Shown here: piece after piece, positions 1 to 64,000 of the stretch
How the letters are laid out: each line of letters starts with the position of its first letter
Numbering within the stretch: the stretch's first letter is position 1
Origin: Gammaproteobacteria bacterium
Lineage (GTDB): Bacteria > Pseudomonadota > Gammaproteobacteria > Steroidobacterales > Steroidobacteraceae
DNA length: 64,000 nucleotides
Assembly (NCBI GenBank): GCA_025359205.1
Contig: JANYHD010000019.1
Location: forward strand, 186,001 to 250,000
Reading direction: 5' to 3'
The notes under the pieces: model-generated
What the model saw: the letters and a program-made list of their open reading frames with translations, nothing else
Databases searched by the model: none
What the model was told of the DNA's origin: nothing
Position numbers and translations under genes: made by a program

Positions 1-110
1 GCGAATCGCGCTCTTCGCCCCCGCCTTCGTCCGCACCCTCTTCGAGCGCGCCAGCTTCCAGTGCGCCGTCCTCGCACGAAGACCGGCACCGCGATCGCGA
101 CAAACGTTGA
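1..110 (+). CDS. C-terminal tail of a truncated gene, product unknown
   Basis: The third forward frame is open from the window edge to a TGA at 108-110. It encodes a Ser/Pro/Ala-rich stretch followed by a charged tail (HEDRHRDRDKR). Such low-complexity plus basic tails are common at protein C-termini, and the frame ends 35 bases before the convergent protease gene, so this is plausibly the end of a real plus-strand gene. No domain is visible and the other two forward frames are also partly open, so the call is tentative. Confidence 0.3.
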   Translation, partial: ESRSSPPPSSAPSSSAPASSAPSSHEDRHRDRDKR

Positions 111-144
111 AGCCTGGTGCGGCGGAAGGCCGCCGCGCGCGCGA

Positions 145-954
145 TCAGTGCTTGGGCGCCGCCTCGTAGAGTGGCAGCACCCGCGGCAGGAGCGATTGCA
201 ACACCGCCAGGCGCGCGCTGTCACTCGGGTGCGTGCTCAGGAATGCGGGCGTGCCGTTCTGGCTGGCCTGGCCCATCTTCTGCCACAGCGACAGTGCCGC
301 ATGCGGATCGTAGCCGGCGCGTGCCATCAGCTCGAGGCCGATGCGATCGGCTTCTGATTCCTGCACCCGGCTGTGCGGCAGGTTGAAAGTGACTTCGGTG
401 AGCGCGCCAGCGATATTCACCGAGGTGTTGCTCAGTCCCGCCAGTTGCGCGAGCGCACCGAGCCCAAGCTGCTCCGCCTGGGCGCGCGACACGGCTTCGC
501 GGCTGTGTTCGCGCAGCGCGTGCGCCATCTCGTGGCCGATCACCGTAGCCAGCTCGGCATCGTTGAGCTTCAGCTTATCGATCAGGCCTGAATACACCAT
601 GATCTTGCCACCCGGCATGCAGTAGGCGTTGATCTGGTCGGTCTTCTGCACGTTGACGGTCCAGGCCCACTTGGCGGCATCGGGCCGAAACACGGGCGTC
701 TGGCGGATCAGACGGTCCGCGATCGCACGCACGCGCTGCGCCTGGCCCGCGTCGGCGTTGAGTTGCCCCTGCTGCCTGGCCTTGTCGATTTCGGCGGCAT
801 AGGCCTGCGTGGCGCCCTGCTCGACCTCGGCTTCGGAGACCAGCATCGCCTGCTTGCGATCGACGCCGACCGCGCCAGGTGCGGTGGTGCTCACCGTCTC
901 GCAGCCCGACAACAACAATCCGGCACAGGCGAGAAACAACATGAGGGTTTTCAT
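145..954 (-). CDS. M48 family metalloprotease lipoprotein (LoiP/YggG-like)
   Basis: A 269-residue protein with a lipoprotein signal peptide; the lipobox ends LLSGC with the acylated Cys at 18. The zinc-protease signature HEMAH lies at about 141-145, and the downstream ESEAD motif at about 199-203 supplies the third zinc ligand, as in the M48 family. It is expected to be a periplasmic, membrane-anchored protease in envelope quality control, like E. coli LoiP. The length fits the family. The gene is divergent from the sulfurtransferase gene and nothing in the context narrows its substrate. Confidence 0.9.
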   Translation of the reverse strand: MKTLMLFLACAGLLLSGCETVSTTAPGAVGVDRKQAMLVSEAEVEQGATQAYAAEIDKARQQGQLNADAGQAQRVRAIADRLIRQTPVFRPDAAKWAWTVNVQKTDQINAYCMPGGKIMVYSGLIDKLKLNDAELATVIGHEMAHALREHSREAVSRAQAEQLGLGALAQLAGLSNTSVNIAGALTEVTFNLPHSRVQESEADRIGLELMARAGYDPHAALSLWQKMGQASQNGTPAFLSTHPSDSARLAVLQSLLPRVLPLYEAAPKH

Positions 955-1015
955 CGCGCCATTTTATCCATTCCCGGCAGTTGCGGCACCTGGCAGCTTG
1001 CGTGGAATATAGGCC

Positions 1016-1861
1016 ATGGAATCACTGGTCTCGACCAGCGCTCTCGCAGCCGAGCTCTCGAGCCCGGAACTCGTGGTGCTCGATGCCACCTGGTACATGC
1101 CGGGCGGCGCGCGCAATGCCCGCGAACTGTACGCCGCCGCACGCATTCCCGGCGCACGCATCTTCGACATCGACCAGATCGCCGACCGGCAGACGAGCCT
1201 GCCGCACATGGTGCCGTCGCCCGAATTCTTTGCGCAGCAGGTGGGCGCATTGGGTGTGTCGAATGCCAGCCGCGTCGTCTGCTATGACCAGCACGGCATC
1301 ATGTCGGCGCCGCGCGCGCGCTGGATGTTTCGTCTCTACGGCCACGATCAGGTTGCGGTGCTCGATGGCGGCCTGCCCAAATGGCGTGCCGAAGGGCGGG
1401 AGCTGGTGGGCGGCCCGCCCGCGCCGGTTGCGCCGGTTGCGCCGGTGCGATTCCAGAGCGCGTTCCGTGCCGGACTGTTGCGCGGCCTCGGCGACCTGCG
1501 CGACAACCTGCGCACGCGCCGTGAGCTGGTGCTCGATGCACGATCGGCGGACCGCTTCCATGCACGGGTGCCGGAGCCGCGTCCCGGATTGCGCGGCGGG
1601 CATGTGCCAGGCGCGCGCAGCCTGCCATTCGGAGAGTTGCTGACACCACAGCAGACGCTGTTGCCGCTGGCGGCGTTGCGCGCGCGCTTCGCCGCGGCCG
1701 GCGTGGACGCGCGCAGCGCGGTTATAACGAGTTGCGGTTCGGGACTGACGGCCGCTGTATTAAACTTGGCGCTCGCAGTCGCAGGCTTGCCCGAGGGGGC
1801 GCTCTACGACGGATCCTGGGCAGAGTGGGGCGGGCGCGACGACACGCCCGTGGAGGCCTGA
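1016..1861 (+). CDS. sseA: Two-domain sulfurtransferase (rhodanese / 3-mercaptopyruvate type)
   Basis: A 281-residue protein with two rhodanese domains. The active-site loop SCGSGLTA in the C-terminal domain carries the catalytic cysteine at about 240. A CGSG-x-T loop is typical of 3-mercaptopyruvate sulfurtransferases rather than classical rhodaneses (CRxGx[R/T]). It would transfer sulfur to thiols or cyanide through a persulfide. A perfect 9-bp tandem repeat near 1420-1447 gives a short PVAPVAPV linker between the domains. The GST gene starts on the base after its stop codon, so the two are probably co-transcribed. Confidence 0.88.
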   Translation: MESLVSTSALAAELSSPELVVLDATWYMPGGARNARELYAAARIPGARIFDIDQIADRQTSLPHMVPSPEFFAQQVGALGVSNASRVVCYDQHGIMSAPRARWMFRLYGHDQVAVLDGGLPKWRAEGRELVGGPPAPVAPVAPVRFQSAFRAGLLRGLGDLRDNLRTRRELVLDARSADRFHARVPEPRPGLRGGHVPGARSLPFGELLTPQQTLLPLAALRARFAAAGVDARSAVITSCGSGLTAAVLNLALAVAGLPEGALYDGSWAEWGGRDDTPVEA

Positions 1862-2479
1862 TTGATCACGCTCTACGATTACCTCGATTCTGGCAATGGC
1901 TACAAGGTGCGGCTGCTGCTGACGCAGCTGGGCATTCCGTATCGCTACGTGGATGTCGACATTATGCGTGGCGAGACGCGCACGCCGCAGTTCCTGGCGA
2001 TGAACCTGGACGGCCGCATCCCGACGATCCAGCTTGAGGACGGCCGCTATCTCGCCCAGTCGGATGCCATCCTGTGGTACCTGGCGGAGGGCACGGCCTT
2101 CCTGCCTGCCGAGCGCTATGCGCGCGCGCAGGTGCTGCAGTGGATGTTCTTCGAGCAGTACAGCCACGAGCCCTATGTCGCCACGCCGCGCTTCATCGTG
2201 CGCCACCTGCCCGCCGACGACCCGCGACGCGGCGAGCTGCCGCAGCGCCTGGTGCGCGGCCGGGCCGCACTCGAGGTGATGGAAAAACACCTGCAGTCAC
2301 GCAGCTATTTCGTCGACGAGCGCTATGGCATCGCCGACATCGCCCTGTACGCGTATACCCACGTGGCCGAGGATGGCGGGCTCGAACTGGCGCCTTACCC
2401 GAAGCTGCGCGCCTGGCTGGCGCGGGTCGCAGGGCAGAAGCCCTACGTGGGCCTGCTGGATCGTCCGCCGCAGATTTGA
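1862..2479 (+). CDS. Glutathione S-transferase family protein
   Basis: A 205-residue protein with an N-terminal thioredoxin-fold half (ITLYDYLDSGNGYKVRLLL, then VPTI-like IPTI near residue 58 and the S-D pair in AQSDAILWYL) and an all-helical C-terminal half. This is the normal bacterial GST architecture. The start chosen is TTG immediately after the sulfurtransferase stop, because the first beta strand of the fold would be lost with the next ATG. Likely function is glutathione conjugation or a glutathione-dependent reaction in the cytoplasm; the substrate cannot be read from the sequence. Confidence 0.88.
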   Translation: MITLYDYLDSGNGYKVRLLLTQLGIPYRYVDVDIMRGETRTPQFLAMNLDGRIPTIQLEDGRYLAQSDAILWYLAEGTAFLPAERYARAQVLQWMFFEQYSHEPYVATPRFIVRHLPADDPRRGELPQRLVRGRAALEVMEKHLQSRSYFVDERYGIADIALYAYTHVAEDGGLELAPYPKLRAWLARVAGQKPYVGLLDRPPQI

Positions 2480-2500
2480 GCAAAATGGTAGATTAGCCGC

Positions 2501-2824
2501 ATGCGATCCCAGCGGCACGCTTGCCTGTCACTGCTCCTCGCGCTGATCGTCCTGGTCGCGCAGTTCGGCGCGCAGGCCCATGCCTACACGCACCTGGCGA
2601 AAAACACCGAACCCACACAGAACAGCGCCCATCGCACACCCTGCGTCGAGTGCAGCGCCTTCGCTCCGCTCCTGGCTGCGGTCAGCGGCGTTTCCTATCC
2701 CACGGTTGCTGCGGTGGTCGACCCGCCGGCGATCGCTGCGACCCTCGCGGCCGGAATCCACCGGGCCGCACCCTGCACCGCGTACCGTTCCCGCGCACCA
2801 CCCGCACAGTCAACGTTCGTGTAA
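2501..2824 (+). CDS. Small secreted Cys-pair protein (DUF2946-like)
   Basis: A 107-residue protein with a clear signal peptide (hydrophobic core about residues 8-22, AHA cleavage near 28). The mature part holds a CVEC pair at 48-51 preceded by histidines. This resembles the small periplasmic DUF2946 family that often sits beside copper or zinc handling genes. Here it lies directly before a porin and ZnuA/ZnuB-like genes, so a metal-related role is inferred. The assignment to DUF2946 is by pattern only. Confidence 0.6.
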   Translation: MRSQRHACLSLLLALIVLVAQFGAQAHAYTHLAKNTEPTQNSAHRTPCVECSAFAPLLAAVSGVSYPTVAAVVDPPAIAATLAAGIHRAAPCTAYRSRAPPAQSTFV

Positions 2825-2828
2825 GGGA

Positions 2829-2848
2829 CCGGGCGCCCGCGCGCCCGG
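2829..2848. other. GC-rich perfect hairpin between the DUF2946-like and porin genes
   Basis: An 8-bp perfect inverted repeat (CCGGGCGC ... GCGCCCGG) with a 4-base loop lies 5 bases after the stop of the small secreted protein gene. No T-run follows it. It could reduce read-through into the porin gene or stabilise the upstream transcript end. Confidence 0.5.
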
Positions 2849-2878
2849 CCGTTCCGCTGCGACTGTCGGGGTGCTGCC

Positions 2879-4324
2879 ATGTTTCCATTTCATCGTCCGA
2901 ATGCATTACGAGTTTGTACGGTCCTCTTGCTGCTTGCCGTAGCGCCAGCGCAGGCCAGCGAGCCGGGCAAGCCAGGCGAGCTGGGCGAGCTGCGCGCGCA
3001 GCTCGATGCGCTGAAGTCGGACTACCAGGCCAGGATCAATGTGCTGGAGTCGCGCGTGGCACAGCTCGAGGCACAGGTCGCGGCTCAGCCGCAACTGCCG
3101 CCACAACCGCTGCCGCCAGTGGTGCTGCCAGTGGTGCTGCCACCGCCTGCGCCGGCGCCATCGGGCGGCGGCGCAGGCGGCGCCAATGCCTTCAATCCCG
3201 CCATCTCGGTCATCCTCGGCGGGCGCTATGCGCAGCTCGACGCGGATCCAGCCAGCTATCGCATCGGCGGCTTCATGCCTTCGGGCGACGGGGTCGGGCC
3301 GGGCAGGCGCGGCTTTGACCTGGGTGAGTCCGAGTTGACGCTTGCCGCGAATGTCGACCCCTACTTTTACGCCAACCTGACCGCCTCGCTCAGTGCCGAG
3401 AACACCGTCAGCGTCGAAGAGGCGTACATCAAGACGCTCGCACTACCGTCTGGCTTGTCGCTCAAGGCTGGGCGTTTCTTCTCCGGTATCGGCTACGTCA
3501 ACGAAGTGCACAGCCACGCCTGGGATTTCGTCGACCAGCCGCTGGTCTACCAGGCGCTGTTCGGCGGCCAGCTGGCGCAGGACGGCGCGCAGCTCAAGTG
3601 GCTCGCGCCCACCGACCTGTTCATCGAGCTGGCAGCGGAGACCGGCGACGGCGGACAATACCCGGGCACGCGTCTTGCGGGCAACGGGCTGAACGGAGGC
3701 GCGCTGCTCGCGCACCTCGGCAATGACATCGGCGATTCGGCCAGCTGGCGCGCCGGACTGTCCTGGCTGTCGCGGCGCGCCGAAGATCGCAGCTACGCCG
3801 ATGTTGATGGGAGCGGCGCGCCCGTAACCGACGCCTTCACCGGCCGCTCGCGCACCTGGATCGCCGATGCGATCCTGAAGTGGGCGCCGCACGGCAACGG
3901 CAATCTGCGCTCGCTCAAGCTCCAGGCGGAGTACCTGCAGCGCACCGAAGACGGCCAGCTTTCCCTGGCGACCGCGCAACAGCTGCGCTCCGGTGGCTAC
4001 CACGCGCGCCAGTCGGGCTGGTATGTGCAGGGCGTGTACCAGTTCCTGCCGCGCTGGCGATTTGGGTTGCGGTACGATTCGCTCGATTCGGGTGAAGTCG
4101 CGATCGGCCTGGTGCAACAGGGCCTGCTGCCGCTCGCCGACTTCGCACTGCTCGCACCCGCTTCGCCCAGCCGCGTGAGCGCGATGTTCGACTGGAACCC
4201 GAGTGAGTTCTCGCGCCTGCGGCTGCAGTACGCCTGGGACGAGGCGCGCGCGAGCGTGCGTGACCAGCAGCTGATGCTGCAATACCTCTACAGCATAGGC
4301 GCGCACGGCGCGCACAAATTCTAG
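2879..4324 (+). CDS. Outer-membrane beta-barrel porin with N-terminal coiled coil, metal-uptake linked
   Basis: A 481-residue protein: signal peptide ending in AQA near residue 26, a short coiled coil (about 30-65, LRAQLDALKSDYQ...), a Pro-rich hinge, then a long alternating beta-strand region ending in an aromatic C-terminal residue (...GAHKF) as in outer-membrane barrels. No TonB box or plug domain is visible, so this is a porin-like channel rather than a TonB receptor. It is followed at once by ZnuA/ZnuB-like genes, suggesting passage of zinc or a related metal across the outer membrane. Two copies of CCAGTGGTGCTG in tandem (3117-3140) encode the PVVLPVVL hinge. Confidence 0.72.
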   Translation: MFPFHRPNALRVCTVLLLLAVAPAQASEPGKPGELGELRAQLDALKSDYQARINVLESRVAQLEAQVAAQPQLPPQPLPPVVLPVVLPPPAPAPSGGGAGGANAFNPAISVILGGRYAQLDADPASYRIGGFMPSGDGVGPGRRGFDLGESELTLAANVDPYFYANLTASLSAENTVSVEEAYIKTLALPSGLSLKAGRFFSGIGYVNEVHSHAWDFVDQPLVYQALFGGQLAQDGAQLKWLAPTDLFIELAAETGDGGQYPGTRLAGNGLNGGALLAHLGNDIGDSASWRAGLSWLSRRAEDRSYADVDGSGAPVTDAFTGRSRTWIADAILKWAPHGNGNLRSLKLQAEYLQRTEDGQLSLATAQQLRSGGYHARQSGWYVQGVYQFLPRWRFGLRYDSLDSGEVAIGLVQQGLLPLADFALLAPASPSRVSAMFDWNPSEFSRLRLQYAWDEARASVRDQQLMLQYLYSIGAHGAHKF

Positions 4325-4332
4325 GAGTGCAC

Positions 4333-5244
4333 ATGAACCGTACAACCCACGCCGCAATGGCGACCATCCTTGCTCTGTTTGCGCTGCCTCAGCCGGCGCG
4401 GGCGGCCCTGCGCGTGCTGGCGACCACGCCCGAATGGGCCGCACTCACGCGCGAGCTCGGCGGCGACAAGGTCGATGTGTATGCCGCCACCAGCGCCTTC
4501 CAGGACGTGCACCGGGTCGATGCCAAGCCAAGCCTGGTCGCGCGCGCCCGCAATGCGGACCTGGTGGTCGCCGCGGGCGCCGAGCTCGAGGTGGGCTGGC
4601 TGCCGATCCTGCTGCGCGAATCCGGCAATGCGCGCATCCAGCCGGGCAACCCCGGCTATTTCGAGGCCGACGCAAACCTGCGCTTGCTGGAAGTGCCATC
4701 CACCGTCGACCGCTCGATGGGCGACGTGCATCCGCAGGGCAATCCGCACGCGCATCTCGACGCGCGCAATGTCGCCATTGTGGCCACGGCGCTGGTCACG
4801 CGGCTGGCGGTGGTGGATCCGGCCGACGCGCCGTACTACCAGGCACGCGGCGTGGATTTCCAGTTGCGCTGGCAGAGCGCGATGGCGCGCTGGGAAGCGC
4901 AGGCCGCACCGCTCAAGGGCACGGCGGTGGTGGTGATCCACCGCGACCAGGTTTACCTGTGCCACTGGCTGGGCCTGGTGGAAGTCGCCGCGATCGAACC
5001 CAAGCCCGGCGTGCCGCCGAGCAGCAGTTACCTCGCTGAACTCGTGACCAAGCTGAACGCCGCGCCGCCGAAGATGATCCTGCGCAATGCCTACAACGAT
5101 TCGAAGGCCGTCGACTGGCTGGCCGAACGCATCCACGTGCCGGTGGTGCTGCTGCCTTATTCGGTGGGCGGCACGCCCGCGGCCAGCGACCTGTTCAAGC
5201 TCTTCGATGACACGATCAACCGCCTGACGGGAGTCACGAAATGA
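4333..5244 (+). CDS. Zinc/manganese ABC transporter substrate-binding protein (ZnuA-like)
   Basis: A 303-residue periplasmic binding protein with a signal peptide (cleavage near ARA). Family metal ligands are recognisable as the His in FQDVHRVDAKPS, the His residues in VHPQGNPHAHLDARN and the His in YLCHWLGL. The His/Asp-rich loop of classic ZnuA is absent. A GTG six bases upstream is possible, but the ATG is better spaced from the TAGGAG ribosome-binding site. The stop overlaps the permease start (ATGA), so translation is coupled. Cargo is probably Zn(II), possibly Mn(II). Confidence 0.85.
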   Translation: MNRTTHAAMATILALFALPQPARAALRVLATTPEWAALTRELGGDKVDVYAATSAFQDVHRVDAKPSLVARARNADLVVAAGAELEVGWLPILLRESGNARIQPGNPGYFEADANLRLLEVPSTVDRSMGDVHPQGNPHAHLDARNVAIVATALVTRLAVVDPADAPYYQARGVDFQLRWQSAMARWEAQAAPLKGTAVVVIHRDQVYLCHWLGLVEVAAIEPKPGVPPSSSYLAELVTKLNAAPPKMILRNAYNDSKAVDWLAERIHVPVVLLPYSVGGTPAASDLFKLFDDTINRLTGVTK

Positions 5245-6044
5245 ACGCCCTGGCCGAGAATTTCAGCATCCTGTGGCCGGCGTTGCTCGCGGGCCTGATC
5301 GTGCTCGCCACGCACGTGCCGCTCGGGCAGCAAGTGCTGGCGCGGGGCATCGTGTTCATCGATCTCGCCATCGCGCAGGTGGCCGGTGTCGGCGTGATCG
5401 CCGCGCACTATTTCGGCCTCGAGCTGCAGGGCTGGGTCACGCAGGTCGCCGCCGTGAGCGCCGCGCTCCTGGCCGCACTACTGCTGACCTGGACGGAGCG
5501 CAAGCGCCCGGAAGTGCAGGAGGCGCTGATTGGCGTGCTGTTCGTGCTCGCGTCCACGGCGCAGATCCTGCTGCTGGCCAACGACCCGCACGGCGGCGAG
5601 GACCTCAAGGACCTGCTGGCCGGGCAGATCCTCTGGGTGACGCCCGCGCAATTGCTGCGCGCGGCTGTGCTCACGGCGCTGGTGCTGCTGGCCTGGTTCC
5701 GCGCGCGTGAGCGCCTGGGGCGCACCGGTTTCTACGTGCTGTTTGCCGTCACCGTGACGGTCTCGGTGCAGCTCGTTGGTGTCTACCTGGTGTTCACGAC
5801 GCTGATCGTGCCCGCGATCGCCACCTACCGCTACGCGGCGCGGCGACAGCTGGCGATCGGCTACGTGCTGGCGGCGGTCAGCTACGTGGTGGGACTGGTG
5901 ATCTCGGCGCTCAGCGACCTGCCCTCGAGCCCGGTGATCGTCTGGGCGATGGCAGTACTCGGCATGCTGGTGCTGCTCGCGCAGCGCGGCGGAAGTGCGA
6001 ACGGCAACGTGAGCGACAACGCCAACACCAACGCTAGAGGCTGA
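5241..6044 (+). CDS. Metal ABC transporter permease (ZnuB/ABC-3 family)
   Basis: A 267-residue, very hydrophobic protein with about eight predicted membrane segments and the ABC-3 family signature region (VGVYLVFTTLIVPAIATYRYA). It would form the inner-membrane channel for the cargo of the preceding binding protein. No ATP-binding subunit gene is adjacent: the binding-protein gene overlaps this one by four bases and the next gene is an opposing nitroreductase. The ATPase must be encoded elsewhere, or the system is incomplete. Its 3' end overlaps the nitroreductase 3' end by 11 bp. Confidence 0.87.
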   Translation: MNALAENFSILWPALLAGLIVLATHVPLGQQVLARGIVFIDLAIAQVAGVGVIAAHYFGLELQGWVTQVAAVSAALLAALLLTWTERKRPEVQEALIGVLFVLASTAQILLLANDPHGGEDLKDLLAGQILWVTPAQLLRAAVLTALVLLAWFRARERLGRTGFYVLFAVTVTVSVQLVGVYLVFTTLIVPAIATYRYAARRQLAIGYVLAAVSYVVGLVISALSDLPSSPVIVWAMAVLGMLVLLAQRGGSANGNVSDNANTNARG

Positions 6045-6621
6045 ACGGGCCTTCGCACACGCTCTGCGCGAGCGGGCGGCGATCGCTCGGCACTTCGCGC
6101 TTCTGCAGCGACTCGTCCAGCAGCGCGGGATCGCCGCGCTTGCCGAGCGCGATCATCGCCTCCACCGCGTAGGCCGCCGGCACGCGCAGCACGCGGCGCG
6201 CGCGCTCCGCGTCGAACCCGGCCATGCCATGCGCCACCACGTTGCCGAGCCAGGCCTGCAGCGCCAGGTTCTGCCAGGCCGCGCCGGCATCAAAGGAATG
6301 CGTCACGCAGGGGCGTCCATCGCCGTCGAAGTGGCTGCGTGAAATCACCAGCACCAGCGCGCCAGCGCGTTGCGCCCAGCTGCGGTTTTTGGGGCTGAGC
6401 AAATCGAGGAAGGCCGGCCAGAAGTCCGTATCGCGCCGCGCGTACAAAAAGCGCCAAGGCTGGAAATTGCCGCAGGAGGGCGCCCAGCGCGCGGCCTCGA
6501 ACAGCGTCATCAGTTCGGCTTCGCTGAGCGCTTCGCCGGACATCGCGCGCGACGACCAGCGGTCGAGGAACAACGCGTCGACCGGCTGGGTGGTGACTCG
6601 CTTGGCACTGCCTTTGAGCAT
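6034..6621 (-). CDS. Nitroreductase family protein
   Basis: A 195-residue protein of the FMN-dependent nitroreductase fold. The N-terminal FMN-binding region RWSSRAMSGE and the segment AARWAPSCGNFQPWRF are diagnostic. It would reduce nitro or quinone-like compounds with NAD(P)H. An upstream in-frame start would add 18 residues of non-family sequence; the ATG at 6621 has an AGG motif at correct spacing. The 3' end overlaps the convergent permease gene by 11 bp. Confidence 0.85.
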   Translation of the reverse strand: MLKGSAKRVTTQPVDALFLDRWSSRAMSGEALSEAELMTLFEAARWAPSCGNFQPWRFLYARRDTDFWPAFLDLLSPKNRSWAQRAGALVLVISRSHFDGDGRPCVTHSFDAGAAWQNLALQAWLGNVVAHGMAGFDAERARRVLRVPAAYAVEAMIALGKRGDPALLDESLQKREVPSDRRPLAQSVCEGPFSL

Positions 6622-6778
6622 GGGATACCTGCGCGGGTGCTGGGGTGCGCTAATTTGGGGTTTGGCGCGCCACAATTCAACCGCAACCCATGGCGGCTTG
6701 CAGTTTCGACAAATTGAGGTTGTTCAGGGCGGTGCCGGTCACGCTATTCCGCGCGACTTTTTCGCCTCTGGAGTTGAC

Positions 6779-7250
6779 ATGACCCTGAATCGACAGATCT
6801 GCGCCGGTTTCGCGCTGGCGCTCCTCGCTCTGCATCCGCCCAGGCCGCCTGGAAGGGCAAGGGCGAGGCCGGCATCGTGTTCGCGCGCGGCAATACCGAT
6901 GCCGACACCATCAATTTCAAGCTGGGCATGAGCGAAGAAGTGGACCGCTGAGCGCGGGCTACCGGCGAATTAAGGACAGCGTGACCGGTGCCACCTCGGG
7001 CAACGCCGTGTTCGTGACTGACCTCGACTACGAGAACGTGCTGACCGCGACCACCAAGGTGGTCGACAAATTCCATAGCGAGTGGGGTTCCGACAATACG
7101 CTGCTGACCAACTTCGCCGGCGTCGAGATCAAGATGAGCATCTCGCTCGCACTGTCGGTCGGGCTCGACGTGCAGCACAACACCACGCCGCCCGCTCCCC
7201 GCAAGCAGACGGACATGGTCTCCACCGTCAATCTCGTCTACGCGTTCTGA
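6779..7250 (+). pseudogene. Decayed DUF481 outer-membrane protein gene
   Basis: Three in-order fragments of one DUF481-type (YdiY-like) outer-membrane protein are visible in different frames. They are a signal peptide from the ATG at 6779 (MTLNRQICAGFALALLALHP), then from 6841 the typical start of the mature protein (AWKGKGEAGIVFARGNTDAD) ending at a TGA at 6949-6951, then from about 6954 the C-terminal half (YENVLTATTKVVDKF ... TDMVSTVNLVYAF). The middle of the barrel, on the order of 100 residues, is missing. A frameshift near 6832-6841 plus an internal deletion make it non-functional. Genes of this family normally run to about 250 residues. Confidence 0.8.
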
Positions 7251-7290
7251 GCTGTCAGCGGAAAGAGCGCTGGCGCAAAACGGCAGCAAC

Positions 7291-7323
7291 AAAAAAGGGC
7301 CCGCGCCTTACGGCGTGGGCCCT
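7291..7323 (-). terminator. Rho-independent terminator of the lipoprotein gene
   Basis: A 12-bp stem (AGGGCCCACGCC / GGCGCGGGCCCT read on the minus strand, one G-T pair) with a 4-base loop is followed on the minus strand by six T residues. It lies 37 bases past the stop of the minus-strand lipoprotein gene, the classic position and structure for an intrinsic terminator. Confidence 0.88.
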
Positions 7324-7359
7324 GCAATGCGGCTGTCCCGTAGCCGCCTGGTCGTTCGC

Positions 7360-9246
7360 TTAGTCGTTCACCAGCACAGCCAGCTGGTCGGCCGTGAAGG
7401 TGTTGCTGGCGGCGTCGTACTTGCCGCTTGCGGCGATGCCGAGCACCTTCTGCGTGCCAGTCAGGTCGCCAGACAGCGCCGCGATGAAGTCGGCGAAACC
7501 CTGGTAGTTCTCGACGCGGCGCGCATGGGCGTGGCCAATGACGTAGGCCGTGTCGGAGGCCGTTGCATTGCCGACGATCTGCGGCGCCGTGGCGAGCGAC
7601 AGCAGGTTCACGTGCAGCGGCCCGGTCTGCAGGAAGTGCACGCCGCCCACTCCGTCGAGGCTGAGGTCGAGCGTCGTGCTGTTGCTCATCAGTCCCGGGA
7701 AGGCGGCCAGAGACCCGCCGCCGCTCCAGTTCAGCAGCAGCTGGTTCTGCACCTGGCTGTAAGACACCAGGGTCTGCGCCGTGAAGTCCGTGCCCGCCGC
7801 TGTGCCAAAGGGCACCGGGAAGCCAAACACGCGCGCCGGGGCGCCGGGCGTCAGGGCCGACAGGTCCAGCGTGTTCGTGTCCACGAGGTAGGCGGACGCG
7901 CTGGCGTCGGTCGCCGGGCTGGTGCCCGTGCCCGCGAAGTTGAATATCGACGGGCTCCGTCCGTCAATGGCGCGCAGGTCGAGCGTCAGCGGATTGCCCA
8001 CGGTACCCGTGACCAGGCCCCACATTGGCGTGATCTCGAGCCGCACGCGACCCGCCGTCGCATCGAGCGTCGCCGTGCTGGTCGTGTTGTCGATCGTGGC
8101 CGTGCCCGTGGCCCAGACGCGCTGACCTACTGAGATGGCGCCCGTGCCGAACGCACCGGTCGCGCCTTCTTCGGTCACCTTGGTGCTATCGGCGATGTCC
8201 ACGGTCACGTTGCCGCGCATGAACTCGAAGCCGCCGTCGCGGCGGTCGAGGGTGGCGCCGCGAACTGTGAGCGTGTTGCCGCTGCGCGCCGTGACCACGC
8301 CGCGGACGCGATCGATGGCGTTGCTTTCGACGCTGCTGCCGGCAAACACGCGCTTGGCGGTGAAGCTGAAGTCGCTGGTCGAGAGCGTGCCGAAGGCTAC
8401 GGTGATCGTGTTGGCAGGTTCGGCTGCCAGCGCCGTGAGACCCGCAGCGCCGGTATAGCTGGTGCCGTCGATCTCATAGTGCGTCGTATCCGTCGTATGC
8501 ACCACGACCTGGCCTGACGAACCCGAGCCGAGGTGGAAGGGCCGCACGTTCACCGTGTAGCTGTTGCCGGCCGTGTCGGTCGAGGCCAGCGTGCCGCGCA
8601 GCCGTATGTTGAGGTCGGCCGGCGGAACCACGCTGGCCTGGATCATTGGCGTGACGGTCACGGTCGCGTTCGCCAGGTCCACCGTATTGGAGGCGGCGAG
8701 GTTGAAGTCGAACGCCAGGCGCGCGGTGCGTCCAGGCGTGATTACGAGGTGATGCCGATTGTCGAGCTGCACCGTCAGGTCGAGCGTGCCGGTGAGCGGG
8801 TTGCCGTTTGCGTCCATCGGGGTGAGCGCCTCGCTGCCGCCGGTGGCGTCCTCGGCGGTGATGCTGGCGTTGCTGTAATCGAGCGTGATGGTTGCGCCAA
8901 CATAGTCGCCTGAAGGTATCTGGCCGGCGCTGATCAGCTCGGACAGGTCGACGAGCTGCGCGAAGTCGACGCGCGCCGTGGCGGGCAGTGTTTCCACCGT
9001 CGCGCCAGTCGCTTTGGTAAGCTTGAGCGAAACGACGTCGACGGTGTAGCTCTGGAAATCGCCCGCCGCGTCCTGCATCGAGATGACCGCCGGGCCGGTG
9101 CCGTTCTGCATCTGCGAGCTGCCGGAGCCCGAGCCGCCGCCACAGGCTGCGAGCAAGGCAGTAGTGATGGTGGCGGTGACGGCCAGCAGGCGCAGACGCC
9201 AGCCGGATCGGGGATTCAACTTAATATTGTCGCTGTTCGAAGACAT
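7360..9246 (-). CDS. Large secreted lipoprotein with DUF4382-like and DUF5666-like domains
   Basis: A 628-residue protein with a lipobox (LLAACGGG) and a Gly/Ser-rich linker. The region at about 50-190 (VISMQDAAGDFQSYTVDVVSLKL, GDYVGATITLDYS) resembles DUF4382. The remainder consists of repeated beta-rich modules with DUF5666-like elements (RVRGVVTARSGNTLTVRGATL, VTGTVGNPLTLDLRA). No catalytic motif is visible. It should be exported and lipid-anchored. It has its own terminator downstream and probably forms a single-gene unit. Function unknown; a structural or adhesive surface role is only a guess. Confidence 0.75.
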   Translation of the reverse strand: MSSNSDNIKLNPRSGWRLRLLAVTATITTALLAACGGGSGSGSSQMQNGTGPAVISMQDAAGDFQSYTVDVVSLKLTKATGATVETLPATARVDFAQLVDLSELISAGQIPSGDYVGATITLDYSNASITAEDATGGSEALTPMDANGNPLTGTLDLTVQLDNRHHLVITPGRTARLAFDFNLAASNTVDLANATVTVTPMIQASVVPPADLNIRLRGTLASTDTAGNSYTVNVRPFHLGSGSSGQVVVHTTDTTHYEIDGTSYTGAAGLTALAAEPANTITVAFGTLSTSDFSFTAKRVFAGSSVESNAIDRVRGVVTARSGNTLTVRGATLDRRDGGFEFMRGNVTVDIADSTKVTEEGATGAFGTGAISVGQRVWATGTATIDNTTSTATLDATAGRVRLEITPMWGLVTGTVGNPLTLDLRAIDGRSPSIFNFAGTGTSPATDASASAYLVDTNTLDLSALTPGAPARVFGFPVPFGTAAGTDFTAQTLVSYSQVQNQLLLNWSGGGSLAAFPGLMSNSTTLDLSLDGVGGVHFLQTGPLHVNLLSLATAPQIVGNATASDTAYVIGHAHARRVENYQGFADFIAALSGDLTGTQKVLGIAASGKYDAASNTFTADQLAVLVND

Positions 9247-9339
9247 GTGTGACTCCAGCTGTCAGGGGGCAGATGGATTGCACAACGGCGCTGCTGGCCG
9301 TCGGTTGACAGCGAGCCTGCATCCGGCGGAGCAGGCGAT

Positions 9340-10128
9340 TCAGCGCACGAAGCAGAGCAGCGCGATACCCGCAGCTATGCGGTACCAGGCGAAGGCGGTG
9401 AATCGGTGGGTCTGCACGTAACGCAGCAGCCACTTGACCGCGACGAAGGCCACCACGGCCGACACCACGAAGGCCACTGCGAATGCCGGCCAGTCTTCGC
9501 TCGCCGTTGGCGAGGCGCGTTCGTGCAGTTTCAGGAATTCGTATGCGGTCGCGGCGAACATCGTCGGAATGCCGACCAGGAAGGCAAACTCGGTGGCCGC
9601 GGGGCGGGACGTCAGGCCCGCGAGCATGGCCGCGAAGATCGTCGCCGCTGAACGCGAGGTGCCGGGAAACACGGCCGCCAGGATCTGGCAGCTCCCAACC
9701 CAGATTGCTACGGACCAGGTGACTTCAGCAATCACCAGCCTGCCGGCGATAAGCCGCTCGATCAGCAACATCGCGACTCCACCGATGATCAGCGCCGCGG
9801 CAACAGGCGCCACCGTTGCGGGCAATTCGAGGCCGGCTTTCTTGGCCACCAGTCCGCCCACGGCGGTGATCAGGAAAGCCAGGGCGAGTTTGGCGAGATA
9901 ATCGCGGTTCTCGCGAGCGCCCAACCCCAACAGCAGTTGCTGCAACCGTGGCCTGAACACGACCAGCGACGCGAGTATCGCGCCCGCCTGGATGGCAACG
10001 TTGAACAACTCCGAGCGCGCGCCCAGCCAATGCTCGGCGATCAGCAGGTGACCGGTGCTGGAGATGGGCAGGAATTCCGTGAGGCCTTCGATGATGCCGA
10101 GCAGGGCGGCGTTGAGCAGATCGGTCAC
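9340..10128 (-). CDS. uppP: Undecaprenyl-diphosphatase
   Basis: A 262-residue integral membrane protein of the BacA/UppP family. Both catalytic signatures are present: EGLTEFLPISSTGHL at about 14-28 and PGTSRS at 155-160. It dephosphorylates undecaprenyl pyrophosphate to recycle the lipid carrier for peptidoglycan and other envelope polymers; high expression gives bacitracin tolerance. The start is GTG, with GAGG seven bases upstream. Confidence 0.95.
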   Translation of the reverse strand: MTDLLNAALLGIIEGLTEFLPISSTGHLLIAEHWLGARSELFNVAIQAGAILASLVVFRPRLQQLLLGLGARENRDYLAKLALAFLITAVGGLVAKKAGLELPATVAPVAAALIIGGVAMLLIERLIAGRLVIAEVTWSVAIWVGSCQILAAVFPGTSRSAATIFAAMLAGLTSRPAATEFAFLVGIPTMFAATAYEFLKLHERASPTASEDWPAFAVAFVVSAVVAFVAVKWLLRYVQTHRFTAFAWYRIAAGIALLCFVR

Positions 10129-10187
10129 CGTGGATCCTCATTCGATCGACACGGCGGAATCTTAACCCAGTTGCTTCGCGGCCAGTC

Positions 10188-10673
10188 TTAAGCCTGACCC
10201 AGGTCCCGCGTGGCGAAGCCGTCGAAACGCGCGCCTTGGCGGCCATAGACAGGAGCCGCCGCGCCGCCGCGTAGCGTGGTAAGCAGGCGCTGCACCTGGC
10301 CGAGCTTGAGCGAGACCACGGCGCCGTTGCGATCGTTCATTTCCTTGCAGCGGCGGGCGAGGCGGAGGTTGTCCTGCCAACGCAGGTGCAGGGAGCGCCC
10401 CGGGTCGCACCAGGCCAGGAGCCTTTCGAAGCCTTCGCGGCCGGTGCCGAACGACAGCATGCGACAGGCCGCGGTGCGTTCCTGGTCGAGCCGGGTGAGC
10501 TGGTCTATGCAGCGATGACGCGCGCCGCCCACGCTTTCGATCGCGGTGGCATCGTCGCCGCGCACGATGTCGGCTTCACGCTGCAGGAGTTGCTCGAGTT
10601 CGACGAGCAACTGCGCTTCATCGCGCAGCACTCGCTCGAGGTGCTGCCGGATGTCGGCAGGCTGAATGCTCAT
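10188..10673 (-). CDS. flgN: Flagellar export chaperone FlgN
   Basis: A 161-residue, helix-rich protein placed directly after flgM with a 4-base gap. It shows the FlgN pattern: a long N-terminal coiled coil (LERVLRDEAQLLVELEQLLQ) and a C-terminal NDRNGAVVSLKLGQVQRLL segment that precedes the substrate-binding tail. FlgN escorts the hook-filament junction proteins FlgK and FlgL to the export gate. The start was chosen at the ATG that follows flgM; upstream in-frame sequence only reads the flgM gene in another frame. Confidence 0.88.
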   Translation of the reverse strand: MSIQPADIRQHLERVLRDEAQLLVELEQLLQREADIVRGDDATAIESVGGARHRCIDQLTRLDQERTAACRMLSFGTGREGFERLLAWCDPGRSLHLRWQDNLRLARRCKEMNDRNGAVVSLKLGQVQRLLTTLRGGAAAPVYGRQGARFDGFATRDLGQA

Positions 10674-10677
10674 GCTT

Positions 10678-11013
10678 TCAGGAGCGCCCGCGCTGGCCGG
10701 CGGCGGCCAGATCGCGCTCGAGTTGCAGCAGGCGATCGGCGATTTTGCGCGGGTCGGCGGAGTACTGGCCCTGTTCGATGGCCTGGCTGAGCGCGGCGAC
10801 GCGGCCAGCATCGATCTCCGGCATGCTGGACACCGCATCCTGCAGCGCCGCCAGGCGGCGTGCCGTATCCGTGATGCTCACGCTGTCGGCCGGCGCGGTG
10901 ACCACCGCAGTCGTCGCGGATCCCGCCGGTGCAGCCGGACGCAGCCGCTCAATCGTCCGGCTGGTGCCGGTATCGACGGCGCTCGGGTCGCTGCCCTTGA
11001 TGCGGTTGGTCAT
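10678..11013 (-). CDS. flgM: Anti-sigma-28 factor FlgM
   Basis: A 111-residue protein with a disordered Ala/Pro-rich N-terminal half and a helical C-terminal half (DSVSITDTARRLAALQDA ... GQYSADPRKIADRLLQLE), which matches the FliA-binding part of FlgM. It holds FliA inactive until hook completion lets it be exported. Two ATGs lie close together; the second (11013) is correctly spaced from AGGAG, whereas the first touches it. A sigma-28 promoter lies just upstream, giving autogenous feedback. It forms an operon with flgN. Confidence 0.9.
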   Translation of the reverse strand: MTNRIKGSDPSAVDTGTSRTIERLRPAAPAGSATTAVVTAPADSVSITDTARRLAALQDAVSSMPEIDAGRVAALSQAIEQGQYSADPRKIADRLLQLERDLAAAGQRGRS

Positions 11014-11038
11014 GGACATCTCCTGCTGTCAGCGCCCT

Positions 11039-11065
11039 GTAACGGCACTCTTGAATAGGACTTTA
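11039..11065 (-). promoter_or_regulatory. Sigma-28 (FliA) promoter of flgM-flgN
   Basis: Read on the minus strand: TAAAGTCC, an 11-base spacer, then GCCGTTAC. The enterobacterial sigma-28 consensus is TAAAGTTT-N11-GCCGATAA, so 12 of 16 bases and the spacing agree. It is 26 bases upstream of the flgM start codon and in the short flgA-flgM gap. Confidence 0.82.
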
Positions 11066-11077
11066 GGCCAGTACTTG

Positions 11078-11791
11078 TCATAAGGATACTTCCACGAGCT
11101 GTGAACTGCGCACGGTCGCCTCGACGATGCGCTGCGAGCCCGGGTTCTGCACGCGAATGCGCTCGTCCGGCCGCCCGTCGCTCAGGGCGATGACCGTGAC
11201 GCGCACGTCCATGCCACCGCCATGTGCGAGCAGCGTGATTTCCTGGCCGCGGTGCACGATCGGCGCGACCGCGACCGCATCGGCATTCAGCGCTTCGTCC
11301 ATCACGACTGGACGGCGCAGGCGCTGGCCGGCGAGCTGCGCCGGGTCGCTCAGATAGTGACTGGACAGTCCTGGCAAGCGCCGGATCACGACGCTGAAGT
11401 CATCGGCAGTCGGCTGGCTGCCGGCCGCCATGGCGTGGCGGGCCACCAGCACCGGCATTTCGCTGCTGAGCGCCACGCCCAGGTAAATGGACCAACGATT
11501 GCCCGCGTCGCAGCGGACGCCGACCGTGGTGCGGTCGCGCAGCTGGCCGTCGCCGGCGACGAAGGCGTGTAGCGTGGAGGCGCAATACGACAAGCGCAGT
11601 CGTGAATCCACTGTATCGACGTTTACATTGAGGACGTTGCCGGCGGCGCCCGCGGCCGCGCGCACTGCCTGCTCGGCAGCCGTGCGGATCGCCGCGGCCC
11701 CGGTGTACGCAGGTTCGGCCGCGTGCACCGGCCGCAGCAGCAGCATCGCCACGGCGGTGGCGCCAAAGCGGTGAATGGCACGCTTGTTCAT
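11078..11791 (-). CDS. flgA: Flagellar P-ring assembly chaperone FlgA
   Basis: A 237-residue secreted protein with a signal peptide (MNKRAIHRFGATAVAMLLLR, cleavage near HAA). The C-terminal SAF-like half contains the family pattern (LVARHAMAAGSQPTADDFSV, LAGQRLRRPVVMDEAL, PIVHRGQEITL). FlgA helps FlgI form the periplasmic P ring. The ATG at 11791 lies eight bases after GAGG; the ATG at 11797 is an alternative. It is divergent from flgB and followed by flgM and flgN. Confidence 0.9.
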   Translation of the reverse strand: MNKRAIHRFGATAVAMLLLRPVHAAEPAYTGAAAIRTAAEQAVRAAAGAAGNVLNVNVDTVDSRLRLSYCASTLHAFVAGDGQLRDRTTVGVRCDAGNRWSIYLGVALSSEMPVLVARHAMAAGSQPTADDFSVVIRRLPGLSSHYLSDPAQLAGQRLRRPVVMDEALNADAVAVAPIVHRGQEITLLAHGGGMDVRVTVIALSDGRPDERIRVQNPGSQRIVEATVRSSQLVEVSL

Positions 11792-12036
11792 CTTCATTGC
11801 CTCGCTTACGTATCTGCCGGTGAATTGAGCAAGGCTCGTGCCAGCGCCGGCGCCGGAAAAATGCCACTCAAGTAAATCGCGGGCGTGCCGTTGATAAAAC
11901 CAGGCACCGCGGCATCGACGCCGCGGCTGCGCCTTGCCGGCACGCGGCCGCCACTTGCCGCTCGCGCAGGCCGCGCTCACCCTCAATTGCGAACTGCGTC
12001 ACGCTGCGCAGCGCCCGGACTGCCGTTTCGCACGCA

Positions 12037-12052
12037 TGGCACAGGCTTTGCT
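12037..12052 (+). promoter_or_regulatory. Sigma-54 promoter of the flgB operon
   Basis: TGGCACAGGCTTTGCT matches the sigma-54 consensus TGGCAC-N5-TTGC[A/T] exactly. The GC of the -12 element predicts transcription start near 12063, 27 bases before the flgB ATG. The rest of the roughly 290-base flgA-flgB divergent region shows no gene. Confidence 0.9.
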
Positions 12053-12089
12053 CCGTCACAGCCGACTTGATCGGTTTTGCGGAGCGTCC

Positions 12090-12497
12090 ATGGCCAACAG
12101 CATCGACAATTTTCTCGGCATTCACGCACAGGCACTCGGCCTCGAGTCGCGCCGTGCGCAGCTGCTGGCGGCCAATCTCGCCAATGCCGACACCCCCAAT
12201 TTCAAGGCCCGCGACGTCGACTTCAAGGCCGCGCTCGCGCAGGCCGGCGGATCCACGACCGCCGCGCTGCCGCTGCGCGCGACGCAGGCGGCGCACATCG
12301 GCACAGCCGCCGTGGGCACCGACAATGATCCGGCGCTCCTGTATCGGGTGCCGCTCGCTCCTGCGCTCGACGGCAACACCGTGGACCCGCAGCTCGAGCA
12401 GGCCTCGTTCGCAGAGAATGCGGTGCGCTACCAGGCGACGCTCACGCTCCTCAACGCCCGCCTGCGCGGGCTCATGACAGCGATCACCGGCCAGTAG
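12090..12497 (+). CDS. flgB: Flagellar basal-body rod protein FlgB
   Basis: A 135-residue proximal rod subunit. The rod-protein N-terminal motif is present (LLAANLANADTPNFKARDVD at about 27-46) and the C-terminus is the expected amphipathic helix (VRYQATLTLLNARLRGLMTAI). It assembles on the FliE/FliF base. The ATG follows a GGAG ribosome-binding site and is the first gene after the sigma-54 promoter of the flgB-L operon. Confidence 0.95.
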   Translation: MANSIDNFLGIHAQALGLESRRAQLLAANLANADTPNFKARDVDFKAALAQAGGSTTAALPLRATQAAHIGTAAVGTDNDPALLYRVPLAPALDGNTVDPQLEQASFAENAVRYQATLTLLNARLRGLMTAITGQ

Positions 12498-12513
12498 CAG
12501 CGAGGCAATCATC

Positions 12514-12927
12514 ATGTCGAGTTTCAGGATCTTCGATATCGCCGGCGCTGGCATGAGCGCCCAGTCCGTGCGGCTGAATACCGTCGCCAGCAACCTTGCC
12601 AATGCGGAAAGCGTCAGCGGCGATCCCGCCAGCGTGTACCGCGCGCGTCATCCGGTGTTCCAGGCGACGCCCGCCACCGAGGCTGACGGCAGCGGCGCTG
12701 GCGTGATGGTGCGCGGCATCGTCGAGAGCCAGGCGACACCGGAGCGACGCTACGACCCGGCCAATCCGCTCGCCGACGGCAACGGATACGTATATGCCCC
12801 GAACGTCAACACGGTCGAGGAGATGGTCGACATGATCTCGGCCTCGCGCTCGTACCAGAACAATGTCGAGGTCATGAACACGGCGCGCAATCTGATGCTG
12901 GCCACACTCAAGCTGGGCCAGGGTTGA
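12514..12927 (+). CDS. flgC: Flagellar basal-body rod protein FlgC
   Basis: A 137-residue proximal rod protein with the N-terminal motif VRLNTVASNLANAESVSG and C-terminal helix VEEMVDMISASRSYQNNVEV, as expected for FlgC. It starts 16 bases after flgB with an AGCGAGG ribosome-binding site. It continues the rod on FlgB beneath FlgF and FlgG. Confidence 0.95.
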   Translation: MSSFRIFDIAGAGMSAQSVRLNTVASNLANAESVSGDPASVYRARHPVFQATPATEADGSGAGVMVRGIVESQATPERRYDPANPLADGNGYVYAPNVNTVEEMVDMISASRSYQNNVEVMNTARNLMLATLKLGQG

Positions 12928-12953
12928 TTGCGGTAACCAGAGGCACTACTTAT

Positions 12954-13619
12954 ATGAGCACGACCAATCCCATCACGCAGAACTCCACAGCCGCCAGCGC
13001 AGCCAGCACAGTCAACAAGGGTCCCACGACCCTCGGCGTCAGCGATTTCCTGACGCTCATGACCACGCAGCTGAAGAACCAGGATCCGTTCAAGCCGCTC
13101 GACGGCACGGAGATGGTCTCGCAGCTAGCGCAGTTCGGCACTGTCTCGGGCGTGCAGCAGATGAACACGACGCTGGGCGCACTGTCCGACTCGCTGCGTT
13201 CCTCGCAGGCGTTGTCCGGCGCCTCGATGGTCGGGCACGAGATCCTCGCGCCGGCAACCGCGGCCAACTACTACGGGCAGGCCCTCGGCGGTGCCGTGCA
13301 GGTGGCCGATGGCGCCAGCAACGTCAGCATGACGATCACCGATTCGAGCGGCCAGGTGGTCCGCCACCTGAGCATAGCCACCGCCAGCGGCCAGCAGCCT
13401 TTCAGTTGGGACGGCCTCACCGACTCCGGCAGCAAGGCGGCCAACGGCAACTACAAGATCGAGGCGGTCGCCAACGTCGGCGGCGCCAGCGTGGCGCTGC
13501 CAGTCGCGGTGGCCGCGCGTGTCGGCAGCGTAAGCATCGATAAGGCCGGCACCGGACTGACTCTCAATACCATGGAGCTGGGCGCGGTCGCGCTCAGCGA
13601 CGTCCAGCAGATCATTTGA
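12954..13619 (+). CDS. flgD: Flagellar hook capping protein FlgD
   Basis: A 221-residue hook-assembly scaffold. The conserved N-terminal region is present (DFLTLMTTQLKNQDPFKPLD, then EMVSQLAQFGTVSGVQQMN), followed by the Ig-like/tudor-like domain (FSWDGLTDSGSKAANGNYKI). FlgD caps the growing hook and is replaced by FlgK. The ATG at 12954 has AGAGG ten bases upstream; a TTG overlapping the flgC stop is an alternative that would add ten residues. Confidence 0.93.
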   Translation: MSTTNPITQNSTAASAASTVNKGPTTLGVSDFLTLMTTQLKNQDPFKPLDGTEMVSQLAQFGTVSGVQQMNTTLGALSDSLRSSQALSGASMVGHEILAPATAANYYGQALGGAVQVADGASNVSMTITDSSGQVVRHLSIATASGQQPFSWDGLTDSGSKAANGNYKIEAVANVGGASVALPVAVAARVGSVSIDKAGTGLTLNTMELGAVALSDVQQII

Positions 13620-13638
13620 AGTTACCCAGGAGCTACCC

Positions 13639-14856
13639 ATGTCATTCGGCATCGCACTCAGCGGCATCAACGCAGCGCAAAGCGACCTGAACGTCACCGC
13701 CAACAACATCGCCAACTCCAACACCACGGGCTTCAAGCAGTCGCGGTCGGAGTTCGCCGAGCTGTTCGCCGTGTCGCCACAGGGCGTGAGCCAGACCCAG
13801 AACGGCGCAGGCGTGAAGATCGCCAGCGTCGCGCAGCAATTCACGCAAGGCAACATCGAAGCGACCAACAACAGTCTTGATCTCGCCCTCAGCGGCCAGG
13901 GCTTTTTCATCCTCAGCGACGCTGGTGATGCCGCCTACACGCGCGCGGGCTCGTTCCAGACCGACAGCTCGGGTTACGTGGTCAACCCCGAGGGCCAGCG
14001 CCTGCAGGTTTACCCGCCAACCCTGAATGGGGCCTTCAACACGACCTCGCTCTCGGACCTGCGACTGGTGACCGGCGACAGCGCCCCCTCGGCCACGGCC
14101 ACGGCGGACATCACCTTCAACCTGCCCTCGAACGCCACGCCACCGTCGGTGGCCGTGTTCGACCCGGCGAATGCCAACAGCTACAACAACTCCACTTCGA
14201 TGACGGTGTACGACTCGCTCGGCGCGGTGCACACCGCCAGCATGTACTTCGTCAAGACCGCCACGGCGAACACCTGGGACACGCGCCTGTATATCGACGG
14301 CACCGCCGTCGGCGGTGCGCAGACCCTGGCTTACTCGGCCACGGGCGCGATCACGGCGCCAGCCAGTGGCCGCATTTCCTTCCCGGCGTATACACCTACG
14401 ACCGGTGCGGCCAACATCAACCTGACGGTGAACTACAGCAACACGACCCAGTACGGCGACTCCTTCGGCGTCAGCGCGGTGTCGCAGGACGGCTTCACGA
14501 CCGGACGACTGATCGGCATCAGTGTCGATGCCACCGGCATTGTGCAGGCGCGCTTCACCAACGGCCGGTCGCTCCCGCTCGGCCAGGTGGCAATCGCGAA
14601 CTTTGCGAACCCGCAGGGACTGCAGTCGCTCGGTAACACCAACTGGTCCGAGACCTTCGGCTCCGGCCAGGCGCTGCACGGACAGGCAGGCAATTCGGGC
14701 TTCGGATTGATCCAGTCCGGTTCCCTCGAACAGTCGAACGTCAACATCACCGCGCAGCTCGTCAACATGATCACTGCGCAGCGCAACTTCCAGGCCAACG
14801 CGCAGATGATCTCGACCGAAAACCAGATCACCCAGACCATCATCAACATCCGCTGA
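13639..14856 (+). CDS. flgE: Flagellar hook protein FlgE
   Basis: A 405-residue hook subunit. The N-terminal signature (LNVTANNIANSNTTGFKQSR) and the C-terminal helix (VNITAQLVNMITAQRNFQAN) flank the FlgE-type central domains (DYSLGAVHTASMYFVKT-like region at about 190). The length is normal for hook proteins. An AGGAG ribosome-binding site lies eight bases before the start. It polymerises into the universal joint between rod and filament. Confidence 0.95.
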   Translation: MSFGIALSGINAAQSDLNVTANNIANSNTTGFKQSRSEFAELFAVSPQGVSQTQNGAGVKIASVAQQFTQGNIEATNNSLDLALSGQGFFILSDAGDAAYTRAGSFQTDSSGYVVNPEGQRLQVYPPTLNGAFNTTSLSDLRLVTGDSAPSATATADITFNLPSNATPPSVAVFDPANANSYNNSTSMTVYDSLGAVHTASMYFVKTATANTWDTRLYIDGTAVGGAQTLAYSATGAITAPASGRISFPAYTPTTGAANINLTVNYSNTTQYGDSFGVSAVSQDGFTTGRLIGISVDATGIVQARFTNGRSLPLGQVAIANFANPQGLQSLGNTNWSETFGSGQALHGQAGNSGFGLIQSGSLEQSNVNITAQLVNMITAQRNFQANAQMISTENQITQTIINIR

Positions 14857-14878
14857 TACGCAAGGATAGGGAACTGCA

Positions 14879-15619
14879 ATGGATCGCCTGGTTTACGTGG
14901 CCATGTCGGGAGCGAAGGAAACACTTCGCGCCCAGACTGCCAACAACCACAACCTCGCCAACGCCAGCACCACCGGCTTTCGCGCCGATCTGTCGGCGTT
15001 CCAGAGCCAGGCGGTGCAGGGGGCAGGACTCCCAACACGTGTTTACGCCACCGACAGCTCGCTTGGCTGGGATCCGAGCAGCGGCCAGCTGCAACAGACC
15101 GGGCGCGATCTCGACGTTGCGGTCAATGGCGCCGGCTGGATCACGGTGCAGGGTGCGGACGGCCGCGAGGCCTACACCCGCGCCGGTGATCTGCGCGTCG
15201 ACGTCAATGGTCAGCTTGTCACGGCCACGGGCCGCGCCGTGCTGGGCGACGGCGGACCGATCGCCGTGCCGCCGCACGCATCCATCGGCGTCGCGCGCGA
15301 CGGATCCGTGTCGATCGTGCCGCTCGGCCAGAGCGCGACCACGGTGGCGACCGTCGGGCGCATCAAACTCGTCAATCCGCCCGCCGCTGGACTCAATCGC
15401 GGGCAGGACGGCCTGTTTCGCCTCCGCGACGGCAGCGACGCACCCGCCGATGCCTCGGTGCAGGTCGTGGCAGGCGCACTCGAAACCAGCAACGTCAACA
15501 TCGCCGAGACCATGACGCAGATGGTCGAGCTCGCGCGCCGCTTCGACCTGCAGGTGAAGGCACTGCGCACGGCAGAAGAGGACGCTGCGTCTTCAGCGCG
15601 CCTGTTGCAGGCCAGCTAG
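14879..15619 (+). CDS. flgF: Flagellar basal-body rod protein FlgF
   Basis: A 246-residue distal/proximal junction rod protein. It starts MDRLVYVAMSGAKET as FlgF does and carries NNHNLANASTTGFRADLSAF and the C-terminal helix ETSNVNIAETMTQMVELARR. It lies in order between flgE and flgG, with ribosome-binding site AAGGATAGG. Confidence 0.95.
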   Translation: MDRLVYVAMSGAKETLRAQTANNHNLANASTTGFRADLSAFQSQAVQGAGLPTRVYATDSSLGWDPSSGQLQQTGRDLDVAVNGAGWITVQGADGREAYTRAGDLRVDVNGQLVTATGRAVLGDGGPIAVPPHASIGVARDGSVSIVPLGQSATTVATVGRIKLVNPPAAGLNRGQDGLFRLRDGSDAPADASVQVVAGALETSNVNIAETMTQMVELARRFDLQVKALRTAEEDAASSARLLQAS

Positions 15620-15652
15620 GCGCCGCGCCTCACGGTTATTTAAGGAGCAGTC

Positions 15653-16438
15653 ATGAATTCAGCATTGTGGGCCGCCAAGACCGGACTCGACGCCCAGCAG
15701 ACGCGGATGGCGGTGGTGTCGAACAACCTCGCCAACGTCAACACCACCGGCTTCAAGAAGAGCCGCGCGGTGTTTGAGGACCTGCTGTACCAGAACGTGA
15801 AGCAGGTGGGCGGCGCAACCTCGCAGGACACCCAATCGCCGAGCGGTCTCTCGCTCGGCACCGGCGTGCGCGTGGTGGCAACCGAGAAGACCTACACGCA
15901 GGGCAACCTGAGCCAGACGGGCAATTCGCTCGACCTCGCCATCAACGGCCGCGGCTTCTTCCAGGTGCTGCTACCCGATGGCACGCTGGGCTACACGCGT
16001 GCTGGCGACTTCCAGCTCAACAACCAGGGCCAGCTCGTGACTTCGAGCGGCTACGTGGTGCAGCCGGGCATCAATATCCCGCAGGGTGCGCAGAGCGTCA
16101 CCATCAGCGCCGACGGCGTGGTCGCGGTGCTGCTCGCCGGGCAGTCCGCGCCGCAGCAGGTGGGCACGCTGCAGCTCGCGGATTTTGTCAACCCTGCCGG
16201 CCTCCAGCCACGCGGCGAGAACCTGCTGGTCGAATCGGCCGCGAGCGGCGCGGCGCAGTCCGGCAACCCGGGCCAGACCGGGCTCGGTACGCTGCAGCAG
16301 GGCGCGGTCGAGAGTTCCAACGTCAACGTGGTCGAGGAAATGGTCAACATGATCGAGACGCAGCGCGCCTACGAAATGAACACCAAGGCAATCCAGACCA
16401 CCGACCAAATGCTGCAGTACCTCAGCAACAACGTCTGA
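15653..16438 (+). CDS. flgG: Flagellar distal rod protein FlgG
   Basis: A 261-residue distal rod subunit, the standard length. N-terminus [20 protein letters not shown], motif [18 protein letters not shown], and C-terminal [20 protein letters not shown] match FlgG. FlgG forms the long drive-shaft inside the L and P rings. An AAGGAG ribosome-binding site precedes the ATG. Confidence 0.96.
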
Positions 16439-16452
16439 GCGGGAGCAAACAC

Positions 16453-17124
16453 GTGCACGCATTTCGATCGATGGCATTCAGTTCAGTGTTCGTGCTGGCG
16501 GCCTGTCAGGCTGCGCTGCCGCGCATCGATGACTACACCGCCACGCCGCCGGAAGAAGTGCCGGTGCAGACCGCGCACAACGGCGCGATCTACCAGCAGG
16601 GACACGACCTGCCGCTGTTCGAAAACTCGGTGGCCCACCGGGTCGGCGACGTGCTGACCATCGTGCTCGAGGAAAAGACCGACGCCAGCAAGAGTGCCAG
16701 CACGACCACCGCCAAGAAGACCAAGGCGACGCTGCCGGGTCCGACACTGTTTGGCGCGCCGGTGACGGTGCACGGCGCCGAAGTGCTCGCCGGCAACATG
16801 GACAACGCGACGAGCTTTGATGGCTCGGGTGACAGCAAGCAGAGCAACGTGCTCACCGGCAGTATCTCAGTGACGATCGCGCGCCGGCTGGCCAATGGCA
16901 ACCTGCTGGTGCGCGGCCAGAAGTGGATCTCGATCAACCAGGGACGCGAGTTCGTGGAGATCCAGGGCATCGTGCGTCCGATCGACATCGCGCCCGACAA
17001 CACCGTGTCGTCATCGCGCGTCGCGGACGCGAACATTTCCTACGGCTCGCAGGGCGTGCTGGCCTCGGCCAACTCCAAGTCATGGTTGGCCCGGTTCTTC
17101 GATTCCAAGTGGCTGCCGTTCTGA
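16453..17124 (+). CDS. flgH: Flagellar L-ring lipoprotein FlgH
   Basis: A 223-residue lipoprotein starting at GTG. The lipobox ends LAAC with the acylated Cys at 18. FlgH motifs are present: [20 protein letters not shown]-type N-terminal region and [15 protein letters not shown] followed by [20 protein letters not shown]. It forms the outer-membrane bushing around the rod. A GGGAGC ribosome-binding site supports the GTG start. Confidence 0.95.
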
Positions 17125-17135
17125 GGTTCATCGAC

Positions 17136-18266
17136 ATGCTGCACGTACACCGACCCACGACTCCCTCCGCGACCTGGCCGCTGCTCGCCGTCGTGGCGCT
17201 GCTGTTGCCGGGCCTGGTGCACGCCGAGCGCGTCAAGGATCTCGCCAGCGTCGCGGGCGTGCGCAGCAACCAGCTGGTCGGCTACGGCCTGGTGGTCGGG
17301 CTCGACGGTACCGGCGACCAGACCAGCCAGGCGCCCTTCACCGTGCAGAGCATCATCAACATGCTCGCCAAGTTCGGCGTGACCATTCCGCCCAACGTCA
17401 AGCCACAACTCAAGAACGTCGCGGCGGTGACGGTGACCGCCAGCCTGCCGGCCTTCGCGAAGGCGGGTCAGACACTGGATGTGACCGTGGCATCCATCGG
17501 CAATGCCAGCAGTCTGCGCGGCGGCGCGCTGCTAATGGCGCCATTGCGTGGCGCCGACGGCGAGGTCTATGCGATGGCGCAGGGCAGTGTGATCGTTTCC
17601 GGCTTCGGCATCAGCGGCAAGGACGGTTCGCGCGTCAGCGTTAACGTGCCCAGTGGCGGTCGCGTCCCCAATGGTGCGACCGTGGAGCGCGAAGTGCACA
17701 GTGACTTCGGCAGCTCGCCCTACGTCGTACTCAATCTCAACACGCCCGACTTCACCACCGCCACGCGCCTCACCGCCGGCATCAACACGCTGCTCGGCGC
17801 CGGCTCGGCGCAGGCCCTCGACGCCGTCTCGGTCCGCGTCACTGCACCGACTGACGAAGCCGGGCGCATCGGCTTTGTTTCGGTACTGCAGGAACTGGAT
17901 GTGGACCCGGGCGACGCCCCCGCTCGGGTGATCATCAATTCGCGCACCGGCACGGTGGTCATCGGCTCGCGGGTGCGTGTAATGCCCGCTGCCGTGGCGC
18001 ATGGTTCGCTCTCCGTGACGATCCGCGAACGCGAGGACGTCAGCCAGCCCAACGCGCTGGCGCAGGGCACTACGGTGACCACGCCGCGCAGCGATATTTC
18101 TGTCGACCAGCCGCCGGCACGCATGTTCTTGTTCGACGCTGGCGTCGATCTCAACGAGATCGTGCGCGCCGTCAACCAGGTGGGCGCTGCCCCCGGTGAC
18201 CTGGTCGCGATACTCGAAGCCCTCAAGGAAGCCGGCGCCTTGCGCGCCGAGCTGGTCGTCATCTAG
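17136..18266 (+). CDS. flgI: Flagellar P-ring protein FlgI
   Basis: A 376-residue periplasmic protein with a signal peptide ([16 protein letters not shown]) and mature start [20 protein letters not shown], a hallmark of FlgI. It forms the peptidoglycan-level ring with the help of FlgA. The frame is open well upstream, but that part only reads flgH in another frame; the chosen ATG gives the signal peptide and lies 11 bases after flgH. Confidence 0.95.
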
Positions 18267-18304
18267 ATGAGTTGCGCTCCGCCACGCGCGCGGAGGTTGC
18301 CGCC

Positions 18305-19222
18305 ATGAGCAGCGCTCCGGTGGCACCCGCCTATTATGCCGATTTCAACGGCATGGAGGCGCTCAAGAAGAGCGCGCAGCAGAACCAGCCGACCGCAGTG
18401 CGCGAGGCCGCGCGACAGTTCGAGAGCCTGTTCACCAACATGCTGCTCAAGAGCATGCGCGAGGCCAGCATGGGCGAGAGCCTGGGCGACAGCGAGCAGA
18501 CGCAGTTCTACCAGGACATGTTCGACCAGCAGCTCGCGTTGCAGATGTCGCGCGGCAAGGGGCTGGGACTCGCCGAGCACCTGGTTGGCCAATTGCAGCG
18601 CGCCGGCGCAGCGCCTGCCGCTGCCGGAACGCCCGCAGCTGCAACCCCCGCAGTTGGAACGCCCGCTGCGGTCACTGGCGCGTCGTCTGCGGGCGCGAGC
18701 CTGGAGCGCCGCATGCACTTCATCAGCAGCATGCAGCCCTACGCGGCGGAGGCCGGGCACAAGCTCGGCGTGGCGCCCGAGACCATCATCGCGCACGCAG
18801 CGCTCGAGACCGGCTGGGGCCAGCACTTGCCCGTCGACAGCAGCGGCAGCAGCCACAACCTGTTTGGCATCAAGGCCGGCCGGGGCTGGACGGGCGCCGC
18901 CGCCGATGCCATCACCACCGAATACCAGGGCAGCACGGCCACGAGCCAGCGCGCCCCGTTCCGCGCCTACGATTCGATCGGCGCGGGCATGCAGGACTAT
19001 GTCGGGCTACTGAGCGGCAATCCACGCTACGCGGGTGCGCTCAATTGCGGCGACGACGTGGTCGCCTATGCCAACGGCCTGCAGCACGGCGGCTATGCGA
19101 CGGATCCGACTTATGTGCAAAAGCTGCTCGCCACCTGCGCGGCAGTGCGCGAGGCCGCGGTGCACACCGGCCTCAAGGCCACCACTTCCGCGCCGATAAC
19201 GACACGCGGCGGGACCATTTGA
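18305..19222 (+). CDS. flgJ: FlgJ: rod cap and peptidoglycan hydrolase
   Basis: A 305-residue bifunctional protein. The N-terminal rod-binding domain (about 10-95, AARQFESLFTNMLLKSMREA) is joined by a Pro/Ala/Thr linker made of three imperfect repeats (GTPAA, ATPAV, GTPAA) to a C-terminal glucosaminidase domain (about 140-290) whose catalytic Glu lies in HAALETGWGQH. It opens the cell wall for the growing rod. The ATG is ten bases after GGAGG. Confidence 0.94.
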   Translation: MSSAPVAPAYYADFNGMEALKKSAQQNQPTAVREAARQFESLFTNMLLKSMREASMGESLGDSEQTQFYQDMFDQQLALQMSRGKGLGLAEHLVGQLQRAGAAPAAAGTPAAATPAVGTPAAVTGASSAGASLERRMHFISSMQPYAAEAGHKLGVAPETIIAHAALETGWGQHLPVDSSGSSHNLFGIKAGRGWTGAAADAITTEYQGSTATSQRAPFRAYDSIGAGMQDYVGLLSGNPRYAGALNCGDDVVAYANGLQHGGYATDPTYVQKLLATCAAVREAAVHTGLKATTSAPITTRGGTI

Positions 19223-19234
19223 TGCGGAGTCACG

Positions 19235-21133
19235 ATGGCTGACATGCTGACCACCGGCGTCTCGGGCCTGCTGGCTTTCCAGCGCGCGCTCGACACGACC
19301 AGTCACAACATCGCGAATGCGAGCACCGAGGGCTATAGCCGCCAGCAGGTGGACCTGGTGACGCGTCCGCCGGAAGCCTATGGCAATGGCTGGGTCGGGA
19401 CCGGCGTGGATGTTGCCACTGTCCGCCGCCAATTTGACGAGATCCTCGCCAGCCAGGCGCGCGTCGCCGGCAGTGGCTTCCAGCAGCTCGATACCTTCAG
19501 CACCTACGCCACCCGCATCGACAACCTGTTCAGCGATGCGAACACCGGGCTCGCGACCACGCTGCAGAACTTCATGAGTGCCGTGCAGACGGTGGCCAAC
19601 GCGCCGGCCTCGGTGCCTTCACGGCAGGTGCTGCTGAGCCAGGCACAATCGCTGGTGGATCGGCTGCGCAGCTACGACAACAGCATCAACAGCATCAGCA
19701 GCCAGATTTCCTCGCAGTTGCAGAGCGAGGCGGGCACAATTTCGACGATTGCCGCCAACATCGCCAGCGTCAACCAGCAGATCGTCGCGGCGCAGGGCGT
19801 CAACCAGCAGCCGCCCAACGACCTGCTCGACCAGCGTGACAAGCTGCTGTCGCAGCTCGCGACGCACGTCAATGTGAGCACCGTGGCGCAGTCGGACGGC
19901 ATGCTCAACGTATTCATCGGCACCGGTCAGGCGCTGGTCATGGGCGCCACGGCCGCCAAGCTCGTCACCGGTGGCGATCAGTTCGACCCCAGCCGCACGC
20001 GGTTGCTGCTGCAGAGCGGTGGCCCAACCACGGATATCACCGAGACCATCACTGGCGGCACGGTCGGCGGCCTGCTGCAGTTCGGCACGCAGATGCTTGA
20101 TCCAGCCCGCAACGCCATCGGCCAGACGGCGGCCACGCTGGCGACGCTGGTCAACAACCAACAGGCGGCGGGACTCGACCTGCAGGGGCAGCTGGGCACT
20201 GCCATGTTTGCGATCGGCGCGGTCAACGTGCTGCCATCCACGCTCAATGCCGGCACGGCCAGCGCGTCGGTTACACGTTCCTCTGTGTCCGCACTCACCA
20301 CCGCCGACTACCAACTGCTGTACGACGGCGCCAATTGGCAGCTCTCGCGCGTCGACACCGGCGCGGCCGTGGCCATGGGCGGCAACGGCACGGTCGCCAG
20401 CCCGTTTACTGCCGACGGCCTCTCGATCGTGATCAATGGCGCACCCACGGCGGGCGATCGCATGCTGATACAGCCGACGCGCACGGCCGTGGCAGGCATG
20501 TCGGTAATCCTGAGCCAGCCGGAGAAAGTCGCGGCGGCTGCGCCGCTCCTGACCAGTGCCGCGACCGCCAACACCGGCAACGCGAGCATCGACGCCGGCG
20601 TGCTGGCCACTCCGGCGGCCTGGGTGCGCGGTGATTACACGCTCAGCTTCACCAATGCCACGACCTGGCAGGTGACCGATTCCTCCAACGTGGTCGTGGC
20701 CACGGGCGCGTACAGCGCCGGCTCGCCCATCGTCTTCAACGGCGTGCGGGTGGTGGTCAGCGGCACGCCTGCCACGGGCGACAGCTTCCAGGTCAAGGAC
20801 AATGCCGGCGGATCGGGCGACAACCGCAATGCGCTGCAGATTGCCGCGCTCCTGACCAAGCCCGTGCTCAACGGCGGCACGGTTTCGCTGGGCGACAACG
20901 TCGGCCGGCTGGTGAGCAACATTGGCGTGCAGACCAGCCAGGCGCAGAGTGGGCGCGACGCGCAGCAGATCGTCATGAACGACGCAAACAGCGCAATTTC
21001 CAGCGTTGCGGGCGTCAATCTCGACGAGGAGGCAGCCAACCTCATGCGCTTCCAGCAGGCCTACCAGGCCGCGGCCAAGGTCATCGGCGTCGCCAACACC
21101 CTGTTCCAATCACTGTTGGATGCCACAAAATAG
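19235..21133 (+). CDS. flgK: Hook-associated protein FlgK (HAP1)
   Basis: A 632-residue hook-filament junction protein with the N-terminal pattern TSHNIANASTEGYSRQQVD and C-terminal VNLDEEAANLMRFQQAYQAA. The middle (about 350-530) carries two extra beta domains. One (about 455-520, DYTLSFTNATTWQVTDSSN) is strongly similar to a domain in the neighbouring FlgL. Its export chaperone FlgN is encoded at 10.2-10.7 kb. Confidence 0.95.
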   Translation: MADMLTTGVSGLLAFQRALDTTSHNIANASTEGYSRQQVDLVTRPPEAYGNGWVGTGVDVATVRRQFDEILASQARVAGSGFQQLDTFSTYATRIDNLFSDANTGLATTLQNFMSAVQTVANAPASVPSRQVLLSQAQSLVDRLRSYDNSINSISSQISSQLQSEAGTISTIAANIASVNQQIVAAQGVNQQPPNDLLDQRDKLLSQLATHVNVSTVAQSDGMLNVFIGTGQALVMGATAAKLVTGGDQFDPSRTRLLLQSGGPTTDITETITGGTVGGLLQFGTQMLDPARNAIGQTAATLATLVNNQQAAGLDLQGQLGTAMFAIGAVNVLPSTLNAGTASASVTRSSVSALTTADYQLLYDGANWQLSRVDTGAAVAMGGNGTVASPFTADGLSIVINGAPTAGDRMLIQPTRTAVAGMSVILSQPEKVAAAAPLLTSAATANTGNASIDAGVLATPAAWVRGDYTLSFTNATTWQVTDSSNVVVATGAYSAGSPIVFNGVRVVVSGTPATGDSFQVKDNAGGSGDNRNALQIAALLTKPVLNGGTVSLGDNVGRLVSNIGVQTSQAQSGRDAQQIVMNDANSAISSVAGVNLDEEAANLMRFQQAYQAAAKVIGVANTLFQSLLDATK

Positions 21134-21135
21134 CC

Positions 21136-22332
21136 ATGCGTATCGCGACTTCAGCCATCTACCAGATGAAGGTGCAGGCGCTGCTCGACCAGCAGGCCGC
21201 TCTCGCGAAAACCCAGAACCAGATCGCCACGGGGCTGCGCGTGCAGACGCCGGCGGACGATCCGGTGGCCGCGGCGCAGCTGCAGGACCTGGCGCGCGCA
21301 CAGGCGCAGGAAGAGCAGTTCGCGAAGAACAGCACCGCCGTCACCGGCCGCCTGCAGACCGAGGAGCAGGCGCTGGCAGATGCCGAAGGCGTGATCCAGC
21401 GGGCGCGCGAGCTGGTGGTGCAGGCAAATACCGCCACGCTCAGCGACAGCGATCGCCAGTCCATTGCCACCGAACTCAAGGCGCGGCTCGACGAGCTGCT
21501 CAGCATCGCCAATCGCCGCGACAGCAATGGCGAGTACCTGTTCGCGGGCTATTCGGGCGGCTCGCTGCCGTTTGCGCGCGGCGCCAGTGGCTCGGTGGGC
21601 TACGCGGGCGACACGGGCACACGCTCGGTGCAGGTCGGCACCGGCCTGTTCGTACAGGACAGCGATACCGGCAAGCGCGTGTTCATGGACATCGCGGCCG
21701 GCAACGGCGTATTCACCACGGCTGCCAGTGCCGCCAATACCGGGAGCGGTGTGATCAATGCGGGTTCGGTGACCAACCGGGCCGCATGGGTGCCTGGCGC
21801 CTTTACGCTGAGCTTTACTACTGGCACCACCTGGCAGGTGACCGACAGCAGCAATGCCGTTGTGGCCAGTGGCAACTACACCAGCGGCGGCGCGATCGCA
21901 TTCAATGGCGCGCAGCTGAGCATTACGGGCGTACCGGCCGCCGGCGACACCTACACCGTTGCCAGCGCGGGCACGCGCGATGTCTTCAGCACTCTCGACG
22001 GCATCGTATCGACCTTGCAGGCCGGAGCCAGCAACGACGCGACGCGCGCGCAGCTCAACTCCGCGCTCAACGGTTCGTTGCAACAGCTCGACCAGGCTTC
22101 GCAGCAGCAGCTGACCGTGCGCGCGCAGGTCGGCGCGCGCCTCTCGACGCTGGACGACGCCGACGGCACGCGCCAGTCGGAGCTGACCAACCTGCAGACC
22201 AGCGCCGGACAGTTGGGTGGACTCGACTACGCGTCGGCCGTTTCGAAGATGAGCCAGCAGACCGTCGCGCTGCAGGCGGCGCAGCAGTCCTTCGCCACGA
22301 TCGCCAAGCTGTCACTGTTCAACTACTTGTGA
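21136..22332 (+). CDS. flgL: Hook-associated protein FlgL (HAP3)
   Basis: A 398-residue junction protein with flagellin-like ends: N-terminal MKVQALLDQQAALAKTQNQI, QTPADDPVAAAQLQDL, and C-terminal TALQAAQQSFATIAKLSLFN-like sequence ending in Leu. A central inserted beta domain (about 215-275, AFTLSFTTGTTWQVTDSSN) resembles one in FlgK. It starts two bases after the flgK stop without a strong ribosome-binding site, which suggests translational coupling. Confidence 0.94.
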   Translation: MRIATSAIYQMKVQALLDQQAALAKTQNQIATGLRVQTPADDPVAAAQLQDLARAQAQEEQFAKNSTAVTGRLQTEEQALADAEGVIQRARELVVQANTATLSDSDRQSIATELKARLDELLSIANRRDSNGEYLFAGYSGGSLPFARGASGSVGYAGDTGTRSVQVGTGLFVQDSDTGKRVFMDIAAGNGVFTTAASAANTGSGVINAGSVTNRAAWVPGAFTLSFTTGTTWQVTDSSNAVVASGNYTSGGAIAFNGAQLSITGVPAAGDTYTVASAGTRDVFSTLDGIVSTLQAGASNDATRAQLNSALNGSLQQLDQASQQQLTVRAQVGARLSTLDDADGTRQSELTNLQTSAGQLGGLDYASAVSKMSQQTVALQAAQQSFATIAKLSLFNYL

Positions 22333-22379
22333 TTTTGTGACGCGGTCGACGAAACACCGGGTTCTGCCGTTCAAGCGGC

Positions 22380-22407
22380 TCAAGTTTGCCGCCTGCCGGA
22401 CCGATAG
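22380..22407 (+). promoter_or_regulatory. Sigma-28 (FliA) promoter of fliC
   Basis: TCAAGTTT, a 12-base spacer, then ACCGATAG resembles TAAAGTTT-N11-GCCGATAA and the TCAAG-type sigma-28 promoters of pseudomonads. It is placed in the flgL-fliC gap about 100 bases before the flagellin start. The spacing is one base longer than consensus. Confidence 0.7.
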
Positions 22408-22506
22408 CGCACACGAATGGGCAGTCGTTCGCGTGATCGACGGCCTGAAAGGCAAGCGCAATGGGCAGTGGTCCGGGCGCCAAGGTTACTAACAGGAGAA
22501 GTTTCA

Positions 22507-24036
22507 ATGCCACTCATGATCAACACGAACACGATGTCGCTGAATGCCCAGCGCAATCTGACGTCATCGCAGAGCAGCCTGGCCCAGTCGCTGCAGCGCC
22601 TGTCGTCTGGCCTGCGCATCAACAGCGCCAAGGATGACGCTGCCGGTCTGGCGATCGCCTCGCGCATGACCACACAGATCAACGGCCTCGACCAGGCCCA
22701 GCGCAATGCCAACGACGGCATCTCACTGTCGCAGACCACGGAAGGCGCCCTCCAGGAAGTGACCAACAACCTGCAGCGCATCCGCGAGCTGGCCGTACAG
22801 TCGGCCAACGCCACGAACTCTTCCTCGGACCGGCAGGCGCTGGACCAGGAAGTGCAGCAGCGCCTGGCGGAAATCGACCGCATCGCCCTGCAAACCTCGT
22901 TCAACGGCCAGAAGGTGCTCGACGGCTCCTTCGGCACGGCCACGTTCCAGATCGGCGCCAACGTCGGCGAGTCGATCGGCGTGAACCTGTCGACCAGCGT
23001 GCGCACCAGCGCCATCGGCCGCACCGCTGACTACGTCGGCAACGGCACGGTGTACAGTTCCGCGCTCGACGTGGGCGAGCAGGGCGCGGGCGTGGCCACG
23101 GGCACGAACCTGACCTCGGGTTCGCTCAAGATTGCCATCGGCACCAACGCCGCGATCTCGGTCGGCGCCTCCTCGGCCGGCACGGGTGCGGGCCAGGCTG
23201 CGGGCAGTGCCTACGCCAAGGCCGCCGCGATCAACTCGGCCGGCATACCCAACCTGACGGCGACGGCGCAGTCGAGTGTGCAGGTGGCGTGGGCCGACGT
23301 GAACACGGCCGGCTACGGGCTGACGGTCAACGGCGTGACCATCCAGAACAACTACGACGGTTCTGCGACCACGCTGACCGGCGACGCCGCCGCGGCCTCG
23401 ATCAACGCCAACACCGGCGCCACCGGCGTCACCGCCAGCTTCGATACGGGCGTCCTGACCCTGTCGGCTGCTGACGGCCGCAACATTATCGTCAACCAGA
23501 CCCTGGGCGCCGGCACGGCGAACCTTGGCCTGCACGGCGCGGGTGCCGGCACCAACAACACCGTCAACGCGGCGCTGAACTTCAATACGGCGGCCGCTGC
23601 TTCACTGGGCGTGACCACCGCGGTCGGCACAGTGCACCTGGTTGCCCTCGACACGGTTACGCTGAGCGGCGCGGGCGCCGTGGCAATTGGCTACACCGCC
23701 AACACGCTGGCCCTGGGCAATGCGGCCCTCAACAGCGCGTCGGTCACGTCGGTGGCCAAGGCGAACGCGACGATCAACGCGATCGACGCGGCGCTGACCT
23801 CAGTCAGTTCACTGCGCAGCACCCTGGGCGCCATCCAGGGCCGCTTCGAGTCGGTGGTCAGCAGCCTGCAGACGGCGTCAGAGAACCTCTCTGCCTCGCG
23901 CAGCCGCATCCAGGATGCGGACTTCGCGGCCGAGACGGCCAAGCTGACCCGCGCGCAGATTCTCTCGCAGGCCGGCACGGCCATTCTCGCGCAGGCCAAT
24001 GCGGCCCCGCAGAGTGTGCTCAAGCTCCTGGCGTAA
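22507..24036 (+). CDS. fliC: Flagellin
   Basis: A 509-residue filament subunit. The conserved N-terminal D0/D1 region is intact ([34 protein letters not shown]), as is the C-terminal D1/D0 region ([38 protein letters not shown], ending LLA). The variable centre (about 180-420) is Ala/Gly/Thr-rich. A strong AGGAGAAG ribosome-binding site lies eight bases before the ATG at 22507; a longer in-frame start would add a non-flagellin leader. It is transcribed alone from the sigma-28 promoter and ended by a strong terminator. Confidence 0.97.
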
Positions 24037-24093
24037 TGAGCTGACGCCCAAGGTCAGGAGACCAATGAACCGGCTCGCAGGAGTCAGGTTGGG

Positions 24094-24125
24094 CGGAGAC
24101 CGGCGCAAGCCGGTCTCCGTCTTTG
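24094..24125 (+). terminator. Rho-independent terminator after fliC
   Basis: A perfect 11-bp stem (CGGAGACCGGC / GCCGGTCTCCG) closed by a GCAA tetraloop is followed by TCTTTG. It lies 58 bases past the flagellin stop and before flaG. Confidence 0.88.
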
Positions 24126-24165
24126 TGGGCATCCGGCGGATGCACAACAGTGGCGGAGTGGAGCC

Positions 24166-24513
24166 ATGAGCAGTGACATCAGCACTATCAGCAGTACCGG
24201 CACCAACCTGGCGCCGTTTGGCGTTGCTGCGGGGCAGCCGACCCCGGCACCCCTGCCTGGATCGCGACCGGATCCGCAACCAGCCGCACCGGACGTACTG
24301 CAGCGCGCTGCGCAGCGCGTGGTTGCAGCCATGGCAGACGGCGGAGTGAGTTTTGATTTCACGATCGACAAGCAGAGCGGTCTGACGATCGTGCGCATCT
24401 TCAACAAGGCCACCGGAGAACTGGTGCGCCAGATTCCGAGCGAAGAAGCCGTGCACGTGGCACAACTCCTGCACGCGGATGAACAACGCTCGCTGCTCGA
24501 CCTCAAGGTCTAG
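24166..24513 (+). CDS. flaG: Flagellar protein FlaG
   Basis: A 115-residue protein with a variable Pro-rich N-terminal half and the conserved FlaG C-terminal half (VSFDFTIDKQSGLTIVRIFN, GELVRQIPSEEAV). FlaG sits between fliC and fliD in many polar flagellates and affects filament length. Here it is the first gene after the fliC terminator. Confidence 0.9.
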   Translation: MSSDISTISSTGTNLAPFGVAAGQPTPAPLPGSRPDPQPAAPDVLQRAAQRVVAAMADGGVSFDFTIDKQSGLTIVRIFNKATGELVRQIPSEEAVHVAQLLHADEQRSLLDLKV

Positions 24514-24548
24514 CGGCAGACAGGATCGGGAACGGGATCAGCAACGAA

Positions 24549-25964
24549 ATGGCGACCAACAGCACCACCGGCACCGGACTCATCCAGTCGCTCGGCATAG
24601 GATCAGGACTGAACATCCAGTCGCTGGTGAGCCAGCTGGTGGCGGCCGACCGCGCGCCGATGGACTCGCGCATCGCGCGGCAGACGCAGAGCGTGGCCAC
24701 ACAGCTGTCGGCGATGGGCGCGCTCAAGGGAGCGCTCTCGGGCTTCCAGTCGGCGCTCACGCCGCTGGCGACGGTCGCGAATTTTCAGGCAATGTCGGCG
24801 GCATCCGCCGACGAAACGATCTTCACCGCGAGCGCTGCGGGCGGCGCGGTTGCCGGCAACTATGGCATCGAAGTGCGGCAGCTGGCGCAGCCCGAACAAC
24901 TGCTGTCGAAGCCCTTTACCAGTGGCGCGACCGCCGTGGTCGGCAGCGGCACGTTGCACATCACAGTAGGCAGCGCCGGCTTCGATGTCGCCATCGCGGC
25001 GACTGCCAACAAACTCGCTGACGTGCGCGACGCGATCAACGGCGCCAGCGGCAACACCGGCGCGCGCGCCACGCTGGTATACGGAGTGGGCGGAGCGCAA
25101 CTGGTGCTGACCTCGGCTCAGACCGGCGCGGTCAATACCATCCGCGTGAGCAGCAGCGGCGGCGACGGCGGCCTGGCGCAGCTCAACTACGACGGCACTG
25201 CCGGCGGCAACTACACCGAAGCCCAGAAACCGCAGGACGCGATTGCCGTGATTTCGGGAGTGGAAACCCACAGCGCGGGCAACGTGCTTGACAAGGCCAT
25301 TGACGGCGTGACGCTGAATCTCAAGTCCGCCAAGCCGGGCACGGCTGTAGGCCTCAGCATCAGCAATGACCAGTCCACCGTGATTGCCAATGTGCAGAAG
25401 CTCGTGACCGCCTACAACACCATGCAGGGACAGCTGCATGCGCTGGGCAGCTACGACGCCGCTGCGAAGAAGGGCGGTCCACTGCTGGGCGACTTCCTGC
25501 TCGACAGCGCCGAATTCCAGCTCACCCGCGGCATGACCGATCAGGTCGCTGGGTTGGGCGGCGGGTCCTCGTCGCTGGCGGCCGTAGGCATCACCACCAA
25601 CTCCGACGGTTCCATGAGCGTGGATTCGACCAAACTGCAGGCGGCACTGACGGCTGACAGTGGCAGTGTGGCGCGGCTGTTCAGCGGCACCAATGGGGTT
25701 GCCACGCGGCTCGGCACCGTCCTGGGCAACATGCTCGCGAGTGGCGGGGCCATTGCCGCACGTGATGCCAACCTCACGACCTCGCAGAAGGACATCGCCG
25801 ACCAGACGGCGCGGCTCGATGCGCAGATGGGGCTGGTGCAGCAGCGCTACCTGGCGCAGTTCAACGCCCTCGACCAGCTGATGGCGCAATTGCAGTCGAC
25901 CTCGAACTACCTGACCCAGCAGCTCACCAACACGGCCAAGATCGGCAACGGCAGCACCGGCTGA
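24549..25964 (+). CDS. fliD: Filament cap protein FliD (HAP2)
   Basis: A 471-residue cap protein. The N-terminal domain starts SLGIGSGLNIQSLVSQLVAA and the C-terminal domain contains VEHDLTQ-type coiled coil (TARLDAQMGLVQQRYLAQFN, LDQLMAQLQSTSNYLTQQL). A central FliD D2/D3 region (GVTLNLKSAKPG) is present. It caps the filament tip and folds incoming flagellin. fliS follows in the same direction. Confidence 0.95.
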   Translation: MATNSTTGTGLIQSLGIGSGLNIQSLVSQLVAADRAPMDSRIARQTQSVATQLSAMGALKGALSGFQSALTPLATVANFQAMSAASADETIFTASAAGGAVAGNYGIEVRQLAQPEQLLSKPFTSGATAVVGSGTLHITVGSAGFDVAIAATANKLADVRDAINGASGNTGARATLVYGVGGAQLVLTSAQTGAVNTIRVSSSGGDGGLAQLNYDGTAGGNYTEAQKPQDAIAVISGVETHSAGNVLDKAIDGVTLNLKSAKPGTAVGLSISNDQSTVIANVQKLVTAYNTMQGQLHALGSYDAAAKKGGPLLGDFLLDSAEFQLTRGMTDQVAGLGGGSSSLAAVGITTNSDGSMSVDSTKLQAALTADSGSVARLFSGTNGVATRLGTVLGNMLASGGAIAARDANLTTSQKDIADQTARLDAQMGLVQQRYLAQFNALDQLMAQLQSTSNYLTQQLTNTAKIGNGSTG

Positions 25965-26023
25965 GGCCGGCTCAAGTCACTGCCGCGGTGGCCGTTACCA
26001 ATTCCAGCCCAGCTGGAGTTCCC

Positions 26024-26440
26024 ATGGCCGCCCACAACAGCAAGCTCGCCGCATACCAGAGTGTCGCCGTGCACGGCGGCATCGCAGCCGACGATCCGCA
26101 TCATCTGGTGCTGATGCTGATGGACGGCGCCATGCAGCGCATCGCTGCCGCGCACGGCTGCCTCGAGCGGCGCGACCTGGCGCAGAAGGCGCAGTTGCTG
26201 CAGCGGGCCATCGCCATCATCGCCGAGCTGCGCGGCAGCCTCGATCACCAGCGCGGTGGTGCGCTGGCACAGAATCTCGCCGAGCTCTACGAGTACATGA
26301 CGCGGCAGCTGGTGCGCGCCAACGCCGAGAACAAACCGCACTTCCTCGAAGAGGTGAGCGGCTTGCTAGCCGAGGTGCGTTGCGCCTGGATGGCCGTGCC
26401 GATGGCGCTGAAGCAGGCCGAGGACGCCCGAGGCCGGTAA
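26024..26440 (+). CDS. fliS: Flagellin export chaperone FliS
   Basis: A 138-residue four-helix chaperone with the FliS pattern: AYQSVAVHGGIAADDPHHLV, LMLMDGAMQRI, LRGSLDHQRGGALAQNLAEL and YEYMTRQLVRAN. It binds the flagellin C-terminus and prevents early polymerisation. The ATG was chosen because TGGAG lies six bases upstream; an upstream GTG would add twelve residues. Confidence 0.93.
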   Translation: MAAHNSKLAAYQSVAVHGGIAADDPHHLVLMLMDGAMQRIAAAHGCLERRDLAQKAQLLQRAIAIIAELRGSLDHQRGGALAQNLAELYEYMTRQLVRANAENKPHFLEEVSGLLAEVRCAWMAVPMALKQAEDARGR

Positions 26441-26522
26441 TCGGGCCCTGCCGCGGGGCGCACATTGGTACTAGAATGAGGGCCGCCATGCGCGGTCTGG
26501 CGCGGCGCGAGGAAGGTGCAGC

Positions 26523-27086
26523 ATGTTCGAAGGCGTCGATACCGTAGTCCTGCGCAACGAGCTCGCCTATCACGACACACTGCCGGTGCGCTGGGAGCCG
26601 CTCGAGCGACCGCTCGAGCAGTTCCGCCTGGGTACGCTCGAGGAAGCGAACGTCATGCTGCTGCAGGCCTGCGTCGCGGTCGAGGAGCATCCGCTGCGCG
26701 ACAAAGGCGAGGACCAGCACCCGATGGCGAACGAGCTGGCGCGGCTCGACTTCAAGCTCAACCTGCTGCTGCAGATGGTGGGCACGCTAGTGAACCAGGC
26801 GCCGGCCGTCGACGCGGTGCCGGTGCAGTTCAATGCGCTCGGCGCGTCCTGGCAGGGACGCGCTGCGGCGCCGCGGGTCGGTACGCAGGGCTTGCTGCAT
26901 ATCCGCCTGCGCGGCGCGCTGGTGCAGACTCTCGATCTGTATGCCGAAATCACCGACAGTGAAGCAGGGGCGGTGAGCGCGAAATTCCTCAAGATGCCAC
27001 CCGCGGCCGCCGAGCTGATGCAGCAGCTGTGTTTCCTGCGCCATCGCAAGCAAGTGGCCGGATCGCGTAAATCCCGCAACAAGTAG
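26523..27086 (+). CDS. PilZ-like protein of the flagellar cluster, probably non-canonical
   Basis: A 187-residue protein between fliS and fleQ, a slot occupied by PilZ-domain genes in Xanthomonas-type clusters. About residues 38-88 are long, charged, heptad-like helices (EEANVMLLQACVAVEEHPL, LDFKLNLLLQMVGTLV). Residues about 95-165 are beta-rich with a PilZ-like centre (VQFNALGASWQG) but lack the RxxxR and full D/NxSxxG cyclic-di-GMP motifs. This recalls helix-containing non-canonical PilZ proteins that oligomerise instead of binding the nucleotide. The AGGAAGG ribosome-binding site is good. Confidence 0.65.
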   Translation: MFEGVDTVVLRNELAYHDTLPVRWEPLERPLEQFRLGTLEEANVMLLQACVAVEEHPLRDKGEDQHPMANELARLDFKLNLLLQMVGTLVNQAPAVDAVPVQFNALGASWQGRAAAPRVGTQGLLHIRLRGALVQTLDLYAEITDSEAGAVSAKFLKMPPAAAELMQQLCFLRHRKQVAGSRKSRNK

Positions 27087-27111
27087 CGAAAATGTGAGCT
27101 GCGACACGATT

Positions 27112-27121
27112 GTCACGTGAC
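27112..27121. promoter_or_regulatory. Perfect 10-bp palindrome upstream of the fleQ-like gene
   Basis: GTCACGTGAC is perfectly self-complementary and lies in the 110-base gap before the FleQ-like regulator gene, 76 bases from its start. It has the look of a dimeric regulator site. No sigma-54 element is seen here, consistent with a top-tier gene transcribed by another sigma factor. Confidence 0.35.
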
Positions 27122-27196
27122 GTAATCCGCAGTGTTTTCCATAACGCCGGAATAATCTCTCTGCACGCCCGGTACCGGGCTGGCCAGGGAGCAGAG

Positions 27197-28345
27197 ATGA
27201 CCAACAAGGATTCGGTGACGCCCGGCCCGGCAGCGTTGCCAACCGGTCAGTCGGCAGCCATCAGCCGCGTCAATCGCCTCATCCAGCAGGTCGCAGCCTA
27301 CGATAGCAACGTGCTCATCCTGGGCGAGTCGGGCACCGGCAAGGAAGTCGTGGCGCGCGCGATTCACGACAGTTCGTCGCGGCGCATGCGGCCCTTCGTG
27401 CCCATCAATTGCGGCGCCATTCCCAGCGAGTTGCTCGAGAGCGAATTGTTCGGCCATGAGAAGGGCGCCTTCACCGGCGCGCTCAATGCTCGCAAGGGGC
27501 GCTTCGAGCTGGCCGAAGGCGGCACCATCTTCCTTGACGAGATCGGCGACATGAACCCGGTGATGCAGGTGAAACTGCTGCGGGTGCTGCAGGAGCGCGT
27601 CTACGAGCGCGTCGGCAGCTGCAGCTCGCAGACCTGCAACGTGCGCATCATCGCCGCGACCCATCGCAATCTCGAGGAGCGCATCGCGCAGGGAAGCTTT
27701 CGCGAGGATCTCTATTACCGATTGAACGTGGTGCCGGTGGAGGTGCCGCCGCTGCGCGAGCGCCTGGCGGACCTGCCGCTGCTGGTCAACACGCTGGCGA
27801 CGCGCATCGAAGCCGCAGGCGGTGCTCCGGTGCGCCTGCTGCCTGAAACACTCGAGGCCCTGCAGCAGTATCGCTGGCCTGGCAACGTGCGCGAACTGGC
27901 CAACCTGCTCGAGCGCATTGCCATCCAGTGCGCGGGCCAGCCGGCCAGGGTTGCCGATTTGCCGGTGCGCTACCAGCCCACTGGGTGGATGCCATCGTCC
28001 GTTCCGGAGCTGCTCGATCCGCTGGCCGAGCTGAAGCTCCTCGAGAGCGTGGCCGTGGTGGCGGTATCGTCGCATGTTGCCATGCCAGTCACGGCTGCGC
28101 CGACCGATGCGCCGGTAGCCGCTCCGCTTTGGCTGGACACGGATCCCGAGTTGCCGGCAGGCGGCATTGACCTGCGCGCGTACCTGGAGAATCTGGAGCG
28201 GCGGTTGATCACGCAGGCGCTCACGAGCGCGGGCGGCACCGTGGCGCACGCGGCGCGGCTGCTGGGCCTGCGCCGCACCACGCTGGTAGAAAAGCTGCGC
28301 AAGTACGATTTGACGGGCGGCGACCTGTCCGCGACGGGAACTTGA
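27197..28345 (+). CDS. fleQ: FleQ-like sigma-54 activator lacking an N-terminal sensory domain
   Basis: A 382-residue enhancer-binding protein. Walker A GESGTGKE at about 43-50, sigma-54 contact loop GAFTGA at 90-95, Walker B IFLDE at 111-115, arginine-finger region [10 protein letters not shown], and a C-terminal Fis-type HTH ([20 protein letters not shown]). Full FleQ/FlrA proteins carry an extra receiver-like domain of roughly 120 residues that is missing here. The FleQ LFRS motif before Walker A reads LPTG. The ATG has GGGAG upstream, and no further coding sequence of the family is visible in front of it. Confidence 0.85.
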
Positions 28346-28409
28346 CGGCCAACGATCGCCTGGGGCGCGGCAAGGCCCTGCCGCTGAGACGCGCTTCACA
28401 CTAAAGGCC

Positions 28410-28425
28410 CGGCACGCAAATTGCT
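28410..28425 (+). promoter_or_regulatory. Sigma-54 promoter of the flrC-fliE...fliK operon
   Basis: CGGCACGCAAATTGCT fits the sigma-54 consensus ([T/C]GGCAC-N5-TTGC[A/T]) with correct spacing. Predicted transcription start is near 28436, about 33 bases before the FlrC-like start codon. Confidence 0.9.
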
Positions 28426-28468
28426 CTCACCTCGGTAGTACCGCAGCAACCAGGTAACCGAGGCAACG

Positions 28469-29563
28469 ATGCAGACCCCGACCGAGACCTTCCACGGAAC
28501 CGCACGCAGCGACGCCCGCTGCAGCGAGGCCGCTGATCCGGTTGCTTGCGATGCCCTGTCAGTGCAGCTGCTCGCGCTGGCGCGGCGCGTCGCGGCCAGC
28601 GAGTGCACGGTGCTCATCACCGGCGAATCCGGCACTGGCAAGGAAGTCATCGCGCGCTACATGCACCGTCACTCGCAGCGCCGCCACGGCGAGTTCGTGG
28701 CAGTCAATTGCGCGGCTATTCCCGAACACATGCTGGAGGCGATCCTGTTCGGCTGGGAGCGTGGCGCTTTCACGGGCGCGCATGCGGCTCACGCCGGAAA
28801 ATTCGAGCAGGCGCAGGGCGGCACGCTGCTGCTGGACGAAATCTCCGAGATGTCGCTGGCACTGCAGGCCAAGCTGCTGCGCGTGCTGCAGGAGCACGAA
28901 GTTGAACGCCTCGGCGCACGCCTGCCGCTTGCGCTGGACGTGCGTGTGCTGGCCACGACTAACCGGCGGTTGCGCGAGGACGTTGCGGCCGGCCGCTTTC
29001 GCGAAGACCTCTACTACCGCCTGAACGTGTTTCCACTTGCGCTGACGCCGCTGCGCGGCCGCCGCGCCGACGTGCTGCCGCTGGCCATGCGCCTGCTGGC
29101 CAGCCATTGCCGGCCGGGCGAGCGCATTCCGGCCCTGGTCGCGGCGGCTGGCCAGCGGCTGCTGGCGCACGACTGGCCAGGCAACGTGCGCGAACTCGAC
29201 AACGTTATGCAGCGCGCGCTGGTGTTGTGCGAGGGCACGGTCATCGGCGCGGAGCACATTTCCTTCGAGCAACTCGGCGCTGCCGAACCTACTCGGCCAA
29301 CATTTCCGAGTTCTGCGACAGCAAGCCTGGTAACCGCGGCACCCGCGCCCGCACCGCTGCGCGCACGCTCTGCGGGTGCGGACCTGGCCGGCGCGCTGGA
29401 GGCGACCGAATACGAACTGATACTCGAGGCGCTGCGGCGCGACCGGGGCAGCCGGGAGCGCATGGCCGAACGCCTCGGCATCAGTCCACGCACGCTGCGC
29501 TACAAGCTCGCCCGCATGCGCGCGGCCGGCGTGAACCTTGCGTCCGTCGGGAGCGCCGCATGA
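28469..29563 (+). CDS. flrC: FlrC/FleR-like sigma-54 activator lacking a receiver domain
   Basis: A 364-residue enhancer-binding protein. Walker A GESGTGKE at about 52-59, GAFTGA at 99-104, Walker B LLLDE near 120-124, [10 protein letters not shown], and a C-terminal HTH ([20 protein letters not shown]) of the FlrC type. FlrC/FleR normally has an N-terminal phosphorylatable receiver controlled by the FlrB/FleS kinase. Here the first 30 or so residues are too short for a receiver, and no kinase gene lies in the cluster. It has its own sigma-54 promoter and overlaps fliE by four bases. Confidence 0.86.
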
Positions 29564-29925
29564 GCCAGATGCAGATCGACCAAGTGCTCTCGCAGATCCG
29601 CAGTTTCTCGGCGCACGGCCCAGGTCTCGCGCGGCCGCTGGCGCCCACGACCCCTGGCGCGGGCGGGCCCGCCGGCGTCAATGGCGCCGGTGGCACCGGC
29701 CCTTCGGCCTTCGGCCAGATGCTCAAGCAGGGCATCGACACAGTGAACAGCAGCCAGCAGAGCTCCGCGAATCTCGCCGACGCCTATGAGCGCGGCGCCA
29801 GCGGCGTCGACCTGGCGCAGGTGATGCTCGAGACCCAGAAGGCCTCGGTGTCCTTCCGTGCGCTGACCGAAGTGCGCAATCGCCTGGTGAATGTGTACCA
29901 GGAAATCATGAACATGCCGATCTAG
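29560..29925 (+). CDS. fliE: Hook-basal body complex protein FliE
   Basis: A 121-residue rod adaptor joining the MS ring to the rod. Conserved C-terminal part: [48 protein letters not shown]. The N-terminal half is Gly/Pro-rich. The ATG overlaps the flrC stop (ATGA), so it is translationally coupled to the activator gene. Confidence 0.95.
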
Positions 29926-29938
29926 GTGGACCGCACAC

Positions 29939-31612
29939 ATGGCCAATGAATCTGCTGTTGTCGTCTCGCGCTCCCCGCTGTTCAATCCGCGGCCGCTGCT
30001 GTTGCTGGTGGGCATCGCCGCGGCGGTTGCTGCGGGCGTCGCCATCATGTTGTGGTGGCAGGGGCCGAACTGGAGCCTGCTGTACGGCAACCTCGAAGCC
30101 AACGATGCCAGCCAGGTCGTGCAGGCGCTGCAGACCGCCGGGATCAAGTACAAGCTCAGCGAAGATACCGGCGCCGTGATGGTGCCGGCCGACGAAGTGC
30201 ACGCGGCACGCCTCAAGCTTGCAGGCCAGGGCCTGCCTGAAGGCAGCAGCAGCGGACTCGATCTCATCAACAAGGACTCCGGCATCGGTGTCAGCCAGTT
30301 CATGGAGAACGCGCGCTACCAGTACGCGCTCGAGACCGAGCTGGCGCGCACGATTTCCAGCCTGCGCAGCGTCGCCGCGGCGCGCATCCATCTGGCGATC
30401 ACGCAGCAGTCAGCTTTCGTGCGCGACCGGCGTCCGGTCAGCGCCTCGGTGTTCCTGCAGCTGCGGCCTGGCGGCCGGCTCGAAGCCGAGCAGGTGCAGG
30501 CCATCATTCATCTCGTCGCTTCCAGCATTCCCGACCTGTCCGCCGACCAGGTGACGGTCGTGGACCAGCAGGGTCGCCTGCTGTCGTCACCCGCTTCCGC
30601 GCAATCGGCGCTGCAGACCGAGCAGTTTGCCGCGGCCCAGCGCGTCGAGGACAGCTACGTGCAGCGCATCGAACAGCTGCTGGTGCCACTGGTAGGCGCC
30701 GGCAAGGTGCGCGCGCAGGTCACCGTCGACCTGGAAACCAACGAGAACGAAGAGAGTCACGAGGAATTCAAACCCGATAGCGCGGTGGTGCGGAGTGAGC
30801 AGACCTCGGAGCAGACTGGGCCAGGCGTCGGTGGCGCTGGTGGCGTGCCCGGTGCGCTCACCAACCAGCCGCCCGCGGGAGGCACGGTCGCGGCCACGCC
30901 GCAGGCTGGCGCTGCAGCAACTGCAGCCGCCACGCCCGGTGCAACCCAGGGCGGCAATGCCAACGCGCCGGCCGGCACCACCACGGGAGGGCCGGGAGCG
31001 GCCGCTGCCGCCGCGGCTGCGGGCGAGTCCGTCAGCAAGCAGGCGACGCGAAATTTCGAGATCAATCGCACGCTGAGCTACACGCGCCAGCCTGGCGGCC
31101 GCATCAAGCGCGTGACGGTCGCCGTGCTGCTCGACAACGTCGCCAAGGTCAGCGCCGACGGCAAGGCCAGTGCGCAGGCGCTGACCGCGGCGCAGCTGGA
31201 CAACATCACCAGGCTGGTGAAGGGCGCGGTGGGCTTCGACGAGGCCCGCGGCGACAACGTCAGCGTCGTCAACGAGGCCTTTCACCAGGACAACGCCGAG
31301 CTGGCGCCGGAGACCGTGCCGCTGTGGCAGCGTCCGATGGTGCAGGATATCGCGCGCCTCGGCCTCGGTGCCCTGCTGTTGCTGGCGATCGCACTGGGTG
31401 TGCTGCGCCCGATGATCCGCAATCTCACCGCGCAGACCATGACTCCGGCGCTGGCGGCGGCGGGCGATGGCCGCGCACCTGAGGCAAGTCCAGCCGCGGG
31501 TGGCGCAGCGCCGACGCTGGCCTATGAACAACAGGTGGTGCAGGCCAAGACTTTGGTGACGCAGGATCCAAAGCGGGTTGCGCAGGTCGTCAAGACCTGG
31601 GTAGGTGAGTGA
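29939..31612 (+). CDS. fliF: Flagellar MS-ring protein FliF
   Basis: A 557-residue membrane protein: TM1 at about 20-40, ring-building motifs (LYGNLEANDASQVVQALQTA, RYQYALETELARTISSL, ARIHLAITQQSAFVRDRRPV), TM2 near 470, and a cytoplasmic C-terminal tail for FliG. The periplasmic region holds an unusually long Gly/Ala/Pro/Thr-rich insert (about 295-365). It starts 13 bases after fliE and its TGA overlaps the fliG ATG. Confidence 0.96.
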   Translation: MANESAVVVSRSPLFNPRPLLLLVGIAAAVAAGVAIMLWWQGPNWSLLYGNLEANDASQVVQALQTAGIKYKLSEDTGAVMVPADEVHAARLKLAGQGLPEGSSSGLDLINKDSGIGVSQFMENARYQYALETELARTISSLRSVAAARIHLAITQQSAFVRDRRPVSASVFLQLRPGGRLEAEQVQAIIHLVASSIPDLSADQVTVVDQQGRLLSSPASAQSALQTEQFAAAQRVEDSYVQRIEQLLVPLVGAGKVRAQVTVDLETNENEESHEEFKPDSAVVRSEQTSEQTGPGVGGAGGVPGALTNQPPAGGTVAATPQAGAAATAAATPGATQGGNANAPAGTTTGGPGAAAAAAAAGESVSKQATRNFEINRTLSYTRQPGGRIKRVTVAVLLDNVAKVSADGKASAQALTAAQLDNITRLVKGAVGFDEARGDNVSVVNEAFHQDNAELAPETVPLWQRPMVQDIARLGLGALLLLAIALGVLRPMIRNLTAQTMTPALAAAGDGRAPEASPAAGGAAPTLAYEQQVVQAKTLVTQDPKRVAQVVKTWVGE

Positions 31613-32622
31613 TGACCGAGGCAGCCATGAACCGGCCGGGTGTGGAACAGGCGGCGATCCTGCTGCTCACGCTCGGTGAGCAGGACGCGGCGCAGGTGCT
31701 GAAGCACATGGGCGCCAAGGACGTGCAGCGCGTCGGCCAGGCAATGGCGCAGCTGACCGGCGTGTCGCGCGAGGAAGTGTCGCTGGTGCTGGGCCGCTTC
31801 GCGACCCGGGTCGAGCAGCAGACCTCAGTCGGCGTCAACTCGGACGAATACGTGCGCAAGGTGCTGAACGAGGCGCTGGGCGCGGACAAGGCCAGCGGCG
31901 TCATCGACCGCATCCTGCGCGGCCGCAGCAGCCGCGGGCTGGAGGCGGTCAAGTGGATGGAGCCCAAGGCGGTGGCGGGCATGCTGCGCAACGAGCATCC
32001 GCAGGTCATCGCCATCGTGCTCTCCTACCTGGATGCGGAGCAGGCCGCGCTGGTACTGGGCGCGTTGCCGCAGGAAATCCAGCCTGACGTGATCGTGCGC
32101 GTCGCCTCGCTCGACGGCGTGCAGCCGGCCGCGCTCAATGAACTCGACGAGGCGCTCGAGAAGCAGTTCACCGGCAAGTCCATGAGCAAGGCCTCGGGCT
32201 TTGGCGGCCCGAAGGCGGCCGCGGAGATTCTCAACCTGGTCGGTGTTGCGCCCGAGGGCCGCATCATCGAGGAGATCGCCAAGACCAACGCCGATCTCAG
32301 CCAGAAACTGCAGGACCTGATGTTCATATTCGACGACCTGATCAGCATCGACGATCGCGGCATGCAGGAACTGCTGCGCGAGATCCCGGGCGACAAGCTG
32401 ATTATCGCTCTGAAGGCAACCACGGAAGAAATGAAGGACAAGTTCTTCAAGAACATGTCCGAGCGCGCCTCGCAGATGCTGAAGGACGACCTCGAGGCCA
32501 AGGGCCCAGTCAAGCTCAGCGAAGTGGAGGCCGCGCAGAAGGAAATCATCTTGACCGCGCGCCGCATGGCCGATGAAGGCAAGGTGCAGCTGGGCGGCAA
32601 GGGCGGAGAGGAATATGTCTGA
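31612..32622 (+). CDS. fliG: Motor switch protein FliG
   Basis: A 336-residue C-ring protein. The EHPQ motif of the FliM-binding middle domain is present (LRNEHPQVIAIVLSYLDAEQ), and the torque helix with its charged residues is intact (TTEEMKDKFFKNMSERASQM, LKDDLEAKGPVKLSEVEAAQ). ATG at 31612 overlaps the fliF stop and follows AGGTGAG; the GTG three bases earlier is less likely. FliG looks fully functional, which makes the absence of its partner FliM from the cluster notable. Confidence 0.96.
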   Translation: MTEAAMNRPGVEQAAILLLTLGEQDAAQVLKHMGAKDVQRVGQAMAQLTGVSREEVSLVLGRFATRVEQQTSVGVNSDEYVRKVLNEALGADKASGVIDRILRGRSSRGLEAVKWMEPKAVAGMLRNEHPQVIAIVLSYLDAEQAALVLGALPQEIQPDVIVRVASLDGVQPAALNELDEALEKQFTGKSMSKASGFGGPKAAAEILNLVGVAPEGRIIEEIAKTNADLSQKLQDLMFIFDDLISIDDRGMQELLREIPGDKLIIALKATTEEMKDKFFKNMSERASQMLKDDLEAKGPVKLSEVEAAQKEIILTARRMADEGKVQLGGKGGEEYV

Positions 32623-33244
32623 GGCCGCAACCGCCAGCATACTTGCGTGGACGGTGCCGCAGGTCGAAGGACCGGTGGTCGGCCAACGCCGCATCGCCGA
32701 TCTCAACCTGCTGGAGCGCGAGGCCTGGGAGCAGGGCTACGCCGCCGGGCGCGTCGCCGGGCGCGCGGCGGCGCTCACCGAACAGGAGACACTGACGCAG
32801 GAGCTACGCACGCGCGTGCAGCGGCTCGAGGGCGTACTGAATCTGCAGGCGCGGCCGCTGGCCGAGCTGGACGAAATCGTAACGCGGCAGCTCGCGACCC
32901 TGGCCGGCGCCATCGCCCGCCAGCTGGTGCGCCGCGAGCTGCGCACCCAGCCCGAACAGATCATCGCGGTAATCCGCGAAACAGTCGCGCTGCTGCCGGC
33001 CGCCGCGCGTGACGTGCGCATCCACCTGCATCCGGAGGACGCGGCGTTGGTGCGTGAACGGCTGGTCGAGCCCGCCGCGGAACGCGCCTGGACGCTGGTG
33101 GAGGATCCGGTGATCACGCGCGGCGGCTGCCGCATCAGCAGCGAGAATTCCAGCATCGACGCCCAGGTCGAAACACGCCTCGGTGCCGCAATCACCGCCG
33201 TGCTCGGCGATGAGCGCAATCAACCCACCGGAGTGGCGCCGTGA
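32615..33244 (+). CDS. fliH: Flagellar export ATPase regulator FliH
   Basis: A 209-residue protein with a long central helix (EQGYAAGRVAGRAAALTEQE, a Gly-repeat helix typical of FliH) and a C-terminal domain (LARQLVRRELRTQPEQIIAV-type, HPEDAALVRERL). FliH binds FliI and anchors it to the C ring through FliN. It overlaps fliG by eight bases. Confidence 0.93.
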   Translation: MSEAATASILAWTVPQVEGPVVGQRRIADLNLLEREAWEQGYAAGRVAGRAAALTEQETLTQELRTRVQRLEGVLNLQARPLAELDEIVTRQLATLAGAIARQLVRRELRTQPEQIIAVIRETVALLPAAARDVRIHLHPEDAALVRERLVEPAAERAWTLVEDPVITRGGCRISSENSSIDAQVETRLGAAITAVLGDERNQPTGVAP

Positions 33245-34617
33245 ACGCTGCGCTCCCGGCCGCCAGCCAGCGCTGGGCCGCCGCGCTCGAACGCAGCACG
33301 GAGCGCCTGGCCGCGATGGCGCCGCCGCCCGTGGCTGGGCGCCTAACGCGGATGATCGGCCTGACGCTCGAGGCGACCGGTTGCCAGGCAGCGGTCGGCG
33401 ATCGCTGCGAAATCGTGACCGCCGACGACATGCATATCAATGCCGAGGTCGTCGGCTTTGCCGGCGAAAACGTCTATCTGATGCCGACGGGCGACATCCA
33501 CGGGCTCAAGCCCGGCGCGCGGGTGTTGCCCCGGCCCGGCACCGGCACCGTGGGCGTGGGTCCCGGACTGCTTGGCCGCGTGATCGACGGTGCCGGCGAG
33601 CCGCTCGATGGCCGCGGCCCGATCCCGGTTGCCGCGCGCGTGCGCCTGACCGGCACGCCCACCAATCCTCTCACGCGGCGGCGCATCAGTGAGCCGCTGG
33701 ACGTCGGCGTGCGCGCAATCAACGGACTGCTCACGGTGGGACGCGGGCAACGCATCGGGCTGTTCGCCGGGAGCGGTGTCGGCAAGAGCGTGCTGCTCGG
33801 CATGATGGCCCGCTATACGCAGGCTGACGTGATCGTGGTCGGGCTCATCGGTGAGCGCGGCCGCGAAGTAAAGGAATTCATCGAGACGATACTGGGTCCG
33901 AGCGGGCAGGCACGCGCCGTTGTGGTGGCCACGCCGGCCGACCACCCGCCGCTGATGCGGCTGCACGGCGCCTGGCTCGCCACCTCGATCGCCGAATATT
34001 TTTGCGACCAGGGTGCCAGCGTGCTGCTGATCATGGATTCGCTCACGCGTTTCGCGCAAGCGCAGCGCGAGATCGGCCTCGCAATCGGTGAGGCGCCGGC
34101 TACCAAGGGCTATCCGCCGTCGGTGTTCGCACGACTCCCGCAACTGGTCGAGCGCGCCGGCAACGGCGTGAACAACGGCGGTTCGATCACCGCTTTCTAT
34201 ACCGTGCTGGTGGAGGGCGACGATCACAACGATCCGATCGCCGACGCGGCGCGCGCGATCCTGGATGGGCACATCGTGCTCTCACGGCGCATCGCTGACG
34301 GCGGTCGCTATCCGGCCATCGACGTCGAGGCCTCGGTAAGCCGCGTGATGCACGACATCGTCGCGGTTCCACACGCCGAGCAGGCACGCCGCTTCCGGCA
34401 GCGCTCGGCGCTGTACGAGCACAACCGCGACCTGATCACGATTGGCGCCTACCAGCGCGGCTCGGACCCGCGGGTCGACGAGGCCATCACCAGCTGGCCG
34501 CAGATCGAGGCCTACCTGCGCCAGGACATGCGCGAGAGCGTGCGCCTGGCCGACAGCATCATCCAACTGCAACAGGCCCTGCCTGAAGCAGCGCAACTGC
34601 GGAGCAATAACCCTTGA
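33241..34617 (+). CDS. fliI: Flagellum-specific ATPase FliI
   Basis: A 458-residue hexameric ATPase related to F1-beta. Walker A GSGVGKS at about 177-183, Walker B in VLLIMDSLTRFAQAQREIGL, and GERGREVKEFIE are all present. It energises unfolding and release of export substrates at the gate. GTG start overlapping the fliH TGA. Confidence 0.96.
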   Translation: MNAALPAASQRWAAALERSTERLAAMAPPPVAGRLTRMIGLTLEATGCQAAVGDRCEIVTADDMHINAEVVGFAGENVYLMPTGDIHGLKPGARVLPRPGTGTVGVGPGLLGRVIDGAGEPLDGRGPIPVAARVRLTGTPTNPLTRRRISEPLDVGVRAINGLLTVGRGQRIGLFAGSGVGKSVLLGMMARYTQADVIVVGLIGERGREVKEFIETILGPSGQARAVVVATPADHPPLMRLHGAWLATSIAEYFCDQGASVLLIMDSLTRFAQAQREIGLAIGEAPATKGYPPSVFARLPQLVERAGNGVNNGGSITAFYTVLVEGDDHNDPIADAARAILDGHIVLSRRIADGGRYPAIDVEASVSRVMHDIVAVPHAEQARRFRQRSALYEHNRDLITIGAYQRGSDPRVDEAITSWPQIEAYLRQDMRESVRLADSIIQLQQALPEAAQLRSNNP

Positions 34618-35051
34618 AACGCGAACAACGCCTGCGCCCACTGCGTGACCTGGCCGGCCAGAACGAGCGCCAATGTGCGCTGCGCGTGGCCGATTGCGAG
34701 CGGCGCATTGCGGCCGGAGAACAGCGCTACCAGGAGCTGGTGCGCTATCGACTGGAATACGAGCAGTTGTTTCATGCACGCGCGAGTGGCGGGGCGCCGA
34801 TGCGCGGCCTGCGCGAGCAACAGGTATTCATTGCACGCCTGGCCGAAGCTGTGCGCGCGCAGCGCACGCTGCTCGAGCAGCTGCGCGCCGAGAGCGTCCA
34901 GCTCCAGGAGCAGTGGCGCAGCGCCGCGACCCGCAAGCAGGCCGTCGGCAAGGTCATCGAACATGCACGTTCGGAGGAATTCATGAGCCAGGAAAAACGC
35001 CAGCAACGCGAGCTCGACGAGCTGGCCACCCAGGCGAGGGCGCGCCGATGA
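34614..35051 (+). CDS. fliJ: Flagellar export protein FliJ
   Basis: A 145-residue, highly charged coiled-coil protein (RLRPLRDLAGQNERQCALRV, LAEAVRAQRTLLEQLRAESV). It is the stalk of the FliH-FliI-FliJ ATPase and couples to FlhA. Translation starts at TTG overlapping the fliI stop (TTGA), a rare start that is supported by the tight operon spacing. Its stop overlaps fliK. Confidence 0.9.
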   Translation: MKREQRLRPLRDLAGQNERQCALRVADCERRIAAGEQRYQELVRYRLEYEQLFHARASGGAPMRGLREQQVFIARLAEAVRAQRTLLEQLRAESVQLQEQWRSAATRKQAVGKVIEHARSEEFMSQEKRQQRELDELATQARARR

Positions 35052-36397
35052 TGACGCAACCTTCCGGCGCAACAGGCGCCACTGCGGCCAGTGCCGCAGT
35101 CCTGGTTGGAGCACCCACCGAAGGAAGCGAGAGCGCAGGCACCGAAATGCATTGCGCGGCCGGCGGCGCGAACCCGGCGCCGTTCTCGCATGCGTTGCAG
35201 GCGCTGACCGCGGGCGCGGATCCCGCGGGCACGCCGTTGGCAGCCGCCGGTGCGGGAGCCGCCGGCGCGGCTGTTGCCGGCGCCGCCCGCATAACCGGAG
35301 ACGCCACGGGCTCACGATCACTCACCACCGCGCCAGGCAACAGCGAAGCCACTGCTGCTGCGGCAGCGGCATCGTCGGACGGCGTGGCGTCATTGCCGAA
35401 AGACCTGCTGCTCGCGCTGATTGCGGCCGAAGTGGCCGCGCCGGACGCCGGCGGTACGCCGCGCAAGACTGACCTGGTCGGAAGCGATGAATCGCGCGCG
35501 GCCGCAGTGGCGCGCGAGCTTCAGATTGGACTTACGAAGACAGATCAGTCCGCGACCGCCCAGGCTGTGGCCGCCGATCCCGGCGCCGCGCTGCTGGCCG
35601 CTGTACTGCAGTGGCTGCAGCAACAGCATGCGGGAGCACGCGCTGCCGGCGAAACAGACACCAACAGTGAAAGAGCCCTGGCAACCGCCACGGATGCGAC
35701 CAACACGGTGGCAGTCGCTGCGGGCACAGCAGCGCCGATGTCCGGGGGCTCCACGATCACGGCCGGCGCTGGCCGCGCCGACGGCGCTGCCGGCACCATG
35801 TTGGCGGCGGCGCCCGGCGCCGCGCTCTCCAGCGAGTTCGCTTCGCAGCGCGACGGTGACGGGCGCGCAACCGGCGGCGATCAGCCGCGCACGTCGGCGA
35901 TCGCTGCTGACAGTGCGAGCGGAGCAAGCGCGGGCATGGACATGGCGGCCGCGCTGCGCGCGGCGAGCACTGCCGCGGCGGAACAGGTCGAGCGCAGCGT
36001 GGCCGTGCCGGTGCACGAACGCAATTGGCCCACCGCGCTCGCCGCGCAGGTATTGGTCCTCAGCAATGACAATGTGCAGACCGCGACGCTGCGGCTGTCA
36101 CCCGAACACCTGGGGCCCGTCGAAGTGCACATCGACATGCAGGAATCCAACGTCAACGTCAGCTTCACCGCCGCGCACGCCGAGACGCGCGCCGCGCTCG
36201 AACAAGCGATGCCCCAGTTGCGCGCGGTGCTCGCCGGCGCGGGCTTGAGCCTCGGGCAGGCCACGGTGCAGCAGCAAGCGCGACGTGAGTCACAGAATTC
36301 AAATGCGCTGGCGCGCGCCGGCGGCCTGGCGGATGAGCCGATCCAGGCGTCGGCCACCGTGACGCGTGCGCTGGGAATGATCGATGAATACGTCTGA
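35048..36397 (+). CDS. fliK: Hook-length control protein FliK
   Basis: A 449-residue protein. The N-terminal 340 residues are low-complexity Ala/Gly/Thr-rich ruler sequence. The conserved C-terminal switch domain (TATLRLSPEHLGPVEVHIDM, VNVSFTAAHAETRAALEQAM) contacts FlhB. It overlaps the fliJ stop by four bases (ATGA); the longer open frame upstream is fliJ read in another frame. It is the last gene of the operon starting at flrC, followed by the sigma-54 promoter of fliL. Confidence 0.93.
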   Translation: MMTQPSGATGATAASAAVLVGAPTEGSESAGTEMHCAAGGANPAPFSHALQALTAGADPAGTPLAAAGAGAAGAAVAGAARITGDATGSRSLTTAPGNSEATAAAAAASSDGVASLPKDLLLALIAAEVAAPDAGGTPRKTDLVGSDESRAAAVARELQIGLTKTDQSATAQAVAADPGAALLAAVLQWLQQQHAGARAAGETDTNSERALATATDATNTVAVAAGTAAPMSGGSTITAGAGRADGAAGTMLAAAPGAALSSEFASQRDGDGRATGGDQPRTSAIAADSASGASAGMDMAAALRAASTAAAEQVERSVAVPVHERNWPTALAAQVLVLSNDNVQTATLRLSPEHLGPVEVHIDMQESNVNVSFTAAHAETRAALEQAMPQLRAVLAGAGLSLGQATVQQQARRESQNSNALARAGGLADEPIQASATVTRALGMIDEYV

Positions 36398-36416
36398 GCC
36401 GCGTCAGAAATCCGTC

Positions 36417-36432
36417 TGGCACAGCGCTTGCT
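36417..36432 (+). promoter_or_regulatory. Sigma-54 promoter of fliL-fliN
   Basis: TGGCACAGCGCTTGCT is an exact match to TGGCAC-N5-TTGC[A/T]. The predicted start is near 36443, about 29 bases before the fliL ATG. Confidence 0.9.
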
Positions 36433-36471
36433 GTGTACAGCCCAGTCACCTTGCAATCGGATGGAGTGAAC

Positions 36472-36969
36472 ATGGCTGCTGAAGAAAAGCCCGGCGCTGG
36501 AGCCAAGGCCGGGAAGAAAAGCCCGCTGCCCATGATCATCATCGCGCTGGTGGTGCTGGCCGCGGGCGGTGGCGGCGCCTGGTGGTACCTGAAGCCTAAG
36601 GCCGCTGTACCTGGCAAGCCGGCTGCTGAAGCAGCGTCAACTCATGCCGCCGCGATCTACTACAAGTTCGATCCGGCCTTCGTCGTCAACTTCGGCACCG
36701 ACGGCAACACGCGCTACTTGCAGATCACGCTCGAGGCGATGAGCCGCGAGCAGGCCGTGATCGATGAGATCAAGAACAACGAGCCGGCGATCCGCAATGA
36801 CCTGGTACTGTTGTACTCCGCGCAGCAGCCCGAAGCGCTGCTGGCCCCCGAGGGCAAGGAGAAGCTGCGCCAGGCCACGCTCGAGGCCGTGCGCAAGACC
36901 ATCGCCGCCGAAGGGGCGAAGGCCGAGGCCGTCGAAGCCGTCTACTTCACCAGCTTTGTCATCCAGTAA
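36472..36969 (+). CDS. fliL: Flagellar basal-body-associated protein FliL
   Basis: A 165-residue single-pass inner-membrane protein: cytoplasmic Lys-rich tail, TM at about 21-40 (PMIIIALVVLAAGGGGAWWY), periplasmic SPFH-like domain (FVVNFGTDGNTRYLQITLEA ... VYFTSFVIQ). FliL surrounds stators and supports torque. In relatives it is followed by fliM; here the next start codon, 18 bases on, belongs to fliN. Confidence 0.94.
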   Translation: MAAEEKPGAGAKAGKKSPLPMIIIALVVLAAGGGGAWWYLKPKAAVPGKPAAEAASTHAAAIYYKFDPAFVVNFGTDGNTRYLQITLEAMSREQAVIDEIKNNEPAIRNDLVLLYSAQQPEALLAPEGKEKLRQATLEAVRKTIAAEGAKAEAVEAVYFTSFVIQ

Positions 36970-36987
36970 ACGCCAGGCGAAGCACGC

Positions 36988-37335
36988 ATGAACGCAAACA
37001 ACGCCGAAGCCGCTGTCCAGGCCGCGCCCGTCAGCGATCTGCAGGCCGGGGCTACGGGTGCCGCCACGGGCGGTGACATCAACCTCGACGTGGTGCTGGA
37101 CATCCCGGTCACACTGTCGATGGAAGTGGGTCGCAGCCGCATCAGCATCCGCAACCTGCTGCAGCTCAACCAGGGTTCGGTGGTAGAGCTGGAGCGCGCC
37201 ACGGGCGAGCCGCTCGATGTCTACGTTAACGGCACGCTGGTCGCGCACGGCGAAGTCGTGGTGATCAACGAGAAATTCGGCATCCGTCTGACCGACGTGA
37301 TCAGCCCGGCGGAACGCATCCGCAAGCTCAAGTAA
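36988..37335 (+). CDS. fliN: Motor switch protein FliN
   Basis: A 115-residue protein with a short N-terminal tail and one SpoA (surface presentation of antigens) domain at about 30-110: VVLDIPVTLSMEVGRSRISI, LLQLNQGSVVELERATGEPL, LVAHGEVVVINEKFGIRLTD. The length and tail are those of FliN, not of FliM (about 330 residues), and no FliM N-terminal CheY-binding motif or middle domain is present. It forms the lower C ring and docks FliH. Confidence 0.95.
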   Translation: MNANNAEAAVQAAPVSDLQAGATGAATGGDINLDVVLDIPVTLSMEVGRSRISIRNLLQLNQGSVVELERATGEPLDVYVNGTLVAHGEVVVINEKFGIRLTDVISPAERIRKLK

Positions 37336-37378
37336 CGCGGCGGCGGGCCCGGCAGCGCCGGGAATCCGTCATTCCCGC

Positions 37379-37394
37379 TGGCACAGCGGTTGCA
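37379..37394 (+). promoter_or_regulatory. Sigma-54 promoter abutting the fliO start
   Basis: TGGCACAGCGGTTGCA matches TGGCAC-N5-TTGC[A/T]. From the -12 GC (37392-37393) transcription should start near 37405, one base before the fliO ATG at 37406. Its core is nearly identical to the fliL promoter, differing at two of sixteen bases. Confidence 0.88.
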
Positions 37395-37405
37395 ACATGT
37401 CCGGT

Positions 37406-37897
37406 ATGCAACCGACAAGCACGATACGACGATGGAGCAACCCGATCCCGACACTGCTGTCGGCCATCGCGCTGGCCGGTGTGCCGCATGTTGTCAGTGC
37501 TGCCGCCTTTGCTGCCCCGACCCAGTTCACCGCGCCAAGCGCCAGCTTCGGGGTGATGCGCATGGTGCTCGCGCTCCTGCTGGTGCTCGCGGCCGTCTAT
37601 GCCGCGGCCGCGCTGCTGCGGCGGTTGCGCGTGCTCGGTCCGGCCGGCACGGCCGAACTCCAGGTGATCTCGCAAGTGGCGCTCGGCGCGCGCGAACGCG
37701 CGGTGTTGCTGCGCGCCGGCAGCCAACAGCTGCTGGTGGGCGTCGCTCCCGGCAGCGTGCGCCTGCTGTGCACGCTGGCAGAACCGGCCCCGTTGCCAGG
37801 TGAACCCGCCACGGCGCCGGCTACCACTAGTGCGGTGGCGGCGCAGCCCGCCATGCCGAATTTCCGCGAGCTGTTGCGCCGGAGCCTCAGGCGATGA
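37406..37897 (+). CDS. fliO: Flagellar biosynthetic protein FliO
   Basis: A 163-residue membrane protein that helps FliP assemble. Signal-like N-terminus ([20 protein letters not shown]), a TM at about 52-70 ([20 protein letters not shown]), and a cytoplasmic FliO domain ([35 protein letters not shown]). An ATG at 37397 would precede the expected transcription start, so 37406 is preferred; no ribosome-binding site is visible. Its stop overlaps the fliP start. Confidence 0.85.
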
Positions 37898-38664
37898 AGC
37901 CGCGGGCCACTTGGTTGCTGCTGGCTTTGCTGCCGCTCACCTTGTTTCCGGGGGCGGCTGACGCCGCCGGCACCGCGGCACTCGCGGCACCCGGCATCCC
38001 CGCCTTCGCCGTGCACAACAGCAATGGCGGCCAGACCTACACGCTGACGATCCAGCTGCTGGCGCTGATGACGGCGATCACGTTGTTGCCGGCGGCACTG
38101 CTGATGATGACCGCCTTCACGCGCATCGTGATCGTGCTCGCCATCCTTCGCCAGGCCATCGGCGCCGGCCAGGCGCCGCCGAACCAGGTGATCGTCGGGC
38201 TGGCGTTGTTCCTCACGCTATTTGTGATGTCGCCGGTGATCGACAAGATCCGCGTCGACGCCGTGAACCCGTACATGGCGGGTACGATCGACACGACCAC
38301 CGCGATCGAGCGCGGCGCTGGCCCGCTTAGAACTTTCATGCTGGAGCAGACGCGCGAGAGCGACATCGCCGCCTTTGTGCGCATCTCCGGCGGCAAGGGC
38401 TACGACACGCCCAAGGATGTGCCGCTGACGGTGCTGGTGCCGGCCTTCATGACCAGCGAACTGAAGACCGCGTTCCAGATCGGCTTCCTGCTGTTCATTC
38501 CCTTCGTCATCATCGACCTGGTGGTAGCGAGCGTGCTGATGTCGATGGGCATGATGATGCTCTCGCCGGTGCTGATCTCGCTGCCGTTCAAGATCATGCT
38601 GTTCGTGCTGGTTGACGGCTGGACGTTGGTGATGGGTTCGCTCGCCGCAAGTTTCTACCGCTAG
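37894..38664 (+). CDS. fliP: Flagellar export gate protein FliP
   Basis: A 256-residue export gate subunit with a cleavable signal peptide ([17 protein letters not shown]) and four membrane segments. Conserved stretches: [84 protein letters not shown] overlap with fliO. Confidence 0.97.
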
Positions 38665-38678
38665 GCCAGGTGCAATTC

Positions 38679-38948
38679 ATGACACCGGAAACCGTGATGA
38701 CTATCGGCCAGCATGCGCTGGAGATGACCATGCTGCTGGCCGCGCCGCTGCTGCTGGTGGCGCTGGCGGTGGGCCTGCTGGTGGGCATCTTCCAGGCAGC
38801 GACGCAGATCAACGAGATGACGCTGTCGTTCATTCCCAAATTGATCGGCATGGCGGTGGCGCTCATGGTCGCAGGGCCCTGGATGCTGCGCGAGCTGATC
38901 GGTTACACGCGCGCGCTGATCGAGAGCATTCCCTCGCTGGTTGGCTAG
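38679..38948 (+). CDS. fliQ: Flagellar export gate protein FliQ
   Basis: An 89-residue, two-TM export gate subunit starting MTPETVMTIGQHALEMTMLL, the usual FliQ N-terminus, with FQAATQINEMTLSFIPK in the loop. A GTG nine bases upstream would add three residues; the ATG was chosen by family alignment. It lies 14 bases after fliP. Confidence 0.95.
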   Translation: MTPETVMTIGQHALEMTMLLAAPLLLVALAVGLLVGIFQAATQINEMTLSFIPKLIGMAVALMVAGPWMLRELIGYTRALIESIPSLVG

Positions 38949-38957
38949 GCACTCGCG

Positions 38958-39737
38958 GTGATCAACCTCGACGTCAGCCAGCTGCAACACTGGATCAGCG
39001 CGCTGTTCTGGCCGTTCGTGCGCATCGGCGCCTGCCTGATGATGGCGCCTGTGTACGGCGCCAGCTATGTGCCGCGGCGCCTGCGCATCGCGCTCGCCGG
39101 CGCCGTGACGTTGCCGATTGCGCCGCTCCTGCCGCCGGTCCCCGACGTTGCGCTGCTGTCCGTGGACGGCGTGATCATCACGCTGCAGCAATTGCTGATC
39201 GGCGCGGCACTCGGCTTCGCACTGCAACTGGTGTTCGATGCGCTGATGCTCGGTGGCCAACTGCTCGCCAATGGCATGGGGCTCGGCTTTGCCTTCAATC
39301 TCGATCCGTTGCGCGGCGTGACCACGCCGGCGCTGGGCCAACTGTACGTGGTGCTGGGCACACTGGTGTTCCTGGCGCTCGACGGACACCTGGCCCTGCT
39401 CAATACACTGGTTGACAGCTTCCGTGGCCTGCCGATTGGCACCAGCGGCTTCGATGCCGTGCGCGCGCGCGCAATGGCGGACTGGGGCGGCATACTTTTC
39501 CTCGGTGGGTTGCGGGTGGCCTTGCCCGGCATGACCGCCTTGCTGGTCATCAACCTGGCCTTTGGCGTGATGAGCCGCGCTGCGCCCGCGCTCAACCTGT
39601 TCGCGGTCGGCCTGCCGGTGACGCTGGTGTTTGGCCTGGCCATCGTCACCTTCGGCATGCCGACCATGGGCGCCGCGTTCACGTCGTTGCTCGCCGACGC
39701 CTTCGATTTCACGCGCGCACTGACGGCGACGCACTGA
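38958..39737 (+). CDS. fliR: Flagellar export gate protein FliR
   Basis: A 259-residue, about six-TM export gate protein. Typical segments: FWPFVRIGACLMMAPVYGAS, LLIGAALGFALQLVFDALML, GLGFAFNLDP, ALPGMTALLVINLAFGVMSR, APALNLFAVGLPVTLVFGLA. Starts at GTG nine bases after fliQ. FliP, FliQ and FliR form the helical export channel. Confidence 0.96.
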   Translation: MINLDVSQLQHWISALFWPFVRIGACLMMAPVYGASYVPRRLRIALAGAVTLPIAPLLPPVPDVALLSVDGVIITLQQLLIGAALGFALQLVFDALMLGGQLLANGMGLGFAFNLDPLRGVTTPALGQLYVVLGTLVFLALDGHLALLNTLVDSFRGLPIGTSGFDAVRARAMADWGGILFLGGLRVALPGMTALLVINLAFGVMSRAAPALNLFAVGLPVTLVFGLAIVTFGMPTMGAAFTSLLADAFDFTRALTATH

Positions 39738-39741
39738 AATC

Positions 39742-40866
39742 ATGGCCGACACCGACAGTCGTGACCGAACCGAGAGCCCGACTCAAAAGCGAGTCGAGGA
39801 CGCGCGCCGTCGCGGCCGGGTGCCGCGCTCGCGCGACCTCGGCGCCGCGGCGGTCACACTGGCCGGTGGCCTGGGGCTCTACAGCCTGGGTGGACTGCTC
39901 GGCGGCCGGTTGCTCGAGCTCATGCGCAACGGGTTGCAACTCAGCGCCGCGCAGGCGCTCGGAAACGACAGCATGCTGCGCGCGCTCGCTAGCGGCGCGC
40001 TCGCCGGCGCGCAGGCTGCGGCGCCGCTGCTTGGACTCATCCTGGCCGCGGCGGTGCTGGCGCCGCTGGCGATCGGCGGTTGGAATTTCAGCGCCGCCGC
40101 ACTGGTGCCCCAATGGGACCGGCTCGACCCGGTCAACGGCATGCGGCGCGTATTCTCGCTGCAGGGCGTGTTCGAGCTGCTCAAGTCGCTGGCGCGTTTT
40201 CTGGTGGTTGCGCTGGTAGCGGTGCTCGTGTTGCGCCACCAGTTCCGCGCCTTCACGAGCCTCAGCAACGAGCCGGCGCGCGCGGCGGTCGGCCACGCGC
40301 TGACCCTGGCCGGCACCGCGTTGATTGCCTTCGGCGGGGCGCTGGCGGCCATCGCGGCGGTCGATGTGCCGCTGGCGTTGTGGCAGCACTCGCGCTCACT
40401 GCGCATGTCGCGTCAGGAAATCCGCGAGGAGGCGCGCGACACCGAGGGCAGCCCCGAGGTCAGGAATCGCATCCGGCGTCTGCAGCAGGACATGGCCAAC
40501 CGCCGCATGATGGCCGCGGTGCCCACGGCTGACGTCGTGATCACCAACCCAACCCACTATGCGGTGGCACTGCGCTACGACGAAGCGCGCATGCGCGCCC
40601 CGGTGGTGGTCGCCAAGGGCGCGGACCTGGTGGCGCAACGCATCCGCGAACTCGGGCGCGAGCACAGCGTGCCGCTGGTCGAGGCGCCGCCGCTGGCGCG
40701 CGCGCTGCATGGCTCCTGCGAACTTGGCGACGAGATTCCGGCGCGCCTCTACGCCGTGGTCGCGCAGGTCCTCACCTACGTCTACCAGCTGCGTACGGCA
40801 CGCCGCATTGGCGCCGCGCCGCCCACGCCGCCGGTTATCGACGCGCCCGAATCCCCCGAACTGTGA
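39742..40866 (+). CDS. flhB: Flagellar export switch protein FlhB
   Basis: A 374-residue protein: N-terminal basic stretch (ESPTQKRVEDARRRGRVPRS), four TMs, and a cytoplasmic C-terminal domain with the autocleavage motif NPTH at 269-272 (VVITNPTHYAVALRYD). FlhB switches export from rod/hook to filament substrates upon contact with FliK. It starts four bases after fliR. Confidence 0.96.
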   Translation: MADTDSRDRTESPTQKRVEDARRRGRVPRSRDLGAAAVTLAGGLGLYSLGGLLGGRLLELMRNGLQLSAAQALGNDSMLRALASGALAGAQAAAPLLGLILAAAVLAPLAIGGWNFSAAALVPQWDRLDPVNGMRRVFSLQGVFELLKSLARFLVVALVAVLVLRHQFRAFTSLSNEPARAAVGHALTLAGTALIAFGGALAAIAAVDVPLALWQHSRSLRMSRQEIREEARDTEGSPEVRNRIRRLQQDMANRRMMAAVPTADVVITNPTHYAVALRYDEARMRAPVVVAKGADLVAQRIRELGREHSVPLVEAPPLARALHGSCELGDEIPARLYAVVAQVLTYVYQLRTARRIGAAPPTPPVIDAPESPEL

Positions 40867-40920
40867 ACCATGTCGCCTTTGGCGCGTGTCTGGCGCGCCG
40901 GTAAGCCGACGTTTCCAGCC

Positions 40921-40936
40921 CGGCACGGCTCTTGCT
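40921..40936 (+). promoter_or_regulatory. Sigma-54 promoter of the flhA-flhF-flhG-fliA-motCD operon
   Basis: CGGCACGGCTCTTGCT fits the sigma-54 consensus with correct spacing and lies in the 122-base flhB-flhA gap. Predicted transcription start is near 40947, 42 bases before the flhA ATG. Confidence 0.9.
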
Positions 40937-40988
40937 CCACTGCTGCTGAAGAAGCGACGCCAAGACGGCGGCGCAGGCGCTCCGATGC

Positions 40989-43085
40989 ATGACTGAACTG
41001 GCTCTAAATCCCGGCACGGCAGGTCTCAACCTGCTCAATTCCCTGCGGCGCGGCGCGGGTGCGCCCTTCATGCTGCTGTCGGTGCTGGCAATGATCGTGC
41101 TGCCGCTGCCGCCGCTGGCGCTCGACGTGCTGTTCACCTTCAATATCGCGCTCTCGGTGCTGGTGGCGATGGCCGTGGTCAATGTCTCGCGCCCGCTCGA
41201 CTTCGCCATCTTTCCGACCGTGCTGTTGCTCGCGACCCTGCTGCGCCTGGCGCTGAACGTCGCCTCGACGCGCGTGGTGCTGATGCATGGCCACGAGGGC
41301 ATCTCCGCCGCCGGACGCGTCATCGAGGCCTTCGGCGAATTCGTGGTCGGTGGCAACTACGCGGTCGGCATCGTGGTGTTCGCGATCCTCACCATCATCA
41401 ATTTCGTCGTCGTGACCAAGGGTGCGGGCCGCATCTCCGAGGTCAGTGCGCGCTTCACCCTCGATTCGATGCCCGGCAAGCAGATGGCGATCGACGCCGA
41501 TCTTAACGCCGGCCTGATCAACCAGGAGGAGGCGCGTGCGCGCCGCGCCGAGGTGCGGGCCGAGGCGGATTTCTACGGCTCGATGGACGGTGCCAGCAAA
41601 TTCGTCCGCGGCGACGCCACGGCCGGCATCATGATCCTGGTCATCAATATCGTCGGCGGCCTCGCCATCGGCACGATGAGCCATGGGCTGAGCTTCAGCG
41701 ACGCCGCCCGCGTCTATACGCTGCTCACCATTGGTGACGGCCTGGTGGCGCAGATCCCGGCGCTGCTGCTGTCGACCGCGGTCGCGATCATCGTCACGCG
41801 CATGTCGCGGGCGCAGGACCTCGGGAGCGAGCTGGCCACGCAGGTGTTCCGCCAGCCACGGAGCCTGGCGGTGGCGGCGTCGATCCTCGGCGTGATGGGC
41901 CTGATCCCCGGGATGCCGAACATGGCCTTCCTGCTGTTTGCTGCGCTGCTGGGTTCGGGCGCGTGGCTGCTGAACAAGCGTGCGCGGCTTGCGGCCGTGG
42001 CTGCCGCCGCACCGCCGCCGCCTGCGGCTGCGAGCAACGAGCCGCGCGAACTTTCCTGGGACGATGTGCAGGCCGCCGATCTGATCGGGCTCGAAGTGGG
42101 CTTCCGGCTGGTGATGCTGGTGGACAAGAGCAACGGCGGCGAGCTGCTCGCGCGCATCCGCGGCGTGCGCCGCAAGCTGTCGCAGGAACTGGGCTTCCTG
42201 GTGCAGGCGGTGCACATCCGCGACAACCTGGAACTCTCCCCCAATGCCTATCGCATCAGCCTCGCGGGCGTCGCGGTCGGCGATGGCATGGTCTACCCGG
42301 ACCGCGAGCTCGCCATCAATCCCGGGCGCGTGTTCGGCAAGCCGCCCGGCATCGAGACGCGCGATCCGGCCTTTGGCATGGAAGCGATCTGGATCGAGCC
42401 GGGCTCGCGCGAGCAGGCGCAGATGCTGGGCTACACCGTAGTCGATGCCAGCACGGTCATCGCCACGCACCTGAGCCACGTCATCCAGACGCACGCGCAC
42501 GAACTGCTCGGGCACGACGAGGCGCAGCAGCTCCTCAACGGCCTGGCAAAGACTTCGCCAAGGCTGGTCGAGGACCTGGTGCCGAAGCTCCTGCCGCTCG
42601 GCGCCGTGGTGCGCGTGCTGCAGGGTCTGCTGGCTGAGCGCGTGCCAATCCGCAACATCCGCACCATCATCGAGACGCTGGCCGAGCACGCGCCGCGCAG
42701 CCAGGACCCGGCCGTGCTGCAGGCGCAGGCGCGCATCGCGCTCTCACGACAGATCGTCCAGGACATAGCCGGCACGGGCAGCGAGCTGCCGGTCGTCACA
42801 CTCGAGCCAGACCTCGAGCAATTGCTGCAGAACTCCATGGCCGCGGGCGGCGTGGGGAATCCCGCGCTCGAGCCCGGGCTGGCTGAGCGCCTCGCGGCGC
42901 GGCTGGCCGAGTCGGCGCAACGCCAGGAGGCCGCCGGCGAACCATCCGTGCTGATGGTGGCGCCGCCGCTGCGCGCGACGCTGGCGCGTTTCGCGCGCGC
43001 CAGCGTGCCCAGCATGCACGTGCTGGCCTGGAATGAAATTCCCGACAATCGCCGCGTGCGGCTCGTGGCCGCAGTCGGCCGCTGA
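40989..43085 (+). CDS. flhA: Flagellar export gate protein FlhA
   Basis: A 698-residue protein with about eight N-terminal TMs, the FHIPEP loop (GAGRISEVSARFTLDSMPGK, QMAIDADLNAGLINQEEARA, EADFYGSMDGASKFVRGDA) and a large cytoplasmic domain that docks chaperone-substrate complexes. Length is standard. First gene after the sigma-54 promoter. Confidence 0.97.
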   Translation: MTELALNPGTAGLNLLNSLRRGAGAPFMLLSVLAMIVLPLPPLALDVLFTFNIALSVLVAMAVVNVSRPLDFAIFPTVLLLATLLRLALNVASTRVVLMHGHEGISAAGRVIEAFGEFVVGGNYAVGIVVFAILTIINFVVVTKGAGRISEVSARFTLDSMPGKQMAIDADLNAGLINQEEARARRAEVRAEADFYGSMDGASKFVRGDATAGIMILVINIVGGLAIGTMSHGLSFSDAARVYTLLTIGDGLVAQIPALLLSTAVAIIVTRMSRAQDLGSELATQVFRQPRSLAVAASILGVMGLIPGMPNMAFLLFAALLGSGAWLLNKRARLAAVAAAAPPPPAAASNEPRELSWDDVQAADLIGLEVGFRLVMLVDKSNGGELLARIRGVRRKLSQELGFLVQAVHIRDNLELSPNAYRISLAGVAVGDGMVYPDRELAINPGRVFGKPPGIETRDPAFGMEAIWIEPGSREQAQMLGYTVVDASTVIATHLSHVIQTHAHELLGHDEAQQLLNGLAKTSPRLVEDLVPKLLPLGAVVRVLQGLLAERVPIRNIRTIIETLAEHAPRSQDPAVLQAQARIALSRQIVQDIAGTGSELPVVTLEPDLEQLLQNSMAAGGVGNPALEPGLAERLAARLAESAQRQEAAGEPSVLMVAPPLRATLARFARASVPSMHVLAWNEIPDNRRVRLVAAVGR

Positions 43086-43120
43086 GAGCCCCCCGCAATA
43101 CAACCAACGACATCGCAAGT

Positions 43121-44263
43121 ATGAAGATAAAACAATACCTGGGACTGGACATGCGCGACGCGCTGCGGCAGATCCGCGCGGAACTCGGCGCCGACGCGGT
43201 CATACTCTCCACGCGCCGGCTTGGCCAGGGCGTGGAGGTGAGTGCCGCCAGCGATGACGAGGCGCAGCCGGTGCAGCCCGCGGCCGCAATATCGGCAGTG
43301 CTGGCAGCTGCCGCGCCGGGCACCGTCAGCGCCGCCGAACAACTCTCGATGAGCGAGGAACTGCGCACGCTTCGCCAGCTACTGGAGCGGCAACTGGCCG
43401 CACTGGCCTGGAATGATTACACGCGGCGCGAGCCGCAGCGGGCAAAGGCGCTCACCGAACTGACTGCGCTGGGCGTGGCGCGGGATATTGCCCTGCAGGT
43501 GATCGAGGCCCTGCCAGCGGAAATCAGTGCCGAGGGCGCGCAGCACCTGCACCTGGACGCGCTCGCGCAGCGCATCGCGGTGTGCGAACCGCCTGCCATG
43601 GCAGGCGGCGCGGTGGCGCTGCTTGGCGCCGCCGGCGCCGGCAAGACCAGCATGATGGCGAAACTGGCGCTGCGCTGGCTGCTCGAGCATGGTGCCGACG
43701 GCCTGACCATCGTTACCATCGACGACGAACACATTGGCGCGGCCGACCAGGCCCGCTCGCTCGGCCGGCTGCTTGGGGTGCCGAGTTTTCGCTTTGCGGA
43801 CGGCGCTGAATTCGCGGCAGCGGCCGCGCGCTTTTCCGGTCAGGAGCTCGTGCTTATCGACACCCCGGCATTGGCCTCTGCGCCCGCGGCGGTCGCGGAG
43901 CTGCGTGCTGCGCTGGACAGCGTGCCGCTGCCGGTGCAACGCATGCTGCTGTTGCCGGCCAGTGCACAGAGCGGCGTGCTCGGTGAAATGCTGCGGCGCG
44001 CGGCGCCGCTCGATGTCGCGTGTTGCGCCATTACGCGCTGTGACGAGGCCGTGAGCCTGGGTGGAGTGCTCTCGACGCTGGTGCGCAGCGGGCTGGCCGT
44101 GGCCTATCTGAGCGACGGACCGCGCATACCTGAAGACCTGCGGCCGGCGCGCGCGCCAGCGTTGGTGGCACGCGCGGTGGAGCTGGCGCGCGCCTCCGGC
44201 GCCAGCCTCGATCCGGAATTGCTGGCGCAGCACTTCGGAGGGCAGATCCATGCTGCAGCATAA
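43121..44263 (+). CDS. flhF: Signal-recognition-type GTPase FlhF
   Basis: A 380-residue SRP-family GTPase that sets the polar position of the flagellum. N-terminal B domain (MRDALRQIRAELGADAVILS, TRRLGQGVEV), N domain, and G domain with P-loop GAAGAGKT at about 169-176. The later G motifs are diverged (VLIDTPALAS for G3). Stop overlaps flhG by 14 bases. Confidence 0.92.
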   Translation: MKIKQYLGLDMRDALRQIRAELGADAVILSTRRLGQGVEVSAASDDEAQPVQPAAAISAVLAAAAPGTVSAAEQLSMSEELRTLRQLLERQLAALAWNDYTRREPQRAKALTELTALGVARDIALQVIEALPAEISAEGAQHLHLDALAQRIAVCEPPAMAGGAVALLGAAGAGKTSMMAKLALRWLLEHGADGLTIVTIDDEHIGAADQARSLGRLLGVPSFRFADGAEFAAAAARFSGQELVLIDTPALASAPAAVAELRAALDSVPLPVQRMLLLPASAQSGVLGEMLRRAAPLDVACCAITRCDEAVSLGGVLSTLVRSGLAVAYLSDGPRIPEDLRPARAPALVARAVELARASGASLDPELLAQHFGGQIHAAA

Positions 44264-45125
44264 ACACATGGGCGAGAGCTCCGTGCGCGGCGCTGTGCGT
44301 GGCGCCGTGCAGGTGATCGCCGTCACCGGCGGGAAGGGCGGCACCGGCAAGACCACCATCGCGGTTAACCTGGCCACGGCGCTGGCACAGGCCGGCCGGC
44401 GCGTGCTGTTGCTGGACGGTGACCTGGGGCTCGCTAGCGTCGACGTGCTGCTGGGCCTCACGCCCACACGCACGCTCGAACAGGTGCTGAGCGGCACAGT
44501 GCGGCTCGAGGAAATCATCCTGCGCACGGCGGAGGGCGTCAGCGTGATCCCCGCCGCCTCCGGTGTCGCGCGCATGGCGCGACTCAATGCGACTGAACAT
44601 GCCACTATAATCCGTGGCTTCGCCTCGCTCCCGGGTGACCATGAGATTCTCGTGGTTGACACCGCCCCGGGCCTGAATGAATCCGTGCTGGCCTTCTGCC
44701 AGGCCGCGCAGCAGCAACTGATCGTGCTGCGCAATGAGCCAGCCTCGCTCACCGACGCCTACGCCCTGATCAAGGTGTTGAGCCGTGACCATCAGGTGAA
44801 CTCGTTCCGCGTGCTGGTCAACATGGCACGCGACGGCGCCGAGGCGCACAACCTCTTCCACCGCCTGCAGCGCGTGACCGACCGCTATCTCGAGGTTGCG
44901 CTCGACTATGCCGGCGAGATTCCCGAGGACGCTGACGTGGCGCGTGCAGTGCGCGGCCAGCGTACCGTGCTCGCGGCCTTTCCAAGTGGACCAGCGGCGC
45001 GCGCCTACCGGCGCCTGGCGCAGGATGTGCAGCGTTGGTCGCTGCCGCTAGCCAGTGGCCGGCTGGAATTCTTTTTCGAGAGACTACTGACGCGCCCCGC
45101 GGCGCGACTGCAGGTGATCAAATGA
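44250..45125 (+). CDS. flhG: Flagellar number regulator FlhG (FleN), MinD-like ATPase
   Basis: A 291-residue MinD-type ATPase with deviant Walker A GKGGTGKT at about 28-35, switch II region LVVDTAPGLNESVLAF and C-terminal LEFFFERLL amphipathic helix. It limits flagellar number and antagonises FleQ in Pseudomonas-type systems. The N-terminus is short and lacks an obvious DQAxxLR activator motif, as in FleN. The ATG inside flhF has a strong GGAGGG site. Confidence 0.94.
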   Translation: MLQHKHMGESSVRGAVRGAVQVIAVTGGKGGTGKTTIAVNLATALAQAGRRVLLLDGDLGLASVDVLLGLTPTRTLEQVLSGTVRLEEIILRTAEGVSVIPAASGVARMARLNATEHATIIRGFASLPGDHEILVVDTAPGLNESVLAFCQAAQQQLIVLRNEPASLTDAYALIKVLSRDHQVNSFRVLVNMARDGAEAHNLFHRLQRVTDRYLEVALDYAGEIPEDADVARAVRGQRTVLAAFPSGPAARAYRRLAQDVQRWSLPLASGRLEFFFERLLTRPAARLQVIK

Positions 45126-45850
45126 ACGGCGTACAAGCCTATGCCAGCGTGGCTCCGCTGCCCAACTTCGACGCGCTCGTGCGCCAGCACGCCGATCTCG
45201 TCAAGCGCATCGCTTACCACCTGGCGGGCCGCTTGCCGCCGCAGGTGGAAGTGGACGACCTGGTGCAGTCGGGCATGATCGGCCTGCTCGAGGCCGCCCA
45301 GCACTTCACCGCCGGACGCGGCGCCAGTTTCGAAACCTACGCCGGCATCCGCATCCGCGGCGCGATGCTCGACGCGCTGCGCAAGCTCGACTGGGCACCG
45401 CGCTCCGTGCACCGCAAGGCGCGCGCCGCCGCCGCCGCAATGCGCGAGGTCGAGGCTCGCACCGGCCGCGAGGCCAGCGACGTCGACGTGGCGGCGCAGC
45501 TGGGCGTGCCGCTGGAGCAATACCACGGCATCCTGCAGGATGCGCTCGGCTGCCAGCTGCTGCGCCTCAACGACGCCGACGACGGCGAGGATTCCACGCT
45601 CGATCGGCTGCCACACGATGGCCCGGACCCGCAGGGCGAGGCGCTCGACGATGCGCGGCGCGAGGCCGTAACTGCCGCCATCAAGGCGCTGCCGGAGCGC
45701 GAGCGGCTGGTGCTCTCGCTCTACTACGAACAGGAACTGAATCTCAAGGAAATCGGCGCGGTGCTCAAGGTCACCGAGTCGCGCACCTGCCAGCTGCATG
45801 GCCAGGCGCTGGTGCGGCTCAAGGCGCTGCTCGCCGAGTGGCGCGGTTGA
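45122..45850 (+). CDS. fliA: Flagellar sigma-28 factor FliA
   Basis: A 242-residue sigma factor. Region 2 (LVKRIAYHLAGRLPPQVEVD, DLVQSGMIGLLEAAQ), region 3 and region 4 (ALPERERLVLSLYYEQELNL, EIGAVLKVTESRTCQLHGQA) are complete. It directs fliC and flgM transcription and is held by FlgM. The ATG overlaps the flhG TGA. Directly followed by motC, with no chemotaxis genes in between. Confidence 0.96.
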   Translation: MNGVQAYASVAPLPNFDALVRQHADLVKRIAYHLAGRLPPQVEVDDLVQSGMIGLLEAAQHFTAGRGASFETYAGIRIRGAMLDALRKLDWAPRSVHRKARAAAAAMREVEARTGREASDVDVAAQLGVPLEQYHGILQDALGCQLLRLNDADDGEDSTLDRLPHDGPDPQGEALDDARREAVTAAIKALPERERLVLSLYYEQELNLKEIGAVLKVTESRTCQLHGQALVRLKALLAEWRG

Positions 45851-45869
45851 GGGACGGACCGCCTCGCTC

Positions 45870-46610
45870 GTGGACATACTCAGCATAATCGGGGTCCTGC
45901 TCGCCGGCACGGCGATCATCGCTGGCGCCGTGCTTAAGGGAGCCGGCCTGCATGCACTGCTGTCGTGGGCGGCGTTCATGATCGTGATGGTCGGGACGCT
46001 GGCCGCGATCTGCGTGCAGACGCCGCTCGAAGTGATGCGGCGCGCATTGGTGATGCTGCCGTGGGTATTCCGGCCGCCGGCGCGCACGCCCGAGGCCCAG
46101 ATCCGCAAGTTGGTTGACTGGAGCGGCATCTCGCGCAAGCAGGGACTGCTCGGACTGGAACCGGTGCTGGGACGCGAGACTGATCCGTTCCTGCGCCGTG
46201 GCCTGCAGTTGGTGGTCGACGGCAATTCACCCGATGCGATTCGTGCCACGCTCGAAGTCGACATGCAGGTGCGCGAGTCGGCTGACCTGCGTGCCGCGCG
46301 GGTGTTCGAAGGCATGGGCGTGTACTCGCCGACGCTGGGCATCATCGGCGCCGTGCTCGGACTGATGGCGGTCATGCAGCACCTCGCCGACCCGAGCCAG
46401 CTCGGCCACGGCATCGCGGCTGCGTTCACCGCCACGGTGTACGGCATCGGCATGGCCAACCTGCTGTTCCTGCCGATGGCCAACAAACTCAAGGTTGCCG
46501 TGCACGCGCATGCGCAGGTGCACGCGATGCTGATCGAGGGATTGATCGGCATCGCCCAGGGCGACAATCCGCGCAGCATCGATACCCGGCTGCGCAGCTA
46601 CCTGAGCTAG
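45870..46610 (+). CDS. motC: Flagellar stator protein, MotA family (MotC-type)
   Basis: A 246-residue, four-TM stator subunit. Start GTG giving VDILSIIGVLLAGTAIIAGA, the usual MotC/PomA N-terminus. Conserved loop and proline segment RVFEGMGVYSPTLGIIGAVL and TM4 GIAAAFTATVYGIGMANLLF are intact. It surrounds the MotD dimer and engages FliG. The gene normally follows cheA or similar; here it follows fliA by 19 bases. Confidence 0.92.
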   Translation: MDILSIIGVLLAGTAIIAGAVLKGAGLHALLSWAAFMIVMVGTLAAICVQTPLEVMRRALVMLPWVFRPPARTPEAQIRKLVDWSGISRKQGLLGLEPVLGRETDPFLRRGLQLVVDGNSPDAIRATLEVDMQVRESADLRAARVFEGMGVYSPTLGIIGAVLGLMAVMQHLADPSQLGHGIAAAFTATVYGIGMANLLFLPMANKLKVAVHAHAQVHAMLIEGLIGIAQGDNPRSIDTRLRSYLS

Positions 46611-46618
46611 GTGCGCAC

Positions 46619-47497
46619 ATGGCCAGGCGGCGAGTCCCCGAAGAACACATCAACCATGAGGCCTGGGCCATACCTTACGGCGACCTGATGACGCTGCTGC
46701 TGGCCTTCTTCGTGGTCATGTACGCCATCTCGTCGGTGAATTCCGGCAAATACCGCGTGCTCTCCGATGCCCTGAGCGCGGAATTCCGCGGCACGCCGCG
46801 CGCGCCGCAACCCATTCCGATTGGCGAGCTGAAGCAGAACATCAGCGAGCAGATGCCGATCACCGAAGTGAACCGCATGTTCACCGCGGGCATGCCCGCG
46901 CACATGCTCATGCCGCTGCCGCAGGCCCGCGGCTCCGTGCGCGAGGGGCAGCCCACTGCGGGTTCGGCTGATCCGCGCGATGCCGCCAATGCCGCATTGA
47001 TCGAAGCCGAGGCCGCGCGGCAGAAGGAGCTGGCCGGTGTCGAGGCTGACGTCAGCGGCGTGCTCGCCAACCTGATCAAGAACAAGCTGGTGAGCGTGCA
47101 GAAGCAGGGCGACTCGGTGCAGGTGCAGATCAGCGCCGACATCCTGTTCGCGAGCGGCGTGGCCGAGCCGGCGCCGGCCGCACTGCCCGTGCTGCAGCGG
47201 CTGGCCGACTCGCTCAAGCCCTGGCCCAACGCCGTGCGCGTCGAGGGCCACACCGACAACGTGCCGATACGCGCGGGCGTGTTTCATTCGAACTGGGAAC
47301 TGTCGGCGGCCCGTGCCGGTAGCGTGGTGCGGCTGTTCACCGAGCGCGGGGTCGATCCGCAGCGGCTCGCGGTCGTGGGCTACGGCCAGTATCGCCCCCT
47401 GCAGGATAACACCAGCGCTTCTGGCCGCAACGCCAACCGGCGCGTCGTCGTCGTCATCATGGGCCGTGGCCGTAACGGCGGCTACGCCAGCTTATGA
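46619..47497 (+). CDS. motD: Flagellar stator protein, MotB family (MotD-type)
   Basis: A 292-residue protein: short cytoplasmic tail, one TM with the ion-binding Asp (WAIPYGDLMTLLLAFFVVMY), a plug/linker, and a C-terminal OmpA-like peptidoglycan-binding domain (VRVEGHTDNVPIRAG, NWELSAARAGSVVRLF, NANRRVVVVI). It anchors the stator to the wall. It starts eight bases after motC. Confidence 0.93.
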   Translation: MARRRVPEEHINHEAWAIPYGDLMTLLLAFFVVMYAISSVNSGKYRVLSDALSAEFRGTPRAPQPIPIGELKQNISEQMPITEVNRMFTAGMPAHMLMPLPQARGSVREGQPTAGSADPRDAANAALIEAEAARQKELAGVEADVSGVLANLIKNKLVSVQKQGDSVQVQISADILFASGVAEPAPAALPVLQRLADSLKPWPNAVRVEGHTDNVPIRAGVFHSNWELSAARAGSVVRLFTERGVDPQRLAVVGYGQYRPLQDNTSASGRNANRRVVVVIMGRGRNGGYASL

Positions 47498-47600
47498 GCC
47501 ACCGGCACGAATACTGTTTTGATTACCCGACAGCGCCCGCGTCGCCGCTGACGGCGGATACCCGGCGCGCCGCCATCCATCGACACTTCCGGAGTACGCT

Positions 47601-48032
47601 ATGTTGAAATTCCATGTCCTGCATCCCGACTGGACCACCATAATCAGCGCCGCGCTGCCCGCAAGCCTGCTGTTGCTCGCGCTGTGCATACTCGTGCTGA
47701 GTTTTGCGCTGCGCCATGGACACCGCGCGCACCGCGCCGAGCTGGCCCGCGTCTTTGAACAACTCGACCTGCTGCGCTTCGACGCGCAACAGGCCGCCAC
47801 GGCCAGTGTCACCGCGCCAGGCTCGCCGGGCGCGCCCAGAGCATCAGGAGCGTCAGCTGTGCAGGCCGCGCCGGAACTGGTAGGCAGCGCCGGCGACTAT
47901 TACGCCGCCGCGCAGCTCGCCGCGCGCGGCAGCAGTGCCGCGGAAATCGCCAATCGTTGCGGCATCGTCAACGGCGAGGCACGGGTGCTGGTGGCCTTGC
48001 AACAAGCGCGCGCCCGGCGCACCTCGCACTAG
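47601..48032 (+). CDS. DUF2802 family protein at the end of the flagellar cluster
   Basis: A 143-residue protein with an N-terminal TM (PASLLLLALCILVLSFALRH), a short coiled coil and a C-terminal DUF2802-like helix-turn-helix segment (YYAAAQLAARGSSAAEIANR, GIVNGEARVLVAL). DUF2802 genes commonly close polar flagellar/chemotaxis clusters after cheW. Here the che genes are absent but this companion remains. GGAG ribosome-binding site present. Function unknown. Confidence 0.75.
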   Translation: MLKFHVLHPDWTTIISAALPASLLLLALCILVLSFALRHGHRAHRAELARVFEQLDLLRFDAQQAATASVTAPGSPGAPRASGASAVQAAPELVGSAGDYYAAAQLAARGSSAAEIANRCGIVNGEARVLVALQQARARRTSH

Positions 48033-48069
48033 CGGGCGTCAATCCGGTTCGGAGGCGCCGCGCGCCGTT

Positions 48070-48384
48070 TCAGTCGTTGCAGACCAGGAACTGCACACGG
48101 ACGTTCAGGCCGGCGGGACCGGGAGGCGAGACCGCCAGCCACAGTTGCACCGTGCCGTCTTCCGCTGGCGCGACATTGCGCACCGCGATCGAAGCGGCGC
48201 CGATGAAGGGAAAATCAACCGGCCCGCGCTGCGGCGCGCCCAGTTCGGTGACCGTGGCAAAGATCCCGCTGTGCCGGTCGACGCCGCCCACCGGATCGAT
48301 ATCGCGCGTCGGAAACTGGAACGTGACGATGTCATTGACCGTCTGGGTCGTGAACTCGGCAAACCAGCGCGTGCCGGTGCTCAT
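48070..48384 (-). CDS. Small hypothetical protein, second gene downstream of rpoD
   Basis: A 104-residue predicted beta-rich protein (FAEFTTQTVNDIVTFQFPTR, TVQLWLAVSPPGPAGLNVRV) without signal peptide or TM. It starts 24 bases after the preceding small gene on the same strand. Composition and periodic hydrophobic pattern look like a real folded protein, but no family is recognised and the ribosome-binding site is weak. Confidence 0.45.
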   Translation of the reverse strand: MSTGTRWFAEFTTQTVNDIVTFQFPTRDIDPVGGVDRHSGIFATVTELGAPQRGPVDFPFIGAASIAVRNVAPAEDGTVQLWLAVSPPGPAGLNVRVQFLVCND

Positions 48385-48408
48385 GGGTGTGCAACCGGGC
48401 CTCAGGCC

Positions 48409-48709
48409 CTAGTCGTTCGGCTCGCTGTAGCGGCGCGCGTCGTAAAGTCCGACGGCATCGTAAACGTCGGCGGCATCGTCGGGCTCCGGCTCGATTCGCG
48501 CAAGGTCTGTGGGTGCGGCCACGATGACTGTTGCGGCGAGTTCGCGGGCCGGCCGCACGCGCAACACGGCGCTGACGCGCAGCGGCAAAGCAAATGCGGA
48601 ATTGCCGCCGTGGCGCCCGGCGCCGGGCAGCGCGCGGCTGCCTGACAACGCAGTGCCGCGCACCGTGCGGTACACGGCCGGGTGGCGTAACGGGGGCGGG
48701 TCGGTCGCG

Positions 48710-48717
<8 letters not shown>
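48409..48717 (-). CDS. Small hypothetical protein overlapping the rpoD stop
   Basis: A 102-residue protein, Arg- and Ala-rich in the middle with an acidic C-terminal tail ([20 protein letters not shown]). Its ATG lies within the last codons of rpoD (8-base overlap), which suggests translational coupling to rpoD. No domain recognised. Confidence 0.45.
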
Positions 48718-50923
<2,206 letters not shown>

Positions 50924-51031
50924 TGCTGTCTCTTTAAGATGCGAAGTCATGACAAGCGTCCGGCAGCCGGGTTCCCCGAGGGAATCACGGAACCGCGCCG
51001 GATGGGCAAAATGAGTGCGGAAAATCCTGCA

Positions 51032-51061
51032 ATTATACCCAGTTGGCACACCCATTGGCCA
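51032..51061 (-). promoter_or_regulatory. Sigma-70 promoter of rpoD
   Basis: On the minus strand TGGCCA, an 18-base spacer and a perfect TATAAT lie in the dnaG-rpoD gap, about 100 bases before the rpoD ATG. The leader that follows contains a hairpin-capable segment (GGTTCC ... GGAACC) with an alternative inner TTCCC-CGA-GGGAA pairing at about 50970-50993. Confidence 0.7.
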
Positions 51062-51093
51062 GTTCGGGCAGATCGCAGTCGGCGCGGTTGAAC

Positions 51094-52938
51094 CTAGCTG
51101 GGCCGGGTCCCAGGGCGCCTGTTAAGTGACTGAAATTCCATGCGTTCCTCAGCACTGGCAGAGCCGGAATCGACTTTGCGGAGCAGCTCGTCGTAGCGCT
51201 TCGCCTGGCGCTCGGCGTCCACCTGGCCGATGAGTCGGTCGAGGATTCCCAGCAGCTCGGCGCCCGCCTGCGTGCCATCGAGCAGGATGCGCTCGGCATG
51301 CAGCTCGCCCAGCCGCCGATGCTCGGGACGCTCGCGCCACTCCTCGAGCAGTTGCGAGGTCGTGCGGCGCGGTTGCGCACGTAAGGCCTCGAGCAGGCTG
51401 CGGAGCGTATCGATGCCTCCCAGCTCGGCCTCGCTGATGTCCGCGAGCGCCGGGTACACGGCCGCCGGCACGCTCGCTGCGATCGCTGGAAAATGCAGCA
51501 GCGTCTGGATGGCCTGGGTTACGAGGCCACGCCGCCCGGCGCCGCCGCCGCGTGCCGCGCCACGGCGCAGGCGCGCGCCGCGGCCGCGCGCGAGTTCCGG
51601 GTGGTCCGCGTCGCCGCTCGCGTCCGGCGCGGCGGCGAGGTCGGAGCTCAGGAGTTCGCGCAGCCGCTCGGCGCCGAGCCCGACTTCCTGTGCGACGCGC
51701 GCCAGCAGCAGCTCCAGGTACACGCCCTGCGGTAGCTTCGCGAGCAGCGGGCGCGCCAGCGCGACAAACTTGGCGCGGCCATCCGCATGCGAAACGTCGG
51801 CCTGCAGGAGCAGCTGCGCCGCCAGGTATTCCGACAGCGGCATGGCGCGCTCGAGCCGGGTCTCGAAGGCCTCGCGGCCTTCGCGTCCGACCAGGCTGTC
51901 GGGATCCTCACCCTCGGGCAGGAACAGGAAGCGCAGCTCGCGGCCTTCACGCGCTTCGGGCAGCGCGTTCTGCAGCGCGCGCCAGGCGGCGGCGCGGCCG
52001 GCGCGATCGCCGTCGAAGGCGAACACCACCTCGCTGACCAGGCGGAATGCACGCTTGAGATGCTCGGGCGTGGTGGCGGTGCCGAGCGTTGCGACCGCGT
52101 ACGCCGCGCCTGCCTGGTGCAGCCGGACCACGTCCATGTAGCCCTCGACGAACACCAGGCGCTTGAGGCTGGTGCGCGCCAGGCGAATCTCGTGCAGGCC
52201 GTAGAGTTCCTGGCCCTTGTGGAACAGCACCGTTTCCGGAGAATTGAGGTACTTGGGCTCGCCGCCCTCGAGCACGCGGCCGCCGAAGCCCAGCACACGG
52301 CCGCGCGGATCGCGGATCGGAAACATGATGCGGTCGCGGAAGCGGTCGTACCACGGCTCGCTGCCCGGGCGCGGCGTGTCGCGCTCGATGATCAATCCGG
52401 TGGCGGAGAGCGCGCGGCGCGACTCGTCGGTGGCGCCGAAGCGGCGCAGCACTTCGTTCCACGCGTCGGGGGCGTAGCCGATGCGGTAGCGCTCGACGAT
52501 CGCGGCATCTAGCCCGCGGCCGCGCAGGTAAGCGCGTGCCCGTTCATTGCCCGCGAGGTTCTCCTGGTAGTAGCCCGCGACGCGGCCCAGCAGCTCGGTG
52601 AGATCTTCCTGCGCGCGCGCCGGCGCTGGGCCGCCACCCTCGTGAGGCACCTCGAGCCCGAGGCGTCCGGCTAGCTCTTCCACGGCTTCGGGGAATGGCA
52701 GCTGTTCGTACTGCATGAGAAAACCGAGCGCGGTGCCGTGCGCGCCGCAGCCGAAGCAATGGTAGAACTGCTTGTCCGGGCTCACCCAGAATGAGGCGGT
52801 CTTTTCGTCGTGAAAGGGGCAGCAGGCCTTGTACTCGCGGCCGGCCTTTTTCAGCGGCACGCGGCTGCCGACGATCTCGACGATATCGGCGCGCGCGATC
52901 AGCTCATCGATGAACGTCTGGGGTATGCGGCCGGCCAT
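51094..52938 (-). CDS. dnaG: DNA primase
   Basis: A 614-residue primase. CHC2 zinc-binding domain at the N-terminus ([20 protein letters not shown] then HCFGCGAHG), catalytic core with EGYMDVV and Toprim DGDRAG motifs, and a C-terminal DnaB-binding region. It makes RNA primers for lagging-strand synthesis. It lies 170 bases upstream of rpoD, as in the macromolecular-synthesis operon, but its usual upstream partner rpsU is 8 kb away. Confidence 0.96.
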
Positions 52939-53048
52939 CTCATGAGTTTACCCGAGTGCGTGCGCAGCCTCTGCAGGGCGCTCGCTCGCTTGCCATGCGA
53001 GTGCGTCCGGGGGCGGACGGGTTGCCAAGCCTGGTGGCATCCGCGACT

Positions 53049-53990
53049 ATGAATGCCGTGGAACCTTCCGCCGCCGCGCACGATGTCTTCCTGAGTTACG
53101 CCTCGGCGGATGCCGCCACGGCCGATGCGGTATGCAGGGGACTGGAGAGCGCGGGCTTAAGCTGCTGGCTAGCGCCGCGCGACGTGGCGCCCGGCGCCCA
53201 GTACGCGGATGCGATCGTGCGGGCGATCAATGGCGCGCAGGTGCTGGTGCTGGTGCTGTCGGAGAGCGCCGTGGCCTCCGCGCATGTTGGCAAGGAAATC
53301 GAGCGCGCCTCGTCCAAGCGCCGGCCGATCATCGCGCTGCGGATCGACGCGGCGCCGTTGACGCCCGCCTTCGAGTATTTTCTCAGCGAGTCGCAGTGGA
53401 TCGAGGCTTCTGGCGGAGCGCTCGGGGTCGCATTGCCGAAGCTCGCCACTGCCGTCCGTCGGCTGCTGCGCGCGACGGGGATGCCAGCCGACTCGCGCGA
53501 GGGCGGTGCGCAGCCCTTCGAACCACGCGTGCCGCTCGGCGGGCTGTCGAAGCCGCGCGCGCCGCAGCGCCATGGTGTTGGCCGGCGCGCTGGCCGGCGT
53601 GGCCGCGTTGACCGCAGCCGTGTTGTTCTGGCTGGCACCGCGCGCGGCGGCGCCACCGGTCCCGCCCGCGGCGCCTTCCCCCGCAGCGTCTGCCGCACCG
53701 TCCGCAGCGGATTTTGCACCGCCGCCGCATTCGGTCGCGGTGCTGGCGTTCGAGAATCTCAGCGGCGATCGTGGGCAGGATTACTTCTCGGACGGCCTGT
53801 CGGAAGAGCTGCTCAATTCGCTGGTGACGTTCCGCGACCTGCACGTGGCCGCGCGCACCTCCTCTTTCTACTTCAAGGGGTCCACGGCCGACACGGCCAC
53901 GATTGCCCGGCGGCTCAACGTGGGCGCGCTGCTCGAGGGGAGCGTGCGCAAGCAGGCTACGCACGTGCGCATCTCCGCGCAGCTCATTAA
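53049..53990 (+). CDS. TIR-domain part of a TIR-TolB-TPR protein, frameshifted
   Basis: From the ATG at 53049 the first 120 or so residues form a TIR_2 domain (HDVFLSYASADAATADAVCR, CWLAPRDVAPGAQYADAIVR, VLVLVLSESAVASAHVGKEI). The Glu in VGKEIERAS occupies the position of the catalytic Glu of TIR NADases. After about residue 155 the reading becomes Arg/Gly-rich nonsense because the natural continuation (TM, TolB-like and TPR domains) is in the next frame from about 53572. The true product is probably one polypeptide split by a one-base shift in the GC-rich stretch at 53480-53580. Divergent from dnaG. Confidence 0.6.
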   Translation: MNAVEPSAAAHDVFLSYASADAATADAVCRGLESAGLSCWLAPRDVAPGAQYADAIVRAINGAQVLVLVLSESAVASAHVGKEIERASSKRRPIIALRIDAAPLTPAFEYFLSESQWIEASGGALGVALPKLATAVRRLLRATGMPADSREGGAQPFEPRVPLGGLSKPRAPQRHGVGRRAGRRGRVDRSRVVLAGTARGGATGPARGAFPRSVCRTVRSGFCTAAAFGRGAGVRESQRRSWAGLLLGRPVGRAAQFAGDVPRPARGRAHLLFLLQGVHGRHGHDCPAAQRGRAARGERAQAGYARAHLRAAH

Positions 53991-55089
53991 TGCGATGACC
54001 GGCTTCAACATGTGGTCAAAGACCTACGATCGCGACCTGAAGGACGTGTTGAAGGTACAGACCGACGTGGCCACTGAAGTGACCGCGGCGCTGCAGGCGA
54101 CACTGATGGGGAGTACGGCCGCGCACATGGACCTGGGGGGCACCGAGAACCCGCAGGCCTTCGACGCGTTCCTGCGCGGCGAGAAAGGCAGGCGCCTGTC
54201 GCGCAGCAAGGCGCGCGACCAGGAACAGATCGCGGCCTACGAGGAGGCCACGCGCCTGGATCCGAAGTTTGCCAAGGCCTACGTCGGCAAGGCCAGTGCG
54301 ATGGCGGATCTCACGAATTACCTCACGCCCGAAGCGGGGCAGAAAGTCGTCGACCAGGCAATCGACGCGGTACGGAAGGCGGTCGAATTGGCGCCGGAGC
54401 TGGGCCCGGCGCATGCGGCCTGCGCCGACGGCCTGACCGCGAAGTTCGAGTTTGCGGCGGCGGCCGCCGAATACGAACACGCCGTGGCGCTGGCGCCTGG
54501 CGATGCGGAGGTGCTGCGCGCGTCGGCCGAATTCCTCTCCAGCCTGGGCCGCTTCAGACAGGCATTGGAACGGGCGCGGCGTGCGGTCGAGCTGGACCCG
54601 CTTAATCCCGAGACGCACGGCACACTGGGAAGGGTGCTGTTTGAGCAGCGCAGCTACCGGGATTCGATCGCCGCTTACGATCAGGCCGCGAGCCTCAACC
54701 CGGCCAACAACACCTACGCCGTGTTCCGCGGCTTTGTGCACCTCGCCCAGGGAGAGTACGAGGCTGCGCGCGCGGACTGCGAAATCCCGCCGATCAATTG
54801 GGGCAATCGCACCTGCCTCGCCATCGCCTATGACAAGCTGCACCGCGCGGCGGATGCGAAGGCGGCCCTGAACGCGCTGACCGCCGTGACCGGCGATACC
54901 GCCTCGTACCAATACGCGCAAATTTATGCGCAATGGGGCGATCTGCAGCAATCGCTCAAGTGGCTCGACATGGGCTACCGCATCCACGACCCGGGCATGC
55001 AGAATCTCAAGGCTGATCCGACGATGGACCCGGTGCGCGGCCAGGCACGCTACCAGGCGGTGCTGGCGCAATTGAAATTACCGGACTGA
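53572..55089 (+). CDS. TolB-like and TPR part of the same TIR-TolB-TPR protein
   Basis: About 505 residues from the first plausible ATG. A TM (VLAGALAGVAALTAAVLFWL) is followed by a Pro/Ala linker, a TolB-N-like domain (SVAVLAFENLSGDRGQDYFS, DGLSEELLNSL, ALLEGSVRKQATHVRISAQL), then about six TPR-type repeats (YEEATRLDPKFAKAYVGKAS, ARRAVELDPLNPETHGTLGR). This TolB-TPR tail is common on membrane-bound adenylate cyclases and TIR proteins. The TIR head is encoded immediately upstream in the other frame. Either a pseudogene or an assembly/sequencing shift; the tail itself is uninterrupted. Confidence 0.7.
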   Translation: MVLAGALAGVAALTAAVLFWLAPRAAAPPVPPAAPSPAASAAPSAADFAPPPHSVAVLAFENLSGDRGQDYFSDGLSEELLNSLVTFRDLHVAARTSSFYFKGSTADTATIARRLNVGALLEGSVRKQATHVRISAQLINAMTGFNMWSKTYDRDLKDVLKVQTDVATEVTAALQATLMGSTAAHMDLGGTENPQAFDAFLRGEKGRRLSRSKARDQEQIAAYEEATRLDPKFAKAYVGKASAMADLTNYLTPEAGQKVVDQAIDAVRKAVELAPELGPAHAACADGLTAKFEFAAAAAEYEHAVALAPGDAEVLRASAEFLSSLGRFRQALERARRAVELDPLNPETHGTLGRVLFEQRSYRDSIAAYDQAASLNPANNTYAVFRGFVHLAQGEYEAARADCEIPPINWGNRTCLAIAYDKLHRAADAKAALNALTAVTGDTASYQYAQIYAQWGDLQQSLKWLDMGYRIHDPGMQNLKADPTMDPVRGQARYQAVLAQLKLPD

Positions 55090-55106
55090 AGGCAGGCGGG
55101 CGCCGC

Positions 55107-55880
55107 GTGCATTTTTCCAGGGCGATCGTACGCATTCCGGGGCAATCGTACATCGACGGATTGACCACCGTTGACGAGGGCCGGCCGGACTTTCACACCG
55201 CCTGCGCGCAGCACGCGCGTTATTGCCAGGCACTGCGTGATTGCGGGCTGGAACTGACCGCGCTGCCGGCCGACGAAGCGCAGCCGGACGGGACCTTCGT
55301 CGAGGACACTGCCGTGATCGCCGGGCGCGCCGCGATCATCACGCGGCCCGGCGCAGCTTCGCGCCGCGGCGAGGTGGCGGCCGTCGCGGCGGCGCTGCGG
55401 GCGTCCCTGCTGGTCCTTGGACCGGTCAAAGCACCAGGCACGCTCGATGGCGGGGACGTCTGTCAGGCGGACGAACATTTCTTCATTGGCCTGTCCGCAC
55501 GCACCAACGAAGCCGGGGCAGCGCAGCTCGCGGCGATGCTCGCGCAATACGGATACACCGCCTCGACGGTGGACATCCGCGCTCACCGCACGCTGCTGCA
55601 TCTCAAGTCGGGCATGAGTTATCTGGGTGAGCGCCGCTTTGTGGCGCAGCCCGGCGTGCCGCGCGCCGCCGCCATGGCCGGGTACGAGTTCATCGAGACA
55701 GCGGCCGACGAGTCGTACGCAGCCAACTGCGTGCGCGTGAACGACACGGTGCTGGTGGCGGAAGGCTACCCGCTGCTGGCGGCCCGCCTGGATGAACTTG
55801 GCTACGCCCTGCGATGTATCGAAATGTCGGAATTCAGGAAGATGGATGGCGGGCTGAGCTGCCTTTCGCTGCGGCTCTGA
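55107..55880 (+). CDS. Dimethylarginine dimethylaminohydrolase (DDAH) family enzyme
   Basis: A 257-residue pentein-fold hydrolase. Motifs FVEDTAV at 64-70, GTLDGGDV at 111-118, catalytic His in LHLKSG near 165 and nucleophile Cys at about 252 in GGLSCLSLRL match DDAH. It would convert N-omega-methylated arginine to citrulline plus a methylamine. GTG start 18 bases after the TPR gene, so possibly co-transcribed with it. Confidence 0.88.
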   Translation: MHFSRAIVRIPGQSYIDGLTTVDEGRPDFHTACAQHARYCQALRDCGLELTALPADEAQPDGTFVEDTAVIAGRAAIITRPGAASRRGEVAAVAAALRASLLVLGPVKAPGTLDGGDVCQADEHFFIGLSARTNEAGAAQLAAMLAQYGYTASTVDIRAHRTLLHLKSGMSYLGERRFVAQPGVPRAAAMAGYEFIETAADESYAANCVRVNDTVLVAEGYPLLAARLDELGYALRCIEMSEFRKMDGGLSCLSLRL

Positions 55881-55917
55881 GCGTCCGCGGCCGCCACCGG
55901 CGAGTGGCGCGGTTCGC

Positions 55918-57165
55918 TCAGGCCTGTTGCCTGCGTTCGTGCCGCCACAGCAACAGCGCGAACAGCAGACCGGCAAGGCTCAACAGTCCGAAAAACCACA
56001 GCATCGCGGCGTAGCCCTGCACGTGCGCCGCGCTGGCGCCGCCGCGATCGTTGAGATAACCGGCGATCAGGTTGGCGAACGTCAGCCCCGCGTTCTGCAG
56101 CATCGTCATGAGACCGTAGGCGGTGCCGAGCAGTGCGGCTGCGGCCACGCGCGGCACCGCCGGCCACAGCACCGCGGGCACCAGCGAGAAGCTCACGCCG
56201 AGCAGCACTGTCGATACCCACAGGCTCACTCCGGGACTGGCCAGACATACGAAACTCAGTGGCAGCAGGAGCGAACCGGCCACCAGTAATTGCGCATGCC
56301 GGCCGATGCGATCAACGAGCAGGCCGAACAAGGGCGTAGCGATCACCGCCGCAGCGAACACATAGCTGTTGAGTTTGCCGGCAGCAAGCAGCGACATACC
56401 GTGGGCATGCTGGAAATATTCAATCGCAAAAGTGCTGCGGAATGGCAGGATGACCGCATAAAACGTGACGCAGATGCCCACGATGTACCAGTAACCGGCA
56501 CGGAAGCGTCGCAGGCTCTGCCAGTCGACCCGCTCACCGGGTGGCGCGATGGCCAGCGTGCCGCGCGCTGCCTCGCGCCGGTCCACCAGGTAGTAGGCCG
56601 CTGCCGCCGCCATGCTCAGGGCCGCGAAACCCGCCGCCAGCAGCAGTGGTGGCTGCCAGCCGCGTGCGTACAGCGCGTCCGCAAAGGAAGGCGAGCGGTC
56701 GGCCAGGTAGGAGCCGAGCCGTGCCAGGCTGATATTCAGCGCCATGAACAGCGCCAGGTGGCGCCCATCGAACCACTGCACCAGCGCCACGAGCAGCCCG
56801 ACGATCATCGTCTCGGCGCCGACTCCAAACAGGAAACGACCGAGCAGCATCACCGGAAAGTGGCTGCCTAGTGCGGTGAGTACCGCGCCCACAAGACAGA
56901 TGAAGGTCGTCCAGTACACCACGCGACGCACGCCGAGGCGGTCTGTGAGTATGCCGCCCACGAGCACGAGGAAGATATTGGGCAGGCTGTAGATCGCATT
57001 AAGTGCGCCGATCTGGGTCTGCGTGTAGCCGAGCTGGCGCGAGAGCAGGTCGGCGACCGGGCCGATCGAGTCGTAGACGTAGTAATTGCCGAGCATGAGC
57101 ACGGCCGCCGCCGTGAACATCACGGCTTGCGCTGCGGCGGATGGCATGCGGACGCGCTGGGCCAT
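55918..57165 (-). CDS. MFS transporter
   Basis: A 415-residue, 12-TM major facilitator protein. The loop 2-3 signature appears as GGILTDRLGVRRVVYWTT and its repeat as GLLVDRIGRHAQLLVAG. Substrate unknown. The ATG at 57165 was preferred over a TTG three codons upstream. It is convergent with the DDAH gene and divergent from the APC permease gene. Confidence 0.85.
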   Translation of the reverse strand: MAQRVRMPSAAAQAVMFTAAAVLMLGNYYVYDSIGPVADLLSRQLGYTQTQIGALNAIYSLPNIFLVLVGGILTDRLGVRRVVYWTTFICLVGAVLTALGSHFPVMLLGRFLFGVGAETMIVGLLVALVQWFDGRHLALFMALNISLARLGSYLADRSPSFADALYARGWQPPLLLAAGFAALSMAAAAAYYLVDRREAARGTLAIAPPGERVDWQSLRRFRAGYWYIVGICVTFYAVILPFRSTFAIEYFQHAHGMSLLAAGKLNSYVFAAAVIATPLFGLLVDRIGRHAQLLVAGSLLLPLSFVCLASPGVSLWVSTVLLGVSFSLVPAVLWPAVPRVAAAALLGTAYGLMTMLQNAGLTFANLIAGYLNDRGGASAAHVQGYAAMLWFFGLLSLAGLLFALLLWRHERRQQA

Positions 57166-57251
57166 GGCTGGCAATATGCCAGAGGCGCGCTCGCCGCGTG
57201 CTGCAATCAGGCCTCTGTGCGGCCCGGCGCGATGGTGCTACGGTATTGCTC

Positions 57252-58568
57252 ATGATCGAAAATCAGCGTGACGCCGGCCTGGTGCGCGCCGTCGGTCCCT
57301 GGGGGCTGGCGGCCAGTACAGTCTGCATCGTGGTAGGCGCCGGCATCTTTGCAGTGCCGGCAAAACTCGCGGCGAGCGTGGGCAGCTACGCACCGCTGGC
57401 GCTGCTGGTCTGCGCGGTGGCCATTGGTGCAATTGCGATCTGCTTTGCCGAAGGCGGCAGCCGGCTGGCGAGCAGCGGCGGCGCCTACGGCTACATCGCC
57501 ACGGCCTTTGGGCCGCTGGCCGGGTTCATCGCTGGCGTGCTGTCCTGGCTGGGCAGCGTACTGGCCAGCGGCGGAGTGGCCGCGGCGTTGGCCGACGTCG
57601 TCGGCTCGGTACTGCCACCGCAACTATGGCCGGTGGTGCGCGTGCTGGCAATCGTCGGCGTCGTCGGCGGCATCGCGCTGGTCAATGTCGGCGGCGTGGT
57701 GCATGCGACGCGGCTGGTCAGCGCCGCGACGCTGCTGAAGCTGGTGCCGCTGCTGATTTTCGTGGTCGTGGGCGCGGGCGCGGTCCACGGCGCGAATTTT
57801 GTGCAGACCGTGCGGCCAGACTCGACGGGCCTCGGGCAGGCACTGATCCTCGCGATGTTTGCGTTCACGGGCATGGAGATCTCGCTGTGTGCGAGTGGCG
57901 AAGTGGCCGAGCCCGCGCGCACCATTCCGCGCGCGCTGGCGCTGGCCATGGTCGGCGTCACGCTGCTGTACGTCGCGATCCAGGTGGTGGCCCAGGGCAT
58001 ACTCGGGCCCGCTCTGGCGCACTCGAGCGTGCCGCTGGCCGACGCCATGGGACGTATCCATCCGGCGCTGCGCTTGCTGATGCTGGCCGGCGCCGCGGTC
58101 TCGATGTTTGGCTTGCTAAGCAGCGAGTTGCTCGGCAATCCGCGCGTACTGTTTGCCTTTGCGCGCGACGGTCTGCTGCCGCGCTCGCTTGCCCGCGTGC
58201 ATGCGGTCAACCGCGTGCCGCACGTGGCGATCCTGGTGAACGCCGGCATCGCCATGACCCTTGCGCTGGTCGGCAGCTTCGCCCAACTCGCAATCTGGTC
58301 GACGCTGGCGACCGCACCGTTGTACATGCTCGGTTGCGCCGCGGGCTGGCGCCTGGCGCAGCGCGGCGTGGCGCAGGCGGGCGCGCCGCTGGGATTCCGC
58401 TGGCTCGGGATTGCCGCAATCGTGGGCATCGGGGCCATGCTGGGCCTGATGGCGTTGGCGCAGAGCCAGGAGATTCTGGGGCTCGCAGGCGTGATCGGTG
58501 CCAGCGCGCTGGCTTTTCTGTTACTAAACCGCTGGCGTCGCCCGGGCGCCGCGGCCAAGGAGGTTTGA
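57252..58568 (+). CDS. APC-family amino-acid permease/antiporter
   Basis: A 438-residue, about 12-TM protein of the basic amino acid/polyamine antiporter type. Start of TM1 has the unwound motif VGAGIFAVPAKLA; TM6 has AMFAFTGMEISLCASGEVAE. Likely transports amino acids, possibly arginine-related given the DDAH gene nearby (inference only). The M49 peptidase gene starts two bases after its stop, so the two form an operon. Confidence 0.87.
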   Translation: MIENQRDAGLVRAVGPWGLAASTVCIVVGAGIFAVPAKLAASVGSYAPLALLVCAVAIGAIAICFAEGGSRLASSGGAYGYIATAFGPLAGFIAGVLSWLGSVLASGGVAAALADVVGSVLPPQLWPVVRVLAIVGVVGGIALVNVGGVVHATRLVSAATLLKLVPLLIFVVVGAGAVHGANFVQTVRPDSTGLGQALILAMFAFTGMEISLCASGEVAEPARTIPRALALAMVGVTLLYVAIQVVAQGILGPALAHSSVPLADAMGRIHPALRLLMLAGAAVSMFGLLSSELLGNPRVLFAFARDGLLPRSLARVHAVNRVPHVAILVNAGIAMTLALVGSFAQLAIWSTLATAPLYMLGCAAGWRLAQRGVAQAGAPLGFRWLGIAAIVGIGAMLGLMALAQSQEILGLAGVIGASALAFLLLNRWRRPGAAAKEV

Positions 58569-58569
58569 A

Positions 58570-60249
58570 ATGCGCAGCTCATGGAGTCTGTTGATTACAG
58601 CTTGCGTGCTCGGTTTGCCGGTGTACGCCGGTGGTGCAGCTGCGGCGGCGCCAGGCGCCGCCGACCTGCACACCATGGCCGCGCGCTTCGCGCCGGTCGA
58701 TATCCGCGTCGACCTGACGCAGCTCCCTGCCAACGAGCGGCAGGCGCTGGCTGCGATCATTCACGCCGCGCAGATCATCGATGCGATCTACCTGCGCCAG
58801 GTCAGTCCACGCAACGAATCGCTGCTGCTAACCCTGCTGCAGGACCGCTCGCCGCTGGGGCAGGCGCGGCTCGAGTATTTCCTCATCAACAAGGGCCCGT
58901 GGTCGGAGCTCGATCTCAATCGGACATTCCTGCCGGGCGTGGACGAGCGGCCGGCGCAGGCCAATTTCTATCCGACGGATGCCACCCGCGCCGAGGTCGA
59001 AGCGTGGCTCAATGGCCTGCCGGCCGCCGAGCACGAGGCCGCGGCCGGCTTCTTCACGACCATACGCCGCGCGCCCGGCGGCGGCTTCGTCGCCGTACCG
59101 TATGCGCTCGAGTACCAGAACGAGTTGAGCGAGGCCGCGCGCTTTCTGTTCGAGGCTGCCGAACTCACCACGCAGCCCTCGCTCAAGTCTTTTCTCGACA
59201 AGCGCGCCGCGGCCTTCGTCAGCAACGACTACTACGACAGCGACATGGCGTGGATGGACCTGGACGCGTCGATCGAACCCACCATAGGGCCGTACGAGGT
59301 CTACGAAGACCAGTGGTTCAACTACAAGGCGGCCTTCGAGGCCTTCATCACGGTGCGCGATGCGGCCGATTCCGCCAAGCTCGCGCACTTCAGCAGCGAA
59401 CTGCAGGACATCGAAGACCATCTGCCGATCGACCCGCAGTACCGCAATCCAAAGCTGGGCGGCTATGCGCCGATCCGTGTGGTCAACGTCGTCTACAACA
59501 GCGGCGATGGCAATCACGCCACGCAGACTGCGGCTTTCAACCTGCCAAACGACGAGCGCGTAGTCAGCGCCAAGGGTTCGAAGCGCGTGCTGCTGAAGAA
59601 TTTCCAGCGCGCCAAGTATGAGAAGGTGCTGCTGCCGATCAGCGCGCGTGTGCTCGCGCCCGCTGACCGCAAGCAGGTTGCCTTCGAACCGTTTTTCACG
59701 CACATCCTCATGCACGAGCTGATGCACGGCCTGGGGCCGCAGGCGATTACCGTGGATGGGCGCGCGACCACCGTGCGCCAGGAGCTCAAGGAACTGAACA
59801 GCACGCTCGAGGAAGCGAAGGCCGATGTCTCGGGGCTGTGGGCGCTGCAGTACCTGATGGACAAAGGCGTGCTCGACAAACGCCAGGAACGCTCGACCTA
59901 CACCACTTTCCTCGCTTCGACTTTCCGCACGCTGCGCTTCGGACTGACCGAGTCGCATGCGCGCGGCATGGCGCTGCAGGTCAACAACCTGCTCGACCAC
60001 GGCGCGATCCGCATCGCGCACGATGGCACGTTCTCACTCGACATTGACAAGGCCAAGCTGGCGGTCACCGATCTGACGCACGAAATCATGACCCTGCAGG
60101 CGCACGGCGACTACGCCGGAGCGCTGGCGCTGACCAAACGCATGGTGGTGATCCGGCCCCAGATGCGCCGCATGCTCGACAAGCTGAAGGACGTGCCGGT
60201 GGATATCGCGCCGCACCTGGTGACGGCGGCAGAACTTACGGGCCAGTGA
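58570..60249 (+). CDS. Secreted M49-like (dipeptidyl-peptidase III family) zinc peptidase
   Basis: A 559-residue protein with a signal peptide (LLITACVLGLPVYAGGAAAA). Zinc motif HELMH at 382-386 in FFTHILMHELMHGLGPQ and second motif EEAKAD at 414-419 are the bacterial DPP III-like pattern (eukaryotic DPP III uses HELLGH). Probably a periplasmic exo- or oligopeptidase feeding the APC permease encoded just upstream. A very strong AAGGAGG ribosome-binding site precedes the ATG. Confidence 0.83.
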   Translation: MRSSWSLLITACVLGLPVYAGGAAAAAPGAADLHTMAARFAPVDIRVDLTQLPANERQALAAIIHAAQIIDAIYLRQVSPRNESLLLTLLQDRSPLGQARLEYFLINKGPWSELDLNRTFLPGVDERPAQANFYPTDATRAEVEAWLNGLPAAEHEAAAGFFTTIRRAPGGGFVAVPYALEYQNELSEAARFLFEAAELTTQPSLKSFLDKRAAAFVSNDYYDSDMAWMDLDASIEPTIGPYEVYEDQWFNYKAAFEAFITVRDAADSAKLAHFSSELQDIEDHLPIDPQYRNPKLGGYAPIRVVNVVYNSGDGNHATQTAAFNLPNDERVVSAKGSKRVLLKNFQRAKYEKVLLPISARVLAPADRKQVAFEPFFTHILMHELMHGLGPQAITVDGRATTVRQELKELNSTLEEAKADVSGLWALQYLMDKGVLDKRQERSTYTTFLASTFRTLRFGLTESHARGMALQVNNLLDHGAIRIAHDGTFSLDIDKAKLAVTDLTHEIMTLQAHGDYAGALALTKRMVVIRPQMRRMLDKLKDVPVDIAPHLVTAAELTGQ

Positions 60250-60252
60250 AAC

Positions 60253-60268
60253 TGCGGCGCACGCCGCA
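60253..60268. other. Hairpin between convergent M49 and yqeY genes
   Basis: TGCGGCG-CA-CGCCGCA, a perfect 7-bp stem three bases after the M49 stop. It has no T-run; it may act as a bidirectional transcript end or mRNA-stability element in the 46-base convergent gap. Confidence 0.45.
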
Positions 60269-60295
60269 AACGGCGGCGAGCGCTGCCCCCGAGGC

Positions 60296-60742
60296 TCAGG
60301 CGAAGAGGCGCGCCTTGATGCGTGCGCCGACGGCGCCCATGTCGGCGCGCCCGGCAGCCTTGGCCTTGATGGCGGCCATGACCTTGCCCATGTCTTTTAT
60401 GGAGGCAGCGCCGGTGGCGGCGATGGCCTCGCTGATCAGCGCGTCGAGTTCGGCGTCGCCGAGCTGCGCGGGCATGTAGGCGCCAAGCTGGGCGAGTTCC
60501 GCTTCTTCCTTGGCCACGAGGTCAGCGCGGCCGCCAGCCTTGAATTGGACGATGGATTCGCGGCGCTGCTTCAGCATCTTGTCGATGACGGCGAGCACCT
60601 GCACGTCGTCGAGCTCGATGCGCTCGTCGACCTCACGTTGTTTGATGGCCGCCATGACCATGCGGATATTGGCGAGCTTTTCCTTCTCGCCAGCGCGCAT
60701 GGCGGACTTCATGTCCTCCTGGATGCGCGCCTTGAGGCTCAT
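60296..60742 (-). CDS. yqeY: GatB/YqeY domain protein
   Basis: A 148-residue protein with the YqeY pattern: LKARIQEDMKSAMRAGEKEK, RMVMAAIKQREVDERIELDD, EEAELAQLGAYMPAQLGDAE, IKDMGKVMAAIKAKAAGRAD. It resembles the tRNA-binding tail domain of GatB and normally sits between rpsU and dnaG. It follows rpsU by four bases. Confidence 0.94.
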   Translation of the reverse strand: MSLKARIQEDMKSAMRAGEKEKLANIRMVMAAIKQREVDERIELDDVQVLAVIDKMLKQRRESIVQFKAGGRADLVAKEEAELAQLGAYMPAQLGDAELDALISEAIAATGAASIKDMGKVMAAIKAKAAGRADMGAVGARIKARLFA

Positions 60743-60746
60743 GGGA

Positions 60747-60956
60747 TCAGCGCGCAGTGCGCACGAAATCGCGGGAGACGCGCTTGATGTGGCGCTTCAC
60801 GGCCGCGGCCTTCTTGCGCTTACGCTCTTGCGTGGGCTTCTCATAGAATTCGCGACGGCGCAGCTCGGCGAGTACGCCGGCCTTCTCGCAGGCGCGCTTA
60901 AAGCGCCGCAGGGCGGCATCGAAATACTCGTTTTCCCGGATTCTGACGCTCGGCAT
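60747..60956 (-). CDS. rpsU: 30S ribosomal protein S21
   Basis: A 69-residue basic protein ([40 protein letters not shown]), the standard S21 length. It binds the 3' end of 16S rRNA and helps initiation. The ATG at 60956 follows GAGGTTG. First gene of the rpsU-yqeY unit, divergent from tsaD. Confidence 0.97.
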
Positions 60957-60977
60957 CGAACTCAACCTCTTGATCTT

Positions 60978-60999
60978 TAAGCCTTTTATAAACGGCTTA
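60978..60999 (-). promoter_or_regulatory. Hairpin in the rpsU leader
   Basis: TAAGCC and GGCTTA form a 6-bp inverted repeat around an A/T-rich 10-base loop in the 5' leader, 22 bases before the rpsU ATG. It is close to the ribosome-binding site and could modulate rpsU translation; this is inferred from position only. Confidence 0.4.
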
Positions 61000-61017
61000 G
61001 GACATGCAGGGGCCGCG

Positions 61018-61046
61018 ATTCTAAAGAGGCTGGCGACAAAAGGCAA
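61018..61046 (-). promoter_or_regulatory. Sigma-70 promoter of rpsU
   Basis: On the minus strand TTGCCT, exactly 17 bases, then TAGAAT: a near-consensus sigma-70 promoter. The predicted start is about 55 bases before the rpsU ATG, in the tsaD-rpsU divergent region. Confidence 0.8.
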
Positions 61047-61126
61047 AGTCTGTGATGTGCCGGCCCCCGCCGGCGCCGCGTTTCATCGGGGACCACGATC
61101 CGCTCGGGCATACTCTCCTTCAGCCC

Positions 61127-62146
61127 ATGCGAGTCCTGGCAATTGAATCCTCCTGCGACGAAAGCGCTGTGGCCGTGCTGGACGGGCAGCGCGGTCTGCT
61201 CGCGCACGAGCTGTGGAGCCAGGTGGAACTGCACCGCATATATGGTGGCGTGGTGCCGGAGCTGGCTTCGCGCGATCATGTGCAACGGCTCCTGCCGCTG
61301 GTGCACGCGGCACTCGCCGCGGCCGACACCAGCCCGGCCGATCTGCAGGGCATCGCTTATACCGCAGGCCCAGGGTTGGTGGGCGCGCTGCTGTGTGGCG
61401 CAGCGCTGGCGCGCTCGCTGGCCTACGGGTGGCGGCTGCCGGCGATCGGCATCCATCATCTCGAAGGCCACCTGTTGGCACCGCTCCTCGAATCGCCGGC
61501 CCCGGACTTGCCGCACCTGGCGCTGCTGGTGTCGGGCGGACACACGATGCTCATCGAGGCCATGGGCCTGGGCGACTATCGGCTGCTGGGCGAGACCCGC
61601 GACGATGCCGCCGGCGAAGCCTTCGACAAGAGCGCCAAGTTGCTCGGGCTCCCGTACCCGGGCGGGCCGCAGCTGGCCGCGCTGGCTGCCGAGGGGCGGC
61701 CGGGACGATGCGAGCTGCCGCGTCCGATGCTGGACCGGCCTGGCTATGAATTCAGTTTTTCGGGGCTCAAGACCGCCGTGGCGCTGGCGGCGCGCTCGCA
61801 GCCGCTCGATGCGCAGCGGCGCGCTGACATCGCGCGCGGCGTGCAGGAGGCCATCGTCGATACGCTGTGCGTCAAGGCGCTGCGCGCCATCGACGACACG
61901 GGCCACCGGCAGCTGGTGGTCGCCGGCGGCGTTGGCGCGAATCGCGAACTGCGCGTGCGGCTGACGGCAGCGCTCGCGGCACGCGGCGGCCAGGTATTCT
62001 TCCCGCGCCCGGAATTTTGCACTGATAATGCGGCGATGATCGCGGTCGCCGGGCTGCTGCGATTGCAGGCCGGCGAACGCAACGCAGCGGGACTGGGCGT
62101 GCGTGCGCGCTGGCCGCTGGCAGAATTGCGGCCGCCGCCGCAGTGA
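61127..62146 (+). CDS. tsaD: tRNA N6-threonylcarbamoyladenosine transferase TsaD
   Basis: A 339-residue ASKHA-fold protein. N-terminal [20 protein letters not shown], the metal-binding region [16 protein letters not shown] and [13 protein letters not shown] are diagnostic. It transfers threonylcarbamoyl to A37 of ANN-reading tRNAs together with TsaB and TsaE. The ATG at 61127 begins directly with the first family strand. Divergent from rpsU, its classic position. Confidence 0.97.
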
Positions 62147-62177
62147 GCTCAAGAGAGTTGACGGGCCCTGGAGCGAC

Positions 62178-62570
62178 ATGAACAAGCGGACTGACGACAC
62201 CATTTACCTGCGCCGGCTCGAGTGCCACTGCGTCATCGGCTTCATCGACTGGGAACGGCGCGTGCAGCAGAAGGTGGTGCTCGACCTGGAGTTCCCGACC
62301 AACTGTACCGGCGCTGCAGCCAGTGATGAGGTCAGCGACACAGTAGACTACAAGCGCGTGGCAAAACGCGTGCTGGCCTGGGTGGGCGAGTCGCAGTTCC
62401 AGCTCATCGAGACGCTCGCGCATCGCCTGGCGCTGCTGCTGCTGGAGGAATTCGCGCTCGAGTGGGTGCGCGTCAGCCTCAACAAGCCGGGCGCCATCCG
62501 CCACTCCCGCGACATCGGCGTCAGCATCGAGCGGCGGCGTGCCGATCTCGACGGCGCGCGCGGACCCTAG
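62178..62570 (+). CDS. folB: Dihydroneopterin aldolase
   Basis: A 130-residue tunnelling-fold enzyme: IYLRRLECHCVIGFIDWERR, VVLDLEF, SDTVDYKRVAKRVLAWVGES, QFQLIETLAHRLALLLLEEF (catalytic Glu in LIETLA), VRVSLNKPGAIRHSRDIGVS. It cleaves dihydroneopterin in folate synthesis. It forms an operon with folK, 18 bases on. Confidence 0.94.
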   Translation: MNKRTDDTIYLRRLECHCVIGFIDWERRVQQKVVLDLEFPTNCTGAAASDEVSDTVDYKRVAKRVLAWVGESQFQLIETLAHRLALLLLEEFALEWVRVSLNKPGAIRHSRDIGVSIERRRADLDGARGP

Positions 62571-62587
62571 GACGCCTGGGCTAGAAC

Positions 62588-63082
62588 ATGCCGCGCGTCC
62601 ATGTCGCGATCGGCGGCAACGTCGAACCCGAGCGCTGGTTTCCGCTGGCCACGCGCGAACTGCGGCGGCGTTTCCCCGGCGCGCATTTCTCTTCCTGCTA
62701 CCGCAATCCGGCCTACGGTTTCGCCGGCGCCGATTTCATCAACGCAGTCGCGGGCTTCAATACCGCGATGCCGGTGGACGCAGTGCTGGCACATTGCCAT
62801 GAGATCGAGGAGTTGTGCGGGCGGCGGCGCGATGATCCGAAGTGGGCGCCGCGTGTCATGGACATCGACCTCTTGCTGTATGGCGACCAAGTGGCTGAGA
62901 CGACTGCGTACAGGCTGCCGCGGCCTGACCTGCTGCGGCGCTGCTTCATGCTGCGTCCGCTGGCCGAGATCGCCGGCGAACTGCACCACCCGCTGACCGG
63001 ACGCGAGATCGCGGATCACTGGCAGGAACTCGCGCGCGAGCCGCACTCGCTCGAGCGCCTGCCGCTCGACCTGAATGTCTGA
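62588..63082 (+). CDS. folK: 6-hydroxymethyl-7,8-dihydropterin pyrophosphokinase
   Basis: A 164-residue HPPK: HVAIGGNVEPE, FSSCYRNPAYGFAGADFINA, RRRDDPKWAPRVMDIDLLLY (the RxxPRxxDIDLL signature, with one spacing change), LPRPDLLRRCFMLRPLAEIA. It pyrophosphorylates the FolB product. Confidence 0.94.
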   Translation: MPRVHVAIGGNVEPERWFPLATRELRRRFPGAHFSSCYRNPAYGFAGADFINAVAGFNTAMPVDAVLAHCHEIEELCGRRRDDPKWAPRVMDIDLLLYGDQVAETTAYRLPRPDLLRRCFMLRPLAEIAGELHHPLTGREIADHWQELAREPHSLERLPLDLNV

Positions 63083-63133
63083 GAACGCACGGTGTCCAGC
63101 GGCCGCGCGCAAGGCCCGGTGCGCGGTGCGGAG

Positions 63134-63889
63134 CTACCAGCGCTGGCTGCGCCCGCCATCCACGCTGAGCACCTGGCCCGTCACGAAGGGTGCGTCGGCG
63201 GCGAAAAAGCGCACGGCGCGCGCGACGTCGGCAGGCGTGCCGGCCCGCTGCAACAGTGTGCGGCTGACGATCTCCTGTTTTTGCGCCGCGTCGAGCTCGG
63301 CCTCAGGCCACAGCACCGGTCCCGGGGCTACGGCGTTGACCCGTACTTCGGGCGCGAGCTCGCGTGCCAGGCCGCGTGTCAGGTGGATGAGGGCGGCCTT
63401 CGCGGTCGAATAGACCAGGTACTGCGGCAGCGGTCGCAAGCCGTGGATATCGGCGATGTTGACGATTAGCCCGCGCGCGCGCCGCAGTTCGGTCGCTGCG
63501 GCCTGCGCCAGAAACAGCGGCGCAGCGAGATTGGTGCCCATCAGGTCATGCCACTGCGTGCCTGACAGCGTGGCGAGCGGCGTTGGATAGAAGCTCGAGG
63601 CATTGTTCACCAGGATGGCAAGGCTGCCCAGCTGCGCCACGACGCCATCCACCATCGGCCGGAGCGCTTCGGGCTGCAGCAGGTTCGCAGTGCACACCAG
63701 CGCCGAATCGGCACGCAAGGCGTTGAGTTCGGCGGCCAGCGCCTGCGCCTCGGCGCGCGAGTGGTGGCAATGGATCGCGACGGTCGCCCCGGCGGCGTGC
63801 AGATGCCGTACGATTTCGGCGCCCACACGGCGCGCGCCGCCCGTGACCAGGGCGACCTGTCCGGCAAGTGCGAGTGTAGCGGCGCCCAT
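63134..63889 (-). CDS. Pteridine reductase (FolM-like short-chain dehydrogenase)
   Basis: A 251-residue SDR. The cofactor motif is TGGARRVG (TGxxxRxG, the pteridine-reductase variant with Arg, favouring NADPH), followed by VNNASSFYPTPL and catalytic YSTAK. It probably reduces dihydromonapterin or dihydrofolate, consistent with the convergent folB-folK genes. Confidence 0.88.
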   Translation of the reverse strand: MGAATLALAGQVALVTGGARRVGAEIVRHLHAAGATVAIHCHHSRAEAQALAAELNALRADSALVCTANLLQPEALRPMVDGVVAQLGSLAILVNNASSFYPTPLATLSGTQWHDLMGTNLAAPLFLAQAAATELRRARGLIVNIADIHGLRPLPQYLVYSTAKAALIHLTRGLARELAPEVRVNAVAPGPVLWPEAELDAAQKQEIVSRTLLQRAGTPADVARAVRFFAADAPFVTGQVLSVDGGRSQRW

Positions 63890-63900
63890 GTAACTAGCTT

Positions 63901-64000
63901 ATGACGGCAACGCCAGCGATCACAATGCCCACGCTCGATGACGCACAGCGCGCACATGCGCAGGCCGTGCTGGCCGCGCTGCGCGCGCGCGTCGCGGCGC
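63901..64000 (+). CDS. N-terminus of a probable SAM-dependent methyltransferase (MidA/COG1565-like), cut by the window edge
   Basis: Thirty-three codons are visible from an ATG divergent from the pteridine reductase gene. The helical stretch DAQRAHAQAVLAALRARVAA resembles the start of COG1565 (MidA-type) methyltransferases, which sit beside folM-like genes in related bacteria. The conserved parts lie outside the window, so the family is a guess from position and pattern. Confidence 0.4.
   Translation, partial: MTATPAITMPTLDDAQRAHAQAVLAALRARVAA

Follow-up and report, generated by a model that had tools for sequence, protein, structure and literature searches.

Passages of PMC12199754 state that FliM was reported to be missing from Aquifex aeolicus and that a homologue was noted later. 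Among the titles and abstract openings that we searched, no report of a relocated fliM was found for the Steroidobacteraceae, the family to which the genome studied here belongs. In a scan of named genomes, the order fliL-fliM-fliN was seen at 73 of 80 FliM loci (the best 80 of 583 confirmed stretches); the other seven of these best 80 comprised two with fliG-fliM-fliN, one with fliM-fliN, two with neither neighbour and two with fliL-fliM in which fliN was undetected, one of them sitting 385 bases from a contig end. Given that 73 of the best 80 loci share one order, the absence of fliM between fliL and fliN is unusual.

Such an absence is seen in the window, by which we mean the whole 64,000-nucleotide stretch of DNA that was analysed; its genome is G000, and G001-G014 are 14 further genomes of the same genus. 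fliL (36472..36969, plus strand) has a likely start at ATG 36472, picked by eye in a frame that is open from GTG 36433, and its product matches the NCBIfam FliL models with a best E-value of 1.2e-31, yet stays under the curated cut-offs. Its TAA stop codon (36967-36969) is separated from the ATG of fliN at 36988 by 18 bases (36970..36987, plus strand), which lie at the place of fliM in most relatives. A sequence-only reading of this DNA had claimed that fliM is missing from this position and that the window holds no other FliM-like frame. Both claims are borne out, the same arrangement being present in G002, G012 and G013, and a six-frame search with Pfam PF02154 giving no match on the window contig (C41). 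FliG had been described as keeping its EHPQ motif and FliN as intact, and this agrees with our analysis: EHPQ is present in the translation of fliG (31609..32622, plus strand), which scores 317.3 bits against TIGR00207 (cut-off 226.7), and fliN (36988..37335, plus strand) reaches 111.6 bits against TIGR02480 (cut-off 84.05). Elsewhere in the window, an atypical PilZ (tPilZ) domain protein is encoded after fliS (26523-27086, plus strand) and may provide a c-di-GMP input to the flagellum.

The sequence-only reading had allowed for two explanations, a fliM elsewhere in the genome or a C ring composed solely of FliG and FliN, and had named a whole-genome search with a FliM HMM as the means of checking them. 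PF02154 was run in six frames against the whole genome with E-values up to 10, a search that also gave matches in four of 14 control genomes. A single match was obtained, at 67399-67974 of contig C24 (E 2.2e-57) and inside a stop-free open frame, and no second one was found in this genome (97.4% complete, 43 contigs). The corresponding gene spans 67285-68250 plus the stop codon and encodes 322 amino acids, with the FliM and FliMN_C domains in that order. It scores 281.3 bits against the TIGR01397 equivalog (cut-off 219.6), covering profile positions 1-318 of 320, with 193.2 bits for the PF02154 middle domain (cut-off 27) and 53.1 bits for the C-terminal SpoA domain PF01052 (cut-off 23.8). SpoA matches number two in the whole genome, fliN and this lone fliM. 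Because it is the sole PF02154 match and SpoA occurs only here and in fliN, there is a single candidate for the FliM of the motor, and its gene lies off the operon.

Lone fliM genes are also found in G002, G012 and G013, where they are 86-91% identical to the G000 copy and have the same flanking genes. All four proteins carry the N-terminal sequence LKQEEIDALL, which we take to be of the CheY-binding type of FliM (LSQxEIDALL-type), and a GGxG motif (GGSG, GGTG, GGAG and GGSG), presumably the one that contacts FliG. Residues 1-26 show 93.6% mean pairwise identity, the highest of four regions. dN/dS is 0.08-0.17 over the six pairs of genes, and lone fliM is evolving under purifying selection. 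A C ring without FliM was rejected after the whole-genome search: the complete gene on C24, encoding 322 residues, is what the sequence-only reading had named as a refutation, so that a ring limited to FliG and FliN lacks support and, as a claim about gene content, is refuted. What speaks for such a ring is the local absence of fliM from the operon and, as a passage of PMC12199754 has it, the existence of a few motile species with less than the full FliGMN rotor by gene search; but since this genome and three relatives all encode a complete FliM equivalog on which purifying selection acts, the idea is scarcely credible.

We considered whether the arrangement could be an artefact, with C24 a contaminant or the fliL-fliN junction collapsed during assembly, as the assembly has 43 contigs and an estimated contamination of 2.3%. 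In all four lone-fliM genomes, the upstream neighbour is a diverging alpha-amylase gene, and downstream lie SDR and thiolase genes on the other strand, followed by a methylmalonyl-CoA mutase fusion gene. These common flanks make contamination unlikely. The comparison with sister genomes that the sequence-only reading had proposed showed adjacent fliL and fliN in G002, G012 and G013, the stop and start codons lying 17-18 bases apart; an assembly collapse at the junction, which that reading had named as a possible refutation, is thus not supported. With three other assemblies sharing both the junction arrangement and the remote neighbourhood, contamination and collapse were rejected, and we regard an artefact of either kind as extremely improbable. 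The tetranucleotide correlation between the C24 stretch and the window is 0.988, a value in keeping with the genus that, taken alone, does not point to one genome within it, since three congeners reach 0.979-0.984 (two other genera gave 0.934-0.946). An empty insertion site at the amylase-SDR interval was looked for in the congeners and none was shown: the contig of G004 ends inside the amylase gene, different genes adjoin the amylase in G001 and G014, and five other congeners have an SDR match without the other neighbours inside 1.5 kb.

The region upstream of lone fliM has features that can be compared with promoter-like sites in the window. At -60, GGCACGCATCTTGCTCGA is identical in the four genomes while its surroundings drift, and it fits the GG-N10-GC sigma-54 pattern with 11 of 13 consensus letters. 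In all four, a TGTGA-N6-TCACA palindrome that deviates at no more than one position begins 35-37 bases ahead of this GG. The palindrome resembles what we take to be the CRP/Vfr consensus. In Pseudomonas aeruginosa, Vfr represses the fleQ promoter, according to a passage of PMC3930126. In the window, the sigma-54-type -24/-12 site before fliL, CTGGCACAGCGCTTGCT (36416..36432, plus strand), is accompanied by the palindrome TCTGAGCCGCGTCAGA (36393..36408, plus strand), which has two mismatches and starts 25 bases before the GG; a palindrome is also found before fliL in G002 and was not found there in G001, G003, G007, G008 or G011. The same layout precedes the second of the genes identified by eye as NtrC-type regulators (28469-29563), with a palindrome at 28385 (one mismatch) and a sigma-54-type site at 28409-28425 (28385..28425 in all, plus strand), and recurs in G001, G002 and G007. 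For the site before fliO (37378..37394, plus strand) no palindrome was found.

At a score of 11 of 13, the window contains 12 sigma-54-type sites; some of these are chance matches, since shuffled windows give 2.85. A palindrome with up to two mismatches lies within 90 bases of four of the 12 (spacings 25, 26, 50 and 60); among random stretches the share is 1.1%. Across the congeneric flagellar regions, one with up to two mismatches was found near eight of 19 high-scoring sites (1.2% at random), the eight including orthologous promoter sets and so not being independent. A second site of equal score, which has no palindrome, overlaps the amylase gene start in all four lone-fliM genomes, and the palindrome might serve this diverging gene. 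The layout upstream of lone fliM looks like that of a putative flagellar-type promoter, and we infer that the -60 site is a working one from which the gene would be expressed, driven by RpoN and a flagellar NtrC-type regulator. This resemblance to some flagellar promoters also bears on whether the lone FliM still builds motors or is instead a remnant or a paralogue with a moonlighting role. Such a status would suit a lone gene far from the flagellar cluster and the long stem branch of its clade in the trees described below. The protein is, however, the sole FliM match in the genome and is under purifying selection, so that we find a leftover or moonlighting role very unlikely.

We conclude with considerable confidence that fliM has left the fliLMNOPQR operon and stays in the genome, the complete gene on C24 supplying FliM for a normal three-protein C ring. 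The C24 protein would join FliG and FliN in this ring, and the cell would be expected to swim. The motor is probably ordinary, the surprise being the relocation. Among the observations that weigh against this reading, the GC3 of lone fliM (0.78) is lower than that of flhA (0.88).

Across the genus, FliM is present in 13 of the 14 other genomes. Eight have the order fliL-fliM-fliN (G003, G004, G005 and G007-G011), and in G014, which is 72% complete, no fliM, fliN or fliP was found. The main operon of G001 has fliL-fliN without fliM at a different junction, where, judged by eye, the start of fliN seems to overlap the stop of fliL, and a fliM with a second fliN lies among metabolic genes on contig C63 (L054:9213-10516). 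G006 carries a lone fliM beside non-flagellar genes (L052:9712-10689) and, at another place, a flagellar operon of a distant type that includes a further fliM (L053) and whose FliG and FliM are 45% and 33% identical to the G000 proteins. fliM is accordingly off the usual operon at three different sites in the genus, each behind a sigma-54-type site and a TGTGA-N6-TCACA-like palindrome, which in G001 and G006 has two and no mismatches and starts 25 and 24 bases before the GG. The G001 pair and the G006 lone gene resemble the G000 copy in this respect but differ from it in their insertion sites and in that their FliMs fall in the own-genus clade. Splits of another kind were observed in G003 (L059:10032-19849), G008 (L065:6722-16784) and G011 (L069:7479-10888), where 3 to 10 kb of other genes intervene between fliN and fliO and thus divide fliLMN from fliOPQR. 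A fliG-fliM-fliN cassette is found in G029 (L009, L156), whose FliM groups with genus g1 FliMs although the genome is labelled as another genus.

The position of G004 complicates the history of the loss. Ten flagellar proteins place this genome within the lone-fliM clade, beside G012 (SH-aLRT 99), yet its fliM is in the operon, and several losses or a recombination are needed to account for this. Over the final 71 residues, FliL of G004 shares 70% identity with that of G012 (94% for the same end of G012 against G000), while FliP and FlhA of G004 and G012 are 94-96% identical (FliP 96%). The fliL-fliM stretch of G004 may therefore have been exchanged by recombination, the alternative being repeated loss. 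The combination of a diverged fliL end with closely matching FliP and FlhA (L061, C66) is in itself suggestive of a mosaic operon. The frame of the G004 fliM is interrupted at an ambiguous base, and since the break falls there, a decaying pseudogene was not accepted; no second fliM was found in this genome, which is 72% complete.

To which FliMs the lone copies are most closely related bears on how the gene came to C24. Among the matches listed, lone FliM is 53-57% identical to seven operon FliMs of the genus g14, 48-51% to eight own-genus operon FliMs, and reaches 53-54% with FliMs from other genera in the family. Trees were built with the best-scoring loci of the family, at most 30 per search, where 142 genomes had a match, and with G004 FliM represented by the part after the ambiguous base. 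A first tree of 31 rows placed the lone FliM weakly. In a 49-row maximum likelihood tree, which leaves out L053, L027, L029 and L030, the lone FliMs join the g14 and g10 rows (85/96) on a long stem, and in a 42-row tree, which additionally omits the long rows L024, L028, L022, L006, L018, L020 and L108, they group with g14 (96/96). At 28 diagnostic columns they match g14 in 14, their own genus in seven and neither in seven. Ten other flagellar proteins, in contrast, place the lone-fliM genomes inside their own genus with an SH-aLRT of 100 (a quick tree that leaves out G005 and G029, which have few columns). Among 369 genomes drawn from the class, no FliM at E 1e-100 was found outside the family.

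Since the FliM tree, identities and columns point to g14 and the other flagellar proteins to their own genus, we favour acquisition followed by loss of the operon copy: lone fliM was probably taken up from a relative in the same family, the nearest compared being g14, before the copy in the operon was deleted, which would amount to a xenologous replacement. It is possible, if less probable, that the relocation was native, the operon fliM having been copied into the amylase-SDR interval, where it gained a sigma-54-type promoter and evolved fast before the operon copy was deleted. AU tests in which the lone FliMs were grouped with own-genus FliMs gave no rejection (p 0.106, 0.155 and 0.108). Native copies moreover seem to be mobile in this genus, because the off-operon FliMs of G001 and G006 sit in the own-genus clade (99/97), which also holds G029. 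A native origin is harder to reconcile with the maximum likelihood placement beside g14, with identities to g14 that exceed those to every own-genus operon FliM among the matches listed, and with the excess of g14-type columns. A tie between lone FliM and the fliM-fliN cassette of G001 or the fliG-fliM-fliN cassette of G029 was considered and rejected, a single clade of the lone FliMs with L019, L028, L021, L024 and L009, a group named after a tree had been seen, being rejected by the AU test (p 0.008).

The sequence-only reading had linked the loss of fliM to missing chemotaxis genes. In gammaproteobacteria, che genes are often located between fliA and the stator genes. In the window, a sigma-28-like fliA frame is followed directly by stator genes (45035..47497, plus strand; Pfam sigma-70 regions and MotB_plug/OmpA; motC named by eye and motD by Pfam), and no che genes were found between them. 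The three CheW-domain matches and the single MCP match of the genome all come from one cluster, which in addition encodes two stand-alone receivers and an 1822-residue fusion of the CheA type; we take this make-up to be that of the Chp pilus system. Genome-wide, no flagellar CheA/CheW pair was detected in G000, CheW being confined to this Chp-type cluster. Three CheW matches and a single MCP match were counted in each of the six genomes whose fliM is off the usual operon. Of the eight with an operon fliLMN, seven have five to seven CheW matches and G004 has three; a single MCP match is seen in G004 and in G010, and the other six have two to seven. As several of these genomes are incomplete and all are related, the pattern is an association only. 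The proposed link stands in so far as CheW and MCP are restricted to the Chp-type cluster and three CheW matches accompany every off-operon fliM. It fails in that FliM is not lost and keeps its CheY-binding-type N-terminal motif, and chemotaxis loss therefore did not cause a loss of FliM.

What this N-terminus might bind is suggested by contig C38, where a Hpt/HATPase kinase (729 residues), a CheY-like receiver (125 residues) and a CheX-domain protein are encoded in a row (L251:3793-6836, minus strand). Among the 36 receiver-domain matches in the genome, the C38 receiver is a candidate partner of FliM and a possible motor input. The three off-operon sites, their palindromes and the lack of a detected flagellar chemotaxis array could be drawn together in a broader and decidedly speculative proposal, which we consider unlikely, that the CheY-binding end of FliM hears another CheY-like protein, such as the C38 receiver, giving separate timing of the switch protein together with a rewired motor input.

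The relocation of a core motor gene, the conservation of a promoter-like element before it and the presence of further off-operon copies in the genus are well supported. The rule that FliM is required by flagellar motors thereby loses a seeming exception, which illustrates that exceptions of this kind can arise from reading one operon. The genus offers a natural case in which the gene for one ring subunit lies away from those of the other subunits and apparently has a promoter of its own, in a lineage where no flagellar chemotaxis array was detected. This raises two questions: can the C ring cope with independent control of the amount of FliM, and what conserves the CheY-binding end of FliM once the flagellar CheA has gone? 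Compared with canonical FliM (TIGR01397; PF02154 and PF01052), the lone protein is alike in its full-length domain order, equivalog score and GGxG and EIDALL-type motifs, but is encoded off the fliLMNOPQR operon as a single gene with its own sigma-54-type site; it also lacks the C-terminal tail found in most of the relatives compared. The fliLMNOPQR operons of g14 and other Steroidobacteraceae, which hold the nearest FliM sequences, have the gene order of the window apart from fliM, which in them lies between fliL and fliN. Aquifex aeolicus belongs to a different phylum, but there, as here, passages of the source indicate that an apparent absence of FliM was explained by an overlooked gene.
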